Shown: positions 1 through 64,000 of the stretch, in pieces
Layout: every line of letters starts with the position of its first letter
How positions within the stretch are numbered: position 1 is the first letter of the stretch
Assembly (NCBI GenBank): GCA_026419785.1
Contig: JAODTK010005518.1
Location: 124,001-188,000 of the forward strand
From: Sclerodactyla briareus
Taxonomy: Eukaryota > Echinodermata > Holothuroidea > Dendrochirotida > Sclerodactylidae
Direction of reading: 5' to 3'
Length of the DNA: 64,000 nucleotides
Notes under the pieces: model-generated
Databases searched by the model: none
What the model saw: the letters and a program-made list of their open reading frames with translations, nothing else
Told to the model about the DNA's origin: nothing
Made by a program: the position numbers and the translations under genes

Positions 1-288
1 CAGGTCAAGGTTATCCAGGTCACTCAAGGAAGTCTTATGGCTTTCTGGTTCTAATTGGCAGGAATGACTCCTGGATGACCTTCAACCTCAGCTTCCTGAA
101 CACACTGGGCATCTTTTCACTTAGTGACGATTGTGACTGTCACTGAGCACTTTAAAGGAGTGATAATTTGATGTGTGGATGGACGGCAGCGCCAAGATTC
201 GCCTACACAGCGATATGGCTGCGTTGAAGTTAAGATGATATCTACGGGTCGAATTTAATACCTGCTTTCTTTATGTTTTTTTTTCCAG
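1..288. other. Non-coding flank or intron upstream of the receptor-like exon
   Basis: No coding or repeat structure is recognised here. It ends in a strong pyrimidine tract with an AG at 287-288, which looks like a 3' splice site feeding the exon that follows. On that reading this stretch is the end of a 5' intron. Confidence 0.4.
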
Positions 289-3082
289 ATCCTCGGGATA
301 CCCATCGGGCATGTTAGGGTGAGGCGCTTGTAAATGGATGAGAGCGACTATGCTGAAGTCGGCCCTCCCGACAAATCTGGAAAACGACTGAAACAAAAGG
401 ACGAAATAAAAAGACAGACACGCGTAAAAGAAGAAGGGGGACGATTAAGAAAGAAATCAGGACCACCGGCAGATACACGAAAATATAACGTGATCGGAAT
501 AAGCCGAGGGGTGCCGGAAATTGTCGAAGATGATCGGGAAAACGACACGAAAGGTAGGGGCGAGCAGAAACGGCGGAGGAAGGATACGAAGGGTGAAATC
601 CGAAAATCGAAAACGGAAGGGGAAAAGGGGACAGAAATTCGTGACGAGTAGAGATGGCCGGAAGCCAACGCCACAAAAGAAAAAATGGAACGTACCTAAA
701 TCGGACGGAGGAGGGGGAAAAACGTGGAACGGGACAGTAAGGGCCCAAGCAGGCCGGAGGTGTTGATGACAACTCACGTGAGTTGGAGAGAAGGACATCT
801 CGCGAGTTGCCAGCCTACGGATCATAAAAGTAACCGTTATAAGAGAGATCAAACGACCTCAAAACGAAAAACGAGCAAAGACAGGAACTCAAAGAAAAAG
901 AGGAAGTGGTGCAGAATAGGGTCAGGCCGAGGGGAGAAGAAAAGCTAAGAGGAAGTCAAAGGAAAATCTAATAAGAAAGGATTGCAGTTTTTCGATGATT
1001 TTCTCCGATGAGGCGCCGTATGCTGAAGTAAATGAGGAGATCGTAGAGGTTTAGAATTCGGAAGACAATACTTCATCGAATCACTAATCGTCCGCTACAA
1101 AGCTAGAATCCTCAAGGAATCTACGCACAGTTCCGGTGTCACGGCCGAAATACCCGGAAGTTCCCTGACGTTGCCGTCCGGAAAGAAAAGACAGGAGGTT
1201 GTGGAAAGCGTCCAGAGCCGAGATCTTCCTGTCGTTCCTAGTGATTCCCAAATAGGGAAGAGCGGACAAGGCCGTCTGAAAGCTACAGCCCAGAATTCCC
1301 GAGCAGGATGTTGCATATGCTACATTGTACGCCCGAAAGGAAGGCGAGCCCGTCGGGGAATCCAGATGCGTCCTCCATCCTCGAAGAACATGAAAAAAAC
1401 ATAATTTACAGGAATCTCAACGAAATCCCATCAGACGTACCTTACGCGCCACGGTGGTGCGATAGCTAAACGCAAGTCCGCAGGATGTGACCAATCAGCG
1501 AGTAGGAAACCGGCTGTGGGCGTGATCGAGAACACCAACGCCGGAACACCTGGAAAGATCGAACTCTTCCAGAAGGGTCCAACCGACTGAGGAGAATCGT
1601 GGTCATGATTCACTGTAATGCTTCCTTGCGCCGAAGAGTGAACGGCGTAAAGGGTCGCAACCTGTCACCCGAAAATTGACAGAACCAGCCCAGACCCCGA
1701 ATATCGATAATCCAAAACGAAAGGCGTGAGGATCCGGAATTTCCCACAAACTCCCGGAAATGAGTGTCCACCGCGTATGCCTCTGTGCCCCCGAGAAAGC
1801 CACGTCCAGTCTGGAGCGACTGCGTCTATGAGTCCAAACTTGTACCCGTCCTGAGTACAGCAGACCGTGCAGAGTCGACGGTTACTCACGACATCAGCGC
1901 ACAGTACGCTGTAGTGGAACCAAAAGTAAGCGTGCGCCACGGGGCGATATATCTAAAGGTGCGGAGTGAGCCGGCCTATCCAGGCCAAGAGCGTTCTTCC
2001 TCGAGAAGTATGTTCCAGAACCGAGTCCTCGAAGAACGCCGGCAGTAGTCTAGATGGGACGGAACTGGACGACCATAGCGCACAATACGCATTCGTGGCT
2101 CCAAAGAACCAATGTAAACAGAGGATGAAATATATCGAGGCTGCTCAAGTCGAACGGCCCAGGTAGGGCGAGTGGTTGTTTCACGAAGCGCTCAAGAACC
2201 AATTCTCCAAAAGATACCGATTCCCACGACGCGCCGTACGCTGTCGTTACGCCAAAAGCGACGTAAATCGATGGAATAGAATAGAATGGTGATTCGTCGA
2301 GGACGCACGCTGAAGCTCCAATAAGATCCCGGGATGCGTCAAAGATACCACGTGTAAACAGTCCCCTTACGTATGGTCAGAGCTGCAGGATCACCGAGGC
2401 ACCTTACGCCACCGTGCTGCCGATGAGGAACGTAAGCCAAAGCGGGCTGCTTCGGAAAGGGCGGTTACAAGGAAAAGCTCAGACAAACTCAAAGTTGATG
2501 ATGGTCTTGAAATGAGTCATCGCAGCGCAGGAAAGACGAGTAGACCCAATGTGCGACTCGCCCGATGATCTCGATCGGCGAGTGGTACCGGAGGCAGAGA
2601 TTCGACACCTCCTCTGAGCCCGGTCCTTTTCCCGGGGGCCGAGTTTCTCGAGTAGGGAGAACAGGCGAGTCGCCGCTCCTCATCGTCTGGGGTTAGTGAC
2701 GTCACGGAGGACCAGGAGGAACTCCTCTATCTACCTCCGATCCCAGTAGTAAGAAGACAGCAGCTACCGATTCTTTTCAAGGAGGAGTTGCAGGCCGAGG
2801 GCTCTCAACCGTCGACGATGTTCCCCCTGACCTCGACCAGAAATACGGGCGCCGCCGAAAAGGAGACTGGCTAGGCAACGGTAACCTTGCCTTCCACCCA
2901 GAAACAGAATCTATCAATGAAGACACGGTTATCAGCAACTTCGCAGCGACGAGGGTTACAAGGAGTTGGTCACCAAAGGTCACTAGAAATGCCTAGAAAG
3001 AGGCCAGAATCGCTTATCCGTATATGTGTATTCTGCTGCCTGGTCATTTTTGTGACTATAGTCGTCGTTGCCTTCGATAGCG
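289..3082 (+). CDS. Large exon of candidate type II membrane protein with repeated tyrosine motifs (frame broken)
   Basis: Seen: an acceptor-like pyrimidine tract ends at 288, the first ATG (334) follows an in-frame stop, and the exon can end at 3082 before gtatgt. Within it the motif A-x-Y-A-x-V, often followed by x-P-K, recurs with the tyrosine codon at 349, 1019, 1316, 1443 (one-base slip inside), 1776, 1905, 2086, 2237 and 2405. Examples are SAQYAVVEPK, SAQYAFVAPK, DAPYAVVTPK and EAPYATVLP. The stretch between 334 and about 950 is very rich in Lys, Arg and Glu. Near the end, at about 3010-3070, basic MPRKRPES precedes a hydrophobic run ICVFCCLVIFVTIVVVAF, typical of a single membrane helix. 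The copies lie in different frames and no frame is open throughout, so this is either a pseudogene or carries assembly indels. Inference: an N-terminal cytoplasmic tail with many ITIM-like tyrosine sites, then a signal-anchor helix, with an ectodomain encoded further right. The helical anchor without a signal peptide argues for type II topology. Confidence 0.55.
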
Positions 3083-3297
3083 GTATGTAGTCTCAAACTT
3101 TAGTTTTAGCGAATAGGGTGTGGAATATTTCAGTGCACGTATACTCGGATTTTCAGTGTATGAGCAGGCAGGTAGTAAGCAATTTGACTACGATTGACTG
3201 CGTTATATAGTTATTGGGTTCTCGGCGAAACATGTTAATAATAACATACGGGTCCCGAGACGACGATAATCGACCTAAAGTCGGTTACTTCTTGCAG
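3083..3297 (+). other. Short phase-1 intron of the receptor-like gene
   Basis: It starts gtatgt and ends ttcttgcag. The upstream exon leaves one base of a codon and the downstream exon supplies two, restoring GAG (Glu). The 215-nt length is ordinary for an animal intron. The phase match supports the two flanking exons being one gene. Confidence 0.5.
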
Positions 3298-3433
3298 AGA
3301 TGTTAGAACCAGTCCGGAAACAAGCGAGTAAAACGCTGGAAGAGACGGAGAACCCCATGCAAGTTTTGAACGACAGGCCAAGCGGCCAAGGAATTATATC
3401 ATGCATCGCCACGCGCGCATGCCATTGCTGGCA
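3298..3433 (+). CDS. Second exon of the receptor-like gene, start of ectodomain stalk
   Basis: Directly after the membrane-helix exon, reading in phase from the split codon, the frame gives MLEPVRKQASKTLEE and continues open through ENPMQVLND. The charged, heptad-like start would suit a short stalk or coiled coil outside the membrane. The frame stays open to a stop at 3483-3485. I place the end before a weak gtatgc at 3434 only as a suggestion, since no strong donor is visible. No ligand-binding domain (C-type lectin, fibrinogen-like, scavenger) is seen in the following sequence, so any such domain would lie in later exons I could not identify or outside the window. Confidence 0.4.
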
Positions 3434-4950
3434 CGTATGCCACCCTGTATGGAGAGTGGTTCCATTCAGTCGTTTCCCAATTTAGCCAATAGTCACCCAC
3501 CCCCAATCCTGGACAAAACGTGGAACACTCATGGATATATTGTGGCATAGGAATATTCAGGCTTCATGCTGCTACAACACTCGTATATTTCCCCTGGCCC
3601 CATATACAACATATAATGGGTTTGAAACTTACAGTCCTGCTCATGGCTTGTAGGTGAGGAAGCTAAATTTTCCGATGGGAGTGGGGTGGGGGGGGGTGGG
3701 GAATGCAACCCAACACCATTATCAGGTATAGGTGTTCCAAAGAGTTTTTGGTCCAAGCATATAGGTCTGTAGTTAGTGGGTGGGCATACTAGTAGTGCCC
3801 AATTCGTTGTATCGCATATAGCCGTATATAGTCAAGATTATTGGACTGTGGTTATCGAGTGAGCGGGAGAATATAGGTTCGATACTGTCGTATGTAAGAT
3901 AATTCCAAGTGCATTGATTTTCAGCAGGTGTAATTGTGCCCGGATAGTCTGGAGAGACATAGAGGGACATATGAATTATGAATCATTTGTACGGCAGTGG
4001 GGAACCATATATAGGCCTATTGTAGTTACAGATAGTTTGACATTTCGGCAGAAACATTTTGCGAACCGGAAACTAACTCTCCAACCACGTGGACAACTTC
4101 GAAAACAATTACAACTTTACAGCCATTTCATGTCTCGATACATAAGTGGCGTCATCGCGTTTACTCTCAACGAAAGTGTACGTTCTTATTACCAGAGCGG
4201 AGCGCTGCTATACCAGGTGACCGCGCAAGGCGCTGAAACTCGCTACCTACACACCGGAGAGAGTTTCCCATCGAAAATAGCTTTTACCTACTTTTTCCCC
4301 GAAATTTCATCTCCAATTTTCCTTCTATTATGTTGGTTCCTTTTGAATCGCAAATCGCGGAATTGTAGGCAAGACTGACCAAAGAGAGGTACCGGTGGGT
4401 GGCAAAATGGACACACTGCAACCCGATGTACCCATTTACTTTCGAACTCTTTGCAGTTTGAAGTCAGATCTAATCACGCAGTTAAAAACCTGTTTACATT
4501 GAATCACAGATACCTGGTTACCTGGAGATAATACTCCGTCAGAGAATTCTCAAGTTTTAGTGGATTCTGTCGACTATAATCTACCGAAGTCGGGGAGTAA
4601 TGGCTTTTCACGTCGAGAAGGAAGCCGATACCTGTCCTGTAGAAATTGGTAGAGAAGTCTTAGATTACATTGATTCTGCGATCGAGTAACAGTCATTATG
4701 TACATTTCATTTTAGTTTCTAGGGGGTTTTTCCGATAAAAATCGTCATACTATTGAGGATATCGTGACACATCTAACATGTACCCAACAAACACACAATG
4801 TTTTACAATGCATGTGGAAATATTTCGTCTTTTAGTTTTGCGTAACGTTAATCGGGGAGTTGTAAGAAATACTCAGGGAGGTTTTTATCTGCATTTCGAA
4901 CATAGCCGTCCTAGCGAAGGATATTTGTTCACCGTCGACTGAGCATTGGC
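3434..4950. other. No recognisable gene
   Basis: Single-copy looking sequence with a G-run near 3687-3700. A 154-codon open frame at 3914-4378 has no recognisable domain or splice context and is treated as chance. Nothing else is seen. Confidence 0.5.
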
Positions 4951-5241
4951 GGCCTCGGCGCCACAATATCAGGGGCCTGCAAGTCCAGTGATCCAGAGGG
5001 CGGCCTAGGGCTCCACAATATCAGGGGCCTGCAAGCTCAGTGACCCAGAGAGCGGCCTAGGGCTCCACAATATCAGGGGCCTGCAAGCTCAGTGACCCAG
5101 AGAGCGGCCTAGGGCTCCACAATATCAGGGGCCTGCAAGCTCAGTGATCCAGAGGGCGGCCTAGGGCTCCACAATATCAGGGGCCTGCAAGCTCAGTGAT
5201 CCGGAGGGCGGCCTAGGGCTTCCACAATATCATGGGGCCCT

Positions 5242-5284
<43 letters not shown>

Positions 5285-5413
5285 ACCAAAGCTCAGTGAC
5301 TCAGAGTGGCGGCCTAGGGGCTCCACCTGATCAGGGGCCTGCAAGCTCAGTGATCCAGAGGGCGGCCTAGGCTCCACAATATCAGGGGCCTGCAAGCTCA
5401 GTGACCCAGAGGC
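4951..5413. repeat. 52-bp minisatellite interrupted by a 42-base poly-C tract
   Basis: Eight units begin with ggcct near 4951, 5002, 5054, 5106, 5158, 5210, 5311 and 5363. The regular spacing is 51-52 bp, with the core CACAATATCAGGGGCCTGCA. Unit six is broken by an uninterrupted run of 42 C (5243-5284), after which the array resumes with lower identity. Confidence 0.95.
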
Positions 5414-5661
5414 AGCGTTGGACTGGTGTATTTTCTCTCGGCGTTATCTGCCTACATTCTCTTCTATGAATATGACCTTCGTAGTTTTATCTACTACCCC
5501 CCGTCCCCTTTGATGAGAGAATACTTTGAATAAATTCCACTTCCTTTTCCTCTACAGAGCTCTGCGGAGAATTCAGGAAACTCTATAGTTTTTACATATT
5601 CCTCTACTTTTATGGTCAATGTTCTTCTGAGCTTGGGGATGCTGTTCCTCCTTTACTCTAG

Positions 5662-5850
5662 GTTACTCGCCATACTCGCTCTTCTTCTTCCAGCCACCCG
5701 TTTCGGTTGCATCTCCCACGTCATCGCACCGAAACCTATGCTCGCTCCTTTTTTCCTCGCACTTTGCGTGCCTGGAATAGGTATTTCCACCTGCTTTGTG
5801 ATCTCCAGCGGTTCAAGAGTAGAATCAACAAGCTGGGGGATCTCTCTTCT
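5662..5850 (+). mobile_element. 3'-terminal fragment of a non-LTR retrotransposon (LINE) ORF2
   Basis: One frame reads VTRHTRSSSS, then RTETYARSFFPRTLRAWNR, then LQRFKSRINK. The order R-S-F-F-P-R-T-x-R-x-W-N followed by a short F-K-x-x-(I/L) is the well-known C-terminal signature of many animal LINE reverse transcriptases. The rest of the polymerase is absent, consistent with 5' truncation. It is followed by low-complexity T-rich and A-rich sequence at 5850-5955. The family cannot be assigned from so short a tail. Confidence 0.7.
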
Positions 5851-5954
5851 TTCTTTTTGTTTATTGTCTATGGGTTCCTCGTTTGTTTAGGCAATTATGG
5901 GTTCGCCCTTCCCTCTTGTCACTCCTTTTGAAAAGAAAAGGAAAAAAAAAACTA

Positions 5955-7855
5955 TTATTCTCCACCAACCGAGTTCGGGGAGTTAGCCAAGAACAGAAAA
6001 TATGAAAAAAACTTGGAAAAATGATAATCAGAGACTTTTTCTAGGCACTTTCCGGGCTGGTAGCAGCTCGCGAAGAAGCGACGCCGACGTTGGGGCATGG
6101 TGTCATGATCAAAACCGTTCCACTTCAATTCGATATTAATTACAGTACATCGTCATAATGATTTGTCAATTTAAAACTGGTTCCGATATACCGTAAGACC
6201 ATATTCTCTTTCAGAGATGCATGTACGTTTGCTGTTCAATTGGTAAAACAGTGGTGTGTTGACCGCGCTTCGGAATGCGCACTATTTTTCATTATTTTTT
6301 CCCATTTTGTATTAACATTATTATCAAACCACTTATAACAATGTACGCCGAATGAGTCGAAAAGAAATAATATATCAAATATTTGCCAAATTTATCGTAT
6401 TGCACTAAGGAGTTTAACATGTGATATCGGAGTTAACTGTGATATTGATTATTGTAGATAGTTACATGAAATATATAGGCTGACTATATGTAACGTTTGT
6501 CCTTCTGTCATCGTAGGAATATATGTAACCCCATTCCCTGATCCCCTGCGGCCGAGAACTACTAGAACCAGCCCACTCCTATGCGTTCACCACTCCTTTA
6601 AAGAGATTCCCAAGCAGGTATCATCTTTATAAACCAGTGTGTGTTAACGTGTTGTCAAGGTGGAGGGGGGGGGGTCTGGAGGGGGGGTCTGCTCATATTG
6701 TCGCTCTGTTAACTGGCTGGAGCGCCCACGAGCAGAATGGAACGGCTGCTACTTACACGCTTGTCTCGTTTATCGTTATCGAGACTGAATCAGCCCAGTC
6801 TGATTTTTTTTCCTGTGTATCCTTGGCCAATGCCCCACCCCACCAAGGCGGTTATTGGTGAGGTTGTCGGAGAGCGTACCGGTTCCAATGACCGGGATGA
6901 TATCTGTGTAGCGCCTTTGAGAGTGTTTAACTGTTTAATGACATTGAAAGGCGCTATTATAAGCAAGCGATAATATCATCATCTTTCTCACTGAGAAATA
7001 TTCGGGGATACTCAACTCATCGCCAGTGTTTCTCCACGACCACGCGGCTTTCAGATGAACTGGAATTGGTTTCTCAAACTGGTAAGATACAATCAGATCA
7101 CTATATTGTTCTATCCCAGTTTCATTGTATAGTAGACACGACGTTTAATGAAAGGCCTTTTATATCCAACTAACTCCGGTAGGGGCCTATGTCGAGTGGG
7201 AGCCTTCTTACAATTGCTACTATTTGATAGAAAGGTTAGACCTTTGGACAGAGCGTGAGTCCTGTTGCAAAATAGGTCAACAGACAACAGGTTTATGCTT
7301 ACTGCAAATAAAACTGTTGCTGAGCTCTAGCGTGTAGTTAATATATGTATACACAACCTGGAGGGAAAATATTACGGTAAGTAGGAAATATCTCGACTGT
7401 AGTCCATTGTGCCGAAAACAGGTAACCTTGTATTGGTGTTAAAAGAGGCTGCTCGAAAGAATTCTGAATTGAATGCAGTCCGCCGGGCTGGTTCGTACCT
7501 CTTTCACGTGAGCAATACGTGTACGCTCGAGGTTATTTAACCAATCCATACCCGGACAATATGTAGGAAGCACACCACCATTAGGCCGTGCTGATTCTTG
7601 GAGATTTGGTACACCATCCGAAACTCTGCCCCAAACCCTTTTTCAAACCCATTTTTCCTGTGACATACTAATCTTTCTCCGATGAAAATCTCATTATTGG
7701 ACACCCACCGATCTCTGATGACTTTGGTTATGTCTGCATGTAAAATGACATCCTTTAGAGTACAGGTTTGGCGAGATCCCGAATAGTTTTGGTCAATTAT
7801 GGCAAAAATCTGTAGGTATCATGATAGAGTAGCCTAAATTTTCAACTCCGAAATG
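5955..7855. other. No recognisable gene
   Basis: AT-rich sequence with G-runs at about 6665-6690. Open frames are short and carry no recognised domain. A gtaagt at about 7379 has no convincing open frame before it. Confidence 0.5.
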
Positions 7856-7859
7856 GTGC

Positions 7860-8600
7860 GGCCAGTGCTCCTCGCGATGTTTTACTTGGCGTAATACTGC
7901 TTCAAATCGCACAAATGTACCAAAAAAAAACGAATGTACAATAAAATTATAATAAAAATTATGCGTTAGATGCTCAAGATCGTCAGACAAAATGACAGTT
8001 TCAAATAATGGCCTGTTGTGCCCCTGTAATAACCTTTGACCTTGGTCTTCATATGGACACATACTGTCTTACAGTCAATAACCTTGTTATTAAGTTTTGG
8101 TCACATTCATCACAGAATGACTAATTTGGAGAGAAAAGGCAATTTCATACAGCGGCCTATTGTGCCTCTATAATGACCTTCGAACTTGACCTTCACATGG
8201 TCAAAGATGTCCCAAAGGTCAATGAACATTGGATCCAAGTTTGGTCACATCCATGAAAGAATGACTGCTTCTTTTCGACAGATGTTTCTCAACCAGTACT
8301 AGTATATGACGTTTCATCCAAAATCAAGCGAACTTGAAAGAACACCTACAAAGGAACATTATGAAAAAGTTTCAATTTTTTAAATGTACTTAGCATGGGA
8401 AGATACGTTTGCAATTTTACACATACTGGCCTCTATTGCCCCTTTACTGACCTCTGACCTTCACAAGGCAATAGACATTGTGTCTAAGTTTGATCAACAG
8501 CCATCAAGAACGACTGTTTGGTGGGGGGCCAAAAAGGCACTTGCTGACACACTGGATGGATGGACGACGGAGGACGGACGGACAGATAGATAGGATGACA
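7860..8600. repeat. Degenerate tandem repeat of the TGACCTTTGACC class
   Basis: Related units begin near 8011, 8151 and 8427 with ggcctnttgtgccnctnta, followed by a tgacc-ttgacctt stretch and a tail like ccaagtttggtcacatccatgaaagaatgact. The last unit runs into a ggatggatggacgacggaggacggacgg tail (8557-8584). Related units lie near 22.86 and 23.93 kb. It is non-coding. Confidence 0.75.
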
Positions 8601-9450
8601 TGCAGCTCAACCGGCATAGTTAGTGATGCCTCGACTAATCATGACTTTATTAGGCTAAGTATGTCGACTTGATATGTTACAGATCTACACACATAGACAT
8701 CGGACCGGACCTCAAAACCCATTAGAGTTGGTTCACTCAATACGGGGGAGCCCACACATCAAGTATGAGAATGACGCCTCCGGGTGGGGCGGCCCCAGTA
8801 CCCAGTCTAAAAGCTGAGATTGGGTCCAAATATCTAATATTCACCAGCTCCATAGGAACCACCAGTAAACCAATAACACCGACCGATAATCATGGTAAGC
8901 AGCCAACCCAATCATAGGAAAGGCATTCTGTCTTCCATCATAATGGTCGATTATTCCCCTGTCTTCCTTTCAACTATTCTTTTCCTTCGAATTTTCTATT
9001 CTAACGTTATCATCAATGGGTATCAATGCAGGTGATGATTACCTGAGCCGAGCGCCACATGGGTTGGGCGCGCCACATACATAGCACGAAAAGACACTTC
9101 CCACTTTCCGTGCCTTAGGAAGTCCAGCCACATTCCCTAAAAATTTACCAAAACTTACTTCCGGAAATATTTCTCAATACCAGTTCATGGTTGCTGGCTA
9201 CATTTCATCCCTTCTTTTATAATAACCTCACAATCATCATCGATATGCTTCTGGCTAAATTGACTACTTTTACAACTTCTCGTTCAAGCATCTTCATAGT
9301 GTTTTACCAGGGGTTACCCAATGATTGGGGTTCAGATGAGCCAGAAAAATGTTGAAATCAATTATTGTGCCACTGACTTAATGTCGAGATCTATCTAAGC
9401 TGCGCGACATTATTGATTGCCGCGCTCGATTTAAGAAACGTGTCCTCCTT
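8600..9450. other. No recognisable gene
   Basis: No coding signature, tandem repeat or RNA gene was seen. Confidence 0.5.
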
Positions 9451-9451
9451 T

Positions 9452-10330
9452 GTCAAATGGGGACCTCCAGATGGTTATTTATCACTAAAAATAATAAAAA
9501 TAAACTTAAATTTGGATGAAAAAAAAAAAAAAAAAAGGAATTTCAATTTAGCCAACAGTATAATGATACGATATATCCCGAGAGAGCAGAGCGGCACGGG
9601 AGCCCCGATGGACCATTCATTTCGTAAATGAAAAATAAATTTCGAAAAATAAATGAATTTATTAGCCACCGTATGTTCGAGCGGCTCATACTGCCCAATC
9701 GAAGCGGCACATGTTGTGGCAACGAGCGAATTTTTCGAAATTAGGTCTTCTCAAATGCCAAATGGTGATCTCCAGATAGCTATTTTCATGTGGTAATTCA
9801 AAAATAAAATTGAAGCATTAGTATGAATTTCACCTTATAGCCACTCTATGTTCTTGCAATTCGCAGGCTATTCAAGCGAAGCGGCAGCATTGGTTGCCGC
9901 GCAGCGTAGCATTTTCATTTTAAGTTAATCATCAATAAATGCCAAATGGTGATTTCCAGATGGCCATTTCCAATAAATAAATTAAGAGTTAACTCTACAA
10001 ATTAGAATGAATTTCACCTTAGCCTCTTTATGTTCATGCGAATTTGGGCCTATAATCGCGAAGCGGCATAATTGTTTCCCGCGCAGCGTAGCAAATCTAT
10101 CAAAGTAAGGTCTTTACAGATGCCAAATGGTGAGCGCCAGAATAGCAATGTTTATCAGAAAAAAAAAAAAAAACTTCACGAAGGAAAGTGATTTCACCTT
10201 AGCCGTGCTAGGCAAAGACTTCTAAATTGGGTGTTCTCAGACGTCAAATGGTGAGGGCCAGATGGTCATTTCTTATATTCATAAATTAACTCCACATATT
10301 AAAAAGAATATCACTTTAGCAGTTCATGCG
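9452..10330. repeat. Tandem repeat of about 182 bp, five partial copies
   Basis: The anchor gccaaatggtga...ccagatggccatttc occurs at 9452, 9757, 9941, 10122 and 10243. Two successive intervals are 184 and 181 bp. The first interval (305) and the last (121) are irregular, so units are inserted into or truncated. Units also share a cgaagcggca...gcgcagcgtag block and A-runs (for example 9520-9537 and 10160-10173). Confidence 0.85.
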
Positions 10331-10410
10331 ATTTTAGATAGGTGTGTGGGGAAGTGGTAAAACCATGATTTGCCAAGCAGCGTAACACAAAATTGGGAAA
10401 GAGGGATATT

Positions 10411-10470
10411 TGTGGGCATGGGCGTCGATCCGTTTTGAAAAGTGTGGGGGGGGGGACACATCGAATGCAA
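10411..10470. repeat. Copy of a G-tract repeat (inverted relative to 13.9 kb)
   Basis: gggcatgggcgtcgatccg followed by ttttgaaaagtgtggggggg is the opposite-strand match of ggatcgacgcccatg and its C-run at 13.88-13.91 kb. It is a dispersed repeat with a G-homopolymer, not coding. Confidence 0.7.
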
Positions 10471-10834
10471 ATGACCATCTAAGGGAAACCCCGCCACCAT
10501 TGGTTGCGCGAAGCGTACCACGAAAAATTAGCTTTATACCCTCAGTCGCCGTAAACGGCAACTTGACAGCCTCGATACCACCCATCCAAATGTGTGATTT
10601 GAGTAAGAGACAGACAAAAAAAGTTGTCATTGTGACATACTAAGATGATTTACCGCATATAACAAATGGATTTTTCATGACTTTCTCTACTCTGCTTCAT
10701 TTGCGTGGGATCCAGGGGTCTGCCCAACGGTCCCTGGTGGGATCGAAGGGAAAAGCCATAGGCGTACGGGACCATTCCAATTGGGGAGCAGAAATATTTG
10801 GCCGATTGTACAACGTTCATTCATCGAAGAATAC
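10471..10834. other. No recognisable gene
   Basis: Contains tggttgcgcgaagcgtacc, a fragment resembling the 182-bp repeat to the left. Otherwise nothing was seen. Confidence 0.45.
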
Positions 10835-12285
10835 CAGCGCGCGCGAAGCGCGCTGAATTTTTTGCATGTTTTCCGGGCATTTTATGGAAAAAGTCAGCAG
10901 AAAATTCAGGCATTTTTTATTTTGCCTTTCCCCTTTCCAAATTTTCCAAGACTTTTCGCCCGAATTTTTCATCTCAGACAAATTGGGGGAGGGGGGGGGG
11001 GGAAGTCTGCCCCCAAGGCTTCTGAAATTGTTCGAGTGAACAAAATGATTCGAAGCATAGCATCGCATATTCACAACGCCGGGTAGATAAACGCCATTGA
11101 AAATTTATGCACTTTTGGCCATTCGATTCAAAATTCGAGCACTCGGTATGAAACATGGGTAATCCTTCGACGTCGGTCCTAGTGGGGTCCGATCTTCATC
11201 TGGGGTCCGCACCTGCATGAATTAGTGGACCCAAGACAATTTCCAACGCGATATTGTTCGGTTAGACAATAATTGAATCAGTTAATAGACGATCATCAAA
11301 TTATGATCATCACTGTGAACCACCGCACAACCACTATAATAGAATGACCAGGTGCACTGTACACGTTCACAGGTTCAGTAAATTGGGGCAAAATAACTTA
11401 CCCAGACTAAAAAAGGTTAGCGGATTTCATTGGCAGTTTATATGCACAAACTTATATCAGTACTGATGCGCGCGAAAATTCGGCCACCAAATCCATAATT
11501 AAAAAAACTTTTCATTTTCATTTGGCCCAAATTTCTTCCATTATTTCTCAAAATTTGGGTATTTTCGTTCGTGTTTTCACTCTCAAAATTATCCTGCAAC
11601 CCGGCCCGACCCAGTCTCGGATATTACAACTGATTTGCCTAAGTTGGTTCGTACGCATCCGTGATATACTTAATCATCTTACTATATTGGGCATAGATTA
11701 CAATATCACCTAACTTGGGGTTGAAAAAATGAATGAAAAAATAAATATTTGCTAATTAGCAAATACGGTGATTGCTAGGACTATCTCCAATCCAAGGGCG
11801 CAGTCTTTGTGGGGTCGTTACCCGCAACTTTTTGGAAGTCCTCCGTACATATGTGTTTTCACTCTTGACCACCCTGGGACCCTCACTTTCAGCCAGGAGA
11901 ATTGCCCCCTTGATTGACTATTACGCAAAGCCAATGTGATGCCAGTGCAAGCTCGTTTGAGCACATCAGTGAACGATTGGCCCCCGTATGCATTCGTAGG
12001 CGAATGCAGATCCCAAAACAATTCGAAAGGAGAAGGAAAAAAGTTGATTGCTGAGGGCTGGCGTACGGGAGCCTCCTGATTTTTGCAGAACATGTTTTAC
12101 CTAAAAAAAAAAAAACCCGAGAAGTAAACCTGCGCGCGAAAATTGTTGCATATCTTCCGGGCGTTTGATTGAAAATTCAAGCCAGTCAGCAGACATTTGG
12201 GCATTTCCTCCACTTTTGCCTTTTTCTGTCCAGATTTCCCCCGGATTATTGTCAATTTTTGCCCGAATTTTTCATCTCAGAATAA
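10835..12285. repeat. Three dispersed copies of a gcgcgcgaa-type repeat
   Basis: Copies near 10838-10980, 11467-11610 and 12131-12282 start with a gcgcgcgaa block followed by ttttgcatnttttccgggc or a diverged equivalent. Two of them end in cccgaatttttcatctcag. The copies are diverged and in the same orientation. Sequence between them shows no gene. A G-run lies at 10984-11002. Confidence 0.75.
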
Positions 12286-13200
12286 CTTTGCGCTCTTCAA
12301 GGGCTACACAATTTGGTACGTCCGAGCCAGAGTCAAAGCAGTTTGGATTTACAATTAATGAATTATGAACAAACTATGTAGTCTTGTTTCTCTGTCCAGA
12401 CTGGGCTCAAATTGATTTATTGGGTGAAGGTATTTTCGCCCTGCGAAATTAGTAAGTGCCATGGTGATTTTCATGTGCAGAAATGAAAGGAGAACTTAGA
12501 ATCCGTCACTGAGGTCTAGATTTATGTTTCAATCTGTCGGCAGCAGTGACGGAAGACATTTCTGACTAGGCGAGGCGCTAACATTTATTAGGGCCCTGTG
12601 AAAGGGGTCTCAGGCAGTCAGGGTTTACCCGTCCCCTTTGAAAAGTTTTAGCTTCAGGTGAAAATTCATGCTCTAAAAGGTGATTTTTGTGCGAAAATGT
12701 GCTGTCCACTAAGGGCCGTAAGTTCGCTTCTTTTGGTTATTGGCCTGAATCCTATCTTCCATGGGACCACCTTAGTTGGGGTCTAGGGGAAAAGGCCTGG
12801 AAGTCAGACCGGTTAGCCATTCTAGAAAAACCCAGGTTATAATTTTTCGTTTTTGCCTCGTAGGCTCGTACCGTTTCTTCGACGGAAATTTCGACTGAAT
12901 ATCACAAAGTTGTTCGAATTTTATTGCAATTCATGAAGGTGGAACACACAAAATTCGAAAGGTGCTAATTTCTCACAGTTCTGGTATGGTCTATAATTTA
13001 AAGAATTGCTCCTCATCTTTGCTAGAATTATACATTTCTTGCCTGGGTTTTGTTAACATAACATATTCATTCCTATATAGCGCATTACAATGTAGGAATA
13101 TCTCGACGCGCTCCACAATTGTTTGCTGTCTCGTTTCGGATCATGGGCCACGGACTGTTTTTTGTTGAAATTGAAGTGCAAGATATATATTGTTCAGAGT
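12286..13200. other. No recognisable gene
   Basis: No coding, tandem-repeat or RNA signature was recognised. Confidence 0.45.
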
Positions 13201-13269
13201 GGAGTGCATCGTCAATCGATGCCTTCAGTTGGCTGGAAATGCGATGTCTCGGGAGCAATTTGTAAAAAA

Positions 13270-13466
13270 TTTTATAAGTCCCCGAATTACATCGGCTTTC
13301 GACCAATCTGCTGACATTGTGGGCCACTTATCCACTTTGGCAGGTTTGTATGCCTGAAAATTGTGCCTATTCTTTGCCCAAGCGGTGTCTCGATCTGCAC
13401 TTGGCTTTTACTTCCATAATGTGTTGGAGCAGTCTGACTCCTCATCCGCCTCGTTTGCCAACGCCG
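13270..13466 (-). pseudogene. Unrecognised degenerate coding-like stretch
   Basis: On the minus strand one frame reads about 64 codons with a single stop. It starts DLPEAALANEADEESDCS, crosses a stop, and continues through KPSADRDTAWAK and FQAYKPAKVDKWPTMSADW to DVIRGLIKFF. The acidic start followed by a globular-looking Trp-rich stretch resembles transposase or host protein sequence more than random translation. I cannot assign a family, and no splice sites or start codon mark it. It may be chance. Confidence 0.2.
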
Positions 13467-13805
13467 CTTCGGGTAAATCAATGGACATTTTCTTGTGAAT
13501 CTACCTTTGTTGAAAAACAACAAAATCGAATAAGTATAGTCTCACTTAAGGTCCTGCGTGAGGAGGAAACTGATAAAGCGTCATTATTTCGCACGAATAG
13601 CTTAAAAATGCATTGCTCACAACACTATAGAAGCAACAGTGACAGATCGTCTGCGTGCGCAGCGCGCGGAAATTTTGGACAATCGGGTTCGGAATGAGGC
13701 CACTGTGTTAATTGTGAGTATGCTTTCTCAATATTTTCAGCCCACACAGCCACTACGGATACGTGTGTAAACGGACATGTACTTTCGTCTTCATCGAGGA
13801 TAAAA

Positions 13806-13905
13806 AAGTGGGGGGGACATTTGATATGATGTCCCCCCCACTTCGAAAAGTGGGGGGGGGGGGGGGACGTGTACCCCTGTCCCCCCCCCCCCCCCCCCAG
13901 GATCG
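13806..13905. repeat. G/C-homopolymer inverted-repeat cluster
   Basis: aagtgggggggacat (13806-13820) and atgtcccccccactt (13829-13843) are a perfect 15-bp inverted repeat around an 8-nt spacer. The right arm also pairs with the following aagtggggggg, and a further G-run and C-run follow to about 13899. The right edge ggatcgacgcccatg matches the copy at 10.4 kb on the other strand. Confidence 0.9.
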
Positions 13906-13919
13906 ACGCCCATGTTTGT

Positions 13920-15060
13920 GGGTCGCAAATGTAGTTCCAGATGAGACTTATTATCAAACAAAAACAATGTTCCTGCCAGCGAAAAAATAGATAGTGGTAC
14001 CACAAATTAAGTGACCAAAAGTGATCTTGACATTTTATTGATAGTGAAGTTTAATACATGCCTCGACGTTTCTCAGCGTTTATGACCGTTCGTTAATAAT
14101 TCCGATCTTTTCTTGTCTGAAAACGCTAACATAGTTTTCCCTAACTTGGTTAGGGCTATTTATGGTGTGCCGGATGGCCACATATGGCCGGCATGATTTT
14201 TGGCCGCGAAACACGATTTGGGGAACCCCCAAGAGGCTGTTTGGGTATATTAACATATTTCATGAATAGAAACAAAAACAACTTATATTATAATGGGAAC
14301 CCAGCGTGTGATTTACGTAAATTTTGATGCATTAGCTAGGCCTTTTTCGCGGCCTGTTAGAATGTCGTGAGCAGTAATGACCTCAGGTTGGTGGCGCTAT
14401 GTATCTTTGATATCAAATATCAAGCGCGAGCTAGGACAGACATATTCCATAGCAATGGCATTACTAATCTCGATATAATGTTTAGGTTGAGGTGTGTGGG
14501 GGGCAATTCGCAACGATAATCAAAGAACAACTGACTATATAGTCTACCTTTCGATTTTCGAGAATACCTTTTTAATTAAAATTATGACAAATTTTATGAC
14601 ACCTCTGACAACATGGGGGGGGGGGGGGAGGGGCGGGCCCCAGTGGGCACGACGCCACTGGATCATTTTCTCGAGCTTCGTGGTAAACTGCAGAGTAAGG
14701 ACATTCGGATTTTTTCCCCGCAAGAAGTGGTCAAGTAATATCCTCCCTGCAGAACAGTCTGACTTGTCTTTCACCAATTGTGGGTTAATTCTTTGATTTC
14801 TGTTGTTCTTCTTCTTGTGTTGAATGCGGTTCTAGGGTCATTCATGAGATCAGTACTTCCCTACCCTCCTAAATTGAACAAGCTCAAACAGCATGCTACT
14901 GCTATCAGTATGAGACGAGACAACAATGCAATGAAGAACATATCTCTCATTATTAGGAAATACCAGAGAAATGTATATTGACATAGCAATAAGAATATCA
15001 GCATATAAGTAATACATCAGGGATGCAACAACTTCTATGAGATATGAATCTCACCTGCGC
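13920..15060. other. No recognisable gene
   Basis: A G-run lies near 14616-14633. No domain, splice-bounded exon or tandem repeat was recognised. Confidence 0.45.
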
Positions 15061-15064
15061 CACT

Positions 15065-17370
15065 CGTCAACATAGTGGTGGAACAAGTTTGGGGGGAGTG
15101 TCAAAATCGGGAGGGGAGTGGGGATGTCTAAGGTCTTGATCATCAGGCGGTTCTCCAGCCATCAATGGTGTTTCAACCCTAATAACCGCTACACTCTCTA
15201 GCTGGTGGGTCGGCAGTTCTGGCCAGGCACTCCCTCCATACTCCTTAGACATCCAAGTCTTGTCGTCACGTCAACCACAACCAGCATGACGCCTGTTGAC
15301 CTCTCTCGCCCAGTCTTCATGGCTTTTCCTCTCCGTGCAGGTCGCCTTGCGATATAACCTTGAAGGTGACTGTGCTGGGAAGCCTCTGCATCCGATCTCA
15401 ATTGGGAAGAGCCATGCTTGCCACCTTTGGTCCCTACAGTTGGTCATCAGGTCTGTGTATTTCAATTTCTTCCTCTCGTGTGCTTCGCTACAGTTCTCTT
15501 CCCAGGGCAGTGAGCTCGATCATCATAAGCTTCTTCGATAGCTCTGACCATAATATTGCATCTGTTCGTAGTGTAGTGTATTCCACCCCCCCACTGGAGG
15601 AAACTGTAGCTTGCGGCCGATATCGACTCGTAGCTGCCAATCTCTAGCCTTGGATAGCAAGCTGTCCCTGTGTGCCCGACGTGCTGTTGGTTTTTCCCCC
15701 TCTCTCACAAAGGCAATGCCTAAGCGTCCTCTGGCTTCCGTCCTCTTCGTTCCTCCTCCGCTCCAGGACATGGGCTAAGCAACGGAGGACTTGATCGTGT
15801 CGCCATCTGTACCTTCCCTGGACCACAGTGAACTTGCCAACCATCTCAGACAATGAGCAAGGGTTCCCGTCTTTTCCACACAGGCTGCATTCTGGATCCT
15901 CCCTCATACCGTATCTGAAGAGGTTGATGGGCGTTGGTAGAGTGCCGCTATACGAAGGAGTAGTGAAGGAAATTCGGAATGGTTCAAGTTTCCATACATC
16001 TGACCATGAAATCTTCCGCTGTGGTACCGTAGTTGCCATCTGGTCCAGGCTCCTTGTAGCCCCAGTTGAACTGCTCTTGATCTCCTGCTCTCATCCTCCA
16101 CCATTCTTATTCCTCTGATACCATTAGCGCTGTTCTGCGGCGGGATTGTTCCTTTGTTGGAAGTGGGTTGTTCCCAGGCCTTGCCTCCCTACACATGGGT
16201 TTCCAATGATGTCTCTCAGCATCAGGCTGCTCTCTGCCTGACGAACTGCAACTGTCAGCCACCCACTTAGTGCCTGTTTTCGAGGTGATCCCGGCATTGC
16301 GGATGTTTTCGTCTGCTGAGTCTTTGATGGTCAGGACTACACTACATTTAGTCACCTTGAACTCTTCAACCACAGAAGTTATTGGCAGCTGCAACTCTCC
16401 AGATCTGATGTAGAGGCCGGATAGAAGGGAAGCGAGGCGGGACTCCCAACCACTTTCTGAGAAACTTGTTGACCTTCTCTCTATTTGTTAAACTGTTGGA
16501 GATTGTGGACATTACGTAGATATTAAGTAGCCACATCAGTCTTGGGAGCAATCCATGTTGATAGATCCAGGCCTTGAATTCCCCTGGTAGCTCTGATCTA
16601 TTAATGACCTTCAACCAGTCTCCAGCCTGCTGGGCTGTATTCTCGATGTGGTGCCTTCCCCAGGGAGTTCTAGGTCATCATACCATTTTTTCCCAAGCAC
16701 TTGATGGGGTTGCCTTTCACGGATAGGAACAGGTTCGCCTTGCACCTCAATGGGCCTCATATCTTCACGTCCCTCTCTTGATAATCATGCACCTGGACTT
16801 CTTTGGCTTAAACTTCATCCCTGCCCATTGACACCAGACTGTCCAGAGATGTCTAGCATCCATTTTCATTTGCCTGTGCGACAGTCGGAGTTGTGATCGT
16901 TAGGTCATCCATGTAGCCACGTAGTGATGGTTGGTTGATGCCCGAATTCATCATGGGTCCCTTTGCTTGTTTTGTTGCAGTGGCTATGATTAGGTTCATG
17001 CCCATCACGAAACAAGATAGGTGAGATGGTGCAACCAGTGATGATGCCTTTCTCCAGAGGTTGCCAGTTGGTTGTGAAGTTTGGCGTCGTGAAACGAATT
17101 CTGAATCCATCCAGATATCTGCCTATCATGGCTCTAATGTGTCTGGAACATGATAGTGCTTCAAGGTTAGCTGAATCACGTTAAGTGGGATGGAACCGTA
17201 TGCATTTGCGAGGTCCAACCAGACCCATGTCAAGTGGCCTCGAGAGGATCTTGCTTCTTTGATTAGTTGTGTCAGAACTGACGTTGTGTTCAATGCAAGC
17301 CCGTAAGACCAGGAATCCCACCCTTTCTGCATGGAGGTGTCCACGTAGTTGGTGATCATATATACACGTT
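15065..17370 (-). mobile_element. Truncated non-LTR-type reverse transcriptase element with C-terminal nuclease-like domain
   Basis: Read right to left on the minus strand, several frames in order give: RT palm TWVWLDLANAYGSIP; EKGIITGCTIS; the catalytic box GYMDDLTITTPT (Y-x-D-D); SLGK-like KCLGKKW; KAWIYQHGLLPRLMWLL; KFLRKWLGVPPRFPSI; a Cys motif PECSLCGKDG followed by QGRYRWRHDQVL; then ELTA, WEENCSEAHERKKLKYTDL and FPIEIGCRGF near 15400-15540. The last block, with its E-L-T...K...K-Y spacing and hydrophobic strand, looks like the PD-(D/E)xK restriction-like endonuclease end of RLE-type LINEs (inference). The 5' part (RT fingers and anything upstream) is missing beyond about 17370. At least six frame changes and stops mean it cannot encode a working protein as written. 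Confidence 0.85.
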
Positions 17371-17371
17371 G

Positions 17372-19895
17372 GTGACGAGACCAATCCAGATGCTCAGGAA
17401 CTCAGCGATATTCTCAACTCGAGTGGCCAAAGCAGTTAGTGTCTCAACCCACCCATAACAAGGGTCATGTCCTTGACCTTATAATCACAGGGACAGTGAC
17501 ACTCCTGTGGAGGAACTGACACACATCCATGCCATGCCTTCTGATCACGCTGCGTTAACATTCACCGTCCCAATACCACAGCCTCAGCCACGTGAAGCGT
17601 ATGCAACATTTCGCCAAACTCGTCGTATTGGATTTTGTTAATTTAATCAGACCATTTACGGAAATTCCTTACCCTGACGCCATTAATTGGTCAGATTACA
17701 TAAGAAAACATGACAATTAAACCAGATATTGTCATCAGTTCCTGGACCATCATGCCCTCTCAAGACCACGGATTATTCGTCTGCGACCATGTAATCCATG
17801 GTATAACAGCGCGATCCGAAAAGCTAAGCAAAATCTGCGGGCCCCCTATGGAAGAAATTTAGGAAATCACGATTGGAGTACTTAAAGAGTCACTGCGCCA
17901 ATCAACGCGATGTTACTATGGATTGCTGAACAAAATCAGGCTGGGTGAACTCCACAAGCAGAGAGACTATTGCAACTGCTAACACAAAACAAGTGTTCAG
18001 CATAGTCAAGCAAAGGACAGTTGAGAAGCCCAGCAACACGCGCCTCGGGCTTACTACCACGAATTCTGTAAACTGCCAGACAGGTTTTCCGGTTACTTCG
18101 AGGAGAAAATTTACAATCTGCGTTCTAAATTCCCTCCCCGCCAGAACTTGCATGAGGGAGTGCACCCGACTGTTTCTTGGACTAAGTTTTTACCGGTACG
18201 GGAGGAAGAAATATCACAATAATAAATCACGTAACGGTGTTGCTCCTCTAGAATCCGCTTCCAGCCTCTGTATTGAAGAACTGCCATCGGAAACTTACTT
18301 CCAGTCATCACCTAACATTTCGTGAACAGTTCTCTACCTTGGAGGGTTTCGTCTCCACTTTGAAACTGCGTCTTGGATCCGTTCATCTCTGAAGAAACCC
18401 TCTCTAGATCCCAATTCCTCGGGAACTACAGACCTATTTCAAAACTACCGTTCCTGGGAAGTCATCGAACGTGCTGTTGCTAAACAATTCTCTGCGTGTA
18501 TCCGAACAGAAGTACGACTGCTCAGACAGTCAGCATACAGAACTTAACACAGTGTGAAACGGCGCTTACTCCGGGGGGCAAGATGACCTCCACCAATCGT
18601 TGGACGCCGGTTGGTGCGAAGCGTTTTATCATTCTGCTGGATGCTATCGTCGGCGACTTTCGACACTGTCGAACACGAGGGGAGGTTCTGAGTGTCACAG
18701 ACTAGAGATTCAGTTTTTTTTGGAGTCAGGGGTTCAGCTGCGAAGTGGTTCGAATCTTATCTGGGCGAACAAAACCAGCAAGTTGTCATCGATGGCTCTC
18801 GCTCAGATCCCACCTTACTTCGCTGGGGGTTCCACAGGGCTCAGTGATCGGCCCTGTGCTATTCACCTGCTATACCACTCCTGCAAGAACTCATTCACAA
18901 CCACAGTTTCCTGTATTGCCTATGCTGACGCTACGCAACTTTTCATAACCATTAAATCAGAGATACTGATTTGAATCATACAACGGTACAGTTTTGTATC
19001 GCAAGACGTTCACTCGTGGAGAATGGATAACTATCTCTTGCTTAACTATGCTAAAACAGAAGCCTTCAGCTATCCTTCAAGTATAAACTCTCCAGAACAG
19101 TGCCGTTTCTATTAATGACTGTCTCGTTCACCCTTCACGATCAGTTTGTAAACTTAGGAGGATGTTCAATTTTGATAGTCAAATGAAATTGTCTAATCAG
19201 GTTAAGGTCATCTGCTAAAAAGCAACTGGCTCTTGTTAAAATAAGTTCTGTCGTAGATATTGAAGAATCCTACCACTGAGATACCTTGTACATGCTTTAA
19301 TACCTTCACTTCTGAGATAAACTGTTACAGCTTGGTTTATGTTTGTCTAGTAAGGAATTGGATAAACTTCAGAGAATCCAGAATTCTGCTGCTCGTTTAG
19401 TTACCTTAAGTAAGAAACACGATTCCATTACTCCCATCCTCAAAAGGCTTATTCATTTGGCTCCCGGTCAGATCCGCATAGAGTTCAAGGTTATTCTTCT
19501 CACTTTTTAAGGGTTTAATGGCCTTGCCCCTATTTCTGTTCTGAATTAGTGTTCCTTATATTCCCCTCTAGATCTCTGCGTCGTCAGAGCAGCTCTTTGA
19601 CTGTTAGAAAGGGGAGGACTAACTTTTATGGGGATAGAGTTTTCTTTTCAATTGCGCCTACCTTGTGGATTCTTTGCCTACTGTTTTGCGTTAGTGTGAA
19701 GAACATTGATACTTTCAAGGACATCTAAAAAAAAGTCATCTTTTTCAGAGGACTTTTCTGTTCAGTAATTGTGTATGTTGGCCGATTGCATTTTTTTTTA
19801 TTGCTTTCGTTTTTGTCTACTTCTGTGAAGCGCTTTGATTATTACTTCTTGTAATGATAAGGAGATATATAAAAATAAATTATTATTATTATATT
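17372..19895 (+). mobile_element. CR1/L2-like LINE, 5'-truncated in the endonuclease domain, with intact-looking 3' end
   Basis: The left end begins within the apurinic-endonuclease domain: NPDAQELSDIL, KQLVSQPTHNKGHVLDLIIT, then MPSDHAA. It continues with PWYNSAIRKAKQNL, LPDRFSGYFEEKI, and RT blocks KKPSLDPN, NYRPISKLPFLGKVIERAV, QSAYR, GSAAKWFESYLGEQNQQVV and GVPQGSVIGPVLF. The catalytic box reads YADATQL instead of Y-A-D-D, so the second Asp is lost. The C-terminal part has LQRIQNSAARLVT and LTFKGFNGLAPIS. The 3' end, gaagcgctttgattatt...ttgtaatgataaggagatatataaa followed by (att)n, is typical of this LINE group. Frames change many times, so it is a dead copy. It abuts the minus-strand RT element head-to-head. 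Confidence 0.9.
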
Positions 19896-20895
19896 ATATA
19901 TGAGGTGGTCAGTCCGTCTGGACAGGACAGAGAAGAAGAAATTTCCTCAACGCTTAGAAGGGATTTGTTCGGAATTGGAGAACATATCGGTGCTCGAGCA
20001 CTGCTGCATACCTTCGTTGTAATTTGGTCATTCTGTCCATAAATAATACACATCCAGTGACAGCAGAACCGCCGCAATCACTGTTCTGTTCTGCCTCATT
20101 CCCCTTTCGCCCAAAATTCTAATGACTGGCCTGTGCAGCTCCAATTAGCACGTAGGTGGCTAGTACTGGATGTGAGCCCTATGTCCACTCGCCCTAGTGA
20201 AATTCAGCTCCATAAATCTCTAAGATGGTTGTCGTCTGCTAGCGTCCAGGAACAAGCGCGGCCGAGTTTGGCATGACGTCATTAAGAAATATCGTACTGT
20301 GCAGAACAAATTAAATTGAAGCGATACTTTTCTACCTTATTATCTAGATTCAATTCATTTGGTCGGAAAAAACGCCGGAAATATACCATTTGGTTTCAAT
20401 TTATCTAAAATTGCTGGGTGCAGTTTATGTTTACAGATTTATTTCCAATTGATACAACCATCTTAATCAGAGTCGAAAAACCAAAGGGCCACCAGATTGA
20501 AAAAAAAATATCCAAGAAACTGTGACCACTCACTTCCTGTGAACACCATTTATGACACTATAATAATGGTAGAGTTACAATTTGTTCAATCATTTGGCAT
20601 GGTAAACATATCTTCCCCTGTTACAATTATGACATTTTTCAATCAACTATCTACAAAAACGACACAAAAAACCCCGGGTCAAAATCGCTCAAATGGAGGA
20701 AATGTTTTGGAATTGAAAGTAATAAATAGAACGTTGAGAGGAAACCTAGTTTTAGTACCTACCAAGGCGATATGATCAGAAACCCAAGATTAAATAATAT
20801 GGACAGTAACGAGGATCCATCCAAGGCTAAACCAACCTGATCTTAATTTATACAATCAAGGGCGCACCGCGTGATGAGGGGGGGGGGCAGATCGA
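19896..20895. other. No recognisable gene
   Basis: Follows the LINE tail. No continuation of the minus-strand RT element was recognised here, so the LINE does not obviously split that element. Confidence 0.45.
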
Positions 20896-20899
20896 ATAG

Positions 20900-21270
20900 T
20901 GAGGTTCAAAAGCAGTTATAAACATCTTTTCGCCTCCTGTATGGAGGCCTCCTGAAGTTGGGGAAGGGGTCAATCCCTTGACCCATCAGAGGCCTTGTAT
21001 AATTACCGTAACTCATAGTCAGTTCAAATGATCCTCCTAACGATGGGAAATGAAGAAAACCAAAGGCATAATTGCAATAGGGGTTAGATTGTGGAGGATA
21101 GAAAACTATATCTATAGGACCAAACCCCACTTCAATATGCTGTTCCTTATGCGAGATTATTCACCTTTAAGGTTTGGTCCGGATACAGAGAACTACGGGA
21201 GAATCCCCATTGCACAATAATACATGTACATGAAGTTACAGTGAGCAACACAGATAATCATATTACGTAT
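20900..21270. repeat. Dispersed repeat, copy 1
   Basis: A segment around 21100-21220, including tatctataggaccaaacccc, the block aggtttggtccggatacagag and cccattgcacaataat, matches 52040-52200 in the same orientation with scattered differences. A G-run (20879-20887) lies beside it. It is non-coding. Confidence 0.75.
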
Positions 21271-22840
21271 TCAATTATTTTCGGTGTGGTTCTGTTGGCT
21301 TTCTTCCACCAAAGTAACCATCAACACCCACAAACCTACTACAGCAATCAGACCCTATTACTCTCAGACTAATTATTCTTCAAAGTGAAGTTATTGGTTA
21401 CATTTCAATAAAAACAAAGAATATTTACAGGGCTGTGCGACTATGACATCATGTATTGTACTGTCACGATGGGATGTGTTCGTTCTTTTGATAATTACCA
21501 GCAAACATACTTCAAAGGCCTCTTAATTCCGTAACCTGGTAACGGAAGTCGTATGAACCTTGGTTGGACTCACGCCATATAGAGTAGCCTCTCATTATTT
21601 ATCCTGTAGTTGTCTTGCATAATTTACATGTGACATTTTTTGTAACTACTATAGATTAAGCACCAAACTTGGTGGATGGAAGGCTATCTCAGTTTCTAAC
21701 CAAAACAAAGGTCTTCATGGGGTGTAGTAGAACTTCTTTCCCGTGATTTCTCAAAATCGGGGATATATACACGTGGGCGTTAACCGCTACACATGTCCAG
21801 TTATCTGTAGTGTCTTCCAACACTATGCTTGCTCACGGTTCCAGATCCTAAACACACCAGTCTCAGTGTTCTTCAACACTTAACTTCACTCTGGTGGCAT
21901 GAAAATTTCACATGATGAGAACCCGACGAATTTGACCTCTGGTGACATTAAAATCGCTGTCAAGTATTCGTCCTCACCCATCATGCAAACTGAACTCTCT
22001 ACTTCCGTATGAAACCTGTGAAACGGAGGGCAGCAGACATGCAGTGAAGCCCAATCGGATATAGAGTTGATAAAGCTGTCGATTGTGCGGGCTACACTAC
22101 ACCTTTAATCTGTGCCCTCCCTTCTTTAGTGTTTCGCTTCACTGCACATCGACATATTATTATCATCCACGTCTATCATATTGTGAAGTTCAGTGGTGGT
22201 CCTCGGACATGGATTCATTCGCACCAACCCCGGGAAACCCTGGAGACCCTTGATTAGGTAAGACAAGACTTTGTCAATGACCCATCATGCCGAGCACTGC
22301 CGAACACTGCTCGCCAGTTCAAATAAGACCAAGGGGGGTGTGAAGTGGATGCTCAGTTGCTCACCACGAAACAGTTCGGGAGGAATAAGACAAGGTTTTC
22401 CACATAGCACATGTTCGCCCCGGTTCATTTTTTTTTTGGCACTGTCACCACATTTGAGAAGGAACAACCAATTCAAACCATTTTTGGAAGTTATCGTTGA
22501 TAAGCATAGGGGGGGGGGGGGATTGTAGGAATTTTGATTGCAGGATCTGTAATTTTCGGCAGGGGCATTCGAAAATATCGTTCTGCACACGTACGTTCAA
22601 CGTCGTCGAACTGCTCATTGTCATCCATGACCTTTGACACAATATCATTATAACATTAATCTAACAACTCCCGGATGTCTATTTATTGCCCTCAAAGGGC
22701 TTCATAGTATAGAAAAGAGACCCAAGTAGACTATATCTTTGTTTACATGATAGTTTGTTTAAGCGAAAACCAGGGAGCACCACCTGGGTGCTGTAGCTCA
22801 AACCGCACAAATGTCCAAGACGAATGTACACCTATGTGAT
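21271..22840. other. No recognisable gene
   Basis: A G-run of about 12 lies at 22510-22521. No domain, exon or array was recognised. Confidence 0.45.
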
Positions 22841-22844
22841 GAAT

Positions 22845-24085
22845 GTTCAAGATAATGAAAGCAAAGAGGGCAGTTTTAACATGGCCTATGTTGCCCCTTG
22901 TAACGACTTGTGACCATGATATTCATATGGCTAAAGATGCCTTAGCATTTATAAACCATTCCACATAATGGGCCTAGCAGGGCCCACGTGACACTACGAG
23001 CCTTGAGTCCCAAACCTCTTGAGCACCCACACGGCTATTGGAGCATATTATGACCTGAACACCAGGATGCAACACAAATTGTAGGAGATACAAGATTTTT
23101 TTGCGTAGTATTTCATATATGGGGCCTGGGATAAGGAATGGCCCAAACCACCCCAATGGCCTTTACCAAAGACCCATTACATGTGTGAAAATCAATGGAG
23201 CTTCGTGGAGCGAGATGCATTCCAAATCCACATTGTGGTGAAATTCCCTAAAATGGGCCACCGGGCCCAAGTGGGACCTGAGACCAAAATTCCTGAACCC
23301 CTGAAGGTACGCTGCTGGACACTCATCATGACAGAACAGCATGTGCACCAAAATTTGTAGGAGGAGATGCATCCTTGACCCAATTTTACAATAATGGACT
23401 GATTACTGCCCCTTCGATGACCGACCCCGTGACCGGACTTGATCCGAATGTTAGCACTGTGCAGTAAATTTCCTAAGAGGAGAAGCATTGTTGCGTATTC
23501 CGTCCAGATGGGCCCCATGGCCCCACTGGGACCCTGGGACTTAAAATCCTGGGCACCCTGAAGGTATGGCTATCAGACACTATTAGACTGAACATCTGCA
23601 CTGTTGCAACCCCAAAATTTGTAGGAAATACAATATTTTGCAGTATTTCATATATGGGCCCTAGGCCGCAAACTGGGCTGTGACCAACAATTCCCGCAAC
23701 ACCCCCTGAGGCCCTTTACCCAAGGACCAATTAAATGTAACTCTTTGCAAAATCCAATTGAAGCAAGTGGACCCTTTGACCCAAAAATGCTGAACACCCC
23801 GAAGGTACGGCCTGACTGGACACTATCATGACAGAACATCAGCACGGTTCACCAAATTTGTAGGAGGCGAGGGGGGGGGGGGGGGTGGGGGGGGGGGGAG
23901 GTATCTTGAAATTTTACACATTAATGGCCTATACTGCCCCGTCAATGACCTTTGACCTGACTTACGAAGTCAGACATGTCCCATGGGTCAATAAACATGT
24001 GTTCCAAGTTTCGTGAATCCTCACAGAATGACTGTTTGGGGCCCAAAACGGCAATTTTACTGGATAGATTGATCTATTTTGTTTG
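22845..24085. repeat. Array of diverged ~140-bp repeat units, flanked by TGACCTTTGACC-type units
   Basis: Units share the blocks aaaatttgtaggaggagatgcat, atgggcc...gggcccaagtgggacct, gaccaaaattcctgaac and cccctgaaggtacgg. The next unit follows after a block like gacactatcatgacagaacatcagcactgtgc. The array ends in a G-rich tract (23871-23899) and a TGACCTTTGACC unit related to 7.9-8.6 kb. The same 140-bp family forms a second array at 30.6-31.6 kb. Confidence 0.85.
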
Positions 24086-24594
24086 TAGTGAGTGAACCGT
24101 TCTGATTGTTTGCGCATGCGTCATAATAAATAATAAATTAAAAACATTCACATATCGCTTAAATACAAATCGCTAAATGTCATTACAGATTTTTAGCGCT
24201 AATAGAAAGCGTAGTGAGAAGCTTTGGTCCACCCAAATATCATTCAGCCGTGACTAAAATCGGTAAGCCCTCGGAAGTAATCAATACAAATCAGCGGCAC
24301 TCAAAAGTACATCGTGTTCTCATCTGTTGTGTAATGATAGATAACGTTTGGACTTTTGGAAACATATATAATAGGAGACTGGGCAGCCGCCGCCGCCTGC
24401 ATTCGGGACAAACCGTACCATCGAGTATCCTTGTAATACTGATGATGAAGAGGCACAACCGGAAATTACTTCATGCAGGAAAAATACTTGCCAAGCGTGT
24501 GCCGTCTTTGTATAGAGACGGTCATTGACATAATCCGCCAACGAATGCTCGGAATGTACATCTCTATGTAAATTCCCGCTATTCGGCACGTTTT
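24086..24594. other. Possible internal region of the adjacent LTR element
   Basis: A frame running through QPPPPAFGTNRTIEYPCN (from about 24384) and TDDEEAQPEI to CRKNTCQACAVF is open for about 45 codons and lies just upstream of the gypsy protease/RT remnant. It might be gag-derived, but no zinc knuckle is complete. No LTR was recognised. Confidence 0.25.
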
Positions 24595-25600
24595 GGATCT
24601 GTCACTGGCGGTCCCAAGATCACGGTACAGTATTATCAACCATTAATTGAGCCGTCAGGTATACAGGAACAGTCACGCTTTATATTGAGTGTTGTGGTGT
24701 GCCGTTTTGTGTTGAGCGTGCCAGTAGTAGGTTTGTGTACACCGGTATTTCTTGGTCGTGATTTGATGTGTGAATGGTTCACTAAGAAGTTAGTGGACAT
24801 CCATGGTATCTCCCATTCTCAAGAGGCCTCTGCTTGGGGTCCATGCTGGAGTGGAAGTCGGCCAAGGCTGGCGTGAATTAAGGCTGAGCCATAGCGAACA
24901 GTGACACAAACACCGATGGAAGTATTTCCTGATGTGCTGTGTGACAAACTGTATGGGTGGGCCAATGTCATTGTCATGAGAAGGCACTATTCCTATTAAT
25001 GTGAAGCCTATTCTCGAGTCCGGAAAAACAGAAGTGGCCATGGATCAGATGCCGCAAATGCTGGAGCCCTGTGTTGATGGTCTCATTCCCCAATAGCGGT
25101 TCCAAATTATCAGAGGTCCATGCTTGTAACCAGGCTGACGTATACCCAATGCAAAAAGATCTTTCCTTTTCCATGAGCTAATGGTGCCAGGTCATTTACT
25201 CAGTACGATTTATAGAATCAGGATCCTGCAGTCATCTCGCGGGAAGGCGATAGGGAACTTGTTGCCTTTTCGGTTAATGAAAACTTGTACCAATTCAAGG
25301 TGTTACCGTTCGGTTTGAAGAACGCATCCCGCCTACCTTTTCAGAGACAGGTAGGGAAGGTCGTAAAACTTGGGGCTGCCTAGATACATATATTCATGTT
25401 CAAATGGATTGCATAGTCATACCAGCGGGCGGTGAGGAGACTAGGGAGAGTTTATTGTCTTCCTGTGTCCCTTCACCATCTGACAGAGCTCACAGCCAAG
25501 TCCCGAGAAGCGTTGGGTTTTAGACGGATTTCTTGGGCATATGTCTCAGATCAACAGGAGAGCAAGGCTGAAGCTAAATCGACAGAACTATTTCTCCCAC
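24595..25600 (+). mobile_element. Ty3/gypsy-type retrotransposon pol fragment (protease end to reverse transcriptase)
   Basis: In order on the plus strand: VVGLCTPVFLGRDLMCEW resembles the end of a retropepsin (L-G-x-D-x-(L/M)); INVKP then EVAMDQMPQMLEPCVDGLI resembles the linker before RT; and YPMQKDL starts the RT. NGARSFTQYDL is then followed by EGDRELVAFSVNENLYQF and KVLPFGLKNAS, the classic gypsy RT core. DCIVIPAGGEETRESLL and FLGHMSQINRR come from the region after the catalytic aspartates. The first half of the Y-x-D-D box is garbled by an indel. RNase H and integrase are not recognised to the right, and LTRs are not visible. It is a degenerate fragment. Confidence 0.85.
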
Positions 25601-26595
25601 AAACCGTAAGGACTGGGGGGGGGGGATTGTCATTTTGAATTTCCCAATAAAAACAAAGTTGAAACACAGCATGCAAAATATCAAATTGTATGACCTAAAA
25701 TGGCCCTAACCCCAATTTTGAATGACCCAGGCGAGACAGCCTCCTACCAACCAAGTTTCATGGGAATCTAACCCACTCCCCTATTTTACATAAACCATGC
25801 AGGCCGAGAATCGCTAATCGAGACCTCCATTGATCATGATTCCATGTTCGTTTTCTCGGAATAAAATAGACCATCCCAGGCTACTTGAATAATACATACT
25901 TAAACATGGAACTCTGATTTTCAGGAGAGAATACGTTATAGCTTCCTTCTAACATTCACTGAAGTATTCCCCACAATTCCCTGCTACTTAACTGGATAGA
26001 TTTTAATAACCCTGACCACATGATTGAACGTCATGGCCCAATCTCTGTTGAATGATCAAGATTTTTTTTTCCTTAAAACTTGAGGGAATGCAGCTGTACT
26101 CCTGAGAGTTCCGTGTGAATCACTGGCTGATTCCCCCGTTGGGAATCAAACATCGAAGTCCCACAGCAGCCTCTGCCAATCCTTGATATGGTAATCACAT
26201 GGCTCGAAGACTCCACCATAGATTCGCACTGAGCACCCTTCCCGTCACCCGTTGTCAGACACGGTCCGGGATACTTCAGATCCGTTGGAGCATCACCTTC
26301 ACGAAAGTGTGGGAGGACTCACCGGCGAAAGAACCTGCAATCAAGACGAGAATGGTGTTCACTCTTCCTTTACATGCAGTCCTGTGGATACCCGTCGATC
26401 TTCAACTTATCAACGAACACATCAAGAACCGTAGATACCATACATACAGCTGGAAATTTGGCCCGGAACAGGTTCGTTAAATACAGTGAATAGCTCTTTA
26501 GCATATTTTGAAGTGAATGTTTACTGCTACTGGCAATGTGGTTGTGTAAGTCATATACGCAAGCAATTGTTATTGGGGGCCCAGCAGCCACTGTT
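25601..26595. other. No recognisable gene
   Basis: Starts with a G-run (25615-25626). Two overlapping open frames at 26199-26480 have no domain or splice support and are not called. Confidence 0.4.
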
Positions 26596-26599
26596 CGCG

Positions 26600-26760
26600 G
26601 TCGACTACCCCTACTGCCTTCCCATACTACGCTACTACTGCCTCTTCTTCTACTACTACTAACTCCGCCACTACTAACTACACTACTATACTACTACTCT
26701 CACCCATATCGCCACTATACCACCACCACTATACTTACTACTACTACACCTATACTCCTG
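26600..26760. repeat. Degenerate (CTA/ACT)n microsatellite
   Basis: Dense CTACTA/ACTACT/CTTCTT trinucleotides over about 160 bp, imperfect throughout. Confidence 0.9.
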
Positions 26761-26769
26761 AAATGACTT

Positions 26770-28200
26770 TACTGTAAGCACTTCCCGCACTTCCCTCATC
26801 GCAACTCCTGTGGTTATTGAATTAAGGATATCCACTAGCCCGACCCTCTCCGACTCCACTGAGGATACATCGAGAGGGAGGACACTCCGCTTATATCCCA
26901 TCGAGTTTAAAAACACAATCAGTGTATCGGGGGCCGGTACCTTGTCGATACTTCCATAGGGTTTCACCGGTTAGTTTAGAGGCATGGTACAAGAGACCTC
27001 TCACGGTCCACCACGGACCTCTCTCGGCTGTGGTTAATAACTCTCATAATGTGATTAATAGAGGTACCAAAGTCAAGTCATATTTACCAGTTTACTAGGT
27101 CCGAGACCGAGATCGAATGCATATAGTCAGTGTTAGGGCCAACAATTCCGAACTGTATTGTAGGCCTATTGACACCCACATGCTCTATTGTTGACATGAT
27201 AGACAACCTGCTCATTTACATTTGCTTTTTCTACGATCAGCAAAACAATCAACCCTGCTTCTGACTTCCCCATCATTCTCCACCGTCGACGGGAATAGGT
27301 ACAACTGACATATCAAGGGTGTTTGCCAAGTCAGCATGCACGCCCCCGCCATTCCCGTCCTGCATCCAAGGTAATCTGTAATAAGTGTACTGAAACAAAC
27401 CAATATACAACGCATAATCAGGATTGTTGCAGCCATGCAGATCAACGTTCACGAAAACTGGTACCAATGCATGAAGGCTGACCCCTCTGGAAAAACGAAA
27501 CAAATTCAGTTCACAGTTCATAACATGGTAAATGATAGTCATTTAGAGGCTACTGCCGTTACATGCATAATTTTATTACCATAATACTGCTCTCTCCTCC
27601 CACGAAATTAGTAATTGAAATCATTAAATATTCCACCTCTCCTTCTCTCTTCACAGTATCACGATTCAGTGCCGGCTGCGCTGGAGAGGTTTTTTGTATT
27701 GGGGTAGCATACTAATGGGGTCCCCATATTTATAGGCCCGGTTTTATTCAGTCATTTTTTCATCATCGTTTTTAGGGTTCAATATATTAAAGGGTTGGAT
27801 AAAAATTAGTTTGAATAGGCCTAACATACGTCTTTGAAATCGTGGAAGCCACAAGATACTATTCAGGTTTGGACCAGACACTTAACAATTATTCGGAGCA
27901 TTTGATGCTATGCCCCAATCTTCCACTGCATATAAAGGATTCCAATTAGAGTGAAGCAACACGGGATGAACGCATTCCATATACCAGGCTTCTTGATTCT
28001 TGCCTACTGTAACTGTGACTACTGGACTGCCCGCCAAACAAGTCGGAACTAGCAACATACTGGTCCCTGGGCTGTTTTCCCCCATTGACCAAGTAGTTAA
28101 AGGCCCACTCCACTTGGTAATTCATAGCAAATCTCCACACATGAACTTGCAGGCTGATTTTTCGCGCTGAATTAGAAATTATTCGAAGAACAAGACGACA
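26770..28200. other. No recognisable gene
   Basis: No coding domain, tandem array or RNA gene was recognised. Confidence 0.4.
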
Positions 28201-28204
28201 CCAA

Positions 28205-28365
28205 TATTCTTTGGCTGGTCTCGAACGATACCGTAAGACTTTCCGAGACCAGAAGGGTTCGAGACCGAGACACATGGTGTCGAGACCGAGATCGAGACCA
28301 GCAAACAACTGGTCTCGAGACAGGTCTTCGAGACCGAGACCGGTCCGAAGACACTACAACACTGA
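28205..28365 (+). repeat. GAGACC-rich degenerate repeat ending in CAACACTGATA
   Basis: Repeated gagaccgagac and tcgagacc hexamer-like units run to about 28345, followed by gaagacactacaacactgata. The same end appears at about 32.33 kb in the same orientation and, inverted, at about 29.9 kb. Confidence 0.8.
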
Positions 28366-28629
28366 TATTTACATGACGCATGACCAGTTGACCTTTAATG
28401 ATTACAGATATGAGATCGGTTTTTCCTAACTTAACAATGGAACGTCTTCCATTTTGTCTTTCTCAATTTACGTAATATACCTCCCTACTTGATGCCTCTC
28501 AATATTTATCTATCAGCCTATATACCTTACGCAATGCATCAGGATTAGGGAAATGCCAACAGCCTAGAACCGTTTTTTACGGTGCGGGTTTTCTATCGTT
28601 CAAATGTATTCTTCTTGTCTGACTTACAG

Positions 28630-28835
28630 ATTTGTCGTGGAGGAGTTGGGCGATTACTTCAGAATGTCACTAACGTGCCTCTCAACCATATTTGGTTCGG
28701 GTTTACTCGGAGCAATAACACGCTGCGTGGGAAGTGTACGGGAACTCCGAGTGTAGTCAATACCCGATCTATTCTTAGCAAACTACCGAAAAGGATAAAG
28801 CTCAAGTGCTCAAAACGCCTTTCGTACATTATCTA
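28630..28835 (+). CDS. Weak candidate 3'-terminal exon, function unknown
   Basis: A tgacttacag acceptor (about 28619-28629) is followed by a frame open to a TAG at 28834-28836, reading ICRGGVGRLL, GFTRSNNTLRGKCTGTPSVV and LPKRIKLKCSKRL. The stretch is basic and cysteine-containing with plausible composition. No family is recognised, no partner exon is visible nearby, and the polypyrimidine tract is modest. A chance open frame is quite possible. Confidence 0.22.
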
Positions 28836-28839
28836 GCCT

Positions 28840-29900
28840 CGACCTATACAATGATAACCGATGACGGGTTGGAACAGGGAATCAATTTGGTCCATCTTTT
28901 ATTCAGCACTTTGCTTGATTTTCATTTTAAAATTGTTAGGAACAAGAATCAAATTTTGTGCTATACCACTCACGACTGACGAGTATATCCAATCGAATTA
29001 ATTGATCTTAAAACATGCTAAGAAAGATTAGAGTACGACCAATGGGAATGTTAAGCAGCAGAACTACCCCAGCATCTCAATATGGGAATTTCTGGAAATC
29101 TTGACAGAGGGGTGGAAAAGATTAACTCTATCCACACAGGGCATACTTGGTAAATATGTAAGGCCTTCTTATACTTGTTGAACAAAAAATGTTTCTAGCC
29201 GACTTCTGACAAAACGTGGTGCTGAAGTCAGTCTATGAGTGCATGATTCGTGTTTTTGAGTGTGATGGGGGGATTAGGCCGGCTGGGTGTATATTTCCTT
29301 CAATTATACTAAGAACACATTTTTATGGGTCAAGTTTGATCCGGTTGAGAGTAAGATTTGACCTGATCTGGAAACACGATTTCGATCAAAACATTGGTTT
29401 GGTATACACTTCAGTTTAGCTTATGAGAATAGGGGTCAGGAAAGGACGCGAAATCCTTGTGGAGGACCCTGAAGCCACAACCATCCAAAAAAGAGAAGAA
29501 TCAACCCAGATGCCTGAGAATGCCTTCGCCCACAATTCTAGAGAAATTACAAGTTTTTGAACGCATTATTTCACACTCTGACAGAACAACATCTTCAGAA
29601 GCTATCACTCAATAATACCTCTTGTGAGAAGAAATATTCACGAATGTCCGATCCCACAGCCACGAAGCCTGAGGGGCCAATGACCCCTATTGGTGGTAAA
29701 AATTGCAAAACTCAAAGAACAATTTCAAAAACTGAATCAAAGCATCAACTATCCTGACCGGATTCTCGTTAATTTTCCGAGTTTATAGGATGATATAAAA
29801 GAGTTTTGAAAGCCCGGGCATTTATTCTAGTTTGACCTCGATTAATTATCAAACTAATAGTACAAGATATATTCGGCCCCGACCATTAAAATCGCGAGTT
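28840..29900. other. No recognisable gene
   Basis: AT-rich. No domain or tandem repeat was recognised. Confidence 0.4.
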
Positions 29901-29902
29901 CT

Positions 29903-30052
29903 TGAGGATAATCATCAGGGTGGTGGCAGTCGAGTCCAGCAATCGATGTCCGAGTCCAAGACCAGAGTCTCACCATCACGAGTCCGAGGTCAAGTCCGAG
30001 TCCTTGTGTCCGCGTCCCGAGTCCAGAGTCCCCGAGTCCCGATTAAAATTGG
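29903..30052 (-). repeat. GAGTCC-rich degenerate repeat (inverted copy)
   Basis: atcatcagggtggtggcagtcgagtcc resembles the reverse complement of the CAACACTGAT end seen at 28.35 and 32.33 kb. It runs into repeated cgagtcc and gagtccaga units to cgagtcccgatt. Confidence 0.75.
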
Positions 30053-30600
30053 CATTTTAACAGAACTATATGGTATTAGGTTCGAAAGAGCAAGTTATTA
30101 CATTTAGTGTTGATCATGGCCATGCGAACAGTAGTATCTATGGTAATGTTGCAAATTATCAATGCCAAATTCCAAGTTTTCCAGTACTGACCTGTTTTAG
30201 CGTTAGACATCATCAAGAAGTTCATAACAATAGCAGTGTAAATGCAAATTGCACTGTGGCCAGTGTCAAAACTAATACAAGAGTGCCACGGGCACAGTTA
30301 GCTCCCCCTGTACTTTGTATATCAGTAGCCTACTGGCATGTTCTATCAGGAATTAATAAATGGATGACGATTGAAATGTGTAGATGACACATGTTACATG
30401 TTATACAAAATGAGGCAAAGAGGATGTGGTAGTGGGCTAGCTCCAATAGGGACTATCCAGGTATCATTATAACCCACTATCAACACTATGCAACAACAAC
30501 TGCAGAAGAAAAAAGACACAATTTCGCTATGATTTTATATCACACAGCGTCAAATTTAATAAAACACCCCAAAAATAGCCAATACAAAACAAGGACCCAC
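30053..30600. other. No recognisable gene
   Basis: A 105-codon open frame (30070-30387) has no recognised domain or splice signals and is not called. Confidence 0.4.
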
Positions 30601-30609
30601 TGCTTCCCA

Positions 30610-31625
30610 AGTTTAAAGAAAATCAACTGAACCTTGTGGGAGGAGTTGCAATTAAAGTACCATTGTGTGAAAATCAATAAAATGGGGGCGTCCTAGGGCC
30701 CAAATGGCACCTTGGACCACGATTCCTGAAACACCCCAAACGGTCCGTGCTATTAGAGCATCACTATGACCGAACATCAGTCTTGTGCACCAAAAGTTGT
30801 AGGAGACGCATTTGGCGTGATTAAAATGATGGCTATGGCCAGTGGGACCTGGACCAAGAAAATTCCGAACAACCCGGAGGTACGGCTATTAGGCCATCAG
30901 TATGCCGGACTCAGCACTGGCACCAAAAGTGTAGGAGAGCATTTTGCGTGATTCACATGATGGGCCATAGGGTCCCACACTGGGCCCGGAGCCAAAAATT
31001 CCCGGACACCCCCGATGGCCCACTACCCAAGGGACCTTAATGTAACGCTAAAGGAAATTCAATTGAAAAGCTTAGTAAGAGGAGACCATGTCAAGCACCC
31101 TTGTGTGGAATTTAATAAAATGGCGCCATAGGGCCAAGTGGATATTCCTTGGACCAAAATTTCCTAACCACCCGAAGGGTACGGCTATTAGACCATCTCT
31201 AGACCCCGAACATCAGCACTGTGCATTAAAATATGTAGGAGGAGAAGAATTTTGCGTGATTCACATGATGGGCCCTAGAGGTCAAGCGGGACCTTGGACC
31301 AAAATTTCTTGACCACCCCGAGGTGATTACGGCTATTAGACCATCATTTATGACCCGAACCGAACATCCGCACTAACCTGTGCATCAAAATTTGTAGGAG
31401 GAGAGCATTTGCGTGATGTAACATGATGGGCCCTAGGGCCAAGTGGGACATGTTGACAAAATTTCATGAACACCCCGAAGGTACGGCTATTAGACCATCA
31501 TATAACCGAAAATCAGCACTATGCATAAAATTCGTAGGAGGTGAAGCATTTTGCGTGATTCACATGATGGGCCCTAGGTCCCAAGTGGGACTTGGACCAA
31601 AAAAATTCTGAACACCCAGATGTCC
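30610..31625. repeat. Second array of the ~140-bp repeat family, about seven units
   Basis: Units near 30645, 30800, 30925, 31075, 31235, 31395 and 31535 share gtaggaggagaagcatttt, gcgtgattcacatgatgggc, cctagggccaagtgggacct and ccgaaggtacggctattaga. It lies in the same orientation as the 22.8-24.1 kb array. Differences are substitutions plus many one-base indels. Confidence 0.9.
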
Positions 31626-31708
31626 TCACCTTTGCCATATTGTGACCCACAGTTTCACCATTGATCATCAAACACTGTGGAGGAGTAGCAATTTGAATCA
31701 ATTTGTGA

Positions 31709-31772
31709 TTAGATAGATAGATAGATAGATAGATAGAAGATAGATAGATAGATAGATAGATAGAAGATAATA
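31709..31772. repeat. (GATA)n microsatellite
   Basis: About 64 bp of AGAT/GATA tetranucleotide with two AGAAGAT interruptions. Confidence 0.97.
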
Positions 31773-32213
31773 GACATGCAGGATCACAATAGATCACCCA
31801 GCACATGGCTGGGGTGAGCTAAGAAAATGAAGCCCTCAACCAAACCCATGAAATGTTTTTTTGTAACGCCACCGAATCCCCATCTCCCACAGTTTGCAGA
31901 CTCGGGAGCATATTAATTTTCAAGAAAGCAGTTACGGTATCACTTCTTAGGTTTTCCATTGCATTTCAGTAACATCCCCATTTCCTCCGTTTTGGCAGAC
32001 AGGCATGTGTCATATGTGTTGTGTCATGAAATTGCCGCCTCCTGAACGCCATTTCGGACAAAGTGCTGCAACCATTTTGAAAAACAAATTAGAAAGACAG
32101 GTAGTACATTGCATCTACAATTTTCAATGTCGAGTTGTAAAGAATATCTGCAGATTTCTCACCTTCGTTAGGGATTTTCCTGTGGATACATTTTCGGTGC
32201 GGTCTAAAACCTG

Positions 32214-32350
32214 GAATCGGACCAGTCCCCGAGTCAGACGCCGAAGGTACCGAGTCGAGTCTGAGTCATCAGAGCGAGTTCGAGTCGAGTCCTTCAAAAT
32301 CGGTTCGAGACCGAGGGACCGGGACTTGAGTCCTCCAACACTGATAAATA
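32214..32350 (+). repeat. GAGTC-rich degenerate repeat ending in CAACACTGATA
   Basis: cgagtcgagtctgagtcatc and gttcgagtcgagtcc units are followed by gaccgagggaccgggac and cctccaacactgataaat. It is in the same orientation as the 28.2-kb copy. Confidence 0.8.
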
Positions 32351-32391
32351 TCGAGTGAGACTCGTTTGAATCACCGAGATTTCACGTGCAG

Positions 32392-32595
32392 GATGGACAA
32401 ATGATTATTAGATTTCCACCGATCCCTCTTCACCCTTCTCTTCGGCAACAGAGCAATAGTCCTGATGTTGGTGGACCGAAAAGGAGCTCAAACGTCATTC
32501 GATCACAATGGATAAGCAATAGACTTCGGGAGTTGGAGCGTTCTCCTGAAAATCGACCGAGTTTCAGATGGATACACGGGGCGCCACGACCATGA
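32392..32595 (+). CDS. Weak candidate 3'-terminal exon, function unknown
   Basis: A cgtgcag (about 32385-32391) precedes a frame open to TGA at 32593-32595. It includes RFPPIPLHPSLRQQSNSPDV, GGPKRSSNVIRSQWISNRL and RELERSPENRPSFRWIHGA. Composition (Ser, Pro, Arg) is like a disordered tail. The acceptor has a poor pyrimidine tract and no upstream exon is seen. It is low confidence and listed because the reading is more protein-like than the surrounding noise. Confidence 0.18.
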   Translation, partial: DGQMIIRFPPIPLHPSLRQQSNSPDVGGPKRSSNVIRSQWISNRLRELERSPENRPSFRWIHGAPRP

Positions 32596-32599
32596 CAGA

Positions 32600-33000
32600 G
32601 ATTACAGATTTATCTTGTTAGTACTATTGCTAATATTACGACCACCGGCCTCGGAGGACAGCCCACCCGCCGAAATTGTATGCGATCTAACATTCTGACA
32701 TTCGGCAGGAAGAATACAACGAATTTGGGAACGGATGGATAGTAAAAAGAGGGGGAGGATTTTTTTTCTTCTAACGAAAATGGACGACGAATTTCTCTAA
32801 CGAACAAAACAGTGCAGAGACGGGAAATGTGCGATTTAACTGTGATGTTATTGAAAAAAAGGCTCCCATTCGGGTTTGCACCGATGCGCCCATTTTCTCA
32901 GCCCTTAAGTGATCAGGCTTATAACGCTCGTCAGTTCTCATTCTGAAATTGACAGTTTAAAAACCTGACATATCAGTGGGCTCGATGTACGATACTGACA
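32600..33000. other. No recognisable gene
   Basis: Nothing was recognised between the weak exon candidate and the LINE fragment. Confidence 0.4.
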
Positions 33001-33004
33001 TCGA

Positions 33005-33720
33005 ATTCGGAATTGAAAATGATTTGACGCATGCAAAAGTCGCTGATTGCTCCTCCGCATTTGCATTCAGATGACATATGCTCCATGAACATGCTCCCGC
33101 AAGACCTGGATAATTTTCCGCAATGGAGTAATACTTGGCAGATCAATCTGAATGCATCGAAAAATGCAAGTCAGTTGTGTCCACCAACAAGAGGCCAAGT
33201 TGTACCATTTCCAATAGGTAATTGAAGCTACTCGCCTTGAAAGTGGTGTGAAAGAAAATCCCTATCTTGGAGTAACAATCAATTCAAAGCTCTCATGGTC
33301 ATCAAAATAAACAATAAGTTGTAAAGCGTACCAAGTCCTTCATTCTGATCAGTAGACATCCTGTATGACTGTGATACTCCAAACGAAAGGACATTGCTTC
33401 TGGTCGTCCTTTTGGACCATAGCTCCTCAGTTTGGGATCCAACCCAAGGCTTTGTAACCTTAAGAAGAAGCTGGATGGAAAATGGTTCAGCGCAAAGCCT
33501 GCCAGATTTGTTTGCAAGGATCACCGCCCGTCAACAGTGTCGCTGGGCTCCTGGAACATCTTACCTGGCCTACTTTGCGGGAGAGAAGGCGCAATGCACG
33601 GCTCAAGTGTTTCATAATTTATTATAACGACATATGGGCTTCACGGTTCCTGATTTCGTGGAGTTACAGACTAACTATCGCGCACGATTATCATCAGTGA
33701 ATGGACTTAGACATGTTATT
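33005..33720 (+). mobile_element. LINE reverse transcriptase C-terminal fragment
   Basis: Successive frames read LPQDLDNFPQWSNTWQINLN, then NPYLGVTINSKLSWSS, then SSSVWDP and finally LTWPTLRERRRNARLKCF. This order (L-x-x-D-L-x-x-F-x-x-W-x-x-x-W-x-(M/I)-x-(F/L)-N, Y-L-G-V-x-(I/L)-x-x-x-L-x-W, the S-S-V-W-(D/N)-P box, and L-x-W-x-x-L-x-x-R-R) is the usual thumb and C-terminal order in animal LINEs. The Y-x-D-D region upstream is missing or unrecognisable, and the frame changes at least three times. It differs from the 17.4-19.9 kb LINE and is probably another family. Confidence 0.85.
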
Positions 33721-35560
33721 GTTATACCGGGGATCTCAGGTGGTCATTTTGGTACAGAACAATTCCAGATGAATGCAATCTAGTCTCACTATGCAGAAAT
33801 TAAGTGGCCCTGGGGTGTTTTCTAGTGAGGGTGTAAATTCTTAATCAATCATCTCAAACTCTGACTCTTCTATAAGCTTGTGCCTGTTGGGTGCTGTCCC
33901 CTATGCAGTGAGAACCACTAGGTGGTGTTTGACTAGTACCAGACAAGACAAGACGACAATTGCTCCTACAATTCTGTCCGCTCATGTTGCGAGGACATGT
34001 AGTATCTGCCAGACTTTTTCAAATCAAAACCTCTAGCGAAACTTCTTTCTGAGTTTTAAGGAGTCATTGACCTGTCTGATTTTCTGATGCTATTAATAGG
34101 CCGGATGATTATTATTTGCCCCTAAATTTTTATCCTGCTTCCAGGCAATGACGAGGTAGCTGTTTTCTTTCTATTTCAGGACAGGGTAACAAGCGCTTTC
34201 AAATCAGATTTGGTGAGTTTTCTACTTTTTCTTACAATTTTAAGACATGAAGGATAGCCTGGGAACCCAGTGATTAACTTGCGTTAGTAAGGCAAACATG
34301 GCGTCAACCAATTCGATCTCTGGATATCTGAGCCACTCTCTAATACTGAGGAATAATGTCAACAGATCGAGGGCCGCCGTTGCAAAAAATTAAACCGGAG
34401 GACTTCGTACCAGGAGGTTCGAAAATCCCGAGTAGCCCGGGATAACTCGGGATTTTTGCTTCAAATTTGACGTGGATCCTACGTCATTCGAGAGAAATTT
34501 CAATCATTGTCTCAATTGAGAATGAAAAAATACAGGAAAAAGACGTCCTCCACTTGATCATATTCATCTCCTCCAGAGTGTTCAATTACAATCTCAATGT
34601 CAGTATGTGAACCCAGTCGCATGGCGGTTGCCAAATAAACAGCTCCGTCGAATTGAGTTTTCGCCCTAAATCCTCTAATAGTCATTCATAACATTCAACA
34701 AAATAAGAATACTTCTACTTCCTTTCGTATTTATCTTAATCCTTTCAAAATTAAGTCTTGTTTAACGAGACTTACTACTAGATATTGAGAAAAATAAAAC
34801 TCCCACGCAGTAGCTACCATTGAATTTACAACAGCATTCGCCTTGTGTAAATCCTTGCATGCTACACGGTACATGTACATTTGACCGGGCTGGCACGTTC
34901 TATTCTCGCACTCCACTGTATTCTGCAACAGCAGCCTATTGGCGGGCGCGAGCTACGTACTGTACGCACAGGTGGTATTACCAGCTGTGATCGAGACTTG
35001 TTAGGGCAGTGTACTTTATATAAACCGCACGCGCGTGGCCGGTAGTGATACGGGAATTCGATTTTTTTTCTCAGAGGAAAGTACAAATTCACAGTGATGT
35101 TGACATCATACAATTCGAGCGAAACCAGGATTGATAAGATCGTTATTCGAAGCGAATAGCGTGTGATAGGGAGTGAATGAGTTGGCTCAACTGGGTGATC
35201 TCAAGTTAGTCCCCACCATGCGTAGATTTAATGATTCAAAATGCTCGTTATTTTCCCTTTTCCAATTAGTATAAAATTTCGACCGAGCACATTTGAACAA
35301 CTGTTCAAGTGCAATAATCAGATCTTGGCCTCGTGTGTTTACAGGAAGATGAAGGAACTCAGGTTAGGTTGTACTTAGGCTAGTACAGTAGTCTACATGC
35401 AGTGGAATAGTAAGAAAAACAGAAGAAATGCCTACTGACGCGATATAGGCCCTTTAACTTGTATGCAACGCACACACAGTGGAAACCTGAATTTTCACGA
35501 AATGTGGACTACCTAAAATACTTCAGTCTATGTGTTCAGTACTAGAACTATAATCAGTCA
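33721..35560. other. No gene; one strong hairpin
   Basis: The only structure recognised is a perfect 12-bp inverted repeat at 34422-34456. A TATA-like tttatataaacc at about 35015 has no supported transcript start. Confidence 0.4.
34422..34456. repeat. Perfect 12-bp hairpin with CCCGGG loop
   Basis: aaaatcccgagt (34422-34433) and actcgggatttt (34445-34456) are exact complements around agcccgggata, which itself contains the palindrome CCCGGG. Confidence 0.9.
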
Positions 35561-36790
35561 CTTTTCATTTCACACACTGACTTACATAACGGCACTTGGT
35601 AATTCGAGGGGGGGGACAAAAAATAATATTATACTAACTCTTCGTGTTCTGTCGTGTCTGGTACGGCGGGTTCGGTATGTTACTACAACTAAAGCTCGCC
35701 CCCACGTACTGGGAAAGAGAAATTGCCTCCATTTCTTTCGTGAGTCATAGACGCCACTAGGGAGAGACGAAGACTAGGACCGCTAGATGACTACCTCACT
35801 TCGTCGATCGTCGACCGTATGTTAACGTCAGGTGTTTCGGGAGGCGTGTAAAAGGTGGGAATCAGTTGCCGGGATTCGTGACCTTCAATTGCGCTTCCGT
35901 GAGCACAACCTGCAATAGCCTGATCGGTGCGTTCGAAGCAACCGCTTCCTCATCGAAAGATCCACTCGGTAGAATGGAAAGGCAAGTTTGTGTTCGTGCT
36001 CGTTTAAGTTATGATTTCATGACTAGGGAGTGGCGCCAAAAAAGAGAAAGACTGTAGGCCTATATGTCTACACGTTAGTAAATCTTATTGTTGACCTGTC
36101 GTCAAGGATGGAATACGGTATACATCGTGAGGGACGTGGCGCCCCCCCCCCCATTGACCCCTATGGGAACATCCGGTAGCCTCCTGCCGATCACGGGCTG
36201 TGCGAGAGGGAAGGGGTATATGGGTGAATGGCACCTCTACCTATCAAGACTGGGAAAACATGAATTCAATGATGCGGACGTGACGCGGGCGGGATCATAC
36301 ACAAATTGCGTTTTTTTTTTTCCTTCCGTGATGTCCTTCCCCCCAGGCAGGGAAGGCCAAAACTCTTGGTCAAGAGCTATCAAGGGCGCAGCGTCCTCCA
36401 ATCGGGTGGCACCCGCGCAGGTACCAAGAAGGTACAAGGAACTGACCAGGCTGGGGTCTTGGAGAGAATTTAGACCAGACTGGAGATAGTTACTTAATTA
36501 GGTTCGACCTTCACTTCACTCTAATCGACTCGATTCGGTAAGAGAGTATTCAAATTCCCAAGCATAATAATGTCTTCAAATATCTGGGTTAGGCTCAGTG
36601 GTGAAAAACATTGATTTTCACCTTGTGAGTTGTGTTATTTATAATTGAACACTTCCGCTGCAACTGAGTGTCTGCGTCAGGATGTTAGGTTTTAGGATTG
36701 TCGTCTGCGCCACCGGCGATAGTAAGAGTTAATCGATAGATCTCAAACAAATCTGACTGACAGTAATGACTCGAAATGTGAGCACATTTT
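35561..36790. other. No recognisable gene
   Basis: A 133-codon open frame (36088-36489) crosses a C-run (36143-36152) and a T-run and shows no domain. It is not called. Confidence 0.4.
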
Positions 36791-37080
36791 CACGCACGGA
36801 GAAATCCTTAATAGGGGTCGACAAGTGGGTGTCGCCGAAATGCTGGGAAAACCGCTCATTTGCATAATTTTCGCGTATTGTTAACGTTTGTCAAGATTTC
36901 AACAAAACAACATGGGAGGATCAAAAAGGGAGGTCATGGAGGTCAGATTGGCGAATATATGAGATTAAACCCTTTGTCGGATTGATGGAAACCTAGTGAC
37001 ACGAGGCCAGGTATAGACCCCTTTTAGTACAGGGCCAAATGGGTACCCCACGACTTCTCAGAAAAAGGACTATGAAGGCT
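36790..37080 (+). repeat. Diverged partial copy of the sequence duplicated at 55.5 and 58.3 kb
   Basis: Ordered matches to 55560-55790: ttcgacaagtgggc-like, catttgcataatttt-like, ggaggtca...ggcgaat, and ttgtcggattgatgaaac-like. Identity is patchy, but order and orientation are kept. Confidence 0.6.
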
Positions 37081-38190
37081 AAGATGGATGGGGACCATTC
37101 ATGTGAGGCGCAGTCTGATAATGTACGAATTATCGAAGGTATACAAAATAAACAACTCGTTACATGACTGAGGACTTATGTTATGGGAGCAGAAGTAGCT
37201 TCTAACGCGTCTCTGCTTCCCAATGATTTGCTCTTGGCCATGAGAAATGTGGGGGCCCGAGTTCAAGGACACATAGCCCTCGGGAGCTAGATACTTCGTG
37301 TTTCATGGGTCCTTCCGAGGTCAGAACAAGGCCTCGCCCCTATGTCTCGCGTTGCACGCGATCAGTGGTTCCATCTAATAGTCACCATGCAAACAGGTTA
37401 CAGGAATTTAATGTGTTGCTTTAAGCTTTTGCAATAGCATTTAACCCTACTAACAGTGATCAATTCAAATTAGTAAGGACTGATTATGGACAATGTCTAC
37501 TGAAGAGTGGAAGAAAGTATAAGTTGTGTGGAAATGTAACTAAATTATGTAAATTCTTGCACATTCTGACACAATATTCACCAATATTCACAGGCACCTT
37601 AATTACATGGGAATCAACAAACTTAAAAAAAAACACGACATGTCGCTAACGAAGGAATGGAAAACAGTTAAAAGTACACACTGCACAGTAACCCCCAGTG
37701 ACTCGAGTCAAGTTATGTAACATTTGGGCGGGAAAATAAAAACTTACGGTAGAACCATACCAATCAAGCTGCTTCAGGAAAATCAAACCAACTTTTGAAA
37801 TTTGGGAAACACCATGCGAACTAGGGAACCTGATGACCTCCAGTGTCCTCCACGCTATGTGACTCATACAATTTTATATAGTGGATAATCACAAATGTGC
37901 CTATCACATAATTGAGTGGTGATGGAATGAATAAAATCCGACGAACTTGTGATTTGAATAAATTATGCAATTCGACGACTCAAGTACCATGTTTTGACGC
38001 TGAAAAATATCAGTACATCCACTTCATATCCCGAATCTATCCCCCCCGTTGCCAAACCAAGTCCATAGGCACCTACGGTACTCTGTAATCTTGCTAACGA
38101 GCCTGACATAGATTAACTAAAATGCCTAATACCTCCTAGCTAGACACCGCCTGGTGGTAGACCGCTAACTTGTATACCACCACTTTGGCA
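37081..38190. other. No recognisable gene
   Basis: A minus-strand ATG frame ending at gtaagt (about 37748-37867) was considered and not called. No other signature was seen. Confidence 0.4.
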
Positions 38191-38593
38191 ATAACCAGTT
38201 TTTTTTTTTTTTTGCCCGTTAAACTCCTTAAATAGCACATTTATTCAAGACTAACCTTTTAACCACATGACCACCGACAGAGGTCAAATTGGGTAGAGGG
38301 TCACACACATGCATGTCAACAATATATCACAAGGTGAGCCTTTCAGCCTTCACAGAAATTCATTTCTCCGATTATTGCCAGGAAAACAGTTTTTGACCAT
38401 AAGTGACTTGATTGACCTTTAATGACATGGCAGCTATTATGAAAATTGTAAACTCTCCATGTGATACATCCACTCTAAGAGTATTTTGCATTCTGACACG
38501 CCCCAGGCTATTGCTAAAAAGTAAATTAAAATCAGTTGTTGACCCTAGTGACGCCTTTAATGACCTTCCCCAGGGACATGGGGTTTTTTATAA
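38191..38593. repeat. ~580-bp tandem repeat, left part of the unit interrupted by element A
   Basis: Begins ataaccagttttt...gcccgttaaactccttaaat and runs to cagggacatggggttttttataaa, colinear with units starting at 41281 and 41852. The remainder of this unit resumes at about 41092 after element A. Confidence 0.85.
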
Positions 38594-38799
38594 ACCAGAA
38601 AGCAAAAGGCTTAGTTGTTGACTGTTTATGTCAACCCATAGCCAGACCATGACAAATGGCGCGATAGTACCAGCTCATTATAGGCAAATAACGTCTGACA
38701 AATTTCCCTATCTTACCAACTCAAACGAATAGGGTTCTGTACCCTTGGTAAGAAAGCTTACACACATAAATTTCGAGGCTTTTCCGACTTTGAATTGGT

Positions 38800-40985
38800 A
38801 AACTTAGAGACCTCGACCTGACCCCAAACGAATGGGATCAGTACTCAGCAATGGGGAATACAACAAACCAAAGTATGAGGCCTTTACCCCGCCTTTAACA
38901 AAAACAATAGGGTTTATGGAATCACCATAAAGAAGAGACACACCTAATTTCAACCTGATCAGACCCAACCTTCTTGACTTATCGTGATTACAGGGTTTTC
39001 ACCCCCCTGACTTTGAACTCGGTTTGACCTCAGAGGACCTTGACGGACCCAAACACATATAGGGTGTCCTATACTCACCATGGGGAACTCCCATACCACG
39101 TATGAGCTTCATCATCCAAGTGGGGTCAAAGTTATCGTGCTTTACAAGCCAAAATGGCTAAAATATAAAATTTTCACCATTTTCTATTTCGATACAAAAT
39201 TTCACTCCTGCCGAACCAAAAACAATAGGGTCCGATCCTCATAGGAAAGCTTTACACCTAATTTAAACTTGATCAGACCAACAATTAGGAAGTACTTCGT
39301 GTTTACAAGTGTTTGCCAGACTTGACCTCTCGGGACCCTCAGATGACCTCTGACCTGATCTCAAAACGATAGGGTTCATGGACTCATCATGGGGAACACA
39401 CATAACAAGTATGAGCGTTTCATCCACCGGGTGGGGTCGAGTTACCGTGTTTACAAGCCAAAATTGGCCGAATATCAATTTCACAAATTTTCTTATTTCG
39501 ACTCAAATTCACCCGACCTGAACCAGAAACAATCGGGTTCCTGTATTACCCAGAAGAAAGCTATACACGATGATTTTCGACTTGATCAGGGGACCAAACC
39601 ATTCTGGACTTATCGTGTTACAAGGTTTCAGACTTTGACCTCTGGTGACCTCAGATGACTGCTGCCTGACCCCAAAACAATAGGGTCAGTACTCATCATG
39701 GGAACACACATCACCAAGTATGACTCATCCATCCACGGTGGGGTCGAGGTTATCGTGTTAGAAGCCGAAATTGGCCAAAAATATTGAATTTTCACACATT
39801 TTTATATTTTCGACAAAATGCACTCCGATCGACCCAAAAAACAATAGGGTTCCTGTACTCCCCATAAGGAAATTATACACCTAATTTCAAACTGATCAGA
39901 CCAACCATTTGGACTTATCTGTGTTCACAGGTTTTCAGACGTTGCACTCTGGTGACTCAGATGAACCTGACCTGACCTCCAAAAACGATAGGGTTCATGT
40001 ACTCATCATGGGAACACAATACCAAGTATGAGCTTCATCATCCAGGTGGGGTCGCGTTACCGTGCTTACAAGCCAAAATGGCAAAAATCTCGAATTTCCA
40101 AAATTTTCTATTTCGACAAAATTCACTACGGACCCTTAACCAAAAACAATAGGGTTCCGTAACCCATAAGAAAAGTATACACCTATTTCAACTTTGATCA
40201 GAACAACCATTCTGGACTTATGTGGTACAAAAGGTTTTAGACTTTGCCCTCTGGTACCTCAGATGACCTTGACCCTACCCCAAACAATAGGGGTCATGTA
40301 ATCAACATGGGGAACACAATTACAAAGTATGAGCTTCATCTCCAGGTGGGGTCGGAGTTATCGTGATTATAAGCAAAAATTGGACAAAAGATCGAATTTT
40401 CACAATTTTCTATTTTCGACAAAAATTCACCCGACCTGGACCAAAAACAATAGGGTTCCTGTACTCCCTAAGAAAGCTAACACCTAATTTCAACTTGATC
40501 AGACAACCATTATGGACTTCATCATGTTTACACGGTTCTCAGTCTTTGACCACTGTTGACTCAGATGACTCTGGACAGGACCCCAAAACAATCGGGGTCA
40601 TGAATCATCATGGGGAACACACATCCTAAGTGTGAGCTTCATCCATCAGGTGGGGCGAGTATCGTGTTTACAAGCCAAAATTGGCCAAAATATACACACA
40701 GCGTTTCACAAATTTTCTTTTCGACCCCAAATTCACATCCCCGGACCTGCAGATGTCACAAACAATAGGGTTCCTTACTCCCCATAAGAAAGCTATACAC
40801 CTAATTTCAATGATCAGACCAACCATTCTGGGACCATTCGTGTTTACAAGGTTTTCAGACTTTGACCTCTGGTGACCTCAGATGACCTCTGACCTGACCC
40901 AAAAAACAATAGGCGTTCAGGTACTCATCATGGGAACACAACTACCAAGAATGAGCCGACCTACCAGACTCGAGTCAAGTTATGG
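38800..40985. repeat. ~300-bp tandem array inside element A
   Basis: The anchor cctcagatgacctctgacctg recurs near 38810, 39033, 39342, 39651, 39957, 40258, 40561 and 40880, with typical steps of 301-319 bp. Units include atagggttcatgtactcatc, gagcttcatccatccaggtg and cttgatcagaccaaccattc. The same unit occurs three times at 61.5-62.1 kb. Confidence 0.9.
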
Positions 40986-40996
40986 TTTACAAGCTG

Positions 40997-41054
40997 GCGT
41001 CACACACACACACACACCACACACACAAGAAACACACACACACACACACACACG
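40997..41054. repeat. (CA)n microsatellite near the right end of element A
   Basis: About 58 bp of imperfect CACA, positioned like the CA tract at 49.71-49.75 kb in element B. Confidence 0.95.
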
Positions 41055-41091
41055 AAGTGACTGCATAGATTCCTATGACTTGTCAAGGAAT

Positions 41092-42290
41092 CAAAATGTT
41101 ACTCCATGTGATGCATCCACTCATAGAATCGGATTGCTTCCAATGAAACACGCCCTAATGTTTTGCGAAGAAGCTATAATTTAAACTTTGACCCTTGTAA
41201 CTACCAAAGTATGCGGTCGATCGAAAGCGGGAGTTGGGGTTCTCCATAACGCACACAACAAGGTTATCACACATACCAAAATAACCAGTTTCTATGTTTT
41301 TTGCCCATAACTCCTTAAATAAGCACATTATTTCAAGATCAACCTTTAACCACATGACACCAGACAGAGGTCAAATTCGAGTCAGAGGTCACACACATGA
41401 AGGTCAACAATTATTCACAATGGTGAACTTTACCAGCCGCACAGATATTCAATTCTCCGAGTATGCCCAGAAAACAGTTGACCCCTACGGGACCTGAATG
41501 ACCAGTAATACATGGCAGTGTCCTATGAAATTGTTAGAACTCTCCATGTGATACATCCACTCTAGGAGCATTTTGCAAATTTGATAACACCGCCCAGTGC
41601 TAATTCAAAAAGTATTAAAATCAGTTTTGACCCATACGTGGACCTCAATGGACATGGCGGTTGTTAAAAAATGGTACTATCCATTGTGATGCATCAACCT
41701 AGAACATATTGCATTCCAATGAACACGCCTAATGTTATTGCGAAAGAAGCTATAAATTAAACTTTGACCACTTGTAATACCACACGTATGCGTCCGATCG
41801 AAGCGGGAGTTGTGTCCCACCATAAAGCACACAAGTATTCCACAATTCAAAAATAACCAGTTTATTTTTTTGCCCGGAAATCCCTTAAATAAGCCATTTA
41901 TTCAAGAATCAACCGTTAACCACCTGACCACCCGACGAGGTCAAATTGAGGCAGAGGTGTTCACACACATGGCAGGTCAACAATTATATCACAATGGTGA
42001 ACCTGCCAGCCTTCACAGATATTCAATTCTCCGATTATCCACCAGAAAACAGTTTTGACCCCTTAGGCACCTTGAATGACTTCATTACAGCCAGTTATAA
42101 TGAAAATTTGAACATCCATGTGATACATCCACTCCTAGAACATTTTGCAGTTGATGAACACGCCCAGTTCTATTGCCGAAAAAAAAAAAAAAAAAAAAGG
42201 GGGAGTGACCACAATCAGTTTTTGACCTCAAATTGACCTTTAATGACCTCGGATGACTTGACCATTTTTATAAAAAAAGTACCCTAGATG
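41092..42290. repeat. ~580-bp tandem repeat, rest of the interrupted unit plus about two further units
   Basis: The anchor ataaccagttt occurs at 41281 and 41852 (571 bp apart). Subtracting element A from the distance between 38191 and 41281 gives about 593 bp, so the period is near 580. An A-run of 18 or so lies at 42179-42198. Confidence 0.88.
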
Positions 42291-42720
42291 GGTTACACCC
42301 TGTCTGAAATTTAAACCACAACAGGAAAGGTCACTGGAAGTTGTTGCAGGAAAACATACTATTGGCAGTTATCTGCCATAGTGACCTTGAATGAACCTTG
42401 ATGCATGATGGTTTTAGGGAAAATGTTTCCCAGCATACACCCTGTCCTGAAATTTCAACATGCCAAGCACTGTCACAGTAAGTTGTTGAAAAATATTAGT
42501 TTTTTTTGTCCATAAGTACCTTGAATGACCTTGATGAACATGATGGGGTTTAGGGAAAAAGTTCTCCACCATGACGTACACCGTCCTGAAATTTCAACAT
42601 TGCCAAAGCAATGTCACTGTAAGTGTCTCCAAAATATTAGTTTGTTTTTTTGTCCATAAGTGACCTTGATGACCTTTTGAGACATGTCAGTTTTATGAAA
42701 AATGTTAAGTACTCGATGAG
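42291..42720. repeat. ~160-bp tandem repeat, about three units
   Basis: Units share ccttgaatgaccttgatgaa, catgatggttttagggaaaa and cctgaaatttcaacatgcca, followed by a cactgtaagttgt block and an aaatattagttttttttgtcc block. Confidence 0.85.
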
Positions 42721-43615
42721 ATGCACGCAGTCACAAGCATAATGTATAACAAAGTTAATGCGATTGCTATTGCCAAAAGGTATCAAAAACGACCTTTGAC
42801 CCCTGTAACTGGAGACCAAGTGCCAGATTGAGGGGAGTTTTTTTCGTCTATTCAGCACCAGAGCTCTGTCACATATCCAAAATTTTGAAGAAATTGACAA
42901 TTTAATTGGTCTGTGCCCTGTAACCTCTACAAATAGGCCCACATCATTGACCTTTGACCTTTGACCTCTTGACCTCACTATCAGGGGGTAGTTGACCTGA
43001 TGATTCTAAAAAATCAACATGACAATCACTATAGACATCCTAACTGCACTTAACTTCAAATTGAAAACTTTGACCTCTGATATCTTCATGCACAAAGGTC
43101 AACATGGGGTCAAAATTATGGCGTTTCGATCAGAAGTTACCTTTGAGATCCGAAAATGCCTCGAAAAAATTTGAGTCGCCAAAAACATGGTAAAGGTCAA
43201 ATTGAGGTCAAAGGTCACCAGATGGAGTCAACGAGTGAATCACATGGTGCCCCCCAACCCTTGGCAGGACATTCGGTTCCCATGTTATGCCAAAGAAACT
43301 GGTTTGTTTGACCCTCAAATGGACCTTGACGACGTTATTTACGCTTTTCTGAAAATATCATCAGGCATCTACCTCATATCCCGCAGCTATGTGCCAAACC
43401 AGTCACCATCGCACCTCGGTCCATCCGTGGTTCTTGCCTCAACGAGGCCTAGAACTAATAAATTGTACAGGGGAAAATAGGCGAAGTACTCATTAATGTG
43501 ACTTGCGGCCACCAAAATCTAACAATCGTGTTCACCCAACCCCGATTGCTACACCGTGAAGAAATTGTGGTCTGCCAATTGCACCTTGGGCCGTTCGAAA
43601 GATGTCTGCCGCACG
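42721..43615. other. No gene; TGACC-rich sequence
   Basis: Contains a run of four TGACCT half-sites (42948-42975) and further tgacctc repeats. Nothing coding was recognised. Confidence 0.5.
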
Positions 43616-43619
43616 AGAA

Positions 43620-43755
43620 AGGTGACACACACACAACACACCCACCCACACACACACACACACAACACACCACACACACACACCACACATGCACAAACAC
43701 AACACACAACACCACACACACGCACACACCACATACACACACACACACGCATAGT
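43620..43755. repeat. Imperfect (CA)n microsatellite
   Basis: About 136 bp of CA with frequent extra C. Open frames across it on both strands are artefacts of the repeat. Confidence 0.97.
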
Positions 43756-43759
43756 AGTG

Positions 43760-45120
43760 GACACTAAGTCTCCTCCTGATTTCATTCAGGCGAGACAAAA
43801 ATCGGCTTCACGGGTCCAGTTTGCTGAGGGGCCATAGGCTGCCCATATCTGGAGGTTATTATATAATTATTATTATTAATCTTTTGACGTACTTCTGTTA
43901 CATTAGTATCATTCACGGATTGAGATACGAGCAAAAATGCAATTAAGTCACACAATGCCAAGATATCATATGCAGTCACTAGGTACACAACGCTGAACCA
44001 AACAGTCAATAACGAAAGTCTTTCTTGAGACATAGGGTATTTTTTTTATAGATATAGTCAATGGAATAATGACCCGTTTCGTACAGTCAAACCGTAGGTG
44101 AAATAATTTCATCGATTTGCTTTAAAATAAAAAAATTGTCACACAGCGCAAAAACAAAACGAATTTAATGGCGGCGAGGAAGTATGTTAGGATGAGCATG
44201 TCCTATAACATTTAGGCCACTGTGCACGTACACGCACTGACGTAAACGGCAAATCCATGACTTATACCATTTATCATAGGTATAACATTAAAATCCTTAT
44301 TTACCGGACATGAGGGGGAAGAGAAGAGAAGCAGCCTGTAGAGCTATTGCCAACCCCGAGAAATATGTGCTGAAATCGCACGAGGAAGGCGGGTCGGAAG
44401 CCAAGAACAATGAGACCCTTGTACGACCACTCTCCAGACCACGATTGTCGGTCTGCTTCTTTGCGGAAACACAACTCATTAACTACCTACTCCCCCACAA
44501 AGGTTTTTGTAGTAGGCTAGTAGGTAGAGTATACCATACATGAAGGATGGTTCAGCCGGTTAGGCTAATGCAATATAATAAAGGGTGGTTACGAAAAATT
44601 GAGGATCAAAGGAAGGGTCATCGTAATCAGGGATAAAATGACACTTGCATACAAGCTATAGAATCGTACTGGGGACCAAGTCTAAGGGAATGTTACGCCA
44701 CTGATACAACATTTTTTTTCAGTGCCAAGTCTGAGCATCGAGTGGTTATAAGGACTGGTGGAAGGTTTACTTAGGTTTTGAATTCCACTTTAACAACTAA
44801 AACATAAAGTAATGAACCTGCTACTTCCACAATGGCTATCTCAGTAGCCTAGTTGTTGTTGTAAATTCACCAAAAATCATGGTTCGGAATCTGTGAACTT
44901 ACGATCTTACCCCATCATGCGTTTGCAAAACCCACCCACGCCATGAACATCTGGCATCTTTACAGTAGTCCGCGCTGGCAACCCTATCGTACTTCTTAAA
45001 ATTGCCAGTAAGTTATGTAAGGTATGAGATAAGTTGAGTAAGTGAAACAGATTTTATGATCACGTTGTAACAGGCATGTGACAAAAGTCAGGATCATTAA
45101 AAATCTATTTCACTGTAAAT
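43760..45120. other. No recognisable gene
   Basis: A 77-codon frame at 44310-44543 has a charged start but no splice or domain support. Nothing else was seen. Confidence 0.4.
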
Positions 45121-45239
45121 ACTGAAACAACAAAAAAGAGTTGAAGGCCAAAACCCTGCCCACAGCCCGATCTGACGATACTTATTCCAAAATCCGAACA
45201 AACATCAGAAAACCACTGAATACAGTTGTGGAAACAGAA
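45121..45239. repeat. ~110-bp tandem repeat unit interrupted by element B
   Basis: aaaagagttgaaggccaaaaccctgccca and caaacatcagaaaaccactg match the units at 49.79-50.1 kb. Element B sits between this partial unit and the rest of the array. Confidence 0.8.
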
Positions 45240-45470
45240 AGCCAAAGGCTTAGTGATTCCTTGGACACCCGGTCGGGCTGTGTTCAAGTTATCAATTTCA
45301 TGCTTAAACTGAGAACAATAGCAATGAAGTTCACCCCCCCCCTTGTGCTATGTTGTACCCATGCACCCACCCATCCCCCCCCTCTAGTGTTCTCACAAAG
45401 CGCATTTGACCAACCAGACAGGTTGGACATAGCTGAGTAGGAGGTATAAAAGTAGGTCTGCCAAAAGTAC

Positions 45471-48400
45471 CAGAATTTACAAGCCGTATATGATGGATTG
45501 CTGAACTGTGAACTGTTGTACAACAATAAATAGCATTCATGTACCCTATAGGAAGAACAACCCACCAAGGTTGAACTCGATCCCACCAGGCATGTTGGAC
45601 TTTGCCTGCTTACAAGGTTAACAAGTGCCCAAACATACCAGAATTTTACAGTTTCCCTTTTTGCCAAGTAGACCCCTGCTCATTACACAAGAAATAGCGT
45701 TCATGGGACTCATCATGGAAGCACACCCCAGTTGGAACTTGATCCCACCAGGCATGTTGGATTTGCATGGATAACAAGGGAAAGTGCCAAAATGCCAGAA
45801 TTTTACAAGTTTCCACTTTTTGCCAATTGACCCCTACGCATACAACAAATAAAAACGTTCTGTACTCATCATGGGAAGCACACCACCAAGTTGAACTGAT
45901 CCCACCAGGCATGTGAGACTTTGGCCTGATACAAGGTAAAATTGCCCAAAAATATAAGAATTCACAAGGTTGCCACTTTTTGCCCAAAATGACCACTGAC
46001 CCATGAAACAATAATAGCGTCATTACTCACCCTGAGAAAGCACAGCCACCAAGTTTGAACTTGATCCCACTAGGCATGTTGGCCTTTGCCTGATTACAAG
46101 TTAAAAGTGACCAAAATACCAGAATTTTCAAGTTTCCAGTTTTTGCCCAAAAATGACCCACTATCATCCACAAATAAATAGCGTTCATGTACTCATCATG
46201 GCAACACACCCAACAAGTTTGAAACTTGATCCACAGGCAGTTGGACTTTGCCCTGATTACAAGGTAATGCACAAAATACCAGAATTTTACAAGTTTCCAC
46301 TTTTGTGCCCAAATGACCCCTACCATACAACAATACATAATAGCGCTTCATGTACTAATCATGGGAAGCACACCACCAAGTTTGAACTTGATCCCCCCAG
46401 GCATGTTGACTTTGCCTGATTACAAGGTAAATTGCCCAAAATACAGATATTTCACAAGTTCCCACTTTTTGACCAAAATTGACCCCATACACATACAACC
46501 ATAAATAGCGTTCATGTACGCACCATGAGAAACACCCACAAAGTGACTGATCCACTAGGCATGTGGACTTTGCCGGATTACAATGTAAAATGCCCAAAAT
46601 TACAGAATTTTACAAGTTTCCACTTTTTGCCCAAAATGACCCCCTACTCATAAAACAAAATAGCGTCATGTACGCATCATGGAAAGCACACCCACCAAGT
46701 TTGAACTTGATTCCCACCAGGCATGTTTGACTTTGCCGATTAAAGGTTAAAATTGCCCAAAATACCAGAATTCTACGAGTTTACATTTTGCCCAAATTGA
46801 CCCACTACTCATTCAACAAGAAAGAGCGTTATGTACTCATCATGGGAACACACCACCAAGTTTGAACTTGATCCACCAGGCATAGTGGACTTTGCCTGAT
46901 TACAAGGTAAAATTGCCCCAAAATACCAGAATTTAACAAAGTTCCATTTTGCCACAAAGTGCCCCCCCTACCATACAACAATAAATAGCGGCATGTACAA
47001 ACCATGAGAAGCACACCACCCAAGTTTTACTTGAGCCCATAGGCATGTGGACTTTGCCTGCATTACAGGTAAAAGTGCCCAAAATACCAGAATTTTACAA
47101 GTTTCCCACTTCGCCCAAAATTGACACCTACTCATACAACAATGAATAGCGTTATGTCCTAATCATGGGAAGCACACCACCAAGTTTGAACTTGATCCCC
47201 CCAGGCAGTAGACTTTGCCGATTACAAGGGTAAAATTGACCAAAATACAGACTTTTCACCAAGTTTCCATTTTTGCACGAAATTGACCCCCTACCCATTA
47301 CCAACCTACACAGAGCGTTCATGTACTCACCATGAGAAGCCACACCCCCCAAGTTGAACTTGAACCCACTAGGCTGTTGGACTTTGCCTGATTACAAGTA
47401 AAGTGCCCCAAAAAATACCAGAATTTTACAAAGTGTCCACGTTTTGCCCAAAATTGACCCCTACTCTACACCAAAAATAGTGCGTTCATGTACTCATCAT
47501 GGAAGCAACCACAGTTTGAACCTGATCCCACCAGGCATGTTTGACTTGCCTGGTTACAAGGTAAAAATGCCAAAATACCAGAATTTTTACAGTTTCCACT
47601 TTTGCCCAAATTGGACACCGACTCATAGCAACAAATAAATAGGGTAGTACTCACATGAGACGCACACCCACCAAGTTTTGAACTTGATCCCAATAGGGCC
47701 TGTGGGACGTTGCCTGAGACAAGGTAAAAGGCCCAAAATACCAGAATTTTACAAGTTTTCCACTATTTTCCAAAATTGACCACCTAATCATACAAACAAT
47801 AAATAGAGTTTCATGTACTCACATGGAAAGCACACCCAAGACAAACAAAAATGTTGAAACTGATCCCACCAGGCATGTTTGACTTGCCTGATACAGGTAT
47901 AAAATTGCCCAAAATACCAGAATTTTTACAAGTTTCCACTTTTTGCCCCAATTGACCACCTTCAGACAACAATAAATAGCGTTCATGTACTCATAATGGG
48001 AAGCCCACCACAGTTTGAACTTGATCCAACCAGCATGTTAGACTTTGTCGGATTACAAGGTTGAAAATTGCCCAAAATACCAGAATTTCACAAGTCCCAC
48101 TTTTGCCAAAAATGACCCACTACCATACAACAAGAAATAGCGTTCATGTACGCACCATGAGAAAGCACACCCACCAAAGTTTGAACTTAATCCACCTCCT
48201 AGGCATTGTTGGACTTTGCCTGATTAAAATGTAAAAGGCCAAAATACTCGACTTTTACAGGTTTCACCTTTTTGCCCAAAAATTGACCCCCTACTATTAC
48301 AACAATAAATAGCAGTTTCATGTACTCATCATGGGAAAAGCACCACCCACAAGTTTGAACTTGATCCCACAGGCTGTTTAGACTTTGAATGATTACAAGG

Positions 48401-49712
48401 TAAAATTGCCCAAAAACGTACAGAATTCTACACAGTTTCCACTTTTTTCACAAAATGACCCCCCTATCCACAACAATAAACTAGCGTTATGTACGCATCA
48501 TGGGGAAACCACACCCACCAAGTTTGAACTTGATTCCATAAGGCAGGTTGGCTTGCCTGAGACAAGGTAAAATGCCCAAAATACCAGAATTACAAGTTTC
48601 CCACTTTTGCCCCAACTTGACCCCCTACCCATAAAAAAATAAAATAGGTTCATGTAACCACCATTGAGAAGCACACCCACAAGTTTAACTTTGATCCCAC
48701 TAGGCATGTGGACTTTGCATGAGTACAAGGTAAAAGTGCCCAAAATACCAGAACGTTACAAGTTTCCCCACTTTTCGCCCAAAATTGACCCCATACCATA
48801 CAACAGAATAGCGTCATTTAACGAATCATGGGAAGCACACCCACCAAGTTTGAACTGATCACCAGGCATGTTAGACTTTGCTGTTACAAGGTAAAATTGC
48901 ACAAAATCCCAGAATTTCAACAATATTTCCACTTTTGCCGAAATTGACCCCCTACCCGACAACAACAATAGCGTTCATGTACTCACCATGAGAAGCAACC
49001 CACCAAGTTTGGAACTTGATCCCATAGGCATGTTGGACTTGCGTGAACAAGGTAAAAGTGCCTAAAATACCAGAGATTTACAAGTTTAACTTTTTGCCCA
49101 AAATGACCCCCTACTCATACAACAATAAATAGGTTCAGTATCACAGGGAAAGCACACCCACCAAGTTTGAACCTGATCCCACCAGGCATGTTTGACTTTG
49201 CCTGATTACAGGCTAAAATTAGCCCAAACTACCAGAAATTTTACAAGTTTCCATGTTTGCCCAAAATTGACCCCCTACTCATCAAAAAAAAATAGCGTTT
49301 ATGTACTTCATCATGGGAACACACCCACCAAGTTTGAACATGATCCCCCAGGCATGTTGGACTTTGCCGATACAGGTTGAAAGTGCCCAAAATACCAGAA
49401 TTTACAAGTTTACAAACTTTTTGCCCAAAATTGAACCCCCTACCCATACAACTATAAAATGCGTCATGTAATCATCATGGGAAAACAACCACCGTTTGAA
49501 CAGATCCCACCAGGCATGTTGAGATTTGCTGCTGACAAGGTGAAAGTGCCCAAAATTCTAGAATTTTACAAGTTTCCAATTTTTGCCCAAAGTTGACCCC
49601 TACTCATCAAACAATAACAATAGGAGTCATGTCCTCATCATGGGAAGCACCACCCACAAGTTTGAACTTGAGTCACACAGCATGTTGGACTTAGCTCTGA
49701 TAACAAGGTAGG
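45471..49712. repeat. 163-bp satellite array of about 26 units inside element B
   Basis: The anchor accagaattttacaagtttc recurs from 45471 to 49558 with a mean step of 163.5 bp. Units contain ttgacccctactcatacaac, atagcgttcatgtactcatc, the block aagtttgaacttgatcccac and caggcatgttggactttgcc. Many units lack single bases in homopolymers. Two diagnostic variants, catcatggga/accaggc/aaaattgcc and caccatgaga/actaggc/aaaagtgcc, are interspersed. Confidence 0.95.
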
Positions 49713-49752
49713 AGTTATACACACATACACACCATACACACATACACACAGC
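49712..49752. repeat. CA/CATA microsatellite near the right end of element B
   Basis: acacacatacacacaccatacacacatac and following repeats, at the same relative place as the CA tract in element A. Confidence 0.92.
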
Positions 49753-49796
49753 CACGCGGACGCATAGATTCCGTGGGACTTCCCGTCAAGGAAATC

Positions 49797-50105
49797 AAAA
49801 AAGAGTGAGGCCAAAACCCTGCCCATAGCAACTGCAAGCCTGCCAGCCTAGATGGGGGGGACATGCTGAACGACGACTGACGAGAATTATTGCCAAAATA
49901 TCTTTGAACAAACATCAGAAAACACACTGCCACACAGAGAAAAAAGATTGAAGGCCAAAACCCTGCCCATAGCCCACTGATGAGACTCATTCCAAAGATC
50001 CTTGAAACAAACATCAGAAACCCGCTGCGCCACAGCGGTAAAAGAGTGAGGTGAGGGCTTAAAACCTCCTACCCATAGCGCTGCCAGCACGGCAGCTAGA
50101 TAAAA
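49797..50105. repeat. ~110-bp tandem repeat, about three units right of element B
   Basis: Units starting at about 49797, 49948 and 50038 share aaaagagtgaggccaaaacc, ctgcccatagc, attccaaa-atccttgaacaa and acatcagaaaaccactgcca. The same unit appears once to the left of element B. Confidence 0.85.
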
Positions 50106-52000
50106 CGTTTGACGAATGATGCGGAACTTGAACCCAGATGGTTCGCTTCGGGAGAGTAGCTGTTCCTGGCCACCCTTCGATGGGTGTTGCTATGGATCAG
50201 AACGTTTCGCGTTTTTCCTACAGGAAATAAACCTCTAATGTGAAGAACCAAGAGGGTTGCGTTGGACAAAGAGAAAGTCGAAGTCAATACATTTTGATGG
50301 ACAGGGTCGTCCCACCCTCAACTGGGGAACACTAATACGAATTCGGACGTTGTTCTTTTTTTTTGTTTGTTTTTTTTGTAGGGACAAGAGGTTGACTGTT
50401 TGTCAGTGAGTTCGGAGGTTTACGGATCGTTGTCAGGTGAGCCGGACAAGTTATGAATGTGCATGTACCGTCAGGATAGCCGGGCCAAACAGTAAGGTGC
50501 CTCGATACTGCAGGGGATAGGTAGGTGCAGATCCTCACCAAGGTGGCTATCCCTCAAGAACGAGGAGACTGTCTTTCATCAACTTAGTTCCTGTGAACAT
50601 ACAATGTGAGCTTTGAAAGTTCCAGATGGGCTGGCATCAGGGCATCAGCTGTTTCGCCTGTGTCTTTCTTTCTTCCTTCCTTGCCATCCTGCCTCCTCTC
50701 TGCATCGGCCACCTGCTGGCCTCAAAAGTTGTTACACCTCCGTTACCCGGATGGGGCAGAAAAAGGAGACAGACGCCTGTGCATGTCTTTGTTCAACATT
50801 TACTACGAGTTGCGCCCATACCAATCAGCACCCGATCCTCCAGCAAGTCAATGACACTATTCCCAAAATGGCAGGGGAAGGAAACAGACGATCAGGTTGA
50901 AAATGGCATGGGCAGGTATAAATGTGGCGGCAGTTATGGGGAGAAGGCCGTCATTCCCGACAACCAGGCTAGTTTTCTTTACGCTATGCGCTAGCGATGG
51001 TGGATGCTCTTACGCTATTCTGTGAGACTATAACGGCGCTTCGAATCAAAAAACGTTCGTTATTATCTAGATGCAATTTAAAGCTGTCATTGTGTCAATG
51101 TTGCTTCTTAGAAATGCTATTATGGGCCCAAATCTCTACTTTTCATTCAGCCACTTAAGTCTCATATTATCGTTTGTTGAGTTCTGACAAGATTATATGA
51201 AAGTAACGCGGAGCAGTGTTCACATACGCGGGGGGCCTGGGTATTAGCCCTCTAAACTAATCAATAACCCCAGGTCCCAGTGGAATTGTATGAACCACAG
51301 GCTATTACTGGGAGGCAAAAACAACCCCTGGGGTTTCACCTAATGAGCCAGCAAGGTGTATTGCAATGTTTTGTTGGCAAGACTGGACACTTCAGTGTGA
51401 TGTGAGTTAATGCATGTGACGATAGGTTGTAAGCCTCTGGGGTTGATTTCCTCAGTTGAAGCCCTGAGTCCTCTCAATGCAGAATTCGAGAAAGGGATCA
51501 GAGCCACTAGTCCTACCAAAATAACCCGGTCCCATGTCAAATTCTGCGAACCAGGGGCTCTTACTTTTGAAAAGTAACCTCTGGGCTCTGCACCACTTTT
51601 CCGATCCCCTGCACGCGCACTATACAAACTAACCAACCACAGCAACGGCTAGCGATATCGGCCGTCGATCAGCCAGCTGCAGAGAAACGTTTGTTGAGTA
51701 GACATTGAGGTCAAAATAAATCGCGCGAAATATATTCTACACCTTTTTAAGAATAACAGTGAACACTATGCTATGGTCATTTTTTATCAGTATAGTTAAC
51801 GGGACCATCCCACCGCCCCAATGAGGCGATGCTACGGAGTTAAAACAAAACCACACGATGTCGAGGGGGTGGCGTTCTGAGCAGGATTCGATTGTATGAA
51901 CAGCTATTCATTGTATGAAATAATGTTACTACCTCCCAGGAAGAGGCAGGGACAGTGAAAACTATTACCGCAAAAAGGGACTGATTAAAGGACAACTGCA
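50106..52000. other. No gene; one short two-copy repeat
   Basis: Three overlapping open frames at 50606-50994 lack a recognisable domain. ccccaggtcccagtggaatt at about 51270 and ccggtcccatgtcaaattct at about 51527 begin two related ~75-bp copies containing gaaccacaggct/gaaccaggggct and ttact...aaca/aacc blocks. Confidence 0.45.
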
Positions 52001-52009
52001 GGCTTGGAT

Positions 52010-52210
52010 ACAACAGGGCTAGACGTGGAAAAATGGAAACCTGTATCTATAGGTCCAAACCCCTTTTCAATACGATTTTCTTATGTTGTCATTATTGGCC
52101 TTCAAAGTTTGGTCCATAGAGAGAAATGGGAGGATCCCACATTGCACAATAACGTATGATGTTACACTTGGACAACCCTGGCAGTTATGTCATGTATTCA
52201 TTGGTTCAAG
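52010..52210. repeat. Dispersed repeat, copy 2 (matches 20.9-21.27 kb)
   Basis: Shares tatctataggtccaaacccc, the block caaagtttggtccatagag and cacattgcacaataacgta in the same order and orientation as at 21.1-21.2 kb. Confidence 0.75.
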
Positions 52211-53680
52211 ATGTAGGTAAGTTATACATTTATCAGAAGTTAAGAGCGCAGAGTATCATATCCAAGTAATCCTATGCCATTCTCCTAATAATTAGAGTTT
52301 TTTTGGGGGGGGGGAGGCTCAGCCCCTGAAAAAAAATTCGGCCTTTTTGCCAAATGCACCCGACAATTCAGCTCCAGGTGAGTGAGGTTTAGGGGAGCTA
52401 TGAGTGCTTATACAGTTAGGCTCACTGTATGACCATTTCCATACATACATGTACTGACTGAGACAACCTAATAAACATCTAGGAAATTGCTGCAAGTGGC
52501 ACACATGGCATTTTGTCCATTTTCTTCAGGTAAATATCCAGTCGAAAATAGGTATTAACCAATGGAATGGAGATTGGCGAACGCGTGATTGGTGTACGTT
52601 TCACTTGAATGTAAATACTGGGGACTAATGTAATGACAATAGAGATAACAATGTAAAATTGTTTGCAGCTGGGGACCCTGTTAATTGAACCGATTCTTGA
52701 CGGGGAGAGGGACCATCCCAATCCCACACCACAAGGGAAGGCTATCAAAAAAGTTTCACTGCGTGCCCCCCCCACCCCCCAGGGCACCCCTCCAGGAAAA
52801 ACTGTTGTACCACCTCCAGTTCTCCAAAAGGGGAAATTTGGTGACGCCCGGACCAGAAGGACAGCAGAGGATGGATGGAAATGAAGAAGCTAGAACCCTT
52901 TACGCGACAGAATAAGATGTAGGGAATTGATGTATGAACAAATTCTTAGAGGCTACAATGCAACAGAAACAGGTACCAACAATTCCACGAGATATTTCAG
53001 CCATATAATAGGAACCAATACAGTAAAGCCACCCTAACAGGGCGAGTTGCCATAGTATCTTGCCTGATTGTACGATCTATGTTCTAGCAGTGAGTATAGG
53101 GTCAGTGTTCAGTCGCATCGTGTCTTCGGGGTAGTGGGTAACTGCATGTATTGGTGCAAGCAGCAGTCGCATCATTAATGCATTACCGATCTCAAGATAT
53201 CTTGTACACAAGCTTCCCAAGTCAATTTTCTGAAATACGAAAAATTTGTGAAAAATTATAGGGTCTTTTGGGAGGGAAAAGTGGAAGCCACATTGACACA
53301 CTCCCACTGACACCAACAGAATTCAGCATGACGCTTCCAAGGTGAGGAGATATCAAAACAGCACATGACCAGACAGACCAAAATGGATGGTCAGACAGAC
53401 AGAAACACACAACAAAGGGAGAACATTTTCTCTCCTTGGACAAAGTTAAGGTGAGACAAAAATGATAGGTTTGTCAGATTACATGAAAACCTGGTTTGTA
53501 TATGGTCACGAAATTTCAACATAAATGCAGGGGTCACTGAGTGTCATTCAATTTGCCTAATTTGCATAATTAGGCAAATCGATGTTTTTTCTCGAAATCC
53601 ACTATACAGACCAACACTCACAACAAAAAGGGACAAAAGACCTTTGCAACAGAACTCAATGTTAACAAAACAGAACTTAC
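52211..53680. other. No gene; one perfect hairpin
   Basis: A G-run lies at 52305-52314. A perfect 12-bp inverted repeat is at 53551-53579. Overlapping frames at 52663-52915 show no domain. Confidence 0.4.
53551..53579. repeat. Perfect 12-bp hairpin with 5-nt loop
   Basis: atttgcctaatt (53551-53562), tgcat, aattaggcaaat (53568-53579). The arms are exact complements and AT-rich. Confidence 0.92.
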
Positions 53681-53893
53681 TGCTTGTACTTGATTGACTA
53701 GAGGTCATTTTGGTGTCTTCATTCATCCGCGACATCACTACCTGCAGTCTTAAGGGTTTCTGACCCCTTTCTTTCATCTCAGTTCTCTTTTGTTCCCCTA
53801 GTCGTGCCTCTCTACTCCTCTGTGCTCTCCTTATCAGTTTCGCCTTCTTGACTTTGACCAACATCGTTCCCGCCCCCCGAGTAGCCAAAATAA
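53681..53893 (-). CDS. Candidate internal exon (213 nt, symmetric phase 1), basic tail-like protein segment
   Basis: On the minus strand ctttttccacag is followed by an open frame that ends exactly at gtaagttctg, a near-consensus donor. With two leading bases and one trailing base, the exon is 3 x 71 nt and phase 1-1. It reads ILATRGAGTMLVKVKKAKLI, then RRAQRSREARLGEQKRTEMK, then QKPLRLQVVMSRMNED and TKMTSSQSSTS. The basic first half and Ser/Thr-rich end would suit a cytoplasmic tail next to a membrane helix, or a nuclear or RNA-binding segment. No family is recognised and no second exon was found with certainty. An alternative is that it starts at the internal ATG. It is the best splice-bounded frame in the right half of the window. 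Confidence 0.4.
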
Positions 53894-53899
53894 CTGTGG

Positions 53900-54838
53900 A
53901 AAAAGAATTATTAACTCATACCCGTCTCATCTCCATATAATCAACAAAACTCCACGGGTTTTTGGGAATCTGTGGGGGTATGAATACAATACGATATGGT
54001 CTGGCAAATGAGAGAGCGATGGGGCTAGCACCCAGACTTTTGTGTTATTGCCAGATGTTCAATGGCACGGGGGGGTGGGTGGGTGCAGGGTCAATATGGG
54101 TATCTGAAATAGATCGGGTAATAGATGGAGCGGAAGGTATAAGTAGTACATTATGGAAAGTACATGATGACCTTAGTACAAGTACAGTAGTGCATTAGTA
54201 TATACAGGAATAAACATTCTAAAAACATGGGGGAAGAACCGGCAAATAGTTATTGTGCGTTCGAGGTTTCAATTTTTTAAAGACTGACCAACTCGATGGA
54301 CAGTTTCCTTTGTGGACTAGATAGTGAACAAAGGACAAATAAAAGAGACCATTAGGTTAAAAAAAAAAAAAAAATGTAATTGGATCTCAGAACCAAAGAG
54401 TGAAGCAAAAAGACCTATGGCCAATCTGAATAGATGGGCAACAAGTTCAGTAATTACTGCATAGATCAATATTCTTGATTATACTTCGAGAGAAAAAGGG
54501 TTGAAAATTTGAACCTCAAAAGGTTCAGTAGGTATACACAAGACAGGGTGATTAACCATAGCCAAGGGTATCGATGTTCCATAGTCAATTAGGATCAATT
54601 TTTACTACGGTTTTATCGGACCTAGGATTAGGATTTCTATGATGTACCCACAGGAACACGGCCCGTACTAGGAACAGGGTTCACTTAATAAGATATAGAA
54701 ACTTTCCAAATGAAACTACTGTAATAATTGGTTTGGATGAAAGTAATTAGGTGAACTGTAGGAAATTTGAGATAAAATCAACTGATTCTTTTTAGAAGTT
54801 TCATATACTACCTAACAGCAAACAGTCGGATCATCGGC
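53900..54838. other. No recognisable gene
   Basis: Contains an A-run (54360-54374). No domain or repeat was recognised. Confidence 0.4.
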
Positions 54839-54839
54839 A

Positions 54840-57634
54840 TGTAAGGTGAACGAGAGATGCACTATTCTCTGTTACGAACGACAACAACCAAAGTCAGATG
54901 TAGTAGATTGTTAATCTCTGGTGTAACGATCTTTTTCCACTTTGCAAAAGCACAGTAAATTGCTACACCCCTACTGACCTATTTAAAAATTTGCAACGAC
55001 CCCCCACGCATGTGAAGAATTCTTTCATATACGTTAATAATTACTCCAGCCAAGAATAACGGATATTTGTTTATAGTAGGGACTGTATGAGAGAAAGCTG
55101 TCGAAACATAAAACTCTGGACTGACAAGAATCGAGAAGTGACTGCTGGAAATGACTTGGACTTGCAACCATATTGGTGACTTGACACGTCTTACCAGCAT
55201 GACGAAGCAGTTGACCAGTATTGGCATACAGAGGCCCACGATATCAAGAGACCACCGGAGTCAAGTACTGGAGCGGGAAAGTCCTTGTAGTTCATCCGGC
55301 CCAGCATACTCGTTGATGTTCCAGCAAAACAAGACAGGCCACTTTGAGACAAAAATTCAAATAAATGAAAAAAAAAGAGAAAAATATGATAACAACTGTT
55401 AACAATGTATTAATGGTTAATTTTTGATATAGTGCCTCTTGTTACAGAAGGTCAGGTGACTGTATTATATACCTGTGACACGGGAAGTGTCTGGGGATAT
55501 TAGGTTGATTTGGGTGTGTTTAGAAGCCGCCGCGTTGGTACACATGTCCGCACTAGTAAAATATCGGATAAGTTCGACAAGTGGGGCATTAATGCAATGA
55601 TGGGGGCCCGCTAAATTGCAGAAAAATGTGAAAAATTTTCAAGTTAGTCGGATTGAACGAACGTGTTGGGTAGGGAATATAGTTGATCCCGAAAAATGTG
55701 GGGGTCCATTTCCAAGGTAATCGGAGGTCAAATTGGCGAAATTTTGCGATTTCCAAACTTTGTCAGATTTGATGAAACTTGGTAGATGGGGGGTACAATT
55801 TGTTCTCATAAATTAGACGGCATCAAAGCCATCATGGGCAAATTGCTATTCATGTGTGCTATAAATTTCCAGGTTTCCATGAAACTTGGGGATGAAGTTT
55901 ACCTTGGTTTCGACCAAAATGGGGGGGTCTTTATGCGGGTTGGTGAGATGATGCTTCTTCCCAATGAGTGCTCTAAAAGCGGGGATATACAAACAGTGGG
56001 CGATTACACGCCTACACATGTCTAGTTTACCAACCACGATGACAAAATGCTTGTACAAGTACAAGTAGGAGGCAACCACAGTTGACCCACATTCGAGACC
56101 ATGACTGTTAAGCCAAGCAGTGTCAATGTTATAGAGGTGATGTTACCATAGGAGGCACGGACAAAGGACAAATGTATAATTTGTCACACATTTTCACGAT
56201 GGAGTCAATTTACCCAATTTGACTGATGCCAATGTCTAAACAGACCTAAATGGAACATGCAGAATCACCCTGCTTTACTCCAAAGTTGAAACAAATACTG
56301 CCACAGATAAATGCAACAAGGTTAATTTGAAGCCTTTTTCTCATTTACGGTATCAGGACGATAAATACTTGTGTCAAAGGTTACCGGGGGTAGTGGGTAC
56401 ACAGGCGTGTGACATTGCAAGGACAGTATTATAGAATGTAGTGAAACATGAATGAATTCAGGCGTAGACAGATATGAGTAGAGGGGGGCAAGACATTTTT
56501 TCCCGATTGGGCATTATCCACAGCATTCCCTCAGCCCGGGGTGATGGCGGGCGGGGGGAGGCCTTCAACTCTGTGGGGGGGACAAGAGCAGGCTTTTCCA
56601 TACTCACCATACTCTCTTTGGACCCCAAGTAGTTCCACAAATTATTCAATTCATTACAACTCCACGGATTTTTTTGGTTCCCCACATTTCGTCTAATCTC
56701 TCCCCTTCATCTCTTCTCATTTCTAGCTGCGCACGTGGTCCATTCTCCTAGTAAGCACATATAAACCCCAAAACTAGGGCCCTACCAAAAATATGGAATA
56801 AGATATAAATATATCATAGTCATGTTTTGTGAATTTGCATAGTACACAAAAAAGGTAAGTATAGCAAACATTTCATAGGAATATGAACTACATAGAGCCA
56901 ACAAAAAGGAATGCCGGTTACTCGTGTTGAATTGGTAAGAACTAGTCAAAACGAAAAAAGAATGTGGAAAACTTATAAGTCCCTGGAGCAATCTCTCAAG
57001 ACCAATCGGACTTGGAGGAAATGGTTGAGCAAAAACAATATGTATCATTCTGACAAGAAGATAGCAAATGAATGGATTATCTCGAATCTTCCCTACAGTT
57101 TCATAAATAATTCTCCTATAATATATGTTTCATTTAGTACTTTTATTCTATTTGACACTTTACAAGCCATAATAATTGACAACTTTATGCAAATAAGAGA
57201 TCGCAAGTTGGATGGAAGTATTCAAGAAACCAAAGAGGTATATCAGGGGAGGAAAATACTCTCAGAGAATACAGAAAGAAAAGGAAAACAGGGATGTGGT
57301 CAATGGTACAGTAGCTCACCTAACAATACGATATTAGATTGTGTATGTGAAATTGTGAAGGTTAATTACACGGTATCCATTGGGATTCTGAAGCATGTGG
57401 CAATTCTAAAGTCTGCTCGTATGCAAAAATGCAGATACTGAATGACCAATGGATGGCTGAACTTTGACCTCTAATTCATGAACACTCAAATGTATTTTTA
57501 CAGTGGTACCGATGTACATTCCCTCAATGATAGCACTCTGTATCTGAGGTGGAAGTTGCTCGACTGTTTGCCAAAATTGACCTGAACATGACCTTCACCT
57601 CAAATTCCATAAACACCCCGATTTACATTGCTAT
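54840..57634 (+). repeat. Copy 1 of a 2.79-kb direct tandem duplication
   Basis: Nearly every segment recurs about 2,780-2,795 bp to the right: for example ctagtttaccaaccacgatg at 56022 and 58804, and ctcgtgttgaat near 56920 and 59708. The left boundary is where homology begins (gtaaggtgaacgagagatgc versus gtcaggtaaacgagatgatg). A 176-codon open frame at 56911-57441 exists only in this copy and is not called a gene. Confidence 0.92.
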
Positions 57635-60420
57635 TATGTCAGGTAAACGAGATGATGCACTCATTCTCTTGATTACGACGACAACAACACCAAAGTAGAT
57701 GTAGAATTGTTCATCTTGGTGAACGATCTTTTTCACTTGCAAAAGCACAAGTAAATTTGCTCCACCCCCCACTTCACGATGTGAAATTGTTGCAATCGAG
57801 CATGTGAAAGAATTCTTTTATACGTTAATAATTCCTCCAGCCAAGAATAACAGGATATTTTGTTTATATTAGGACTGTATGCAGAGAAAGCTGTCGAACA
57901 TAAAAACTATGGCATTGCACCAGAATCGAGTGACCGATGCTTGATAATCGACTTGACGTGCACCATATTGGTGACTTGACACGTCTTACCAGCATGACGA
58001 AGCAGTTGACCAGTATTGGCATACAGAGGACCGCGAGTATAAAGAGACACCGGAGTCAAAGTACTGGAGGCGGGAAAAGTACTTGTAGTTCATGGCAGCA
58101 TACTCGTTGATGTTCTCAGCAAAAAAGACAATGGCCACTGTTGAGACAAAATTCAAATAAATTGAAAAAAAAGAGAAAAAATGAAACAAACTGTTACAAA
58201 TAGTAGTAATGGTACATTTTTTATATGTGCCTTCTTGTTACAGAAGCTCATGGTGACTGTAATTATATCACTGTGAAACTGGAAGTGTCTGGGGATATTA
58301 TGGTTTTGGGTGTGTAGACGCCGCCGCCGTTGGTACACGTCCGCCCTAGTAAAAATCTCGGAATAAGTTCGAAAGTGGGCATCACTGCAATGCTGGGCGC
58401 TAATTTGCATAAATAATGTGAAATTTTCAAGTTAGTCGGATTTGAAAGACACTTGGTGGGTAGGGACTATAGTTGATCCCGAAAAATGTGGGGGTCATTT
58501 CAAGGTCATCGGAGGTCAAATTTGCGAAATTTGTGACGATTTTCCAAACTTTGTCAGATTTGAATGAAAACTTGGTAGATGGGGGCTACATTGTTCCTCA
58601 TAAATTAGAAGTCATTTCAAAGCCATCATGGTCAAATTGCATTAATTATGTGCCTTAACTTCCCATGGATTTACAAACCAAACTTGGGGATGAGTTTACC
58701 TTGGTTTCTGACCAAATGGCGTCTTATGGGGTGTAGATGCTTCTTCCCAATGATTGCTCAAAAGCGGGGATATACAGTGGGCGATTTACCCGCCTACACA
58801 TGTCTAGTTTACCAACCACGATGACAAAATGCTTGTACAAGTACAAGTAGGGAGGCAACCCAGTGACCCACATTCGAGACATGCTGTAAGCCAAGCAGTG
58901 TCAATTTATATAGAGGTGAAGTTACCATAGGTAGGCAGACAAGACAGTTAATGTCACACCCCATTTTTCACGATTGGATCCAATTTACCGCCAATTTGAC
59001 TGATGCCACTGTTCTAAACAGACCTAATGGACATGCAGAAATCAAACACTGCTTTCTCCAAAAGGTGAAAAAACCTACTGCACAGTAAATGCACCAAGGG
59101 TAATTTGAAGCCTTTTTCTCATTTACGGTACTCAAACGTAATACTATTGTGTCAACGGTTACAGGGGGACGTGGGTACAAAGGCAGTTTGACATTGCACG
59201 GACAGTATGAAGGTACAGTTGAAAACATGAATGAATTCAGGCGGTAGCCAGCCATCTGAGTCAGAGGGGGGCAAGACAATTTTCCAGATTTGGGCATTAC
59301 TCCACAGCATTTCCCTCAGCTCACGGGAGGAGTGATGGACGGGGGGCGGGGGGAGGCCTTTCAACTCTGGGGGGGGCGACAAAAAGAGCAGGCCTTTTCC
59401 ATTACCTCACAATACTCCTTTTGACCCCAATTAGTCCACAATTATCATTATTACAACTTCCACTGGATTTTTTTCTACACTATTTCTTCTCATCTTTCCC
59501 CGTCCCTCTTCATGCATTTCTAGGTGATGGTCATTCTCAGAAGCAATTAACCCCCCAAAACATTAGGGCCTACCAATAAATAGAGGATAAGATATCAATA
59601 TAATAATACATGTTTGTGAATTGCATAGTACACAAAAAAGGTAAGTATAGCAAACATTTCATAGGATTATGAAACTGTACATAGAGCCACAAAAGGAATG
59701 CCTGTATACTCGTGTTGAATCTGGTAAGAATAGCAAAACGAAACAAAAGAATGTGGAAAACTATAAGTCCTGGAGCCATCTCTCAGACCAATCTACCTGT
59801 GATGGAAATGGGGAAAAACCAAAATTTTATCATTCGGACAAGGGAAAAAAAAAATGAGAGCAAATGTAGGTATCTCGAAATCTTCTTACAGTAGTCATAA
59901 AGAAATTCCCTATCGATATATGTTTCATTTTACTTTTATTCTATTTGACACTTTACAAGCATGAATAAATTACACAACTTTATGCAATAGGATAGCAAGG
60001 TGGATGGAAAGTATTCAGAAACCCAAAGAGGTTATCAGGGGGAGAATACTCTCAGGAAAAGAAAGAGAAAAAGGTGTGTCAATGGTACAGTAGCAAATAA
60101 CAACTCCGAGTATTCGATTGTGATGTGAAATGTGGGAAGGACTTTAAACGGTATCCCATTGGGATTCTTGAGCATTTGAGCAATCTTAAAGTCTGGCATC
60201 GTTATGCAAATGCAGACTACTGAAACTGACCAATGAGGCTGACCTTGACCTCTAATTCATGGAAACACTCAATATTTATTATTAACAGGGTAAGGAGGAT
60301 ACATCCTCCATGATCATCCAATCTGTATCCTGAGGGGAAGTTGCTTGATGTTTGCCAAAATTGACCTGCAACATGACCTTTCACCTCAATTCCGAAACAC
60401 CCCATATTTCACATTGTTCG
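57635..60420 (+). repeat. Copy 2 of the 2.79-kb direct tandem duplication
   Basis: Follows copy 1 without a spacer. Differences are mainly one- to few-base indels plus scattered substitutions. Sequence matching the 176-codon frame of copy 1 is broken here at several points. Homology ends near 60420. Confidence 0.92.
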
Positions 60421-60800
60421 TAAAATATTGATCAACTTTTCTGATCATCCAACTATTCTGTTGAAGTAGAAACCACTTGAACCTTCAAACGAAATGGCCG
60501 CAATTTACCTAATCAACCTCTGATCTCAAATTCCTGAATACCTTCAGTCACCAATTAGTTCACTTATAATACGGATTACTGACCAAGTTCAGGACATCTG
60601 ATCTATTCTGTATGAGTTGAAGCCGTTTGACCATTTGATCAAATTGATCACATATACCCCTAGTTGAACCTTTACCTCAGAATTTGACCCCCCATATACA
60701 CCATTGGTCATTGATAATACGACCAACTTTTCAGATCATCATCACATCTGTAGGGGACAGGGCTCGACCTTACGACTACATAGATGACCCTCCACTTATT
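60421..60800. repeat. Diverged ~150-bp tandem repeat continuing the end of the duplicated unit
   Basis: Blocks like ttgacctctaattc, gatcatccaactattctg and gaagccgtttgaccatttga, plus aacaccccatatttc-like blocks, recur near 60240, 60370, 60520 and 60660. Confidence 0.6.
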
Positions 60801-60977
60801 CATCAAGGATGAATATACATAGGAGTAGCGATTCTGAATCTGTGAGACGTGACCATCAGACTCACACCATCTTAGCCGACGCAAATGGTACCAGCTTTAC
60901 AGTGTTGTCCCCTGCCGAGCTACAACTTACAAAAGGAATACGGCGATGGAGCCGCGGAAAGGCGACATGCAAAATTT

Positions 60978-61208
60978 CCATTTCAGAGGGGCACTTTGTG
61001 GTCAGCAGTCAATGGAGCAAGCCAGAAAAATGGGGTATCTCCCTCATTTGGTGGGTGACTTGCCGAATTCAATTAGAATTTTTATATTTTTATAGTAGTA
61101 GGATTCCTGAGAACAAGATCAAGACATGGTGCACTCACACGAATGAGTGAAAATGTTCTTTTTCTGGCATGCTCCATTGACTGCTAACACAAAGTGCCCC
61201 TGTGGAAT
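60978..61208. repeat. Pair of ~50-bp inverted repeats
   Basis: gaggggcactttgtggtcag plus cagtcaatggagcaagccag (60987-61025) is the near-exact complement of ctggcatgctccattgactg plus ctaacacaaagtgcccctg (about 61163-61202). A third arm in the first orientation lies at about 62402-62447, beyond element C. Confidence 0.85.
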
Positions 61209-61295
61209 GAGTTTTGCTCGTTAAATCAATACAATACAGTATTTATATACGCGTATCAGTCATGGACTGCTCTAATCCACTTAACAATCGCAGTA

Positions 61296-62190
61296 AGCCA
61301 AAGGCTTGGTGAGTCCTTGACTCTTTCTGACCACCTATAGCCAACACAAGGACAACTGGAGATTGTAGCAGCTTATTATGGGCAACTTAACATAACTTCG
61401 CCAAATTTCCCGTTTTCCCCACCACCAATAGGGTTCCTGTACAGTACTCTTGAAGAAGCTACACAATAAATTTCAGGTTTTTCAGACTTTGACCCTGGTG
61501 ACCTCAGATGACTCTAACCTGACCCCAAAACGATTAGTTCATGTACTCACATGGGGAACACACTCCAAGTATGAGCTCCCTCCATCCAGGGGGGTTGAGT
61601 TATCGTGTTACAAGCCAAAAATTGGCCAAATCTCCAACTTTGATTCATCCCGACTCAAACCGAAAACAAGTAGGGTTCCTGTCTCCCACAGAAGATATAC
61701 ACCCAATTCAACTTGATCAGACCACCATCTGACCTATAGTGTTTACAAGGTTTTCAGACCTTGACCTCTGGTGACCTCAGATGACCTCTAACCTGACCCC
61801 ATAAAACAGGGTTCATGTAGGCCTACTCATCATGGGACTTCATCCATCCGTTGTTAACGTTTTACAGTCAAAATTTTCAGGAATTTCATTTTTGGCCAAA
61901 ATTCCATCCCCGACCAAGCCCGATACAATAGGTTTTTCCTGTACCCCCATAAAAAAGCTTACAGCAAATTTCAACCTGTCAGACCAACCATTCTGGACTC
62001 CAACGCACTCTCGTGTTTACAATGTTTCAGACTTCAACTCTGTTGACCGCAGATGACCTCTGACCTTACCCAAAATAAACAATCGGGTTTGTACTCATCA
62101 TGGGGAACACACATACAAGTATGAGCTTCATCCATCTAGGTGGGGTCGCGTTATCGTGTTTTACACTACTTCGTCAAGGAATAAAAATGA
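61296..62190 (-). mobile_element. Element C: short relative of elements A and B
   Basis: The left end agccaaaggcttggtgagtc plus cttgac (61296-61321) and the right end tcgtcaaggaata (62171-62183) match A and B. Inside are three ~275-bp units of the 300-bp repeat found in A (anchors near 61503, 61781 and 62052). No CA tract is present. Confidence 0.65.
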
Positions 62191-62399
62191 GAGATTCCTA
62201 GAGAAGGACCCATAAAAAGACTAAGAACTTCAGTTTATCTTAAGGCGCAGCGCCAACCGAATTGCAGATGCACGAATAGTATTCCATAGCTTAGGGATCA
62301 CAATACTTGAAATCCTTTCCCATAGGAATTAAGATGCCCTTTTGGCTTCTGGGTCAAAGCACTTGGTAGTGACTATATAGACACGTGTCGAAACTCAAT

Positions 62400-62450
62400 T
62401 CATAGGGGCACTTGGTGTTACAAGTCCGATGGAACAAGCCAGAAAATCAT
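62400..62450. repeat. Third arm of the 60.98/61.16-kb inverted repeat
   Basis: taggggcacttggtgttaca, agtccgatggaacaagccag and aaaat match the 60.98-kb arm in orientation and oppose the 61.16-kb arm, so element C is bracketed by inverted arms. Confidence 0.75.
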
Positions 62451-62459
62451 GATATTTTC

Positions 62460-64000
62460 CCCATTTTGTGGTGTAGCAACCCACCAAATCTGGATCGTTT
62501 GTTCTGTTTTCTCCTCATATGAAAATTGAGAATTCGATTGAATCTGATTTCCCAACTCAAATCAAGAGACCTTTCAAGAAATGTCCTTGAATTGTTTATA
62601 CTTGTTCATAAAATCTATCTTCATGACACCTATAACAACTCGATAAAATACCGAACAGTCGACTTTTTCAGGAATGGTGAACTAAACTGTATAGAATTAG
62701 CGCGCAGCTGCAGGCTTGAGTACGACACGCACCACATTTTTGTTCGAACCATTTGATAGCTTGAAATTGGAATAAAGGTAACAAGAATCATTTCAATGTA
62801 TCTAATATTTGGCTCGAATTCCCTACAAGGTAATATAACTCTGGTCTGGACTCTAACCACCTTTTAAAGCTCCTTGGCAGACCTATTGATACCCATGTCA
62901 TCATATTACCTCTAGTCCTTCTGCCCTTAACATACTGCCAGAAACCCTAATTTTCTAGCTGTAAAGTCCAAACCTTATCCTTAGTAACCTCTACCCCTGA
63001 TCCCTAACCTTAATTACCCCGCCTTTAACACTATTTATTTCCTTTTTGCATTACTGTAATGTATCGCTAAACTACTACCAACATTATTTTTATACGTTAT
63101 AAAGAAAAAGACCGTGAGACGTAACATACTTACATGACTTAAAAATGATTAAATACTATTAATGTCGGTATTTCTGATCGCATCCTTGCCATCTCCTCTT
63201 GTCTGGTCATCAAAAGTGTTCGATCTCCCGAAAATCCATTCGAAAATTGGTTGATCCACGTCCTTGTTGTCGGGGTCAGAAAATGATTAAGTAGAATTAT
63301 TTGAGACTGCCTCACGGTACCATTTCCTTCGTAGTGGAATGTCTAATACTAATTCGGAAGAGAAAATGAAAACATGGCAGTATTCGTGGCAAATTTAACA
63401 AGTTGAGATTGATGGGGGGGGGCTCATTCGAAATTCGATATTTAGACTGTAGAAATGTGTTGAAACTAAATACAGATGTGGTGTTCGGGTGTGTGAAATA
63501 TATTCTAGATAACGCTTGTATTCGCAAATAGGTATGGAAACTGTAATACTGCCACGGATTTTCAATAGTCAGTCAGGTCATCTTAAACTGGCACACATGA
63601 AGAGAGAACATATCAAAACCCCACACAAACTGAAAATTCGACGATTCTAGCATGTTCCATGTTGAGTCATTAATTTTACTTAGATGAATTGCACCCCAAC
63701 CAATGACGTCACCAGATACAGGGGGCGTAGTTTTTGTTTTTTGAAGTGGGGGGGGGATGATTTTGCTAGATGACTATTACGGCCGGAGCGCCACCTTAGG
63801 TTGGCGCAGAGCGTCCAAGAATTTTTTTACTTTTCACACCCTCCCAGCCGCCCGGAACGGCACTTGAGGGTGTTTTCAGCTGTGTTTATTCAGCCTTCAA
63901 GATGGCATATATTACCTACGATTTGTGGATTGTTGAGAAATTTTTTGTCTCTTTGAAATCTATATAACATTGATCAGTTGAAATGACTCAAGAACTAAAT
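62460..64000. other. No recognisable gene
   Basis: Short G-runs at 63413-63422 and 63747-63755, and a small gcgccacc...ggttggcgc hairpin near 63789-63808. No domain or splice-bounded exon was recognised. Confidence 0.45.

Follow-up and report, generated by a model that had tools for sequence, protein, structure and literature searches.

A candidate type II membrane protein with repeated ITIM-like tyrosine sites ahead of a single helix in the sea cucumber Sclerodactyla briareus

Vertebrate receptors with several ITIMs, such as LILRB, SIRP-alpha, PECAM-1 and the Siglecs, carry two to four of these sites and are as a rule type I membrane proteins. In amphioxus, BbLcLRR is described as an inhibitory LRR receptor with three major Lck sites, Y539, Y655 and Y690 (PMC8211107). 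The same account gives the ITIM form as I/V/LxYxxL/V, and its authors count the DDYATV and HDYSEV sites of BbLcLRR as ITIMs even though neither has a hydrophobic residue at -2 (PMC8211107). In Jurkat cells, BbLcLRR is reported to be phosphorylated by Lck and to associate with SHIP1, and less with SHP1/2 (PMC8211107).

Among the possible readers of such sites, the N-SH2 domain of SHP2 is described as preferring Ile, Leu or Val at -2 and a hydrophobic residue at +3 (PMC10369915), a -2 requirement that has been called unusual (PMC7337045). Preferences at +1 are reported from two kinds of experiment: with a PD-1 peptide, the SHP2 N-SH2 domain favours Ala or Thr over Gly, and in phosphosite screens the residues that the wild-type domain selects are large hydrophobic ones, His or Asn, with Ala at +1 emerging as the choice of the T42A mutant N-SH2 (PMC10369915).

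Here we describe a locus in a 64,000-nucleotide stretch of the S. briareus genome (the window; assembly GCA_026419785.1, contig JAODTK010005518.1, positions 124,001-188,000) that we read as a host gene encoding a type II membrane protein, its long tail of repeated ITIM-like sites providing phosphotyrosine docking. We hold this reading with about even confidence. The candidate gene centers on a large exon at 289-3082 of the + strand, bounded by an acceptor ending at 288 (TTTTTTTTTCCAG before 289) and by a donor, GTATGT, at 3083. This exon would comprise a short part of the 5′ UTR and then tail coding sequence from an ATG at 334 to a membrane helix, in frames that are broken; its open N-terminal piece in the list of open reading frames, 105 aa at 334-648, starts MDESDYAEV. 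The hydrophobic helix LIRICVFCCLVIFVTIVVV lies at 3013-3069, in frame 0 relative to 289, and scores 3.09 on the Kyte-Doolittle scale; four separate stretches in the six frames of the window, the helix included, are this hydrophobic. Its N flank is basic: the net charge is +2 over the 15 residues that precede the helix and -1 over the 15 that follow it. From these flank charges a type II orientation is predicted, which would make the repeated sites N-terminal to the helix a cytoplasmic tail. TTGCAG stands directly before 3298, where a candidate second exon (3298-3434, placed by consensus splice sites only) continues the helix frame through a phase-matched 3082/3298 join into charged, stalk-like sequence, EMLEPVRKQASKTLEETENPMQVLND.... 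The sequence-only reading that first drew attention to this locus had listed a hydrophobic helix with a basic flank, a gt donor and a phase-matched next exon, and all of these are present. It had ended the second exon at 3433; the phase-matched exon stands, but its end moves to 3434, since the next GT is found by eye at 3435.

Within the large exon, eight unbroken Y-A-x-(V/I/L) sites span 349-2416 of the + strand, and three-frame translation reveals a ninth Y-A site at 1443 as V-P-Y-A in one frame and T-V-V in the next. With coordinates that start at the tyrosine codon, the sites are SDYAEV (site 1, 349-360), APYAEV (site 2, 1019-1030), VAYATL (site 3, 1316-1327), VPYA followed by TVV across the frame change (site 4, 1443-1456), TAYASV (site 5, 1776-1787), AQYAVVEPK (site 6, 1905-1916), AQYAFVAPK (site 7, 2086-2097), APYAVVTPK (site 8, 2237-2248) and APYATVLPM (site 9, 2405-2416). 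Relative to 289, they occupy frames 0, 1, 1, 2 then 1 (the split site), 2, 2, 0, 1 and 1. Nine copies of a motif close to (S/D/E)-A-(P/Q)-Y-A-x-V-x-P-K had been claimed; nine Y-A sites do exist, one of them frame-split, but fewer than nine fit the full motif, with P-K following it at three (1905, 2086 and 2237) and Ala standing ahead of P/Q at five. The same three P-K sites, 6 to 8, belong to a 37-nt DNA repeat family (D1, copies at 1888, 2069 and 2220), in which two copies are 76% and 62% identical to the reference. These three best copies are thus related beyond the motif itself, their flanks being common at the DNA level.

Clustering of this kind did not arise in shuffled sequence. The pattern A-x-Y-A-x-(V/I/L) occurs five times in 289-3082, against a mean of 0.013 and a maximum of 1 in 1,000 dinucleotide shuffles of the exon, and is found neither in the following 60.9 kb of the + strand nor in the 64 kb of the - strand. 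Likewise, YAxV occurs seven times in the exon (shuffle mean 0.115, maximum 2), compared with four times elsewhere on the + strand and three times on the - strand. Across the assembly (319,486,128 bases in 3171 contigs), GANGCNCCNTAYGCNGNNGTN gave three matches in 319 Mb and its reversed-pattern control three, two of the three true matches lying in the focal exon on the same strand, 1.2 kb apart. The pattern GCNCCGTAYGCNGNNGTN gave four matches versus five for its control, and two of the four were in the focal exon, at the same two sites. Since match and control counts are similar, the pattern is no commoner genome-wide than chance would have it, and it is the clustering here that stands out. 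With shuffles and with genome-wide counts set against reversed controls, a chance origin of the motif cluster was rejected. The 20 kb upstream held scattered YA.(V/I/L) matches on both strands and no cluster. Third-base variation among eight motif copies was also considered (51 of 84 third bases differ, against 7 of 84 first and 0 of 84 second bases) and was discounted as evidence, because choosing copies by a protein pattern forces such a result.

How well these sites match ITIMs depends on the residue at -2. Ser at -2 is also allowed in the ITIM form, and the related ITSM form is T-x-Y-x-x-V. On this basis, three of the nine sites have the strict ITIM form (SDYAEV at 349, VAYATL at 1316 and the frame-split VPYA/TV at 1443), and one, TAYASV, has the ITSM form. 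Position -2 is Ala in five sites, Val in two, Ser in one and Thr in one. Ile, Leu or Val at -2, expected in most sites of a canonical SHP2 N-SH2 ligand, is therefore present in two of nine. The five Ala sites would be weak ligands for a vertebrate-like SHP2 N-SH2 domain because Ile, Leu or Val is preferred at -2; they could instead be bound by SH2 domains of SHIP-type phosphatases, kinases or adaptors, or by a reader particular to the lineage. Support for docking comes from amphioxus, where receptor sites with no hydrophobic residue at -2 are reported to be phosphorylated nonetheless and the receptor to be SHIP1-associated (PMC8211107). Ala at +1, present at all nine sites, counts for SHP2 docking by the PD-1 peptide result and against it by the phosphosite screens of the wild-type domain (PMC10369915). 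Overall, the proposal of ITIM-like docking is plausible for a tail with three strict ITIMs, but weaker than originally put, given Ala at -2 in five of nine sites.

The reading frames are a separate matter. The large exon is not one open frame: the three frames of 334-3082 contain 22, 36 and 40 (98 in total), with sites in all three frames and stops between them, and a greedy stop-free path across this interval requires 19 frame switches. That crossing is equalled or bettered in 2 of 231 other blocks, and the 98 sense-strand stops are fewer than expected from shuffles (128.8, SD 8.4). The antisense strand of 334-3082 needs 18 switches and has 77 stops; being as open as the sense strand, it means that low stop density alone cannot fix the coding strand. 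What indicates the + strand is the motifs, the helix and the splice sites. Three-base periodicity averages 0.92 in the exon against 0.75, a weak signal equalled by 6 of 116 overlapping blocks. In sum, a multi-site tyrosine tail before a single helix, as first described, keeps the backing of the motif statistics and the flank charge, but its frames are broken.

Conserved genes in the same assembly allow these breaks to be calibrated. Using a frame-tolerant aligner and human HSPA8, we counted 33 frame changes in 2,628 nt of HSP70 exon pieces on contig C2424 (12.6 per kb), with 9 of 12 pieces affected. Pieces of PRP8, an essential and usually single-copy gene, were read in three frames against PDB on contig C897 and gave 11 frame changes in 588 nt (18.7 per kb), with three of four pieces affected; in both genes, poor alignment of divergent stretches may account for some of the counted changes. 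Decayed copies might also be present among the HSP70 pieces, yet the higher rate is that of PRP8. As a side observation, 13 of the 14 genomic HSP70 exon matches lie on C2424 in several partial copies, which looks like a tandem cluster or incomplete assembly. Simulated intact exons of the focal length, given indels only, required 9-18 switches (5-95% range) when errors followed the HSP70 rate and 11.45-21 when they followed that of PRP8, compared with the 19 observed. The frame breaks of the focal exon are thus at, or slightly above, the level produced by assembly error alone, and every 100 bases of exon in this assembly contain about 1-2 errors that break the frame, which probably stem from unpolished long reads. 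Motifs in three frames with stops between them, as found in the raw sequence, do not decide against the reading, because conserved genes here show breaks of the same kind. For other findings from this assembly, broken frames alone are no evidence of pseudogenes, and frame-based inference needs care.

These rates bear directly on whether the locus is a decayed pseudogene of such a receptor, in which the motifs survive by descent and the frames are truly broken. Stops numbering 22, 36 and 40, and 19 switches over 2.75 kb, slightly above the HSP70-based prediction, are what decay would leave; yet with HSP70 and PRP8 broken at 12.6 and 18.7 per kb, most of the breaks need no decay, and the motif core, the splice consensus and the helix have all been kept, so we consider a pseudogene unlikely. 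A different concern is that 289-3082 does not encode one protein at all, being a mixture of exons and introns or several short genes, such that the nine motifs never share a tail. The gaps of 670 nt between sites 1 and 2 and of 333 nt between sites 4 and 5 would suit this arrangement, as would low three-base periodicity, which drops under the window mean in 201-nt windows starting at 1101-1401 and 1551-1701. Against this, the motifs share a strand, their whole cluster fits into 2.1 kb, and it is enclosed by a single acceptor and a single donor, the latter in phase with the helix; we judge such a patchwork very improbable.

The gene could also be real and its motifs serve something other than phosphotyrosine docking. 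Y-x-x-hydrophobic is the consensus of an adaptor-binding sorting signal, which all nine sites fit whereas the strict ITIM form is found in three, and the YAxV/L units might equally be structural, or act as spacers in a disordered protein. Although the Ala at +1 was itself fixed by the search, the copies have some flanking sequence in common as well, and nine of them over ~690 codons would exceed what a sorting signal needs. A role limited to sorting or structure therefore seems to us improbable, though not remotely so.

Searches for relatives of the locus and for its ectodomain were blunted by the frame-breaking errors of the assembly, so their negative results on both counts are weak. A DNA search of the genome returned the window itself as sole match, with no haplotype or paralogue copy. 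The protein piece from 1764-2045 found itself and one match at E 3.6, that from 2875-3081 found only itself, and neither identified a paralogue in the genome. The other loci matching the patterns (L003, L004 and L031) have no YA.(V/I/L) cluster: L003 has five further matches in 3 kb, one of them on the strand of the pattern match, and L004 and L031 have one each, both on the opposite strand. Pfam matched the + frames of 1-30 kb just once, at a reverse-transcriptase fragment (RVT_1, + strand, about 18790-18885, E 0.0037) under the curated cut-off, and PDB gave nothing below E 0.07 in the + frames of 3.1-18.1 kb. No Pfam match was obtained on the minus strand at 15-20 kb (three frames) or 51-58 kb (one frame); broken LINE-like frames were seen by eye on this strand at 15.6-17.3 kb, where Pfam likewise matched nothing. 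The C-type lectin domain (Lectin_C, PF00059) has 10 matches in the genome and none on the focal contig, an indel level of about 1-2% making this search insensitive. GFP had no match in the genome, nor in any of 14 control genomes, and COX1 had none where 8 of 14 controls matched; the GFP and lectin-domain results, blunted in the same way, lend no support to an amphioxus origin. Split HSP70 and PRP8 exons and the lectin domains suit an animal genome. Scans for tRNAs and against Rfam (gathering thresholds) returned nothing.

Repetitive DNA is found elsewhere in the window. Tandem arrays at 38899-40956 (302 bp x 6.7) and 45519-49710 (about 161 bp x 25.6) have related starts of their consensus units, with a local alignment score of 95 between the consensuses where 500 shuffles reached no more than 46, and by this similarity look like one satellite family. 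At 4948-5412, nine copies of a 52-bp unit are interrupted by 42 consecutive C, which may be an artefact of assembly.

Taken as a type II protein with a docking tail, the product of the focal gene would begin with a long, charged cytoplasmic tail holding about nine Y-A-x-V/L sites, cross the membrane once through the helix, and continue through a charged stalk into an ectodomain. Engagement of the ectodomain would lead Src-family-type kinases to phosphorylate tail tyrosines, and the phosphorylated sites would then dock SH2 proteins, whether SHP- or SHIP-type phosphatases or adaptors, with site repetition adding avidity. Judged by its motifs, the tail probably docks SH2 proteins. The motif cluster, the helix, the splice consensus and the assembly's error level are observed directly, while intact coding, disorder of the tail, its topology, phosphorylation, docking and the sign of the signal are all inferred. 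A more specific proposal, which we advance tentatively and regard as rather doubtful, is that of an intact, expressed invertebrate type II receptor whose nine sites, mostly with Ala at -2, form a lineage-specific phosphotyrosine hub, with ITIM- and ITSM-form sites in one tail and an SH2 reader unlike vertebrate SHP2 in the residue it prefers at -2.

A literature search yielded nothing that we recognised as a repeated-YAxV type II protein like the focal one, and the nearest described systems each share part of its layout. The sequence-only reading had also raised an immune role and a likeness to predicted type II amphioxus proteins with P-Y-A-V repeats, both of which are conjectural. BbLcLRR also has several cytoplasmic tyrosine sites, and its D-Y-A-T-V and D-Y-S-E-V are near the focal D-Y-A-E-V and Y-A-T-V; it is an LRR receptor with three major Lck sites, whereas the focal protein would have about nine sites N-terminal to the helix, and the two are likened by motif only. 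The scaffolds p130Cas (YxxP) and IRS (YxxM) and the adaptors PAG, LAX and LAT, likened here by description only, resemble it in carrying numerous tyrosine sites of one kind within a disordered region and in exploiting avidity, but their motif differs, and Cas and IRS do not span the membrane. Also similar in layout are the ITIM-bearing type II C-type lectin receptors of the Dectin-1/Dectin-2 cluster, with an N-terminal tyrosine-site tail, one helix and a stalk; their tails are short with a single site, and at the focal locus no lectin domain was found downstream in the + frames scanned. LILRB, SIRP-alpha, PECAM-1 and the Siglecs share repeated cytoplasmic Y-x-x-V/L sites, many with Ala at +1, and differ in having, as a rule, Ile, Val, Leu or Ser at -2, where the focal type II protein has mostly Ala. 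Provided that the gene is intact, its single type II tail would hold nine docking sites, more than the two to four of these vertebrate ITIM receptors, and would let one ask in a natural setting how SH2 avidity and specificity depend on the number of sites and on the residue at -2.
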